A DNA stretch of 35,029 nucleotides from an uncultured Fimbriimonadaceae bacterium (GTDB lineage Bacteria > Armatimonadota > Fimbriimonadia > Fimbriimonadales > Fimbriimonadaceae). Made by a program: the position numbers and the translations under genes. The notes beneath the pieces were generated by a model. The model was given only the letters and a program-made list of their open reading frames with translations, was not told the DNA's origin and searched no databases. The DNA lies in assembly GCA_937961665.1 (NCBI GenBank), contig CALGMO010000052.1:1-35029 (forward strand), read 5' to 3'. Shown here in pieces: positions 1-35,029 of this stretch. Position 1 is the first letter of the stretch, and each line of letters opens with the position of its first letter.

Positions 1-1729
1 CCTCCGCGCGGCGCATGGCCTCGAGGCGCGCCGCGTCGCGCTCGGCCACGGCCGCGCGGTACTCGGGGAGCGCGACCGCGAGCGAGCGGAGGATCTGTTG
101 CTGGCTGCGCGAGAGGCCCAGCGTCGCCTTCAGCCGCGGCATCAGGTCGTCGAGGGTCGCCAGAAGCCGCTCGGACTCCGCCCGCCTCTCGTCGGCGACC
201 CACGCCCAGACGGCGTCCAGCGGGACGGCCTCGCGCGGGGCTTCCCGGTCGGCGCAGCCCTGGAACGTCTCCACCCGGTTGCGGCCAGCCCTCTTGGCGC
301 GGTAGAGCGCGGCGTCGGCCGCCCGCAGGAGCATCCCTGCGTCGCCGCCGTTCCGCGGGAAGGAGGCGCAACCGATGCTGACCGTGACTCCCCTGGGTCG
401 GCCGGACGAGGTGGGTTGCCGCACGAGGGACACGGCCTGGCGGACCCTCTCGGCGACGGAGGCGCAGCGCGGGGCGTCGGCGTCCGGCAGCAGCACGCCG
501 AACTCCTCTCCGCCGCACCGGCCGACGACGTCGTAGGGCCTCAGCGCGGAGCGGATCGCGTCCGCCACCTGCCTTAGCACCTGGTCGCCGGCGGCGTGCC
601 CCTCTTCCTCGTTGAAGTTGCGGAAGCGGTCGACGTCGATCATCAGCATCCCCAGGGGCTTGCCCGACCGCTCCGCCTGGCTGATGCGGCTCAGCAGCTC
701 GTCGTGGAAGGCGCGGTGGTTGAGGAGGCCGGTGAGCGGGTCGCGAGTGGCGGCCTGCTCCAGGCTCCGGCGCACGAGCGCCCCGTGCAGCCCCAGCGCC
801 AGCTGCTCCGCGAGCATCGCGAACAGCCTTCTTCGCGAGGCCATCGACGAGTCGTCGGCGCGGCCGATCAGTTCCAGAACTCCCAGCAGCTCTCCTCCTG
901 CTTCCAGCGGGTGGATGCTCGCCGGGCCGGGGCTGAGGTAGCACAGCCGCGCCTCCAGATCGCGGGTGAGCAGGTGTTCGGCGACGTTCGGAACGAACAG
1001 GCTCCGGCGGGTCTCCGCGACGAGCTCGGCGGCGCAGGAGGGGCCTCCGGGAACGTGCAGGCGCTCCAGGGTCCGGCAGGCCTGGCGGTTCGCGCCCATC
1101 GCGCCCTCGAGCGCGAACTCTCCCGGCGAGTCGGTGCGCACCCACAGCAGCGCGGAGGCTAGCTCGGCCACCGAGGCCAGTTCGAACACCGCGGCCCTCG
1201 CCATGGCCTCCACGGATGGGTTCATGGCGATCGCCTGGCTCAGGCGGCGCAGGGCCTCCGCCGTCACGCGGTGGCGGTCGGCCAGGGCGAGGGCCGACTG
1301 CTCGGCGGCGGCGTTCGTCACCAGCACGAGCGCCTCCCGCTCCCCGCTCCAGTCCAGCGGCGCGGCGTGGTACCGCAAACCGTCCAGGTGGAGCGAGCCC
1401 GGCGTGCCCTGCAGGGCGGCCTTCACCAGCGGACCGATCTCGGTCGTGAGCGCGGACCGCTTCACGCCGAGGCATGGGCTTCTGGTCGCCAAGCCCCACA
1501 GGCGGCGCGCGTAGCCCAGGGCGTCCAGCAAGGCCACTCCGGCCTGCGCAGGATCCAGGGCGCTCAGGAGAGCCGGCTCCGGCAGATCGAGCACCACCTC
1601 GGACCCGTCGCGCAGCTGGAGGCGGACGGGAAAGCCGGCCGGACCTTCCCGCTTCCGGTCCTCGATGGTTCGCACGCCGGAGGCCCGCAGAATCTCCTCC
1701 AGTCGGCGGGCTTCGGATGGCTCGCTCAC
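1..1729 (-). CDS. GAF-GGDEF diguanylate cyclase (3' end outside window)
   Basis: About 576 residues are visible on the minus strand with no stop before the left edge, so the C-terminus is missing. A GAF-like region (roughly residues 150-310) precedes a GGDEF domain (roughly 318-480) that opens with LTGLLNHRAFHDEL. The active-site motif is GGEEF at 406-410, and an RPYD inhibitory-site motif (397-400) lies five residues upstream. It should therefore make cyclic di-GMP from GTP and be product-inhibited. I see no signal peptide or membrane segment, so it is probably cytosolic and senses through the GAF part. After the GGDEF domain there are about 95 further helical residues of unclear nature. The start chosen is the GTG at 1729, behind a TTGAGG; an in-frame GTG at 1771 is possible. 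It diverges from the clostripain-like gene with 81 nt between them. Confidence 0.9.
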   Translation of the reverse strand, partial: MSEPSEARRLEEILRASGVRTIEDRKREGPAGFPVRLQLRDGSEVVLDLPEPALLSALDPAQAGVALLDALGYARRLWGLATRSPCLGVKRSALTTEIGPLVKAALQGTPGSLHLDGLRYHAAPLDWSGEREALVLVTNAAAEQSALALADRHRVTAEALRRLSQAIAMNPSVEAMARAAVFELASVAELASALLWVRTDSPGEFALEGAMGANRQACRTLERLHVPGGPSCAAELVAETRRSLFVPNVAEHLLTRDLEARLCYLSPGPASIHPLEAGGELLGVLELIGRADDSSMASRRRLFAMLAEQLALGLHGALVRRSLEQAATRDPLTGLLNHRAFHDELLSRISQAERSGKPLGMLMIDVDRFRNFNEEEGHAAGDQVLRQVADAIRSALRPYDVVGRCGGEEFGVLLPDADAPRCASVAERVRQAVSLVRQPTSSGRPRGVTVSIGCASFPRNGGDAGMLLRAADAALYRAKRAGRNRVETFQGCADREAPREAVPLDAVWAWVADERRAESERLLATLDDLMPRLKATLGLSRSQQQILRSLAVALPEYRAAVAERDAARLEAMRRAE

Positions 1730-1810
1730 TGCCTCAAGAAGATGATCGGTGGTGGGCCGGGCGGTCCTCACCGGATACTTGCAGGGGCCCTCGGAGCGTA
1801 AGCTGTCGTT

Positions 1811-3577
1811 GTGAAGCGTGCGTGGCTGATCGTTGTCGCGTTCGGAGCGGCGCTGCTCGCGGGTTGCGGCGGCGGGGGAGGGGGCGGCGGCGACCGAACC
1901 GTCTCCGACTTCGTCTACACCACCGACTGGGTCGCCGGATCGTCGGGACCGACGGGCCGGTCGCAACGGCTCTCGCTGGTGGACTCCAACGGCATCGTGC
2001 GCTGGGAGACCGTGATCAACCGCGAGGTGGACGGTCTGCAGGCTCAGCCGCTGGCGTCCGTGCCGACGGGCGACTTCCGGCTCGTCGCCCAGCTCTACAG
2101 CGAGCGGGACGCGGCCGGGGTGCAGACTGGACTGCTGACGGCTTCCGTCGAGGTCGCTCCGAAGGGCGCGTTCCAGACCGCGGTCGGTGCGCCGCCCGCG
2201 TCCCTGCGGGTGCAGCCGTCGTCGCTCGCGCTCCAGCCTCCAGCTTCGGCTCGGCTGGTCGCCACACCCTTGGCCGCCGACCAGAGGCCCGTGTTCGTCG
2301 CCCCCGACTCCTTGGGGTGGAGCTCCTCCGCACCGGCCGTCGCGACGGTGGACGAGGATGGCATCGTCCAGGCCTTGGCCGCGGGCGAGGCGAGGATCGA
2401 GGCCCGCCACATCCCTACCGGCGTCTCGGCGAGCGCGCCGGTCGTCGTGAGCCCTTCCTCCGCAGAGCGGACCAAATGGACGATCCTCGTGTTCCTCAAC
2501 GGCGCCAACGATCTGGCCGAGTTCAGCGTGAAGGACATGAACGAGATGGAGCGGGCCGCCCAGAACCCGCAGGTGAGGGTCGTCGTGCAGTGGAAGGTGG
2601 ACCCGTCGTACCTGTCCTCCGGCGGGTTCCGTGGCACCCGCCGCTACCTGATCAAGCCGGACTCCTCCTCGTCGATCCGGAGCGAGCTGGTTCAGGACCT
2701 CGGGGAGCGCGTGGACATGGGCCGAGCGACGACCCTGCGGGACTTCGTCCAGTGGGGGATGCAGAACTACCCCGCGGACCGCTTCGGGCTGATCGTCTGG
2801 AACCACGGCAACGGGTGGCTCCGGTCGGCGACGGCCGCCGCCAGCCGCGCGATCAGCTACGACGACCTGACCGGCAACGCCATCCAGGTGTGGCAGCTCG
2901 GCTCCGCCCTCCAAGGGGGGAGATTCGACTTCATCGCTTGGGACGCCAGCCTGATGCAGATGCTGGAGGTGGCCTACGAGGTGCGCGGCGTCACGGACTT
3001 CGTGGTCGGGAGCCAGGAGAGCCCTCCCGGGGACGGCTACCCGTACGAAGCGGTCCTGCGGAGGTTCCGAGACGATCCCGACGCGCCCACGGGGACGCTC
3101 GTCCGATCCTTCGTGGACGCGATGCTGGAGGAACCCGCCTACGCGAACCGCAAGATCACGCAGAGCGTCCTGCGAACCTCCGCCCTGGCCGAGGTGGCCC
3201 GGGCCGTGGACGTGCTGGGCGCGGCGCTGGCCGCGAACGCCTCGCAGCTGGGCGCGACGATGGCGCGCGTGCGCAGCACCACGCAGGCCTACTCTCCGAG
3301 CGACTACAGGCACTTCTACGACCTGCTGGGCGTGGCGAGGAACCTCGAGGATGCCGCGGGCGTTCCCGCGATCGTCGCGGCGGCGGGCGACGTGCGGCGG
3401 GCCGTGCAGGCCGCCGTGGCCTACGAGCGCCACAACGCGCAGTCCCCCGGCAGCAACGGCGTGTCGATCGACCTGACCCCCAAGGATCGCTGGAGCGCGT
3501 CCGCGCTGGCGGACTACCGCCGGCTCCAGCTGGGAGCGGACACGCGCTGGGACGAGTGGCTGGCCGTGGCGCCCTAA
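1811..3577 (+). CDS. clostripain-like (peptidase C11) lipoprotein with Ser at the catalytic Cys position
   Basis: A protein of 588 residues with a GTG start. The N-terminus is a lipoprotein signal (LLAGC, lipidated Cys19) followed by a run of glycines, so it should be membrane anchored and exported. Residues about 140-218 resemble a bacterial Ig-like (Big_2) domain (WSSSAPAVATVDEDGIV). From about 222 the sequence matches clostripain-family peptidases: TILVFLNGANDLAE, then IVWNHGNGW with the expected catalytic His332, then the block normally written DACLM. Here that block reads WDASLMQML, so Ser380 stands where the family has its catalytic Cys. The downstream block VGSQESPPGDGYPY is conserved. 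It is either an inactive homologue or one using Ser. The gene stands alone: GGDEF gene divergent upstream, long leader region downstream. Confidence 0.88.
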   Translation: MKRAWLIVVAFGAALLAGCGGGGGGGGDRTVSDFVYTTDWVAGSSGPTGRSQRLSLVDSNGIVRWETVINREVDGLQAQPLASVPTGDFRLVAQLYSERDAAGVQTGLLTASVEVAPKGAFQTAVGAPPASLRVQPSSLALQPPASARLVATPLAADQRPVFVAPDSLGWSSSAPAVATVDEDGIVQALAAGEARIEARHIPTGVSASAPVVVSPSSAERTKWTILVFLNGANDLAEFSVKDMNEMERAAQNPQVRVVVQWKVDPSYLSSGGFRGTRRYLIKPDSSSSIRSELVQDLGERVDMGRATTLRDFVQWGMQNYPADRFGLIVWNHGNGWLRSATAAASRAISYDDLTGNAIQVWQLGSALQGGRFDFIAWDASLMQMLEVAYEVRGVTDFVVGSQESPPGDGYPYEAVLRRFRDDPDAPTGTLVRSFVDAMLEEPAYANRKITQSVLRTSALAEVARAVDVLGAALAANASQLGATMARVRSTTQAYSPSDYRHFYDLLGVARNLEDAAGVPAIVAAAGDVRRAVQAAVAYERHNAQSPGSNGVSIDLTPKDRWSASALADYRRLQLGADTRWDEWLAVAP

Positions 3578-3596
3578 TCGACCGCACAAGGAAAAG

Positions 3597-3617
3597 GGGC
3601 CGGCGCGTCGCCGGCCC
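3597..3617 (+). terminator. GC-rich hairpin after the clostripain-like gene
   Basis: A perfect 9-bp inverted repeat, GGGCCGGCG and CGCCGGCCC, with a CGT loop, starts 20 nt after the stop codon. It is preceded by an A-run, but no T-run follows it on the plus strand. Read on the minus strand it is followed by CCTTTTCC. A plus-strand terminator role is inferred from position; without a U-tract it may act as an mRNA-stabilising stem instead. Confidence 0.45.
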
Positions 3618-3830
3618 TGGGCTGGAGGGGGGTGGTGGAAGGGGATTGGCTGTGAGGTTGTTGGTTGGGGATGTGGATTCTCTTGCAACCAAGGCATTCC
3701 GTGCGGCCAGACTCGGTTCGGCCTGAACTTGTACTAGGCTTGCTGCAAGCAGCCGAGAAACCCGTTGAGTTGCGCGCGAAGGATTGCCGGGACCCCGGGC
3801 GCGAGCCGGCGAAGGAGGGGTAGAGTGAAG
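3618..3830. other. non-coding leader upstream of the riboswitch
   Basis: No credible gene lies here. The only structure I can point to is a 7-bp inverted repeat, TTGGTTG at 3661-3667 and CAACCAA at 3686-3692, and a short GCTTG/CAAGC repeat near 3738-3750. The promoter of the riboswitch transcript should lie in this stretch, but I could not pick a convincing -35/-10 pair. Long frames running through it on the minus strand are shadows. Confidence 0.5.
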
Positions 3831-3941
3831 GCGCCGAACTCGGACGCCCGTCCGGGACGGGGGAACCACGTATCAGGGGCGCATCGCGGAAACGCGTAGG
3901 ATATCTCTTGGTCCGAGCCCGTCAGCTAACCCCGTAGGCGC
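3831..3941 (+). promoter_or_regulatory. cyclic di-AMP riboswitch (ydaO/yuaA type)
   Basis: The segment shows the conserved blocks of the ydaO/yuaA aptamer in order: GCGCCGAA at the 5' end, GGGGGAACCA, GGGGCGCATC, then GGATATCTCT, and finally TCCGAGCCCGTCAGCTAACC with CCGTAGGCGC at the 3' end. The closing helix pairs GCGCC (3831-3835) with GGCGC (3937-3941). RNAs of this class bind c-di-AMP and usually turn genes off when the ligand is high; known targets include potassium transporters, cell-wall hydrolases and osmolyte uptake. Here it lies 14 nt upstream of a mini-ORF start and heads a pair of unrecognised genes. There is no obvious intrinsic terminator after the aptamer. The ribosome-binding site AGGAGAGG follows at 3945-3952, so control of translation or of a longer-range fold is likely. 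Recognition is from conserved sequence; no model was run. Confidence 0.93.
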
Positions 3942-3955
3942 AACAGGAGAGGACC

Positions 3956-4018
3956 ATGGCTCCCCGGCGGGGCGGTGGCCTCCAAGACGACGGTCGATGG
4001 GAGGTCGAGGCATGTTGA
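3956..4018 (+). CDS. 20-codon leader mini-ORF after the riboswitch
   Basis: ATG at 3956 has a good Shine-Dalgarno (AGGAGAGG) just upstream and opens a 20-residue frame rich in Gly and Arg at first, then acidic. It ends in TGA at 4016-4018, which overlaps an ATG at 4018-4020 (TGATG) and lies just past the ATG at 4012 of the next gene. The first codons contain a small CCCC-GGC-GGGG hairpin (3962-3972). The arrangement suggests translational coupling, with the riboswitch gating the first ribosome-binding site and passage of ribosomes opening the next. Its short length makes a structural role for the peptide doubtful. It could also be a chance frame. Confidence 0.5.
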   Translation: MAPRRGGGLQDDGRWEVEAC

Positions 4019-4293
4019 TGGAGGCGAGAATCCGGCGCGAGCTGGACGAGGCGCGGAGCGCCCCAGGATCCCGCTTGGGAAAGGTGCGGAGGTTGCTTAG
4101 GCTCTCCAGGAAGACGCGGGCGTTGGCGGAGCATCTGGCCGACCTGGGCTTCCAGGAGTTCCACAGGAACCGCGACTCGAGGTCGAAGAGGTTCTGGCGC
4201 ACGGCCGCCAACCTGCTCGCTCTCGCGGACGTCGCGCGCCTGCTGGCTCGCAGGGAGCTGCAGGAGTCGAAGGTTCCGCGCGGCGCTTCGTAG
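4012..4293 (+). CDS. small basic helical protein of unknown function, first full gene of the riboswitch unit
   Basis: A protein of 93 residues that I do not recognise. The ATG at 4012 is chosen because GGAGG at 4001-4005 sits at the right distance; ATGs at 3997 and 4018 are in frame. It is strongly basic, predicted mostly helical, with Arg/Lys/Leu-rich repeats such as KVRRLLRLSRKTRALAEHL and an amphipathic stretch (NLLALADVARLLARREL). There is no signal peptide or clear membrane segment, so it is probably cytosolic, perhaps binding nucleic acid or a partner protein. It is the first substantial gene downstream of the c-di-AMP riboswitch and shares its orientation with the 205-residue gene 92 nt further on. 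Confidence 0.7.
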   Translation: MLMEARIRRELDEARSAPGSRLGKVRRLLRLSRKTRALAEHLADLGFQEFHRNRDSRSKRFWRTAANLLALADVARLLARRELQESKVPRGAS

Positions 4294-4385
4294 GCGGACC
4301 TGGCGGCGAACGCCCGAAAGCGGGCCTGCCGCGAGAAGGAGGCTTCGCAGGCCGTCCGTTCCCATGCGTCGGCCGAGGAGGGTCC

Positions 4386-5003
4386 ATGTCCGTTGAAACG
4401 CGCACCGAGTGCCGCATCGAGCTGCTGCCCGACCGGACCGTTCGGGTCTGGCTGGGGCACGGCGGGCTCTGGCTCCTGCTGGATCTGCACGGCCTGGCGG
4501 CCAACGAGTACCTGGTCGCCGTCTCGCTCCTGCGGGCGGACCCGATCGAGGCGCTCCGGGTGGCCGGACGGATGCCGACGTTGGTTCACGGAGTTCCACC
4601 GGACACCGCGCTCCCTGCGCACGATCCAGAGCTGGTCATGGACGCTTCGATGCGCGACATGAACCGGATCGACGACTTCATCTTCGTCCACAGCAGGGCG
4701 GAGATGCTCCGAATGGGCGTGCCTGCGCTCATTCTCGACGTCACAAGGCGCCTCGCGGATCTTGGCTATTGGACCGACCCTGAGGCGGTGCAGTCGGTCT
4801 GTCGCGGGTTTTGGGAGTGGGCGGCGAACGAGGAGGCCCTCCGCATCGCGGAGTCGCTTGCGGAGGCCGATCCCAGCCTGACGGAGCGCGAGCTCGTGGC
4901 GGCCACCGCCAGGGAGTTGCTCCGGCGGGGAGTCGGTCCGACGAGCGCGGCCAGGAAGTTCGCCGCGGATGGCGTGCGGCGGTACCTGGCGCGGTCGGAG
5001 TAG
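4386..5003 (+). CDS. hypothetical protein, second gene of the riboswitch unit
   Basis: A protein of 205 residues with no family I recognise. The ATG at 4386 has a strong ribosome-binding site (GAGGAGGG) directly upstream. The first 60 residues look beta-rich (CRIELLPDRTVRVWLGHGG, then LWLLLDLHGL). The middle (residues about 80-115) has a Met/Asp-rich stretch. The C-terminal 90 residues are helical with acidic and basic faces. No signal peptide or membrane helix is evident. It follows the 93-residue gene by 92 nt on the same strand, so both probably answer to the riboswitch. It ends 23 nt from the stop of the convergent phosphoesterase gene. Confidence 0.72.
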   Translation: MSVETRTECRIELLPDRTVRVWLGHGGLWLLLDLHGLAANEYLVAVSLLRADPIEALRVAGRMPTLVHGVPPDTALPAHDPELVMDASMRDMNRIDDFIFVHSRAEMLRMGVPALILDVTRRLADLGYWTDPEAVQSVCRGFWEWAANEEALRIAESLAEADPSLTERELVAATARELLRRGVGPTSAARKFAADGVRRYLARSE

Positions 5004-5026
5004 GCTTGTCCCGGCGAGGCGCCGCG

Positions 5027-6034
5027 TCAATCCCCGAACGAGGAGGCCAGCACGTACCGCGTCCGGAAGGCCCGCGGGTCCTTCTCGTCGATCTCGAACA
5101 CCCTGGCCCCCCGCAAGCGGTCCTTTTCCTCTCCCTTCAGGCCGTAGGTCGCGTAGCCGATGCTGCCGGCGTAGCCCAGGCGCACGCCGTACCACGTGCC
5201 GACGTAGGTGTTGACGTGGTCGTGGCCCACGAACACCCCCGCCACGTCCCCTCGGGCCAGGATCGCGCCGAACATCCCGCTGTTGATCAGCGAGGGGCAC
5301 TCGTCCTCGTTCCGCTCGCCGTCCTTGGCCAGACCCGCGGCATGCATCGCGCCGAACTCGGGCAGGGGGATGTGGAAGAACATCAGGCCCGGCACCTTGC
5401 GTCCGACCTCCCTCTCCAGAGCGTGCGACGTCTGGGCGTACCAGCCGATCTGCTCCGGCTGGATCCAGCCGTAGGCGCCGAGCTTCTGCCCCGCGATCTC
5501 CTCGGGCGCGTAGGCGTGCGAGTCCAGCAGCCAGACGGCGAGGGCCGGCCTGCCGTCCGCGCCCAGAACCCGCAGGAGGTTGTTGCCGACGCCCGGCACT
5601 CCGGCCGGATCGTCCGTGTTCCGGTTGTGGGGCAGGGCCCGCATCCAAGCCATCATGTCGGCCTTGGTGATGCCCAGCCGGTCCAAGGCGTCGCAGTCGT
5701 GGTTGCCGAACGTGGCGGCCCAAGGCACCCGGCGGCTCTCCATCGGCTGAGCCAGGGCCTCGAGGGAGCGGCGCACCTGGTCCTTGTTCTGGAACGCCCC
5801 GGTGCTCAGGAGGTCGCCGGTCACCACCACCAGGTCCGGCTTCTCCGCGTCCAGAATGCGCTCCATCGCGGCCTTCGTCTTCGGGTGGAACACCGGCCCG
5901 TCCTGTGGATCGGTGAACTGCACCATCTTGAACGAACCCTGCCGGAAGCGGAGCGGCTCGGCCTGCGACGTGGAGCCTGCGACCGGAGAGAGCGGCAGGA
6001 GGCAAGCCGCCGCACAGAATCCCAAACCCAGCAT
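5027..6034 (-). CDS. secreted calcineurin-like metallophosphoesterase
   Basis: A protein of 335 residues with an N-terminal signal peptide (LGFCAAACLLPLSPVAG). The metal-binding blocks of the family appear in order: FTDPQDG (Asp42), VTGDLL (Asp74), FGNHD (110-113), MFFHIPLPEF, and VGHDHVN near residue 277. This resembles the Dcr2/purple-acid-phosphatase-like branch. In the first block the usual D-x-H is D-P-Q, so one metal ligand is Gln44. It is probably an exported phosphomonoesterase or phosphodiesterase; the substrate cannot be told. It is the last gene of the minus-strand run, 43 nt after the rhamnosidase. It lacks a Shine-Dalgarno and has its own -10-like TAGAAT 7 nt before ATG, so it may also be transcribed independently. 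Confidence 0.88.
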   Translation of the reverse strand: MLGLGFCAAACLLPLSPVAGSTSQAEPLRFRQGSFKMVQFTDPQDGPVFHPKTKAAMERILDAEKPDLVVVTGDLLSTGAFQNKDQVRRSLEALAQPMESRRVPWAATFGNHDCDALDRLGITKADMMAWMRALPHNRNTDDPAGVPGVGNNLLRVLGADGRPALAVWLLDSHAYAPEEIAGQKLGAYGWIQPEQIGWYAQTSHALEREVGRKVPGLMFFHIPLPEFGAMHAAGLAKDGERNEDECPSLINSGMFGAILARGDVAGVFVGHDHVNTYVGTWYGVRLGYAGSIGYATYGLKGEEKDRLRGARVFEIDEKDPRAFRTRYVLASSFGD

Positions 6035-6041
6035 GGGACGG

Positions 6042-6047
6042 ATTCTA
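6042..6047 (-). promoter_or_regulatory. putative -10 box for a leaderless phosphoesterase mRNA
   Basis: Minus-strand TAGAAT ends 7 nt before the ATG at 6034, in the short gap after the rhamnosidase stop. No convincing -35 was found. The spacing would place the transcription start at or next to the start codon. Confidence 0.4.
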
Positions 6048-6077
6048 GACGATGGTCGGGCTGGAATCCCCCGATCG

Positions 6078-9000
6078 TCAGCGCCGTACCCGGAACTGGT
6101 AACGACCGCTTAACAGGCCGACCGTGACCGCGCCCGGCCGGACCATGCGCACCCGCACTCCGCGCGCCTCGCGCAGGGGAAGGCCCGACTCCTCGACCGA
6201 CTCGACCGACGGAGCGGGGATCGTCGCGATCGCGGTGGAGTTCGGCGGAACGACCACGGTCCACTCCAGCCCGTCGGACCTCTGGACGATCTCGCTGACG
6301 ATCCGTCCGTAGGGGCCCTCGTGCCACGCCCTCACCTCGGGCACGCGCGGAGACAGCTTGGGTTCGAGCAACACCCGCTTGAAGCCAGGCAAGGACGGAT
6401 CGGGCCGGATCCCGGCCAGCTGCCGATAGAACCACGCGCTCACGTCACCGAACATGATGTGGTTGCGCGAGGCGTTGCCGTCCCACGTCTCCCACAGCGT
6501 GGTGGCCCCCTGCTCCAGCCACCAGCCGTAGCTCGGTGGATCCGTGCGGGTGAGCAGGTCTAGCGCCAGCTCGTGGGCGCCCCGCTCGCTGAGCGTGTGG
6601 AACAGGTACTTGGCGCCGAGGATGCCGACGTCCAGCCGGTTGCCGTCCTGATCGATCCGCTCCAGAAGCCTCTGGAAGACGGGAGCCTTCTGCGGCCGCT
6701 TCAGCATGTCTTGGAACAGGGCGCACGACTGCGCCGTCTGGGTGCCGGGGCCGACCGTGCCGTCCTCGCGCAGGAAGGCCGACCGGAACGCGGCGCGGAT
6801 GTTCTTGGACAGCGTGGCGTAGTGCGCCGCCTCGCCGGCCCGCCCGAGCAGGGTCGCCGCGAGCGAGACGATCTCCGCGTCGATCGCGAAGTAGGCGGTC
6901 GACGTGATGTCCGCGGGCGTCTCCGTCTTGGCCGGGACCCAGTCTCCCAGCCCGAACGGGATCAGCAGCTTTCTGGAGTTCCGCTCCAGGTAGTCCACGT
7001 AGCGGCGCATGGAGTCGTAGCACCGGGTCAGCGCCCCCGCGTCGCCGGTGTAGACGTACAGATAGTACGGGATGAGGATCAGAGCGCTGTCCCACGCCGG
7101 GCCGTTGCCCCAGGCGTAGCCCCACCCTCCCGTGGGGACGATCCCGGGCAAGGCGCCGTCCTCCCGCTGCTCGTCCATCAGGTCGTCGAGCCACTTCAGG
7201 TATCCGGCCGCGTTGTCCCAGTTGAGGAGGCCCTGCTCGGTGGCCAGGTGCGCGTCGCCGGTCCAACCGTTCTTCTCGAGGTGCGGGCAGTCGGTGGGGA
7301 TGCCCACGAAGTTCGAGCGGTAGCTCCAGAGGGTCGCGTCCTGAATCCGATCGAACAAGGGGGTGCTCCGCACGTCTCCCGCGCGCGGGAAGTCGGTGTG
7401 CACCACCCGGCCCTCGAGGTCGCCGAGGCTCGGGGAGCCGGGCCAGCCCTCGACCTGCACGTATTGGAAGCCGTAGTAGGCGAAGGCGCTCTCGAAGGTC
7501 TCCTCGCCGCCGCCGCGAAGGGTGTAGCGCACCTCCGAGAAGGTGGGATCGAACACCAGCCCAGACAGGTTGGAGCGGTCGACCGTGCCGTCCGGATGCA
7601 GCTTTTCGCCCATCAGCAGCCGCACCTGGGTGCCCTCTGGTCCGCGCACGCGGAACCGCACCCAGCCGGCGATGTTCTGGCCGAGGTCGAACACGAACAC
7701 TCCCGGCTTCACCTCGCGGACCGACTTGGGGCGCAGGGTCTCGGTGACCCGGCACGGCATGGAGCGAAGGGCGGCCGTCCTGCCCTTCGGCCCCGGCACC
7801 TCGGCGGCGTTCCGCCAAGCCGAGTCGTCGAAGCCGGGCTCGTCCCACCCGGGAAGCTCCAGGCGGGCGTCGTAGACCTCCCCTTGGCGGACGGCGTCCC
7901 AGCGCCAAGGCCCCTCTCCGAGCCGCCACGATCCGTCCGTCGCGACGATCTGACTGGTCCCGTCCGCATACTCCAGCAGGAGCTGCAGGCGCGCCATCGG
8001 CGGCTCGCGCCAGGGCGCTCGCTCGAAGTTCCACGCGTCGCGGGCGGGAACGTTCAGGAATCCGTTGCCCAGCACGATCCCGATGGCGTTGCGGCCCGGG
8101 CGCACGAGCGCCGTCACGTCGCGCACCGTGTACAGCACGCGGCGGTCATAGCGGGTGAACGGCGGATCGAGGACGCGGTCGTCGGCGGGCCGGCCGTTGA
8201 GCGTCAGCAGGTTGTATCCGATCCCGCTGGAGAAAACGAGCGCGCGGCGCAGGCCGGGCTTCGCCTCGAACTCCTTGCGGAGCATCGGCGCGGGAGCGGG
8301 AGGCTCGGGGTCGGGCCCCACCTCGCCCCACGGATCGCTGCCGTATCCGGCGAGCACCTTGGCCGCCCTGCCCGGGGCGAGCCCGTCCTCGGTCTCGGCC
8401 CACCGCCACGAGGCGTCGGTGACCAGGACGTCCCGGCCGTCGGCCGTGAGCCGTCCGATCAGGCCCGCGGGGCCTCCGTCGTTCTGAACCTTGACGAGCA
8501 GGGTGTGACGTCCCTTTCCGAGGCGGCCCGACAGGTCCACCCGCACCACCGTCCGCCAGTCCTCGCCGGTTCCCGTGGGCCTCGTCCGGGCGACCTCCTG
8601 CCCGTCGAGGTACGCCTCGAAGCGGTCGTCGGCGGTGATCAGCAGCTCGGCCTGCCTCGGCGCGTCCCTCAGCTCGACCGTCGCCTTGAACCATCGCACG
8701 GCGGGCTGCTGGCTCCTCTCGCCGGTCCAGATCCACGAGGATCCGGCGAGGCTGCGGGGCTTGGGCGGCCGCTCCCTGCCGATCCACCGCGCGCGCCAGT
8801 CGGACGGCTCGAGCAGGCCCATCGTCCATTCGGCGACGTCGCTCCAGCGGGAGGGCTGCTTGGCCTCGTCCCATACCCGCACGCGCCAGAAGCAGCGCTG
8901 CGCCGACCGGAGGGCCTTGCCGCCGTAGGGAACCAGCACGCTGCGGTCGGAAGGCACCTTGCCCGAGTCCCAGAGATCAGGCTGGCCGGTCTCGAGGGCC

Positions 9001-9200
9001 GCCCGCGACGTCGCCACGTGAATCTGATAGGCGGTCTGCCGAACGCCTCGGCGGCCCAGCTCTTGGCAGAGGATCTTCCACGACAGTCGCGGAGACGCCT
9101 CCTCGACCCCCAGCGGGTTCTCGAGGTGTTCGCATCGCAAGGACCCTATCGAGATTCCACTCGCGCCAACCATGACGGCCCACCCTACCCAAAGGACCAT
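6078..9200 (-). CDS. alpha-L-rhamnosidase, GH78
   Basis: A protein of 1040 residues, a typical length for the family, with a short hydrophobic N-terminus (MVLWVGWAVMVGASG) that probably exports it. It then has the fibronectin-like start (LENPLGVEEASPRLSW), an inserted beta-sandwich (about residues 140-290), the Bac_rhamnosid N-domain and the six-hairpin catalytic domain. Within the latter, TDCPHLEKNGWTGDAH carries Glu642 and TLWETW carries Glu904, matching the acid and base positions of GH78. It removes terminal alpha-L-rhamnose from pectin side chains, glycosides or bacterial polysaccharide. The same frame is open to 9470, but the part upstream of 9200 is antisense to nothing sensible and overlaps the preceding gene, so ATG 9200 is preferred. 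It lies 8 nt after the membrane-protein gene and 43 nt before the phosphoesterase. Confidence 0.93.
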   Translation of the reverse strand: MVLWVGWAVMVGASGISIGSLRCEHLENPLGVEEASPRLSWKILCQELGRRGVRQTAYQIHVATSRAALETGQPDLWDSGKVPSDRSVLVPYGGKALRSAQRCFWRVRVWDEAKQPSRWSDVAEWTMGLLEPSDWRARWIGRERPPKPRSLAGSSWIWTGERSQQPAVRWFKATVELRDAPRQAELLITADDRFEAYLDGQEVARTRPTGTGEDWRTVVRVDLSGRLGKGRHTLLVKVQNDGGPAGLIGRLTADGRDVLVTDASWRWAETEDGLAPGRAAKVLAGYGSDPWGEVGPDPEPPAPAPMLRKEFEAKPGLRRALVFSSGIGYNLLTLNGRPADDRVLDPPFTRYDRRVLYTVRDVTALVRPGRNAIGIVLGNGFLNVPARDAWNFERAPWREPPMARLQLLLEYADGTSQIVATDGSWRLGEGPWRWDAVRQGEVYDARLELPGWDEPGFDDSAWRNAAEVPGPKGRTAALRSMPCRVTETLRPKSVREVKPGVFVFDLGQNIAGWVRFRVRGPEGTQVRLLMGEKLHPDGTVDRSNLSGLVFDPTFSEVRYTLRGGGEETFESAFAYYGFQYVQVEGWPGSPSLGDLEGRVVHTDFPRAGDVRSTPLFDRIQDATLWSYRSNFVGIPTDCPHLEKNGWTGDAHLATEQGLLNWDNAAGYLKWLDDLMDEQREDGALPGIVPTGGWGYAWGNGPAWDSALILIPYYLYVYTGDAGALTRCYDSMRRYVDYLERNSRKLLIPFGLGDWVPAKTETPADITSTAYFAIDAEIVSLAATLLGRAGEAAHYATLSKNIRAAFRSAFLREDGTVGPGTQTAQSCALFQDMLKRPQKAPVFQRLLERIDQDGNRLDVGILGAKYLFHTLSERGAHELALDLLTRTDPPSYGWWLEQGATTLWETWDGNASRNHIMFGDVSAWFYRQLAGIRPDPSLPGFKRVLLEPKLSPRVPEVRAWHEGPYGRIVSEIVQRSDGLEWTVVVPPNSTAIATIPAPSVESVEESGLPLREARGVRVRMVRPGAVTVGLLSGRYQFRVRR

Positions 9201-9208
9201 GACCCAGT

Positions 9209-9646
9209 CTATCTTGCGCGGGGCCGCGCGGCGCCCGCGGCGACGAGGCACACGATCTTGAGCGCCTCCAGCAGCCCGTAGACCGTATGGTGCATGCTCG
9301 GACCGGGGGACTCGCCCAGGATCTGCATCGTCAGCCGGCGATCGAGCTCCGGCTGCAGGGCGGCCATCTGGACCACGAACAGCGCGAGCGCGGCCAACGA
9401 CCCGGCGAGTCGCCAGCCCGAGGCCCGGCCGAGGAAGGCCCAGGCCGCGATCGGCGGCAGGAGCAGCCACTGGGCCGTGTGCAGCACCAAGAACTGGAGC
9501 CGGCCCACCTCGAGCAGCTGCGGCAGCGTGCTGAGCTGGGCCGCGAACTTGGCGGGGGCTAGCAGGAAGCTCCCGCAGGTCGCCAGCCCCGCGGCGAACC
9601 AGCAGAGGCCCGCATGGATCCGCCAGGCCGGCGATCCCTCGTGCAT
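9209..9646 (-). CDS. four-helix membrane protein, DUF4149-like
   Basis: A protein of 145 residues with four hydrophobic segments: LCWFAAGLATCGSFLLAPA, the region around HTAQWLLLPPIAAWAFLG, LAGSLAALALFVVQMAAL and YGLLEALKIVCLVAAG. The conserved-looking LQPELDRRL between helices three and four resembles small bacterial membrane proteins of the DUF4149 type. That similarity is from memory and moderate. The function is unknown. It sits 7 nt after hisG and 8 nt before the rhamnosidase, so it is clearly cotranscribed with both. Confidence 0.78.
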   Translation of the reverse strand: MHEGSPAWRIHAGLCWFAAGLATCGSFLLAPAKFAAQLSTLPQLLEVGRLQFLVLHTAQWLLLPPIAAWAFLGRASGWRLAGSLAALALFVVQMAALQPELDRRLTMQILGESPGPSMHHTVYGLLEALKIVCLVAAGAARPRAR

Positions 9647-9653
9647 GGCCGCC

Positions 9654-10523
9654 TCAGTAGATGACCTTGTTGAGCGGGTACTCCACCAGGCCCGTCGCTC
9701 CGGCCCGCTTCAGGGCGGGGATCAGGTCGCGCACCTGCGTCTGGTCGAGGATGACCTCCGCGGCGACCCAGTCCGGGTCGGCGAGCGGCGAGAGCGTGGG
9801 GTTCCGCAGCGCCGGGAGCAGGGAGAGGATCTCGTCCTTCTGCGCCATGGGGAGGTTCATCTTCAGGCCGACCAGCTTCGCGGCGTTCATCGCGCCGGTG
9901 AGCAGGATCTCCAGCGACTCGATCTTGGCCCGCTTCCAGGCGTCCTCCCATGCCGCTCGGTTGGCCACCAGCCGGGTGGTGGAGGTGAGCAGGGTCTCGA
10001 CGATCCTCAGGTTGTGCGCTCGGAGCGAGGATCCGGTCTCGGTGTTCACGACGATTGCGTCGACCAGCATCGGCACCTTCACCTCGCAGGCGCCCCAGCT
10101 GAACTCGACGTGCGCCTTCACGCCCTTGTCGGCCAGGTAGCGCTCCGTCAGGCGGACGTACTCCGTGGCGATCCTCTTGCCCTGCAGGTCTTGGATCGAT
10201 TGGATCGGGCTGTCTTGGTGCACCGCGAGCACCACGCGGATCGGGTTCGTGGTGAGCTTGCTGTACCGCAGCTCGCAGACCTCGTGGACGTCCACGCCGC
10301 AGTCCACGACCCAGTCGTGGCCGGTCAGGCCGCAGTCGATCACGCCGTCCTCGACGTACTGGGGAATCTCCTGCGGCCGGAGCAGGATGGGCTCCAGCTC
10401 GGGGTCGTTGACGACGGGCTCGTACGAGCGCGAGGAGGATTTGAACAGGAACCCCGCGCGCTCGAAGAGGGAGAAAGTTGCCTCCTGCAGGCTGCCCTTC
10501 GGCAGCCCGATGCGAAGTCTCAT
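9654..10523 (-). CDS. hisG: ATP phosphoribosyltransferase (histidine biosynthesis, step 1)
   Basis: A protein of 289 residues, the size of the long, self-regulated HisG form that carries a C-terminal ACT-like regulatory domain. The N-terminus MRLRIGLPKGSL and the blocks DCGLTGHDWV and KRIATEYVRLTERYL are characteristic, as is IVVNTETGSSLRAHNL near the phosphate-binding loop. It joins ATP and PRPP to form N1-(5-phosphoribosyl)-ATP. The C-terminal 75 residues (from about LKMNLPMAQKDEI) form the regulatory part, so no HisZ is needed. No other his gene is nearby. It is first in a run with the membrane protein, rhamnosidase and phosphoesterase. The start is the ATG at 10523; the longer frame to 10688 lacks homology. 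No Shine-Dalgarno is present, and a TAGAAT lies 7 nt upstream. Confidence 0.97.
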   Translation of the reverse strand: MRLRIGLPKGSLQEATFSLFERAGFLFKSSSRSYEPVVNDPELEPILLRPQEIPQYVEDGVIDCGLTGHDWVVDCGVDVHEVCELRYSKLTTNPIRVVLAVHQDSPIQSIQDLQGKRIATEYVRLTERYLADKGVKAHVEFSWGACEVKVPMLVDAIVVNTETGSSLRAHNLRIVETLLTSTTRLVANRAAWEDAWKRAKIESLEILLTGAMNAAKLVGLKMNLPMAQKDEILSLLPALRNPTLSPLADPDWVAAEVILDQTQVRDLIPALKRAGATGLVEYPLNKVIY

Positions 10524-10530
10524 TGGTTCA

Positions 10531-10536
10531 ATTCTA
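10531..10536 (-). promoter_or_regulatory. putative -10 box for leaderless hisG mRNA
   Basis: Minus-strand TAGAAT is separated from the hisG ATG by 7 nt, and no ribosome-binding site lies between. No recognisable -35 is seen at 16-18 nt upstream. It lies in the 63-nt divergent gap shared with the plus-strand gene at 10587. Confidence 0.45.
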
Positions 10537-10586
10537 CCTATCCCAACTTCCGCGTGCCGGGCGTGGTCTAAACTCGAACCGGGAAG

Positions 10587-12275
10587 ATGGGTCGTTTGCA
10601 TTGGGCGAAGATCGCCCTGGTTCTCGCGCCGGAAGATCCCTACGCGCCCTTCTACGTGGAGGCTCTGCAGGGGGCCGGCGTTCCGCATACCGTTTGGGAG
10701 GGGTTCGACCCGGCAAGGTTGCCCGAGGCGACGGCGGTGCTGCTGTGCGGCTACGGCACGCTGGGGCCGTCGGCCTCGGCCGCGCTCGGCGACTGGGTTC
10801 GGCAGGGCGGTGCGGTGGTCTGCTCCGGCTCGTCATGGGGTCTCGCGGGTCTCCTGGGCCTCGATCCGGCCTCGAGACACCTGTCGAACGCCCTGTTGGA
10901 GCCGGTGGCGGAGGGCTGGTTCTGGCCGGAGGGGGCCAGGCGCATGCGGTGCTACGGCGGCCGGGCGTGCGCGGCGGCGGGAGCGGACGTCCTCGCCCAA
11001 GCGGGAGACCTCGCCGCCGTCGCCAGGACTCGGCCCGGCTCGGGCTTGGCGCTGTACGTGGGACCGCACGTAGGGGAGACCATGGCCCTCATGCAGACCG
11101 GCCGGTCCGTCGAGACGGACGGCATCGGACCGGTGGACGGCTCGGTTCGACTGGATGACGGGGACCTGAAGGCAGAGGACGGCATCGCCCTGAGCTTCGA
11201 GGACGACCGCGCGGCGGTCGGGGGCGGCGCACCGTTCTTCGCGTTTCCGCACGCCGACGCGGTGCGCGACCTGTGGGTCGGCGCGGTGGTCGAGGCGGCG
11301 ACGCGGGATGGAGGCTGCCTGGCCACGACCTGGCCTTGGCCGGACCTCGCGCCGGCGGCGCTGACGTGCAGCGTCGAGGCCGCGCCGGATGACGCCTCGT
11401 TCGTCCTGCCGGCGATGGGCACGCTCTCGACCTACGGCCTGCCCGCCGCGTGGATGGTGAAGCCTCCCGGCTTCCCGGCGGAGGCCGTGCGCTCCATCCG
11501 CGCCCGAGAGCACGAGATCGGGCTGCTGGCGCCGATGGACCGACGGTCGCCGTTCGCCCCGGAGACGTTCCGCGTGCAGTTCGTCCAGCTGTCGCGCAGC
11601 ACGCTGTCCTTCGAGCCGGTGTCGGCCCGGCCCGAGAACGGCCGCTGGCGGGGACACTTGGGGATGCTCTCCGCCTACGAGGTGAGCGGTGCGCGGGTGA
11701 ACCTCTCCAAGGGGGCTCGCCAAGCGGGCGCGGCCGGGTTCTCGTTCGGGACGGGGCGGCCCTTCTTTCCCGTCATGCCCAGCGGCTCGCCCTCGTTGGT
11801 TCTGGAAGTGCCGTATCAGGGCTACCGCCTGGGAATCGAAATCCAGCCCGAAGTGGCGGACGCGCTGCTGGCGCAGTGCCTGGCCTTCCGCGGCTGCCTG
11901 CACCTGGCTTGGGGCATCGAGGACCTGATGGAGGGCTCGGTGCAGGAGGCCTGCCGGCGCGTCTCGGTGCTGGCCAGGGCCCAGAGGATCGAACGCATGA
12001 CCCCTGAGCGCATCTACCGGTTCGAGCGGGCGCGCCGGGCGATCCGGAGGTTCGAGAGCCCCGCCGACGATGGCGTGAAGCTCGTGCTGGCGTCGGACAC
12101 GGGGATCGAGCGCCTCGGCATCGTGCTGTTCGGCCCCGGCAGGCTGGTCCCCGCGCTCCGCCATCGGGAGCAGCCCACGACGGAGGTGCGCCTGTACGGC
12201 AGAGTGGGCCATGGCATGGTGGCGACTCTGCCCGAGGTGCAGATGACGGAGCTCGTGGTCCGCTCGCTGGGCTGA
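10587..12275 (+). CDS. unrecognised protein: amidotransferase-like N-domain plus degenerate deacetylase-like domain
   Basis: A protein of 562 residues with no confident family. Residues 1-150 look like a class I glutamine-amidotransferase/ThuA-type fold (KIALVLAPEDPYAPFYVEAL, then VLLCGYGTLGPSAS and WVRQGGAVVCSGS) but lack a clear Cys-His-Glu triad. Residues about 255-490 read like a NodB polysaccharide-deacetylase fold (ALTCSVEAAPDDASFVLPAM, ATY/TWMVK-like strand, then EHEIGLLAP at about 308). The metal-binding H-x-x-x-H motif expected after HEIGL is missing. The C-terminus (CLHLAWGIEDLMEG, then a helical block) is unlike known enzymes. No signal peptide is seen. A TAAACT lies 12 nt before the start and GGGAAG just upstream of ATG. 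It is followed by priA after 31 nt. Confidence 0.75.
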   Translation: MGRLHWAKIALVLAPEDPYAPFYVEALQGAGVPHTVWEGFDPARLPEATAVLLCGYGTLGPSASAALGDWVRQGGAVVCSGSSWGLAGLLGLDPASRHLSNALLEPVAEGWFWPEGARRMRCYGGRACAAAGADVLAQAGDLAAVARTRPGSGLALYVGPHVGETMALMQTGRSVETDGIGPVDGSVRLDDGDLKAEDGIALSFEDDRAAVGGGAPFFAFPHADAVRDLWVGAVVEAATRDGGCLATTWPWPDLAPAALTCSVEAAPDDASFVLPAMGTLSTYGLPAAWMVKPPGFPAEAVRSIRAREHEIGLLAPMDRRSPFAPETFRVQFVQLSRSTLSFEPVSARPENGRWRGHLGMLSAYEVSGARVNLSKGARQAGAAGFSFGTGRPFFPVMPSGSPSLVLEVPYQGYRLGIEIQPEVADALLAQCLAFRGCLHLAWGIEDLMEGSVQEACRRVSVLARAQRIERMTPERIYRFERARRAIRRFESPADDGVKLVLASDTGIERLGIVLFGPGRLVPALRHREQPTTEVRLYGRVGHGMVATLPEVQMTELVVRSLG

Positions 12276-12293
12276 GGGCCCCGGGATCCGCCG

Positions 12294-12299
12294 TATACT
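12294..12299 (+). promoter_or_regulatory. putative -10 box for leaderless priA mRNA
   Basis: TATACT (five of six matches to the consensus) ends 7 nt before the TTG start of priA. The 31-nt gap holds no ribosome-binding site. A clear -35 was not found in the end of the preceding gene. Confidence 0.45.
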
Positions 12300-12306
12300 G
12301 ACGCCG

Positions 12307-14727
12307 TTGACGGACGCCGACTCTCTGCTGGTCGCGGAGGTGGCCGTCGAGCCCCGTTCGGGAGGTTCGGCGGCCCTGTTCACCTATCGGCCGCACGCCG
12401 ATCTGACGCCTGGGGACGCTTGCTTCGTCCCGCTCGGATCGAGGACGGTGCTGGGGTTCGCCCTGCGCCTGAGGCGCGTGAGCGAGGCCGAGCTGGGCTT
12501 TCCGGCGTCGGCCCTGCGGACGACGGGCGCTCCCGTTCGAGGCCTGGGGCTCGTGGAGCCCGTCCTGAGGCTGCTGGAGTTTGTGGCCGACGAGTACCTG
12601 TGCCCGATCGGCGCGGCCCTGGGTCCCGCCGTGCCACCGAACCTGCGGCAGCGCCTCGTGCCGTGCTGGTCGCTCGCCGACCCCGAGCCTCCGGAAGGGC
12701 TCAGCGCGGCGGAGGCGGAGGTGGTCCGCGTGCTGCGCGAGGCGGGAGGAGCCTGGACCGGATCGCGCACGCGCAAGACCCCGCCTGGCGCCGAGAAGGT
12801 GCTGCGCGCCCTAGTCTCGAAGGGGGTGGTGCGCCACGGCCTGGCGCTGGCAGCCCCCGGGCCCAGCCGCAGGGCGAGCGGGCTGCTGGGCTTGTGCCCG
12901 GAGGCCGAGCGGGTGGAGCGGTTCCTGCGCGAGGAGGCGCGCCGCAAGCCCGCGCAGGCGCTGGTGCTGATGCAGATGCAGGCGGCATCGCACCGCATGC
13001 TCACGGCGGCCGAGATCCGGGCGATGAGCGGCGTGACGGACGCGGCGGTTCGGGCTCTGGTGGACGCCGGGCTGCTCGTTCGGGCCGAGCCCGGCTCGTC
13101 CGCCCCGCCGAGGCCGGCTCCCGCTCCGAACCCGTACCAGAGGCTGGCGATCGACGCCGTGGCCGACGCCATCCACGGCCATCGGGCCCAGCCGTTCCTG
13201 CTGTTCGGGGTGACCGGCAGCGGCAAGACGGAGGTCTACCTGCGCTGCGCGACCGAGGCCCTGGCCGCCGGAAGGCAGGTGCTCTACCTGGTGCCGGAGA
13301 TCGCGCTCGCCACCCAGGCGATCGCCCAGCTGCGCGACCGGTTCGGCGACCGGGTGGCGATCCTGCACAGCGACCTTCCGGCCACCGAGCGGCTGGAGAA
13401 CTGGAGGAGGATCCACGACGGAGAGTGCCCGGTGGTGGTGGGCGCGCGCAGCGCGCTGTTCGCCCCGCTGTCGCGGCTTGGCCTGATCGTGGTCGACGAG
13501 GAGCACGAGTCGTCGTACAAGCAGGAGACGACGCCCCGGTACCACGCCAAGCGGCTGGCGCTCCGCCTCGGCGAGATCCATGGCTGCCCGGTGGTTCTAG
13601 GCTCGGCGACTCCCAGCGTCGAGAGCTTCTGGGAGGCCGAGCAAGGCCGGCTGACCCTGCTGTCCCTGCCGGAGCGGGCGGCCGAGTCGGCCCGCCTGCC
13701 CGACGTCCAGGTGGTGGACCTCGGGGTCGGCTACCGGGCAGGCAAGCCGGGGCTCTTCTCCGAGGAGCTGCTGGACGCCCTGAGCGAGACGCTGCGCCGG
13801 GGCGAGCAGGCGATCCTGTTCCTCAACCGCCGGGCCTACGCGCCGTTTCTGCTGTGCAGAGACTGCGGACACTCGTTCGTGTGCCCGGACTGCGCGGTCT
13901 CGCTCGCCCTCAGCGTGCGGGAGCGGCGGCTGCGCTGCCACCACTGCGGCCATTCGGAGCCGCCGCCGGACGTCTGTCCGGCCTGCGGCGGTCGGCGTGT
14001 GAGGCCGTTCGGCGCAGGCACGGAGAAGGTGGAGGAGGCGGTCCGTTCGGCGTTCCCACTGGCTCGGGTCGCCCGGCTGGATCGGGACGTGGCGCAGCGC
14101 CGCAACGCGCTGGACGAGATCCTCGCCGGATTCCGGGCCGGCGACCTGGACGTGCTGGTCGGCACCCAGATGGTCGCCAAGGGTCTCGATTTCCCGAACG
14201 TCACGCTCGTGGGAGTGGTGGCCGCCGACGTGTCGCTCAACCTGCCCGACTTCCGAGCGAGCGAGCGCACATTCCAGCTGCTGCTGCAGGTGGCGGGGCG
14301 GGCGGGCCGCGGAAGCAAGCCGGGCCGCGTGGTCGTGCAGACGCTCAACCCGGGCCACCCCGCGGTGACGGCCGCGGCCCAGCACGACTACCTGTCGCTG
14401 TACGAGAGCCTCAAGGCGGAGCGCGAGGCCGTGCGCTATCCGCCCTTCGCGCGCCTGGTGAACGTTCTGGTGACCTCGGAGGATTGGTCGCTGGCGAGCG
14501 AGGTGTCGGCCAAGGCGGCCCGCCTGCTGAGGAGGGTCCCCGACGCGACGGTGCTGGGCCCCGCGGACTGCGCCCTGGAGCGGATCCAGCGGCGGTACCG
14601 CCGCCATGTGCTGGTGAAGCTGCCCCCCGAGGCCCGCCCGGTCGGAGTCCGCGAGGCGCTCGCGGGATTGGAGGCCCCGGCCGCCGTCCAGCTGACCTTG
14701 GACGTCGATCCCTACTCCATGGTCTAG
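12307..14727 (+). CDS. priA: primosomal protein N' (replication restart helicase)
   Basis: A protein of 806 residues. The N-terminal DNA-binding region (LLVAEVAVEPRSGG, then VPLGSRTVLGFALRL) is followed by a DExH helicase. Walker A is GVTGSGKT at 301-308 and the DEEH box is at 397-400. A cysteine-rich zinc region starts at Cys517 (CRDCGHSFVCPDC, then CHHCGH and CPACGG). Helicase motif V/VI sequences follow (GTQMVAKGLDFPNV, LLQVAGRAGRG). PriA binds stalled forks, unwinds the lagging arm and loads the replicative helicase. The start is a TTG at 12307, supported by the match to the PriA N-terminus from residue 7 onward and by the -10-like TATACT just upstream. It converges on ytfQ with 19 nt between the stops. 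Confidence 0.97.
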   Translation: MTDADSLLVAEVAVEPRSGGSAALFTYRPHADLTPGDACFVPLGSRTVLGFALRLRRVSEAELGFPASALRTTGAPVRGLGLVEPVLRLLEFVADEYLCPIGAALGPAVPPNLRQRLVPCWSLADPEPPEGLSAAEAEVVRVLREAGGAWTGSRTRKTPPGAEKVLRALVSKGVVRHGLALAAPGPSRRASGLLGLCPEAERVERFLREEARRKPAQALVLMQMQAASHRMLTAAEIRAMSGVTDAAVRALVDAGLLVRAEPGSSAPPRPAPAPNPYQRLAIDAVADAIHGHRAQPFLLFGVTGSGKTEVYLRCATEALAAGRQVLYLVPEIALATQAIAQLRDRFGDRVAILHSDLPATERLENWRRIHDGECPVVVGARSALFAPLSRLGLIVVDEEHESSYKQETTPRYHAKRLALRLGEIHGCPVVLGSATPSVESFWEAEQGRLTLLSLPERAAESARLPDVQVVDLGVGYRAGKPGLFSEELLDALSETLRRGEQAILFLNRRAYAPFLLCRDCGHSFVCPDCAVSLALSVRERRLRCHHCGHSEPPPDVCPACGGRRVRPFGAGTEKVEEAVRSAFPLARVARLDRDVAQRRNALDEILAGFRAGDLDVLVGTQMVAKGLDFPNVTLVGVVAADVSLNLPDFRASERTFQLLLQVAGRAGRGSKPGRVVVQTLNPGHPAVTAAAQHDYLSLYESLKAEREAVRYPPFARLVNVLVTSEDWSLASEVSAKAARLLRRVPDATVLGPADCALERIQRRYRRHVLVKLPPEARPVGVREALAGLEAPAAVQLTLDVDPYSMV

Positions 14728-14746
14728 GAGGCCGGGGCGGAAGCCG

Positions 14747-15727
14747 TCAGTACTTGCGGTTCGGCAGCTCCTTGGCGGCCACGGACTGGTCGTACACGCC
14801 CTCCTCCACCACGATGCGCTTGGGCAGAGGCTTGCCCGCGATCACGGCCTCCACGGCGTCGAACAGCTGCGGACCGATGATCGGGTTGCACTCTACGGTG
14901 CAGTTCAGCTTGCCGGCGACCATCGCCTCGAAGGCGCCCCGAACCCCGTCGATCGACACGATCACGATGTCTTGGCCGGGCTTGAGTCCCGCCTCCTCGA
15001 TCGCCTGGATCGCGCCCAGGGCCATGTCGTCGTTGTGCGCGAACAGCGCGTTCGCGGTCCTTCCGACGGGCGACTTGAGGAAGGCCTCCATCGCCTGCTT
15101 GCCGCCGGCCCGGGTGAAGTCGCCGGACTGCGACAGGACGATCTTCATGCCGGGGTGCTCCTTCAGGACCTCCTCGAACCCCTTCTTCCGGTCGATGGCC
15201 GGCGCGCTGCCCGGCGTGCCCTGCAGCTCCAGGATCGTGGCCTTGCCGTTCATCTTCTTGGCCAGCCAGCGGGCTGCCCGCCGACCCTCCTCGACGAAGT
15301 CCGAACCGATGAACGTGACGTACATGTCCTCGCTGACGTCCGGGCGCCGGTCGGCCACGATGACGGGGATTCCGGCATCCTTGATCTCCTGCATCACCGG
15401 TCCCCAGCCCGCCTCGACCACCGGCGAGAACATGATCACGTCGACCTTCTGGGCGATGAAGCTCCGCAGGGCCTTGATCTGGTTCTCCTGCTTCTGCTGG
15501 GCGTCCGAGAAGCGCAGCTCGATGCCGCGCTTGGCGGCCTCCGACTTGATCGACTCCGTGTTGGCCGTTCGCCAGCCGCTCTCGGCGCCGATCTGGCTGA
15601 ACCCGACAACGATCTTCTTGCCGGGGGTGGACGACGAGCCGCCGGGTTCGGCGCCTTCCTGCTTCGATCCGGAGCAGCCGACGACCAGCACCGACGCGGC
15701 GAGAGCGATTCCGACAGCTAGCTTCAT
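14747..15727 (-). CDS. ytfQ: YtfQ-type sugar-binding lipoprotein of an ABC importer
   Basis: A protein of 326 residues. A lipoprotein signal ends at VVGC (lipidated Cys18). The mature part is very close to YtfQ, the galactofuranose-binding protein: ESGWRTANTESIKSEAAKRG, SDAQQKQENQIKALRSFIAQ, DVIMFSPVVEAGW and ALFAHNDDMALGAI. It belongs to the RbsB/periplasmic-binding class and should deliver a sugar to a CUT2 permease. No ytfR, ytfT or yjfF homologue is in the window. Instead an MFS transporter lies 56 nt upstream on the same strand. Either the partner permease is elsewhere or the protein serves sensing. The specificity is inferred from similarity only. It has AGAAG near its start as a weak ribosome-binding site. 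Confidence 0.93.
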   Translation of the reverse strand: MKLAVGIALAASVLVVGCSGSKQEGAEPGGSSSTPGKKIVVGFSQIGAESGWRTANTESIKSEAAKRGIELRFSDAQQKQENQIKALRSFIAQKVDVIMFSPVVEAGWGPVMQEIKDAGIPVIVADRRPDVSEDMYVTFIGSDFVEEGRRAARWLAKKMNGKATILELQGTPGSAPAIDRKKGFEEVLKEHPGMKIVLSQSGDFTRAGGKQAMEAFLKSPVGRTANALFAHNDDMALGAIQAIEEAGLKPGQDIVIVSIDGVRGAFEAMVAGKLNCTVECNPIIGPQLFDAVEAVIAGKPLPKRIVVEEGVYDQSVAAKELPNRKY

Positions 15728-15783
15728 GGTTCTTCTCGCTACGCTTCCTAGGATAGCATTCCCGGGGAGCTATCGGTATTCGA

Positions 15784-17241
15784 TCACGATTTCCGCCGGT
15801 AGGTCCAGCCTCGGGGCAGCATGCGGCGGAGGGGAAGCAGCGCCTCGCCGAACACGGCCCGCCCGGCCTCGACGTACGTGCCGCGGCTCTCGAGGCTCAG
15901 GCGGCGGAAGAGCCATGCGAACGCCGCCAGCCGCAGCAGGATCGAGGCGGCGAACACCACCTGGTAGTGCGAGAACCACGAAGGCAGCCAGGCGACCCTT
16001 CCGACCAGAGGTTCGAACGCCGCGGCGATCGCCCCGCCCAGCGCGCTGCCGATGGTCGCCGCCACCCCGATCGTCAGGTTGTTGGCCGCCACGTACGCCG
16101 TCCTCCGCTCCTCCGGGAAGCCGTGGAGCTGCACGTAGACCAGACCTTGGTCGATGGAAGGCCAGCAGAGGCCGCCGAGGATGCTGATCAGGGGGATCAG
16201 CATCGGCATCTCCAGCCTGAGTCCGAGGCCCAGCGGGCTGAGGTCCACGCTCCAGGCGCGGTTGCACAGGACCCAGAAGATCGGCAGAACGATCGCCGCG
16301 ATCGCACCGAACCCCAACACCGGCTTGGGTCCGAAGCGGTCGAGCGCCCGGCCCCAGAACGGGGACGTGAAGGCGTTGGCCAGCTGCGGCAGGACGACGA
16401 TCAGCGCGTTGGTCAGCGGAAGCGAGAAGCCCAGCCCGTGGCGCTCGGCCGGCTCGAAGCAGAACGGCCACAGGAAGGGCCAGAACATGGAGTAGGCCAC
16501 GAACGCGAGCAGCGTGTAGGCCGAGTAGGCGCGAAAGTCGGCGTTCCGCCACGGGACGGAGACGATCTCCCACAGCGAAGGCTGCTTCTCGCCGACCGGC
16601 CGGGGCTCTTCCGGGATCCGCAGAAAGAGCAGGATGTCGATCGCGCCGACGACGGTCGCGAAGCCGAACACCCCGGCGTAGACCCAGGCCTCGCCCGGCA
16701 TCCGGTCCAGCACCACCGACACGGCGGAGCTCGCCAAGACCATCATGGCCAGGCCGACCCGCGCGCGGTGGCCGAAGAACGCCCCTGCGCTCTCCCGGGG
16801 GACCAGGTCCGACATCCAGACGGTGAAGCCCGCGCCGCCGATGTTCGCGAACACGGCGCTGAGGAACGCCGCCAAGCCGACCGCGCCCACCACCCACAGC
16901 GAGCCGGGCTCGGGTTGGAACAGCGGCGCGGCGGCGATGGCCAGCCAAGCCAGCCGGGCGGCCAGCAGGTAGCGCAGGAACGTCGGCTTCGAGCGGCCGG
17001 TCCGCTCCACCCACAGCGATCCCAGCAGCGTGAACAGCACGGCCGCCGGACCCGCGCCCATCACGAGGCCGTAGGCGAAGTCGGAGACGTGCAGGAACTT
17101 CTTCAGCAGCGACGTGAACGCCGCGCCCGTCGTGATCGAGAAGAACATGGAGCCGAACGCCCAAGCCCACACCACCCGCCTCATGGCTTGGCGGCGCTGC
17201 TCTTGGGACAGGGCCTTCGGCTGGGAGAGCGTTTGGGGCAT
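15784..17241 (-). CDS. major facilitator superfamily transporter
   Basis: A protein of 485 residues with 12 likely membrane segments. The N-terminal helices (WAFGSMFFSITTGAAF, then FAYGLVMGAGPAAVLFTLLG) lead into an ERTGRSK loop that fits the MFS motif A position between helices 2 and 3. The second half carries a related DRFGPKPVLGFGAI loop. The substrate is unknown; the neighbouring sugar-binding lipoprotein suggests a sugar or its metabolite, but this is weak. Start at ATG 17241: the longer frame to 17358 adds only shadow sequence and would overlap the divergent hydrolase. A CATACT at 17263-17258 could be its -10. The gene lies 56 nt upstream of ytfQ. Confidence 0.9.
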   Translation of the reverse strand: MPQTLSQPKALSQEQRRQAMRRVVWAWAFGSMFFSITTGAAFTSLLKKFLHVSDFAYGLVMGAGPAAVLFTLLGSLWVERTGRSKPTFLRYLLAARLAWLAIAAAPLFQPEPGSLWVVGAVGLAAFLSAVFANIGGAGFTVWMSDLVPRESAGAFFGHRARVGLAMMVLASSAVSVVLDRMPGEAWVYAGVFGFATVVGAIDILLFLRIPEEPRPVGEKQPSLWEIVSVPWRNADFRAYSAYTLLAFVAYSMFWPFLWPFCFEPAERHGLGFSLPLTNALIVVLPQLANAFTSPFWGRALDRFGPKPVLGFGAIAAIVLPIFWVLCNRAWSVDLSPLGLGLRLEMPMLIPLISILGGLCWPSIDQGLVYVQLHGFPEERRTAYVAANNLTIGVAATIGSALGGAIAAAFEPLVGRVAWLPSWFSHYQVVFAASILLRLAAFAWLFRRLSLESRGTYVEAGRAVFGEALLPLRRMLPRGWTYRRKS

Positions 17242-17314
17242 GGCCGGCTCGATGGCAAGTATGGCGGATCTCCGGCGGTCCGAACCCATTGCCGTCTCGC
17301 GCGTCGGAGCGGAT

Positions 17315-18193
17315 ATGGGCTTGGTCTCGGCCGCTTGTTTCGCCTGCCTGGCCGGCATCGCCGCCGGGGGCCTCCGGACGACGCCGGACGTTCCCTACAC
17401 CGACACCGGCGATCCCAGGCAGAGGCTGGACATCTACGCGCCCGAGAAGGCGTCCGGTGCGCCGGTCGTGGTGTTCTTCCATGGGGGCGGCTGGCGGACG
17501 GGCGACAAGCGCCAGGCGATTCAGGGAAAGGAGAGGGTCCTGACGGAGGCCGGCTTCCTGCTCGTTTCGGCGAACTACCGCCTCGCTCCCGAGCACCGGT
17601 TTCCGGCCTTCGTTCGGGACGCCGCGGCGGCGGTCGGGTGGGTCCGTCGGAACATCGCGCGGTACGGCGGCGACCCGAAGCGGCTGTTCGTGATGGGCCA
17701 CAGCGCCGGCGCGCACCTGGCGGCTTGCCTGGGGGCGGACCCCCGGTGGCTCGAGCCGCACGGGCTCAAGCCCGCGGACCTCTTGGGGGCCATTCCGCTC
17801 GACGGCGGCGGCATGAGGGTGTCGGAGGGCGCCCAGTCCCGGTCCCCCTGGCTCAGCGCCGTCTATCGCCAGGCCTTCGGGGACGATCCCGCCGGGTGGG
17901 ACGACGCCTCGCCCCTGATCCAGGTTCGGAGGGCGAGGCGACCGAGCGACTTCCTGCTGGTGGTCGCCGGCCGCGGCCTGATGGGCCTGCCCCGGTACGA
18001 CCGGAGGTCGCGCGAGCAGGCCGAGGAGTTCGCGGCCGCCCTCCGGGCCAAGGGGGCGAAGGCCGAGGTCAGCTTCTGGCCGGACCTGGACCACGGCGGT
18101 GCCAACGCGATGGTCGGGAACCCGGACTACCCGCTCTCGAAGAAGGTCGTCGCCTGGATGGAGGAGCGCGCTCAGTCGGCCATGCGCCGATAG
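17315..18193 (+). CDS. exported alpha/beta hydrolase (BD-FAE/HSL-like esterase)
   Basis: A protein of 292 residues. ATG 17315 is chosen because GGAG lies six bases upstream and it gives a short signal peptide (LVSAACFACLAGIAAGG). The oxyanion motif HGGGW begins at His56, the nucleophile elbow is GHSAGA with Ser130, and a C-terminal DLDHGGANAM supplies the likely catalytic His. The Asp cannot be fixed by eye. Together with YTDTGDPRQRLDIYAPE this matches small carboxylesterases that remove acetyl, feruloyl or similar groups from polysaccharides, or hydrolyse short esters. It diverges from the MFS gene (73 nt). Its last 22 nt overlap the end of the convergent malic enzyme gene. In-frame upstream ATGs (17261, 17114) are less likely. 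Confidence 0.87.
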   Translation: MGLVSAACFACLAGIAAGGLRTTPDVPYTDTGDPRQRLDIYAPEKASGAPVVVFFHGGGWRTGDKRQAIQGKERVLTEAGFLLVSANYRLAPEHRFPAFVRDAAAAVGWVRRNIARYGGDPKRLFVMGHSAGAHLAACLGADPRWLEPHGLKPADLLGAIPLDGGGMRVSEGAQSRSPWLSAVYRQAFGDDPAGWDDASPLIQVRRARRPSDFLLVVAGRGLMGLPRYDRRSREQAEEFAAALRAKGAKAEVSFWPDLDHGGANAMVGNPDYPLSKKVVAWMEERAQSAMRR

Positions 18194-19911
18194 CGGTGGT
18201 ACCCGCCCTTCCAGCTCACCTCGGCGATTCGGCGCTCCAGCTCCTCGACGGTCGCGCGGTCGGCCAGCCCCTCCCGCTGGGCGGCCAGGCCGACGGCGAT
18301 CGCGACGTTCCGGGAGATCGCGCGGGCGTCCTCCAGCGTGGGCATCAGCGGGCCCAGTGGGTCGCCGTCGCTGGGGATCCACTTGCCGATCTCCATCCCC
18401 GCCGCCGAGACCATGCCGTCGCTGATCGCCCTGGCCCGGGACGCGATGGCCCCCAGGGCCAGGCCCGGGAACACGAACGCGTTGTTGCAGTTGCCGATGC
18501 GCACCGAGCGGCCGCGGAACGAGACCGGAGGGAAGGGCGTGCCGGTGGCCACCAGCGCGCGTCCCTCGGTCCATTGGAGCAGGTCCTGAGGGTGCGCCTC
18601 GGCCTTGGCGTCGGGGTTGGAGAGCGGGAAGATGATCGGCCGGGGGCAGTGGGAGGCCATCTCGCGCACGATCTCCTCGGTGAAGGCGCCGGCCTGCGTG
18701 GAGGTGCCGATCAGCACCGTCGGGCGCACGCGGCGAACCACCTCGTCGAGGCCGATGCGGCCGCCTTCGCGAACGTCCCACCCGGCGACGGCGGATCGGG
18801 GCTTGGCGTACCTCCTCTGGAACGGCTCCAAGCCCGGCGTGTCCTCGAGGATCAGTCCCCGGCTGTTCAGCAGCCACACCCGGTCCGCGGCCTCCTCCTC
18901 GGAAAGACCCTCGCGGGCCATCGCCGCGACGATCTCGTCGGCGATCCCCACTCCCGCCGTGCCCGCGCCGTGCACCACCGCCCGCTGCTCTCGGAACGAG
19001 GAGCCGGTGCGGGCCACCGCGGCGATCAGAGCCGCCAACGCCACGGCCGCCGTGCCCTGGATGTCGTCGTTGAAGGAGCAGACCTCCCAGCGGTACCGAT
19101 CCAACAGGCGTCGGGCGTTGGTCTTGCCGAAGTCCTCCCAGTGCAGCAGGGCGGAGGGCCACCGCCTGCGGACGGCCTGCACGAACTGGTCCACGAAGGA
19201 GTCGTACTGCTCGCCGCGCACGCGCTCGTGCCGCCACCCGAGGTACAGCGGGTCGTCGAGCAGCTCGGGGTTGTCGGTGCCGACGTCCAGCATCACGGGC
19301 ATCAGTCCGAACGGCCGAATCCCGGCGAGCAGCGTGTAGACCACGAGCTTGGCGATCGGGATGGCGATGCCGCCCGCCCCCTGGTCGCCGATGCCCAGCA
19401 CCGCCTCGCCGTCGGTCACGCAGACCGCGTCCACGAACGGATGGAGCCAGTTGTCGAGGATCTCCTCCATGCGGTCGCGATCGGGGTAGCCGATGTACAG
19501 TCCCCGCGAGCCCCGGTACAGCCGGCTGTACTGCCGAACGATCTCGCCGACGACCGGCGTGTAGATGATCGGCATCATCTCGGTCAGATGGTCCTGCACG
19601 AGCCGCAGGAAGAGGGTCTCGTTCTGGTCGTGCAGGGCGCTGAGGAACAGATTGCGCTCGATGTCCGTGGCCTCGCGCAGATACTCCCGGCGCATGCGCT
19701 GGACCTGCTGCTCGATCGTGAGCACGCGGTGCGGCAGAAGCCCGAGGAGCCCCAGTTCCCGGCGTTCCTCCTCGGTGAACGCGGTGCCCTTGTTCAGGCA
19801 AGAGAGGCCGAGCAGCGTGCGGCCTCCGTGCGCGACCTCGATGACGGTCTCTCCGGTTGCGGGGTCGTTGGCGAAGCGGTAGAGCGGCCTGACGCCGACT
19901 GTGGGTTCCAT
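18172..19911 (-). CDS. maeA: NAD-dependent malic enzyme
   Basis: A protein of 579 residues, the size of the large malic enzymes (eukaryotic and E. coli MaeA type) that convert malate to pyruvate and CO2 with NAD reduction. The conserved blocks are present: MPIIYTPVVGE with the catalytic Tyr, AIPIAKLVVYTLLAGI with the catalytic Lys, HWEDFGKTNA and CSFNDDIQGTA with the metal-binding acids, VVHGAGTAGVGIA for the dinucleotide, FPLSNPDAKAEAHP and GNCNNAFVFPG. It supplies pyruvate and reducing power in the cytosol. ATG 19911 is preferred over the in-frame TTG at 19950. It is the last gene of the lysA-led minus-strand run, 72 nt after the 7-TM gene, and overlaps the convergent hydrolase by 22 nt. 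Confidence 0.96.
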   Translation of the reverse strand: MEPTVGVRPLYRFANDPATGETVIEVAHGGRTLLGLSCLNKGTAFTEEERRELGLLGLLPHRVLTIEQQVQRMRREYLREATDIERNLFLSALHDQNETLFLRLVQDHLTEMMPIIYTPVVGEIVRQYSRLYRGSRGLYIGYPDRDRMEEILDNWLHPFVDAVCVTDGEAVLGIGDQGAGGIAIPIAKLVVYTLLAGIRPFGLMPVMLDVGTDNPELLDDPLYLGWRHERVRGEQYDSFVDQFVQAVRRRWPSALLHWEDFGKTNARRLLDRYRWEVCSFNDDIQGTAAVALAALIAAVARTGSSFREQRAVVHGAGTAGVGIADEIVAAMAREGLSEEEAADRVWLLNSRGLILEDTPGLEPFQRRYAKPRSAVAGWDVREGGRIGLDEVVRRVRPTVLIGTSTQAGAFTEEIVREMASHCPRPIIFPLSNPDAKAEAHPQDLLQWTEGRALVATGTPFPPVSFRGRSVRIGNCNNAFVFPGLALGAIASRARAISDGMVSAAGMEIGKWIPSDGDPLGPLMPTLEDARAISRNVAIAVGLAAQREGLADRATVEELERRIAEVSWKGGYHRYRRMAD

Positions 19912-19983
19912 GGCGGTTGAGTGCGGGAGGCGGCTGTCCGCCAAATCCAAGGATGGAGAGCGCCGAGCGCCGCGCGGGGGTGC

Positions 19984-20688
19984 CTACTGGGGTGCAGGGC
20001 CGCGGGAGGCTCGGTGCCTAGCCGCGATGATGCCATAGCCGATCCAGATCAGGATGAGACCCACGCACTCGCCGACGTACAGGGCCTCCACCAGCCCGCC
20101 CTTGGCCATGGCGCCTCCGACGCCCGGCAACAGCGCACCCACGGCGATGAACGCATTGCCGACCGCCCGGTGCCTCGTCTCGGGAGAACCGGCGTAGCGA
20201 CGGGCGCTCCAGGCCGCCCCGCCGACCAGCAGGACGAACGCGTACAGGTTGATCAGCGGCGTGGTCCAGCGCACCGCCTTCCAGGCGATCACCGCGCCCG
20301 TCGGCCGATGGTGCTCCAGCTGGGAGAGGTCCGCGGGGCTCAGGATGACCGCCAGACTGGCAAGGGCGACGACCGCCAGAGTGACGATGGCCAGAAGGTT
20401 GGCGATTTTGCCGTGCAGAAGCAGATAGGCCACGCCCTGCGCCAGCGGATATCCGCCGAGCAGCGCGCCTGCGATGTACCACGCCTTCGTGAGCGCCACG
20501 GAGTTGCCCCCGAGCGTGACCGTCGACTCGAGGGCCGTGCCGAGGCCGTAGAAGAACACGCCCGCCGCCCACCACCATAGGTGCGGACCCGACCGGCGCA
20601 CCATCGCCGCTCGGAGCAGCACGATGCAGAAGACGGCAGACAGAGCGGTCGTCAGGATCGGCAGATAGTGGACCGCGTGTCGGTCCAT
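19984..20688 (-). CDS. seven-helix membrane protein of unknown function
   Basis: A protein of 234 residues with seven hydrophobic segments: YLPILTTALSAVFCIVLL, LWWWAAGVFFYGLGTAL, WYIAGALLGGYPLAQGVAY, LLAIVTLAVVALASLAVIL, LINLYAFVLLVGGAAW, VGNAFIAVGALLPGVGG and YVGECVGLILIWIGYGII. The pattern is like the 7-TM sensory modules that precede kinases or cyclases, but no output domain follows; the C-terminal tail is only about ten residues. I do not recognise the family. It starts 9 nt after trpS ends and precedes the malic enzyme gene, so it belongs to the same transcript. Confidence 0.78.
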   Translation of the reverse strand: MDRHAVHYLPILTTALSAVFCIVLLRAAMVRRSGPHLWWWAAGVFFYGLGTALESTVTLGGNSVALTKAWYIAGALLGGYPLAQGVAYLLLHGKIANLLAIVTLAVVALASLAVILSPADLSQLEHHRPTGAVIAWKAVRWTTPLINLYAFVLLVGGAAWSARRYAGSPETRHRAVGNAFIAVGALLPGVGGAMAKGGLVEALYVGECVGLILIWIGYGIIAARHRASRGPAPQ

Positions 20689-20697
20689 GGTCCTCGC

Positions 20698-21669
20698 CTA
20701 ACGGAATCCCATGGCGCGCTTGGCCTCGGCGAGCGTTCGGGAGGCGAAGTCCCGCGCCTCTTCGGCTCCTCGCCGCAGGATGGCCTCGACGGTGGCGTCG
20801 TCGATCTGGCGGCGCCGCTCGCGGAAGGGCCGCAGGGCCTCGTTGATGGCCTCGGCGCACTCGCGCTTGTTCTGCACGCAGCCCCGCAGCCCGCGCCGGC
20901 ACTCGTCCGTCTGCACCTCCCAGTTGGGCGAGTAGACGCGCAGGAGGTTGCACACGGCGCAGTTCTCCGGGTCGCCGGGATCGGTCTTGCGGATCTTGGT
21001 GGGCGTGGTGAAGGCCGACATCACCTTCTTGGCGGTCTCCTCCTCGCTCTCGTTCAGGTAGATCGCGTTGCCGTAGCTCTTGCTCATCTTGCGGCCGTCC
21101 AGACCCATCAGCACGGGCGTGTCGCACAGGATGTTCACGAACTCGGGGAAAACCTCGCCGTACAGGTGGTTGAACCGGCGGGCGATCTCCCTTGAGAGCT
21201 CGAGGTGCGGCGCCTGGTCCTTGCCGACGGGCACGCCGTACGGCTTGTAGAGCAGGATGTCGGCCGCCTGCAGCACGGGATAGCCGAGCAGGCCGTAGGG
21301 CTCGCTCTCGGTCTGCAGGTTCTGCTTCTTCTCCTTGTAGGTCGGCACGCGCTCCAGCCAGCCCAGCGGAGTGATCATGCTGAACAGCAGGTGCAGCTCG
21401 GCGTGCTCCGGCACGTGGCTCTGCAGGAAGACGGTCGTCCGCTCGGGGTCGATGCCCGCGGCGAGGTAGTCCTTCACGATCTCGCGGGAGTTCGCGGCGA
21501 TGTCGCCGGGGTTCTCGGCCATCGTCGTCAGCGCGTGCCAGTCGGCGACGAAGGTGTACAGCTTGTACTGCTCCTGCAGCCGGACCCAGCTTTTGATCGG
21601 CTCGTAGTTGCCCAGATGCAGCTTCGGCTGGGTCGGCTGCATGCCGCTCAGAATGCGTTGTCTCTCCAT
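20698..21669 (-). CDS. trpS: tryptophanyl-tRNA synthetase
   Basis: A protein of 323 residues, normal for bacterial TrpRS, charging tRNA-Trp. The class I signatures are HLGN (18-21, in QPTQPKLHLGNYEP) and KMSKS (194-198). The C-terminal half contains cysteines at 237, 240, 257, 264 and 271. In some TrpRS (Thermotoga maritima) cysteines at corresponding places bind a [4Fe-4S] cluster in the pattern C-x22-C-x6-C-x2-C. Here the pair C257-x6-C264 is kept, but the final C-x2-C is lost (CVQN) while a new Cys appears next to the first (CAVC). The metal site may therefore be rearranged. It lies 22 nt after the end of the broken protease frame and 9 nt before the 7-TM gene. Confidence 0.97.
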   Translation of the reverse strand: MERQRILSGMQPTQPKLHLGNYEPIKSWVRLQEQYKLYTFVADWHALTTMAENPGDIAANSREIVKDYLAAGIDPERTTVFLQSHVPEHAELHLLFSMITPLGWLERVPTYKEKKQNLQTESEPYGLLGYPVLQAADILLYKPYGVPVGKDQAPHLELSREIARRFNHLYGEVFPEFVNILCDTPVLMGLDGRKMSKSYGNAIYLNESEEETAKKVMSAFTTPTKIRKTDPGDPENCAVCNLLRVYSPNWEVQTDECRRGLRGCVQNKRECAEAINEALRPFRERRRQIDDATVEAILRRGAEEARDFASRTLAEAKRAMGFR

Positions 21670-21691
21670 CGCTAGCCCTCGGTTGCGCCGG

Positions 21692-22351
21692 TCAGAAGTT
21701 CATCCCGGTCAGCAGCTGGAACAGCGCGCGGTGGGGCGGCCCGATGATCAGGCCGATGGTCGGGATCCGCGAGAGCTGGCCGATCAGGATCAGCGCCAGC
21801 AGCAGCCCCGAACCGTACCGCTGGTTCCACCAGTACCACCGCTGACGGGCGGGCTCGGGGAAGAACGTTCACAGCAGCCAGTGGCCGTCCAGCGGGCCGA
21901 GCGGGATGAGGTTGAACAGGAACAAACCGAGGTTGATTGCGACGCCGTACACGAGCAGCGCCGCGAGGAACTGGCTGGAACCGAACGCCCCCGTGGTCGC
22001 CGCGACCCTGAGGAGGACGGCGAAGAACGTGGCCTGCACCAGGTTGGAGAGCGGACCGGCGGCGGTGGCCGCGAAGGCGTCCCACCGGGGGTTGCGCATG
22101 TTGTTCGGGTTCATCGGCGCGGGCTTGCCCCACCCGATCCCCACGCCGGTCAGCGACGTGAGGAGGATCATGAGCGTGCCGAGCGGCTCGAAGTGCTTGG
22201 TCAGGTTCAGCGTGACCCTGCCGTAGATCCGTGGCGTCGGGTCGCCCGCCATGTCCGCCATCTTGCAGTGGGCGTACTCGTGCAGGCCGATCCCGAAGAA
22301 GATGACGACCAGGATGGCGAGCAGAACGGGGATCGGCGGCAGGTCCAGCAT
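21692..22351 (-). pseudogene. site-2 protease family protein (M50) interrupted by in-frame TGA
   Basis: The frame reads 160 residues to a TGA at 21869-21871 and then stays open for a further 58 codons to TGA at 21692-21694. The first part is a membrane zinc protease of the M50 rhomboid-sized branch: IGLHEYAHCKMAD with the HExxH motif, and FNLIPLGPLDGHWLL with the metal-binding Asp. Family members of this type are usually about 210-220 residues, with a last membrane helix after the DG block. The post-stop sequence supplies exactly that (WYWWNQRYG, then LLLALILIGQLSRIP). So a single stop splits an otherwise intact gene of 219 codons. Causes could be a point nonsense mutation (for example GGA to TGA), a sequencing error or read-through. 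The ATG is 3 nt after the lysA stop, so translation is coupled. Confidence 0.85.
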
Positions 22352-22354
22352 GGC

Positions 22355-23725
22355 TCAAAGGTTCGGGAGCATCTCCCGCGCGAACAACTCGTCGTACGTC
22401 TCCCGCCGCTGGATGGGTGCGAGGGACCCATCCTCGCGCACCAGGACCGTGGGCGGCCGCAGGAAGCGGTTGTAGTTGCTCGCCATCGAGCTGTTGTAGG
22501 CCCCGGTGCAGAGAACCTGCAGCAGGTCCCCCTCGGTCAGGTCCGCCGGCAGATCGACGTCGGTGAACAGCCTGTCGGTCTCGCAGTGCCTTCCCGCGAC
22601 GGTGAACTTGGCCGTGGGCCCGGCGGTCGGTTCGCCGCCGTCGGCGCGGGCCGCCCGGAGCACCGTGTAGCGGCTGCCGTAGAGCGCGGGGCGGGGGTTG
22701 TCGCTCAGGCCGCCGTCGACGCTGGCGTAGGTGCGGGTCCTACCCTCGCCGGTCGGGACGGTCTTGATCACGCCGACGCGGTACAGGGTCACCCCGGCCT
22801 CGGCCACCAGCGACCTTCCGGGCTCCTGCATCAGCGTCGGGTCGAGGCCGGTGCCCTCGAGCGGCGCGCGCATGGCCTCGACGACCAGCCTGCAGTAGTC
22901 GGCGATGGGCATCGGATCGTCCGCGTCGGTGTAGCGCACGCCCAACCCGCCGCCGACGTTCAGCACCCGGGCCTCGAACCCGTGCCGCCGGAACATGTCC
23001 GCGGCGAACTGGGCGATCGCCTCGCCGCCGGCCCGCTGGGCTTCGGGATCCAGCAGCTGCGATCCGACGTGGCAGTGGAACCCGACGACCGGCAGGTTCA
23101 GCTCGAGGCAGCGCAGCAGGGCCCGCTCCGCCGAACCGTCGGAGAGGTTGAAGCCGAACTTGGTGTCGTCCTGGCCCGTGCTGATCTTCTGGTGCGTGGC
23201 CGGGTCGACGCCGGGCGCCACGCGGATCACCAGATCGGGACAGCGAACCGGATCCTCCGCCGGCAACCCGAGCGCCTCCGCGACGAGGGAGCTGGGCGGG
23301 CTGTCGGCCCTGGCCAGCTCCGAGATGGCCTCGATCTCGGCGAAGTTGTCGACGACGATCTCGCCCACCCCCGCCTCGAAGGCGAACGCGAGTTCGGACA
23401 GCGTCTTGTAGTTCCCGTGCAGGTGGCAGTCGGAAGCCGGCACGCCGGCTAGGATCGCGGCCCGGAGCTCCCCCTCGCTCGCGACGTCGATGAGACAGCC
23501 CTCCTGGTGGGCGATCCTCAGCACCGCCAGCGTCGAGTTGGCCTTGCTGGCGAACACCAGCCGGCTGTTCGGCGCCGCGGCCCGGAACGCCGCCCGGTAC
23601 TCCCGGATGCGACCTCGCAGGTGCGCCTCGCTCAGAACGTACAGCGGCGTGCCGTACTGCTCGGCCAACGCGAGCGCGAGGTCGGGGGAGAGCCGGAAGC
23701 GGGCATCGGGGGAAGAGCCGGACAT
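22355..23725 (-). CDS. lysA: diaminopimelate decarboxylase (lysine biosynthesis)
   Basis: A protein of 456 residues that decarboxylates meso-diaminopimelate to L-lysine with PLP. The PLP-binding Lys61 lies in VFASKANSTLA. Further family blocks are FHCHVGSQLLDP, VLNVGGGLGVRY (phosphate-binding glycines), MQEPGRSLVAEAG and the C-terminal CTGAYNSSMASNYNRF with the catalytic Cys and Tyr. It is a fold III barrel plus beta domain and acts as a dimer in the family. ATG 23725 is chosen; the frame extends to 23788 without homology. There is no ribosome-binding site, but a CATAAT 9 nt upstream. It heads the run lysA, protease, trpS, 7-TM protein, malic enzyme, and is divergent from the GH76-like gene. 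Confidence 0.96.
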   Translation of the reverse strand: MSGSSPDARFRLSPDLALALAEQYGTPLYVLSEAHLRGRIREYRAAFRAAAPNSRLVFASKANSTLAVLRIAHQEGCLIDVASEGELRAAILAGVPASDCHLHGNYKTLSELAFAFEAGVGEIVVDNFAEIEAISELARADSPPSSLVAEALGLPAEDPVRCPDLVIRVAPGVDPATHQKISTGQDDTKFGFNLSDGSAERALLRCLELNLPVVGFHCHVGSQLLDPEAQRAGGEAIAQFAADMFRRHGFEARVLNVGGGLGVRYTDADDPMPIADYCRLVVEAMRAPLEGTGLDPTLMQEPGRSLVAEAGVTLYRVGVIKTVPTGEGRTRTYASVDGGLSDNPRPALYGSRYTVLRAARADGGEPTAGPTAKFTVAGRHCETDRLFTDVDLPADLTEGDLLQVLCTGAYNSSMASNYNRFLRPPTVLVREDGSLAPIQRRETYDELFAREMLPNL

Positions 23726-23734
23726 CAACGCCGA

Positions 23735-23740
23735 ATTATG
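23735..23740 (-). promoter_or_regulatory. putative -10 box for lysA
   Basis: Minus-strand CATAAT (five of six matches) lies 9 nt before the lysA ATG with no Shine-Dalgarno between. The divergent gap to the GH76-like gene is 72 nt. No convincing -35 is seen. Confidence 0.42.
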
Positions 23741-23797
23741 GCAGATGCCCGCTGACTGCCCGAGACGGGGGTCGTCGGGATCGTCCAAACTGGCGCC

Positions 23798-25093
23798 GTG
23801 CTCCTGACGCGCAGGCAGGTTCTGATCGGGTTGGCGGCGTGCTCGGCCGGGGCGTGGCCGGCGGACCGGCCTCGGGACCGCTGGAGGGCCGAGGCGTCCA
23901 GACTCACGCGACAGACCGTGAGGACCTTCTGGGACGGCTCGGCCCTGCTGTTCCGCGGGCCGGTGGCCAGCGCCGAGACCGTTCCCTCGGACGGCCTGCA
24001 GGACCGCGGATACGTCGTCTGGCCGGTCGTCGTCTGCTTCCGGGCCTTGGCCGAGGCCGAGCGCTCGGAGCCCGGACGCTGGGAGCGGGCGCTCCGCGCG
24101 ACCTTTCTCAGCATGGAGCGCTACTACGACGCCGAGGCCGGCGCCTACAACGCGTGGCTCACTTTCCCCGGCAACAACGACAAGTACTTCGACGACAACG
24201 GTTGGGCCGTGCTGGGCCTGCTCGCCGCGTTCGAGGCCACCCGGGACCGACGCTTTCTGGAGCGCGCCACGGAGGTGTTCGACCGGTTCCTGATCGGCGG
24301 GATCGACCGGTCAGGCAAGCCGGGAGGGGTGCGCTGGGGCACCGACCCGGACAAGCCCGGCACCTCCGACCGCAACGCCTGCTCGACCGAGGCGGTCGCT
24401 CTGGCGGCGCTCGGTCTGGCGGGGCAAGGGCACCGTCGGCCAGAGTGCCTCGCGCTGGCCCGAGGGCTCCTCGATTGGCTGGAGGAGACGCTGGTGGACC
24501 GCGACGGGCTGGTGCGCGACGGGCTCTTCGCGCCGAACTGGGCGATCAACCCGACCAAGTGGACCTACAACACGGGCAACCTGATTCGGGCGTGGGTCGA
24601 TTGGTCGGCCCTGTCGGGCGATCGGACCGGCCTGGAGAGGGCGGAGCGGCTCGCAGAGGCCGCTTGCGACCGCACGAAGCCGCTGTACGACTCGGTGGTC
24701 GCGGATCCCTCCCGGCGGCACTGGTTCGACTCGACGTTCTTCGCCGAGCACCTGGCGGACGGCCTGCTGCGGCTCGAGAGGGCTGTCGGCGGCTCTGCGC
24801 GGCGCGCGGAGGTCGAAAGGCACGCCGAGTTCGCGCTGCGGTTCCTGAAGGACACGGACGGCCTGTACTGGCGCAACCTCCGGCCTTGGAGGATCGCGGA
24901 GGGGCCGCACCGGGCGTGGCGCCGCGCGACGGGAGCCTCGCAAGAGCTGGATCCGGACGAGGCGGAGCGCTCCAAGGCGCCCGAGGCCCTGGAGCTGCCG
25001 GTCGGGCGCCGACCCTTGGTCAAGACCCTGCTGGGCAACGCCGGCATGGCGAATCTGCTGTGGCACTTGGCACGGACGGACGGGAGGAATTGA
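23798..25093 (+). CDS. GH76-like secreted glycosidase (possible alpha-1,6-mannanase)
   Basis: A protein of 431 residues with a GTG start. The N-terminus TRRQVLIGLAACSAGAW is a signal peptide, perhaps twin-arginine. The rest is all-helical, as in an (alpha/alpha)6 barrel. The best match is GH76: YFDDNGWAVLGLLAAFEAT carries the paired aspartates (132-133) that serve as the catalytic pair in that family, and TYNTGNLIRAWVDW and DSTFFAEHLADGLLRL resemble its later blocks. GH76 enzymes act on alpha-1,6-mannan such as fungal or bacterial cell-surface mannan. Other helical-barrel families (for example GH88-, GH105- or GH127-like) cannot be excluded. Its stop lies 4 nt before the next ATG, and a GGGAGGA inside its end serves that gene, so the two are coupled. 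Confidence 0.8.
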   Translation: MLLTRRQVLIGLAACSAGAWPADRPRDRWRAEASRLTRQTVRTFWDGSALLFRGPVASAETVPSDGLQDRGYVVWPVVVCFRALAEAERSEPGRWERALRATFLSMERYYDAEAGAYNAWLTFPGNNDKYFDDNGWAVLGLLAAFEATRDRRFLERATEVFDRFLIGGIDRSGKPGGVRWGTDPDKPGTSDRNACSTEAVALAALGLAGQGHRRPECLALARGLLDWLEETLVDRDGLVRDGLFAPNWAINPTKWTYNTGNLIRAWVDWSALSGDRTGLERAERLAEAACDRTKPLYDSVVADPSRRHWFDSTFFAEHLADGLLRLERAVGGSARRAEVERHAEFALRFLKDTDGLYWRNLRPWRIAEGPHRAWRRATGASQELDPDEAERSKAPEALELPVGRRPLVKTLLGNAGMANLLWHLARTDGRN

Positions 25094-25097
25094 GACG

Positions 25098-28000
25098 ATG
25101 ACGCCGACGATCCTCGCCTTCGCGGCCTTGGTCGCGGGCCCGCAGCCTGGGAGCTTCCGCATCGACGAGGTCGCGCGCGGCCGGTTCGCCCCGGGCCTCA
25201 GGGTGACGCGGAAGACCGCCGACCAGGACCTTCTGGTCGTGGCGGTGCGCAACGACGGACGCCGAGCGGTCCTCACAAGGTTCGACCCGAGGGGACGGGA
25301 CGTGCCGGCCGGAGCCGTGTCGCTGGACGGGCCGCTGGAGGGTGTCCGCAACGAGGTGCGGTCGATCGGTTGGACGCAGCTGACTTCGGTCTACCTGCGC
25401 GGCCCGGATCGCCTGGACGTCTTGGAGAGCCTGCTGACGCCGGTGGTCTGGTTTCGGACGGAGCGGGGCGGGGCGCGCCTGCTCGGCGGCGTTCGGCTCG
25501 AGGCGGCTTGGGTGCGCACCGCGGACGGCTGGGCGAGCCCTCTGCGCGACCCCTCGGCGGCGAGTCCCTGCCGGTGGACCAGACCGTATCTGCTGGCCGT
25601 GACGCGGGATCGGCAGGGGCTTTGGGCCACCCTGTGGCTGTTCCACCAGCGGCCGGTGCGCCTGACCGTCTCGGACGGCCTCGAGCTCCGCTGGGCAGGA
25701 GCGGCTCGGTTCGGCGCGTTGCCGGTGTTCGGCGCGCGCGTCGACCCCTCGGCGGAGGCCGCCCGCTGGGTGGGCTCGCCGCCGGTCGGGGCGGAGGCCA
25801 GGCTGGACCGCCTCGCGCGGAGCTTCTGGCGCGTGCCCGTGGGTCTGAGGGAGCGTTGGGTGGTGGGTCGCGACCGGGTGTCGTTCGAGGACCGAGTGGA
25901 GTTCCTGCCCCCGCCCCGCGACCCGTGGGGCTGGTCCAGGGGCACGAGGCCCTTCGCGACCCTCTCGCCCGCGCTGGTTGCTTGCCTCGGCCTGGACGAC
26001 TCCATCCGGCTCGAGGGCACTCCGGAGCGCAGCGGCCTTCCCGGGTTCCTGTCGGAGGTGGTCTGCGTGCCGGGCGAGACAGCCCGCTGGGACGTCCCCA
26101 AGCCGGACCTCTACGGCATGCTCCTCACGCCCGACGCCTCTTCCCGGGCGACGGCGCGCCAGCCGGAGGCCGTGCGGGAGGCCATGGGGCGCTACCGAGC
26201 CTACGTTCGCCGGGCCTACTCCGGCGAGCCGCGATCGGTGTTCGGCACCTCGGCGATCGGCGAGGGTCGCTGGCTGACGGCCGAGTACCCGATGGTCGGG
26301 TGGATGGGCCCGGAGGAGCGGCGCCTGTTCGACCGGTGGGCGGACTGGGCCATCGATCAGTCGGTCGGCAACCGGCAGAGGATGTACGCCTGGCGAAGGG
26401 ACGCCTCGAGCCCCCTGCCGATGCTGCTCGACAACTACCGCATCGCGGGCAAGGATTTCGTCGACGCCGGATGGTTCGGCTACAACGTCACCGCCGCCTG
26501 GTGCCGGGGGCATTACGGCCGGAGGTGGGACGACGTTCGGCGGCTGTGGCCGCTGATGCGCGACCTGTTCTACGGCTGGAACTGGGTGTACGGCGACTGG
26601 GCGGTCGGCTACGCGCCGCTGTACGTGGAGGGAGAGGGCGGCAACCCCAAGGGGTTCACCGACAACATGGCGATGCTCCAGGCCGCCTACGCTTGGGCCC
26701 GGATGGCCGAGAGGCTCGGCGACGAGAGGACGCTGCGGGACGCGCTCGGCATGCTGGTGCGGGAGCGGATCGGGAGGTTGGCGCGAACCCAGGCGTACCG
26801 GCAGGCGAGGAGCCTCGGGTTCCGCACGCTCGATTCGGCGCTGGTCTCGGACCAAGGCACCGGACCGTCGCTGTCGCCGGCCACGGACTTGGTGGAGCCG
26901 AGGCCCGTCGATCGGGGCGGCCTGTTGGCCGACTACGGCGAGTCGACGCACGCCCTGTGGTTCCTCACGGGCTCCTTCTTCGAGCCGCCCTCCTTCGAGA
27001 CGCTGGACCTGCTCCGCCTGCCGAAGGCCTCGGCGCTGGCCCGGGCGGACGCCGCGCGGCTGGAGGGGTGGCTTCCGCGCTGGTGGTCCGCGCCCGGTTC
27101 GGGAGAGACCACGAACTACCAGCTCTTCTGGCGCACGCTGCTGCTGGGCGAAGGCCCCGGATGGGCGGGGGCGGTTTCGCTCTGGCAGGACAGCGTCGGC
27201 GACGAGGCTTGGGAAGCCACGGCGTTCCACGGGTACGGCTTCCTGGGGATCGCGCTCTCGGCTTTCGAGTGGGCGGAGAGCCGAAGGGCGTTGCGATGGG
27301 AGCGGCCGCAGCCGGAGTTGGAGGCGGCTCTGTTCCGCGACGATTCGGGCCGGAGGTGGCTCTGGGTGGCCAACCGCGGGGATCGCGTCCGACAGGCGGC
27401 GCTGAGGGTTGGCCTCTCGGGACTGCGAGCGCTGCGAGGGGAGGAGGGGAAAGTCCCGGTTCGCGGAGGGCGGGCGCTCCTGTCGGTTCGGCCGGGTGTG
27501 TGGATCTACGGCCTGTCCGGAGCCGCCGCCGAGCCGGTCTGGGCTCCGAGGACGGTCTGCGGCGTAGCCGGGGGCCGCGCGGAGTTCCCCGTGCGGGCGA
27601 GCGGCGGGACCGTTTCGGTCGGCGGCCGCCCGTTCGACCTCGGGCGGGGCGAGCGGCCATGGATCGCCATCCCTCCGGACGCCGTAACACCGTTCGCCGT
27701 CCGCTGGACCGCGGAGGCCGGAGGCGCTCGGCGGATCGGGGCCGTGCGGGTGTTTCCGGTGCCCCGGGCGTCCGTGCGCCTTGTCCTGGACGGCCCGCCC
27801 ACGGTCCAGGGCGACGTTCTGGCCACCGCTCGGCTGCGCGTGGTGAACCGGGAGAGGGAGGCACTGCGGCTGGTCGTGTCGTGGAGAGGCGGGGGCGACG
27901 GACGGGCCGAGGCCGAGGTTCCGGCGGGGGCGGTCCGCGACCTGCGCCTGCCGCTGGAGGGCAGATGGCCCGATGGCGAGCATCGGCTGGAGGCGGAGGC

Positions 28001-28607
28001 CCGGCTCGGCGCGGCCGCCTCCGCTCGGGCGGGTCGGCGCGTTCTGGTGGCGCGCGGGGCGCGCGGCGGGGAGGCCGTCACCGCGTACGGCTTCGAGATC
28101 GGCAAAGATCGCTGGAACGCCCCCGGCTGGGCCGACGGGAACCAAGACGGCGCGGGGCGGACCGTCCAGCCGGAGGTCGACGGGACCGTGGCGCGCGGTG
28201 GATCCCGATCCTTGAGGGCGGCGGCCAACCTCGCCGAGGGCCGCTTCTCGCAGCTGTTCTGGTCGACGCCGGCCGGCGAGGACTGGTCGCGCTTCGCTCG
28301 GGTCCGGGCTTGGGTCTTTCTACCCGCCGGCGCTCCGGAGGGGCTCTTGGCGCGCGTGCAGCTCACGGGCGCGGACTGGAAGTATCGGGAATTCGCGGGC
28401 GACGTGCGCTTGGCGCCGGGCGAGTGGACCGAGGTGTCGGCCGACCTCGCGGCCTCGGGCGCCCCAGGGTGGGGCTGTACGGAGGGAGAGCTGGCTTCCG
28501 CCCTCCGCTGGGTGGTCGGATTCGGCTTCAAGGTGCACAACGAGGGGAGTCTGGTCGGCTACCGGGGTCCGGTGTACCTGGACGACGTCCAGCTGGTCCT
28601 CCGGTGA
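25098..28607 (+). CDS. large secreted protein with helical-barrel core and C-terminal carbohydrate-binding-like domain
   Basis: A protein of 1169 residues with a short signal peptide (TILAFAALVAG). I cannot name a family. Residues about 20-330 look beta-rich; about 330-740 look helical with aromatic and acidic motifs expected of an (alpha/alpha)6 glycosidase (DNYRIAGKDFVDAGWFGYN, EGEGGNPKGFTDNMAMLQAAY, ADYGESTHALWFLTG). Residues about 760-990 return to beta structure with a small Ig-like domain. From about 997 (YGFEIGKDRWNAPGWADGNQ) a galactose-binding-fold module follows, ending YRGPVYLDDVQLVL, as in CBM11/CBM27-type modules. It is translationally coupled to the GH76-like gene (4-nt gap, GGGAGGA at 25082-25088), so both probably act on one polysaccharide. 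The downstream region has a long non-coding gap. Confidence 0.78.
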   Translation: MTPTILAFAALVAGPQPGSFRIDEVARGRFAPGLRVTRKTADQDLLVVAVRNDGRRAVLTRFDPRGRDVPAGAVSLDGPLEGVRNEVRSIGWTQLTSVYLRGPDRLDVLESLLTPVVWFRTERGGARLLGGVRLEAAWVRTADGWASPLRDPSAASPCRWTRPYLLAVTRDRQGLWATLWLFHQRPVRLTVSDGLELRWAGAARFGALPVFGARVDPSAEAARWVGSPPVGAEARLDRLARSFWRVPVGLRERWVVGRDRVSFEDRVEFLPPPRDPWGWSRGTRPFATLSPALVACLGLDDSIRLEGTPERSGLPGFLSEVVCVPGETARWDVPKPDLYGMLLTPDASSRATARQPEAVREAMGRYRAYVRRAYSGEPRSVFGTSAIGEGRWLTAEYPMVGWMGPEERRLFDRWADWAIDQSVGNRQRMYAWRRDASSPLPMLLDNYRIAGKDFVDAGWFGYNVTAAWCRGHYGRRWDDVRRLWPLMRDLFYGWNWVYGDWAVGYAPLYVEGEGGNPKGFTDNMAMLQAAYAWARMAERLGDERTLRDALGMLVRERIGRLARTQAYRQARSLGFRTLDSALVSDQGTGPSLSPATDLVEPRPVDRGGLLADYGESTHALWFLTGSFFEPPSFETLDLLRLPKASALARADAARLEGWLPRWWSAPGSGETTNYQLFWRTLLLGEGPGWAGAVSLWQDSVGDEAWEATAFHGYGFLGIALSAFEWAESRRALRWERPQPELEAALFRDDSGRRWLWVANRGDRVRQAALRVGLSGLRALRGEEGKVPVRGGRALLSVRPGVWIYGLSGAAAEPVWAPRTVCGVAGGRAEFPVRASGGTVSVGGRPFDLGRGERPWIAIPPDAVTPFAVRWTAEAGGARRIGAVRVFPVPRASVRLVLDGPPTVQGDVLATARLRVVNREREALRLVVSWRGGGDGRAEAEVPAGAVRDLRLPLEGRWPDGEHRLEAEARLGAAASARAGRRVLVARGARGGEAVTAYGFEIGKDRWNAPGWADGNQDGAGRTVQPEVDGTVARGGSRSLRAAANLAEGRFSQLFWSTPAGEDWSRFARVRAWVFLPAGAPEGLLARVQLTGADWKYREFAGDVRLAPGEWTEVSADLAASGAPGWGCTEGELASALRWVVGFGFKVHNEGSLVGYRGPVYLDDVQLVLR

Positions 28608-28640
28608 GCGCCCGGGCGAACCGTAAGGATTCCAAAGAAG

Positions 28641-28726
28641 CGATGCAGTTGGGTCGGGGACCCTCGCCGTTCGGTGCTGGCCCAGACTCTCTGCCGGTTT
28701 CTCGCGATTTTCCCAAAACTGCATCG
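28641..28726. repeat. 10-bp inverted repeat upstream of the pseudopilin promoter
   Basis: CGATGCAGTT at 28641-28650 is repeated in exact inverted form, AACTGCATCG, at 28717-28726, 66 nt apart. The second copy overlaps the proposed -35 hexamer of the pseudopilin promoter. GGG follows the first copy and CCC precedes the second (with two extra bases), extending the symmetry. It could be a pair of operator half-sites, a looping operator or a large stem at the end of the upstream transcript. Confidence 0.5.
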
Positions 28727-28752
28727 TCATTTGGCGATTCTTATCGTATACT
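28724..28752 (+). promoter_or_regulatory. predicted promoter of the pseudopilin gene
   Basis: A -35-like TCGTCA (28724-28729, four of six matches) and a -10 TATACT (28747-28752, five of six) are separated by 17 bp. The pseudopilin ATG is 84 nt further on, preceded by GAGG. This is the most complete sigma-70-type promoter seen in the window, sitting in an AT-rich island within the 229-nt gap. Confidence 0.55.
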
Positions 28753-28836
28753 GGTGTTCGTCCGGCGGGGAAGCGCCGCGCCGGGCCGGGCGTCGGCGGA
28801 CGAGGTTGCGACGCCATACTCGCTGAAGAGGTAGTT

Positions 28837-29685
28837 ATGAACGCACGCAGAGCCTTCACGCTCATCGAGCTCTTGGTCGTCATCGCGATCATCGCGATCC
28901 TGGCGGCCATCCTGTTCCCCGTTTTCGCCCAGGCCAAGCTCGCCGCCAAGAAGGCCAGCTCGCTGTCCAACGTGAAGCAGCTGTCCCTGGGCACCGTCAT
29001 GTACACCGCCGACAACGACGACGTGTTCCCGTCGACGGCCGAGGACGCCGGGGGCTTCATGATCTGGTTCCCGGGCGACAACCTGCCTCTCGGCTGGATC
29101 GATCCGAACGCCACCCAGAACTGGGCCGCGGAGATCTTCCCGCACGTCAAGAACCGGGACATCTACGTGAACTCGGCCGCCCCGAAGCTCAGCAACAACA
29201 TCTTCGGCGCGGTTCCGGCTCCTCCGGGCGCCAACGCCACGTACGCCTACAACGGCGCGGTGAGCCGCAAGAGCGCCACGTCCATTGGCAACGCCGCGAA
29301 CCTGGTGGTCTATCAGGGCACGGATGCGACCAGCCGCGACGCCTACATCCAGCCCACGCCCTTCGGCGGCCAGCTGGCGGACGGCAGCCTGACCTTCGGC
29401 AACGTGCACAACCCGAACGGCACGCCGGTCTGCAACGGCATCGACATCAACTGGATGGGAGCCTCGTTCGGCAAGGGTGACAACTACGGGTTCGCCGACG
29501 GGCACGCGAAGTACTTCCAGCGGCACGCCGTCACGTTCCAGATGATGGGCGTGAACAGCGACGTGTGGCAGTTCGACGGCAACACCTGGCAGCTGGTGCC
29601 CAACACCACGAGGCTCACCGAGCGGACCCCGACCTCCCGCAACAACTGGGAGAGCTGGGGCCAGTGCGACCTCTCCCGACTCTGA
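28837..29685 (+). CDS. type IV pilin-like protein (pseudopilin with DUF1559-like body)
   Basis: A protein of 282 residues. The prepilin signal reads NARRA/FTLIELLVV: cleavage would fall between Ala6 and Phe7, with the Glu at mature position 5 conserved, followed by the hydrophobic helix. The usual Gly before the cleavage site is Ala. The body is short beta-rich sequence ending in NYGFADGHAKYFQR, which corresponds to the H-x9-DG block of DUF1559 proteins from Planctomycetes and Armatimonadota; the leading His is replaced (Phe at that position). Many copies of such proteins occur per genome in these phyla and their role is not settled (pilus, secretion or surface structure). Expression is probably from the promoter at 28724-28752, with GAGG before the ATG. 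Confidence 0.92.
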   Translation: MNARRAFTLIELLVVIAIIAILAAILFPVFAQAKLAAKKASSLSNVKQLSLGTVMYTADNDDVFPSTAEDAGGFMIWFPGDNLPLGWIDPNATQNWAAEIFPHVKNRDIYVNSAAPKLSNNIFGAVPAPPGANATYAYNGAVSRKSATSIGNAANLVVYQGTDATSRDAYIQPTPFGGQLADGSLTFGNVHNPNGTPVCNGIDINWMGASFGKGDNYGFADGHAKYFQRHAVTFQMMGVNSDVWQFDGNTWQLVPNTTRLTERTPTSRNNWESWGQCDLSRL

Positions 29686-29708
29686 TCCGAGCCGAGACGA
29701 ACCGATAA

Positions 29709-29731
29709 GGGGCCCGGCCGGGCCGGGCCCC
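29709..29731 (+). terminator. GC-only hairpin after the pseudopilin gene
   Basis: GGGGCCCGGCC and GGCCGGGCCCC form a perfect 11-bp inverted repeat around a single G, so the loop would open to a few bases in RNA. It starts 23 nt after the pseudopilin stop and 22 nt before the small lipoprotein. No T-run follows. It could end or attenuate the abundant pilin transcript, or protect its 3' end. Confidence 0.5.
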
Positions 29732-29753
29732 CGGAACCCGCAACCGAGAACCC

Positions 29754-29942
29754 ATGAACTGGAAGACGCTTTCGCTCGCTTTCGTCCTCTCGCTCGCCGT
29801 TCTCGCCGGCGGTTGCACCGACCGTGAGGCCGAGCAGCGCGCCAAGAAGATGGAGGAGTCGCTGATGCAGCAGCGGGGCATGCAGAACGACCCCAGCAAG
29901 GCCATCCCCCAGGCGCCGGTGCAGGGCCAGCAGGGACAGTAG
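29754..29942 (+). CDS. very small lipoprotein of unknown function
   Basis: A protein of 62 residues. The signal peptide ends in the lipobox LAGGC (Cys21), giving a mature peptide of about 40 residues rich in Glu, Lys, Met and Gln (REAEQRAKKMEESLMQQRGM), then a Pro/Gln tail. The mature part is charged and probably helical. The function is unknown; similar tiny lipoproteins often accompany exported machinery. It lies between the pseudopilin hairpin and the arabinanase gene, 11 nt upstream of the latter, so it may be part of the arabinan operon. Confidence 0.78.
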   Translation: MNWKTLSLAFVLSLAVLAGGCTDREAEQRAKKMEESLMQQRGMQNDPSKAIPQAPVQGQQGQ

Positions 29943-29953
29943 CCCTCCGGGAG

Positions 29954-31258
29954 ATGTGGATCCTGATGGCCGCCCTGCTGCTGTCTCAGGCCGGCTCGCT
30001 GCTGGGGCCGGCCGAAGCGTTCCCGGGCGACGGGGCGTTCGCCGAGGGCGCGAGGGGCGTGCACGACCCGACCGTGTTCCAGGTGGGCGACACCTTCTAC
30101 GCCTTCTGCACCAGCGGGAACAGCTTCTCGATGCTGCGCACCTCCAAGGACCTGAAGACTTGGAAGGTGTGGGGTCCGGTTCTGCCTGAGACGCCGGAGT
30201 GGCTGCGCAGGCGGATTCCCCAGCATCGCTCGCTGTGGGCGCCCGACTGCATTCGGGTTGGGCGCGCGCTCCGGATGTACTACAGCGCCAGCGAGCGCTT
30301 CGGCGGGAACGGCTCCGTGATCGGCTTCGCCGAGAACCCCGACCCGAACCCGGAGAAGCCACTGGACGGCTGGGTCGACCGCGGCATGGTCGTCGAGAGC
30401 GTGCAGGGCGTGGACACGTTCAACGCGATCGATCCCGAGGTGCTGGTCCTGCCCGACGGACGCCAGTTCCTGTTCTTCGGCTCCTACTTCGCCGGCCTGT
30501 ACGTGCAGGAGCTGGACCCGAAGACCGGGAAGCTGAAGCACCCCGACCATCGGGACCGGGCGCTGGTCGCGCGCAACACCATGGATCGCGGCAACGCCCT
30601 CGAGGCCGCCGCGGTGATCCAGCGGGACGGGTGGACCTACCTGTTCGTGTCGTACGGCCTGGCCGCTCAGGGGGTGCGCAGCACCTACCGCATCGTGGTG
30701 GGCCGGTCGAAGTCCCCTACCGGACCGTTCGTGGACCGGAACGGAGTGCCGATGGTCGACGGCGGGCACACCGTCGTTCTGCGCGGCTCGCCGCCGATGT
30801 TCGCGCCGGGGCACTGCGACGTGCTCCGATCCTCCGACGGGCGCTGGCTGATGCCCTACCACTTCTACGACGGCCGAGAGCACTGGCACGGGGACATGTG
30901 GGGTCTACCGACGCTGCAGATCCGCGAGCTGCTCTGGTCCGCCGACGGCTGGCCCCTGCCCGGCCTGCCGGTGGAGTGGACGGGACGGCCCCAAGGCCCC
31001 CCGCCGGGTGTCGAGGGAACCTGGCTTCACCAGGCCGACTTCGGACGGGTGCTGAGGGTTCGCCTGGAGCCGGGTGGAGCCTTGCGGGAGGGGGAGCGCG
31101 CCGGGCGTTGGAGGCGGGACGGCGACCGGCTGACGTTGGAGTGGCCCAAGCCGGAGGGCGGCTTCTGGACGGACACGGTCCAACTGGCGTACGACGGCTG
31201 GTACTACGTGGGGCGCAACGACGCGGGGATAGTGATCCGCGGCTTTCGCGAACCATAA
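29954..31258 (+). CDS. GH43 glycosidase, probable endo-arabinanase or arabinosidase
   Basis: A protein of 434 residues with a signal peptide (ILMAALLLSQAGSLLG). The five-bladed beta-propeller of GH43 is recognised from its three catalytic acids in order: VHDPTVF (Asp38, base), NAIDPEV (Asp160, pKa modulator) and ALEAAAVI (Glu217, acid). Other family features are SMLRTSKDLKTW near the start and MPYHFYDG with the metal-near His. It should cut arabinan or arabino-oligosaccharides outside the membrane. A C-terminal beta-sandwich of about 80 residues follows, like those on arabinanases. The ATG is preceded by GGGAG with almost no gap; the ATG at 29966 may be the real start. The GH51 enzyme and importer downstream support the arabinan role. 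Confidence 0.92.
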   Translation: MWILMAALLLSQAGSLLGPAEAFPGDGAFAEGARGVHDPTVFQVGDTFYAFCTSGNSFSMLRTSKDLKTWKVWGPVLPETPEWLRRRIPQHRSLWAPDCIRVGRALRMYYSASERFGGNGSVIGFAENPDPNPEKPLDGWVDRGMVVESVQGVDTFNAIDPEVLVLPDGRQFLFFGSYFAGLYVQELDPKTGKLKHPDHRDRALVARNTMDRGNALEAAAVIQRDGWTYLFVSYGLAAQGVRSTYRIVVGRSKSPTGPFVDRNGVPMVDGGHTVVLRGSPPMFAPGHCDVLRSSDGRWLMPYHFYDGREHWHGDMWGLPTLQIRELLWSADGWPLPGLPVEWTGRPQGPPPGVEGTWLHQADFGRVLRVRLEPGGALREGERAGRWRRDGDRLTLEWPKPEGGFWTDTVQLAYDGWYYVGRNDAGIVIRGFREP

Positions 31259-31259
31259 T
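31254..31259 (+). promoter_or_regulatory. putative -10 box for the sugar-binding protein gene
   Basis: CATAAT overlaps the arabinanase stop codon and ends 7 nt before the ATG of the binding-protein gene. There is no ribosome-binding site in the 8-nt gap. A weak GTGATC lies 16 nt upstream. This could add a leaderless transcript for the importer inside the operon. Confidence 0.38.
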
Positions 31260-31266
31260 CGTTGCT

Positions 31267-32565
31267 ATGCGCATACGCCAGGCTCTAAACGGTCTGCTGG
31301 CGACGATTCTGGCGATCCTCCTGGTGCGCTCAGGCTGGATCGGCGCCGTGCGCGGCCGGACCCAGACGGAGATCTCCTTCTGGAACGGATTCACCGGTCC
31401 CGACGGCCGCGTGATGCTCGAGCTCATCCGCAGGTTCAACCGGGAGAACCCCGACCTGAGGGTGAGCATGCAGCGGATCGCCTGGGCGACCTACTACAAC
31501 AAGCTCATGGTCGCGGCCGTGAACGGGCGGGGGCCGCACGTGTTCGTGATCCACGCCAGCACCCTGCCGCGCATGAACCGGGCCGGCTTTCTGGAGCCGG
31601 CGGACTTCCTTTTCGGCCCCGGCGGGGTGCCCGAGCAGGACTTCGAGCCCCTCGTTCTCCGAACCACCGAGTTCGGCGGGCGCCGCGTGGGCGTTCCCTT
31701 GGACATCCACCCGCAGGGCCTGTACTGCAACACCGACATGCTCCGCGAGGCGGGGATCGTCGACGAGCGGGGGAGGCCCAAGCCGCCGACCAACCGGGAG
31801 GAGTTCCTCCGCGCCGCCGCCCTGATGATGCGGCCCCGCGGCTCGCCCAGCCCCGACCGATACGGCTTCGCGCTCACGCACTGGCAGAACAACTACCAGT
31901 CCGTGTTCCCCCAGTTCGGCGGCCGCTACCTGGACGAGCGCGGAGACGCCGATCTGGACAACCCCGGCAACGTCGAGGCCCTGGAGTTCCTCGGGAGCCT
32001 GCGCACGGAGAAGCGCCTGATCCCCCCGCCCGACAACCAGCTGGGATGGATCGGCTTCCGGCAGAAGAAGGTCGGCATGGTGTTCGACGGCGTGTACATG
32101 CTGGGCGACCTGAAGCGACTGGAGGGCCTGAACTACGTCGGCGCGCCGATGCCGGTCTTGGGGCACAAGCCCGGCACGATGGCCGACTCGCACATCCTCT
32201 GCATGCGGAAGGGTCTGACGGAGAGGGAGCGGGACGGCGTCGCGCGGTTCATCCGCTTCCTCTCGGAGAACAGCCTGGACTGGGCCGAGGCCGGGCAGGT
32301 GCCGGCGCGGCGCAGCGTGAGGAACACGGACCGCTTCCGCTCGATGCAGGTGCAATACGCCTTCTCCCGGCAGATCCCGTACATGGTCTATCCCCCGCGC
32401 ATCGTGCCGCTGTTCGAGATGGGCCTGGAGATCAACCTGGCGGTCGAGCGCGTGATTCGCGGCCGGATGGGCGCCAAGGAGTCGCTTCGGATCGCCGACG
32501 AGAACGCGCAGAAGGCGATCGACCGCGACCGGGCGGAGTCGCAGGCGCCGGGAGGCTCGCGGTGA
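31267..32565 (+). CDS. extracellular sugar-binding protein of a CUT1 ABC importer
   Basis: A protein of 432 residues, normal for the MalE/UgpB-type solute-binding class. The N-terminal hydrophobic stretch (LNGLLATILAILLVRSGWIG) is a signal or anchor; there is no lipobox Cys. The mature start EISFWNGFTGPDGRVMLELI and the hinge block PLDIHPQGLYCNTDMLREAG are typical. The same frame is open far upstream through the arabinanase gene in another phase, so ATG 31267 is taken as the start from homology. The arabinanase and GH51 neighbours suggest it binds arabinose-containing oligosaccharides. Its TGA overlaps the GTG of the first permease (GTGA), so the two are translated in tandem. Confidence 0.93.
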   Translation: MRIRQALNGLLATILAILLVRSGWIGAVRGRTQTEISFWNGFTGPDGRVMLELIRRFNRENPDLRVSMQRIAWATYYNKLMVAAVNGRGPHVFVIHASTLPRMNRAGFLEPADFLFGPGGVPEQDFEPLVLRTTEFGGRRVGVPLDIHPQGLYCNTDMLREAGIVDERGRPKPPTNREEFLRAAALMMRPRGSPSPDRYGFALTHWQNNYQSVFPQFGGRYLDERGDADLDNPGNVEALEFLGSLRTEKRLIPPPDNQLGWIGFRQKKVGMVFDGVYMLGDLKRLEGLNYVGAPMPVLGHKPGTMADSHILCMRKGLTERERDGVARFIRFLSENSLDWAEAGQVPARRSVRNTDRFRSMQVQYAFSRQIPYMVYPPRIVPLFEMGLEINLAVERVIRGRMGAKESLRIADENAQKAIDRDRAESQAPGGSR

Positions 32566-33437
32566 GCCCCCGCAAGGCCCGCGCGATGCTGGGCTGGGCG
32601 TACCTTCTGCCCTACGCCTCGCTGTTCGTGCTGTTCGTTCTGGTGCCGATCGTGGTCGCGGCTTATCTGGCCGTGATGCAGTTCGACCTGACGTCGCCCA
32701 AGTCCGCCGGGTTCGTGGCGTTCCGGAACTTCGCGGACGCCTGGAGGGACGAGTATCTCCAGCGGGCGTTCGTCGTGACGGCGAAGTTCGCCGCGATGAT
32801 GGTGCCCTCGCTGGTGGTCGTGGCCTTCGCCCTCGCGCTGGGCCTCAACGCGATGCCCAGGGGCCGCAACGCGGTGCGGGCGATGGTGTTCCTGCCCACG
32901 ATGTTCACCGTGGCGGTCACGGGCATCCTGTGGCAGTGGTTCTACAACCTGGAGTTCGGGCTGTTCAACTTCGTCCTGAAGAACCTCGGGCTGGCGCCGG
33001 TGCCGTGGCTCTCGGACAAGAACATCGCGATGCCCAGCATCGTGCTGATGAGTCTGTGGTGGACGTCCGGCGGCACGGCGGTGATCCTTCTGGCGGGTCT
33101 TCAGAACATCCCGCGGATGTTCCACGAGGCGGCCTCGCTGGACGGGGCGGACGGCTGGAGGGGCTTCTGGAGCGTGACCTTCCCGCTGCTGCGTCCGGTG
33201 GTGCTGTTCGTGGTCGTGACGAACCTGATCGGCGCGTTCCAGTTCTTCCCCCAGGCCCAGCTGCTGACCGGGGGCGGGCCCGAGCTGGCCACGCGGGGAG
33301 TGGTGCAGTACATCTACGAGACGGCTTTCAACGGCTACCGGCTGGGCTACGCCGCGGCGATGAGCTGGATGCTGGCGGCCGTGGTGGCCGTGTTCGGCTT
33401 CCTCCAGTTCTGGCTGATGCGCAAGGAGGCGTCGTGA
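32562..33437 (+). CDS. ABC sugar permease, MalF type
   Basis: A protein of 291 residues with six membrane helices, starting with LGWAYLLPYASLFVLFVLVP. The EAA loop that docks on the ATPase reads EAASLDGADGWRGFWSVTFP, as in CUT1 importers. The GTG start overlaps the stop of the binding-protein gene by four bases (GTGA). It would form the membrane channel together with the next gene. No ATPase is encoded in the window, which is common for carbohydrate importers that use a shared MsiK/MalK-like subunit. Confidence 0.95.
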   Translation: MSPRKARAMLGWAYLLPYASLFVLFVLVPIVVAAYLAVMQFDLTSPKSAGFVAFRNFADAWRDEYLQRAFVVTAKFAAMMVPSLVVVAFALALGLNAMPRGRNAVRAMVFLPTMFTVAVTGILWQWFYNLEFGLFNFVLKNLGLAPVPWLSDKNIAMPSIVLMSLWWTSGGTAVILLAGLQNIPRMFHEAASLDGADGWRGFWSVTFPLLRPVVLFVVVTNLIGAFQFFPQAQLLTGGGPELATRGVVQYIYETAFNGYRLGYAAAMSWMLAAVVAVFGFLQFWLMRKEAS

Positions 33438-34252
33438 AGGGTCGCTGGGTTCTTCTGGTCGCGATGTTCGCCGTGGGCCTGCTGTTCGTGGCACCCATGG
33501 TGCTGATGGTGCTGACCTCGTTCAAGCCCGAGGCCGAGGTGCTGAACCCGGAGTCGGCGATCCCCAAGCACTGGACGCTGCAGAACTACCTGGACGTGCT
33601 GAACTGGTCGGAGGAGGCGCCGTTCGTGCGGTGGCTGATGAACAGCGTCCTGGTCTCCAGCTCGGTGACGTTCCTGGTGCTGGTGCTGTCGTCGCTGGCG
33701 GCGTTCGGCATCACCAGGGTGCGGGTGCCGGGCGGGGGTGCGTTCTTCTACCTGGTCGTGGCCTCGATGATGGTGCCGGGCCTGCTGTTCCTGGTGCCGG
33801 TGTACTTCATCCTGAACTCGCTGCGGCTGCTCGACACGCCCGCCGCGCTGATCCTGCCCGCCGCCGGCGGCGGCTTCGGGGTGTTCCTGCTCACGCAGTT
33901 CATGAAGTCGCTGCCCAAGGCCATCGAGGAGGCCGCGCTGATCGACGGCTGCTCGTGGCTGGGCGTGTACTACCACGTCAGCCTGCCGCTGTGCGCCCCG
34001 GCGATGGCCACGCTCGGCGTGCTCACGTTCATCGGCTCGTGGAACGACTTCGTCGGCCCGCTGGTGTATCTGGACTCCATCCAGAACTACACGCTGCCCG
34101 TGGGCATCGCCCTGTACCAGGCCTCCTACTACACCGAGTACGGCCGCACGCTGGCCACCAGCGCGATGGCCACCGCGCCGCTGCTGCTGATCTTCGCCAT
34201 CTTCCAGAAACAGATCGTCGAGAGCATGTCCTCGACGGGACTCAAGGATTGA
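33434..34252 (+). CDS. ABC sugar permease, MalG type
   Basis: A protein of 272 residues with six membrane helices and the second EAA loop EEAALIDGCSWLGVYYHVSL. The N-terminus LLVAMFAVGLLFVAPMVLM and the block VLTSFKPEAEVL are typical of MalG-like subunits. The GTG start overlaps the stop of the MalF-type gene (GTGA) and has AAGGAGG at 33423-33429 as its ribosome-binding site. It pairs with the preceding permease. The GH51 gene starts 1 nt after its stop codon. Confidence 0.95.
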   Translation: MKGRWVLLVAMFAVGLLFVAPMVLMVLTSFKPEAEVLNPESAIPKHWTLQNYLDVLNWSEEAPFVRWLMNSVLVSSSVTFLVLVLSSLAAFGITRVRVPGGGAFFYLVVASMMVPGLLFLVPVYFILNSLRLLDTPAALILPAAGGGFGVFLLTQFMKSLPKAIEEAALIDGCSWLGVYYHVSLPLCAPAMATLGVLTFIGSWNDFVGPLVYLDSIQNYTLPVGIALYQASYYTEYGRTLATSAMATAPLLLIFAIFQKQIVESMSSTGLKD

Positions 34253-34253
34253 C

Positions 34254-35029
34254 ATGAGACACTCCACCCTGCACCTGCACACCGCCTTCGTCGTCGACCG
34301 CGTGGACCCCCGCGTCTTCGGGGGGTTCCTCGAGCACCTCGGCCGCGCCGTCTACGAGGGGGTGTACGACCCGGAGAGCCCCCACGCCGACGAGCACGGC
34401 TGCCGCAAGGACGTGCTGGAGGCGTTGCGGGAGCTGCGGTTCACCGCGATGCGCTATCCCGGCGGGAACTTCGTCAGCGGCTACCATTGGCTCGACGCCG
34501 TCGGGCCCAGGGAGTCCCGCCCCCGCACGAGGGATCTGGCCTGGCAGAGCATCGAGACCAACCAGTTCGGACCGAACGAGTTCCTGAGCCTGTGTCGGCG
34601 GATGGACTGGACGCCGATGCTCGCGGTGAACCTGGGCACCGGCACTCCCGAGGAGGCCCGCAACTGGCTGGAGTACTGCAACATCGAGGGTGGCAGCCGG
34701 TGGGCCGACCTCCGCAGGGAGCACGGGTTCGAGCAGCCTTGGGGCGTGCGCCTATGGTGCCTGGGCAACGAGATGGACGGTCCCTGGCAGATCGGCCACG
34801 TGCCCGCCGAGGTGTACGCCGTCAACGCGCAGCAGACCGCCAACATGATGCGCATGTGCGATCCGAACGTGGAGCTGGTGGCCTGCGGCTCTTGCGCCGT
34901 AGAGATGCCCACGTACCTGGTTTGGGACCGCACCGTGCTGGCGCACTGCCGAGACTCGATCGACTACCTGAGCGTGCACCGCTACGTGGGCAACGAGGCC
35001 GACGACACCGAGAACTTCCTCGCCGTCTC
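34254..35029 (+). CDS. abfA: GH51 alpha-L-arabinofuranosidase (3' end outside window)
   Basis: The first 258 residues of an enzyme usually about 500 long. The start HLHTAFVVDRVDPRVFGGFLEH is diagnostic of GH51, as are RYPGGNFVSGYHW and WCLGNEMDGPWQIGH, the latter carrying the acid/base Glu. The catalytic nucleophile is beyond the edge. There is no signal peptide, so it should act in the cytosol and release L-arabinose from oligosaccharides imported by the preceding ABC system. It begins one base after the permease stop (TGACATG) and is therefore the last gene visible of the same operon. Confidence 0.95.
   Translation, partial: MRHSTLHLHTAFVVDRVDPRVFGGFLEHLGRAVYEGVYDPESPHADEHGCRKDVLEALRELRFTAMRYPGGNFVSGYHWLDAVGPRESRPRTRDLAWQSIETNQFGPNEFLSLCRRMDWTPMLAVNLGTGTPEEARNWLEYCNIEGGSRWADLRREHGFEQPWGVRLWCLGNEMDGPWQIGHVPAEVYAVNAQQTANMMRMCDPNVELVACGSCAVEMPTYLVWDRTVLAHCRDSIDYLSVHRYVGNEADDTENFLAV

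Follow-up and report, generated by a model that had tools for sequence, protein, structure and literature searches.

In Fimbriimonadia, a riboswitch of the c-di-AMP class precedes an undescribed family of small basic proteins. On balance, we favour the view that this RNA is a switch through which c-di-AMP represses translation, and that in this class it acts chiefly, among other targets, on a Fimbriimonadia-specific family of basic proteins predicted to form three helices. The regulon would consist of small basic helical proteins, at times joined by a putative binder of cyclic nucleotides. The riboswitch belongs to a known class; the target set is new. The element analysed here lies in a window of 35,029 nt, the whole stretch of DNA studied, from an uncultured Fimbriimonadaceae bacterium.

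The aptamer is a genuine riboswitch RNA of the c-di-AMP class (RF00379, the ydaO/yuaA class). A cmscan search placed it at 3822-3956 on the + strand at 86 bits, where the gathering cut-off is 38; the match covers model positions 1-134 of 134 (E-value 6.6e-19 for the whole window, 1.8e-20 for the 3500-4450 region). No other Rfam family matched in the window. The earlier note had placed the aptamer at 3831-3941; this is the core of the element, and the covariance model bears out the call. The loop-tail pseudoknot of the crystallised ydaO RNA (PMC5393176) is also present, formed by the loop UCUCUUG at 3904-3910 and the tail CAGGAGA at 3944-3950. These two strands covary over 78 riboswitches from related genomes, with pairs such as ACUCUUG/CGAGAGU, CUUUCG/CGAAAG and UGGUUCUUG/CAAGAACCG, and the mean loop-tail complementarity of the 78 copies is 15.0, compared with 12.9 ± 0.28 after swapping tails between sequences. 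The source genome (G000) has three RF00379 copies and a single gene with a PF02457 diadenylate cyclase domain (E 9.5e-40). We infer that c-di-AMP is the putative ligand.

The first gene behind the aptamer, ORF1 (4012-4293, + strand; ATG at 4012, stop ending at 4293), encodes a 93 aa protein with a pI of 11.8. Codon changes between the source genome and the sister species, G001, fall mostly at third positions (10, 6 and 30 changes at positions 1, 2 and 3, respectively). An AlphaFold2 model built from 31 sequences predicts an antiparallel three-helix bundle (pLDDT 91.8; helices 2-16, 21-51 and 55-87). The family has no match in Pfam, PHROG, NCBIfam, PADLOC or the PDB. It comprises 34 genes in 31 of the 113 genomes of the class Fimbriimonadia, and among 291 genomes of the phylum there is no convincing member beyond that class. 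The pI exceeds 9 in 29 of 31 members, with a median of 11.1. To judge from sequence comparison and modelling, the ORF1 family thus appears to consist of undescribed basic three-helix proteins found only in Fimbriimonadia.

Of the 34 ORF1-family genes in the class, 29 have RF00379 directly upstream (18 of 21 genes among 61 relatives, and 11 of the other 13), which makes the association between riboswitch and family a rule. A set of three thousand genes has about two riboswitches, and even one chance adjacency is expected to be rare; we give no probability for the 29 of 34 because the genes are related. The five members without a riboswitch (G008:C6, G014:C25, G027:C4, G076:C124 and G078:C102) still had none after a rescan at permissive settings. 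At two loci, L068 (G013:C2) and L223 (G074:C63), a tandem pair of ORF1-family genes lies behind a single riboswitch.

How might the aptamer control ORF1? The Shine-Dalgarno sequence of ORF1, GGGAGG, lies at 3999-4004, 7 nt before the ATG. Upstream of it, a candidate anti-Shine-Dalgarno element, UGGCCUCC (3976-3983, + strand), can form 8 pairs with GGAGGUCG at 4000-4007. The same element has an alternative partner in the aptamer tail, the candidate anti-anti-Shine-Dalgarno sequence GAGGaCCA (3949-3956), which can pair with UGGCCUC at 3976-3982 if one base is bulged, is kept in G001 and in the congener G002, and shares two bases with the pseudoknot strand at 3944-3950. The anti-Shine-Dalgarno element is conserved in the three species, and the 5ʹ flank between it and the tail drifts. 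As in the scheme proposed for nlpC of Corynebacterium glutamicum, the anti-Shine-Dalgarno element can therefore pair, by sequence, either with the Shine-Dalgarno sequence or with the GGAG-like letters that the aptamer tail offers further upstream. Both helices extend to other members. Summed over 16 long leaders, complementarity between tail and anti-Shine-Dalgarno element is 163.5, against 79 ± 19 in shuffles, and complementarity between anti-Shine-Dalgarno element and Shine-Dalgarno sequence is 212, against 172 ± 11; none of 500 single-base shuffles of the intervening sequence reached the observed sum for either helix. The same logic is written in other letters in the leaders of G050 (GAGCGUC/GAUGCUC and CUCCAUG/CGUGGAG) and L192 (AGGCGCGG/CCGCGCCU). 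Of 27 leaders examined, 11 are short and have another platform, a hairpin made by the tail immediately 5ʹ of AGGAGG.

We propose the following mechanism for ORF1. Without ligand, the tail at 3949-3956 would pair with the anti-Shine-Dalgarno element at 3976-3982, leaving the ribosome free to bind at 3999-4004. With c-di-AMP bound, the loop-tail pseudoknot (3904-3910 with 3944-3950) would hold the tail and free the anti-Shine-Dalgarno element, which could then pair with the Shine-Dalgarno sequence and turn off translation of ORF1. ORF1 would thus be made when c-di-AMP falls. The overlap between tail helix and pseudoknot, two bases only, counts against this scheme, and ViennaRNA predictions agree with it in part. 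In the predicted structure for the sister species, the anti-Shine-Dalgarno element pairs with the Shine-Dalgarno sequence; in the source species it preferably pairs with GGAGGC at 4019-4024 inside ORF1 instead, which would bury the start too but differs from the proposed helix. The start of ORF1 also lies within a 20-codon leader ORF at 3955-4017; we rejected this ORF as a coupling peptide because its ATG is lost in G001.

OFF control of translation is predicted for ORF1 because the anti-Shine-Dalgarno swap is conserved, because no terminator-like site was found on the + strand between the aptamer and ORF1, and because there is a precedent: nlpC is subject to a c-di-AMP OFF switch on translation, for which a CTCC/GGAG exchange has been proposed (PMC9960051). 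The founding member of the riboswitch class, ydaO of Bacillus subtilis, works by transcription termination (PMC9960051), and the element studied here could do the same rather than hide the Shine-Dalgarno sequence. The missing terminator and the conserved swap make this unlikely.

The architecture of the transcript raises the further question of whether ORF1 acts with its neighbour. ORF2 (4386-5003, + strand; 205 aa, acidic) follows ORF1 on the same strand after 92 nt, and each gene has a strong Shine-Dalgarno sequence, GAGGAGG in the case of ORF2. ORF2 is coding, since changes relative to G001 favour third positions (50, 31 and 72 at positions 1, 2 and 3) and no frameshift occurs over the 205 codons; it is under weaker constraint than ORF1. 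The earlier note had suggested that the two genes may be an undescribed system under c-di-AMP control, and had asked whether homologues in relatives follow the riboswitch as well. The answer is positive for ORF1, as described above, and negative for ORF2 as a partner: among 291 genomes of the phylum, the only ORF2 homologue is in the sister species (70% identity), and in G002 ORF1 is followed directly by the phosphoesterase gene, with ORF2 absent. Nor do 50,697 phage records, IMG/VR or the PDB contain a relative of ORF2, and it matches no family in Pfam, PHROG, NCBIfam or PADLOC. Its model, from two sequences, has a pLDDT of 73, and a fold search gave no usefully scored match. Hence, although the two genes are adjacent and both coding in two species, a dedicated two-protein system is very improbable, given that ORF2 is missing from G002 and from every other genome searched except G001. 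We take ORF2 to be a recent genus-level passenger or accessory on the transcript, as its distribution suggests. Other parts of the earlier description stand: neither protein has a known family or falls among the usual c-di-AMP targets, and the predicted structures agree that both lack membrane segments.

The riboswitch and the two ORFs form a stand-alone unit, since a calcineurin-like phosphoesterase gene lies downstream of ORF2 on the other strand and a Peptidase_C11 gene lies upstream on the + strand. The upstream gene (1811-3577) encodes a secreted-looking protein with a lipobox-like start and Big_2 and Peptidase_C11 (clostripain family) domains. Further away, at 6078-9470 on the - strand, is a large alpha-L-rhamnosidase with five Pfam domains; the listed ORF probably begins ahead of the true start.

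We also considered what the riboswitch controls elsewhere. The relatives, placed through homologues from named genomes, belong to Armatimonadota (Fimbriimonadales/Fimbriimonadaceae). RF00379 occurs in 43 of 61 relatives' genomes, with 78 copies in total. When the DNA behind all 78 copies was taken and its ORFs were clustered into families, 34 of the riboswitches proved to precede members of one of three families of small proteins: that of ORF1 (alignments A2 and A4), a second family of basic small helical proteins (A3), and an acidic family (A1). A3 proteins often end in E(Y/P)PFM(E/D)YS(S/A), and 10 of 11 A3 genes lie behind RF00379. The two small helical families are matched by hhalign at E 0.0026, but with a probability of 11.5% over 50 columns. 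In the source genome itself, two of the three RF00379 copies head small basic helical proteins. One of these, L088 (G000:C64:47793-47920, - strand), heads an A3-family member, a basic small helical protein of 108 aa with the C-terminus EYPFMDYSA. The tail of this riboswitch folds into a perfect 8-bp hairpin, GAGAATGC/GCATTCTC, followed by CTCC and the Shine-Dalgarno sequence, the same swap logic.

The remaining copies head genes that look unrelated when judged by their sequences, among them hisB-like and major-facilitator-like genes and genes for small membrane and secreted proteins. Judged by eye, the source-genome copy L087 (G000:C94:17542-17677, - strand) heads a gene with the sequence of hisB (imidazoleglycerol-phosphate dehydratase), followed by a hisH-like gene; in several relatives, too, riboswitches are followed by hisB-like genes. 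A link between c-di-AMP and histidine synthesis would be unusual. At L071, L074, L076, L015 and at L047, L020, L072, L082, ~130-400 nt separate the riboswitch from the gene it precedes, which encodes a major-facilitator-like transporter or belongs to a family of small membrane proteins; this spacing suggests a different platform.

The acidic A1 family is related to Tad1 (Thoeris anti-defence 1). It matches solved Tad1 structures (8kbb, E 2.8e-10; 7uav, E 4e-7; profile positions 20-97) and phrog_2428 (E 3e-18), with the common region FQxG...GINGC..ED.I......L...QG....C.ENA.AL..L. Phages use Tad1 and Acb2 to sequester the cyclic nucleotides on which CBASS and Thoeris depend (PMC12043709). The Tad1-like family occurs in 27 of the 61 relatives and looks cellular, since no close phage copies of it were found. 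At 11 of 40 named loci scanned, RF00379 lies within 600 nt upstream of the Tad1-like gene. In two of these the Tad1-like gene comes first behind the riboswitch, and in nine a gene for a small helical protein of ~88-117 aa intervenes. The intervening genes vary: that of L140, the operon of G025, matches the ORF1-family profile and, at 39% identity (E 7e-12), is the nearest homologue that ORF1 has beyond its genus; that of L141 matches more weakly; others belong to a distinct “MSFVSQIMRKASIVERS” family with marginal profile similarity only. Some genomes carry two Tad1-like paralogues (L149 and L169 in CP075366.1; L153 and L170), with at least one of each pair behind a riboswitch. Several further Tad1-like genes have a response-regulator gene nearby and no riboswitch.

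What is the function of ORF1? Handling of cyclic nucleotides is our leading guess for the regulon because of the operons shared with a Tad1-family protein, and we tentatively suggest that ORF1 takes part in the handling of, or the response to, such nucleotides. The earlier note had looked to turgor or cell-wall state; the relatives point to cyclic nucleotides instead, and thereby suggest a c-di-AMP response different from those known for potassium and the cell wall. For the source genome, which has no Tad1-like gene, this suggestion would rest on the relatives' operons. ORF1 might then be an adaptor for, or a binder of, an anionic partner, whether a nucleotide, an RNA or an acidic Tad1-like protein. 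An extension of this idea, a Fimbriimonadia sponge circuit in which the riboswitch lets a cellular Tad1-family protein and ORF1-family partners be made when c-di-AMP falls, sponge and riboswitch closing a feedback loop that acts on either c-di-AMP or an immune nucleotide, is speculative and rather improbable.

An alternative explanation is that ORF1 is an osmotic, potassium or envelope stress protein, and that the Tad1-like neighbours are incidental co-regulated genes. The known targets of the riboswitch concern potassium and osmolyte transport and the cell wall (PMC9960051), and 22 of 28 Tad1-like hits are away from any riboswitch found. However, ORF1 has neither a transporter gene nor a wall gene as its neighbour, and in nine loci a small helical gene comes before the Tad1-like one. 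We consider this explanation possible but doubtful. From searches of Pfam, NCBIfam, PHROG and PADLOC, neither ORF1 nor ORF2 fits the known target classes (potassium uptake, osmolyte transport, wall hydrolases). It is also conceivable, though distinctly unlikely, that the ORF1 family are sponges of cyclic nucleotides of the Acb2 type. The order and size of the helices in the ORF1 model correspond to the description of Acb2, a short N-terminal helix and two long antiparallel helices in ~94 aa (PMC12043709), but three-helix bundles are common, fold searches with ORF1 returned only generic helical bundles, and there is no profile similarity to T4 Vs.4 or to any solved chain. The hhalign comparison with T4 Vs.4, which gave no match, is a weak test with a single distant sequence, and the absence of Acb2 from the fold lists excludes nothing. 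We retain a role connected with cyclic nucleotides as the tentative reading for ORF1, and do not classify the protein as Acb2.

The known regulon of this riboswitch comprises potassium, osmolytes and the cell wall. In Fimbriimonadia this RNA is directed at small, basic, helical proteins absent from the databases, and in several lineages also at a protein homologous to a nucleotide sponge of phages. No paper in the literature searched links c-di-AMP riboswitches with Armatimonadetes. Through these loci, c-di-AMP physiology beyond Firmicutes and Actinobacteria could be put to concrete tests, as could the part that sponge-family proteins play when they are the cell's own.

Comparison with described systems places the components separately. 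Acb2 (T4 Vs.4) resembles the ORF1 model in helix order and size, and no sequence-profile relation between them was found. Tad1 (8kbb, 7uav; phrog_2428) has a conserved region in common with the Tad1-like protein of the relatives, which differs in being apparently cellular, in being acidic with ~110 aa, and in lying in c-di-AMP riboswitch operons. The ydaO/kimA riboswitch of B. subtilis is like the RNA described here in aptamer sequence, in structure and in its loop-tail pseudoknot, but its target is a potassium importer rather than an undescribed small protein, and its terminator is not seen here. The closest likeness in control is to nlpC of C. glutamicum, where OFF control of translation is likewise proposed to work by switching which GGAG pairs with CTCC; there the target is a cell-wall peptidase, whereas here it is a basic protein predicted to form three helices, and the swap is supported by comparison of many leaders.
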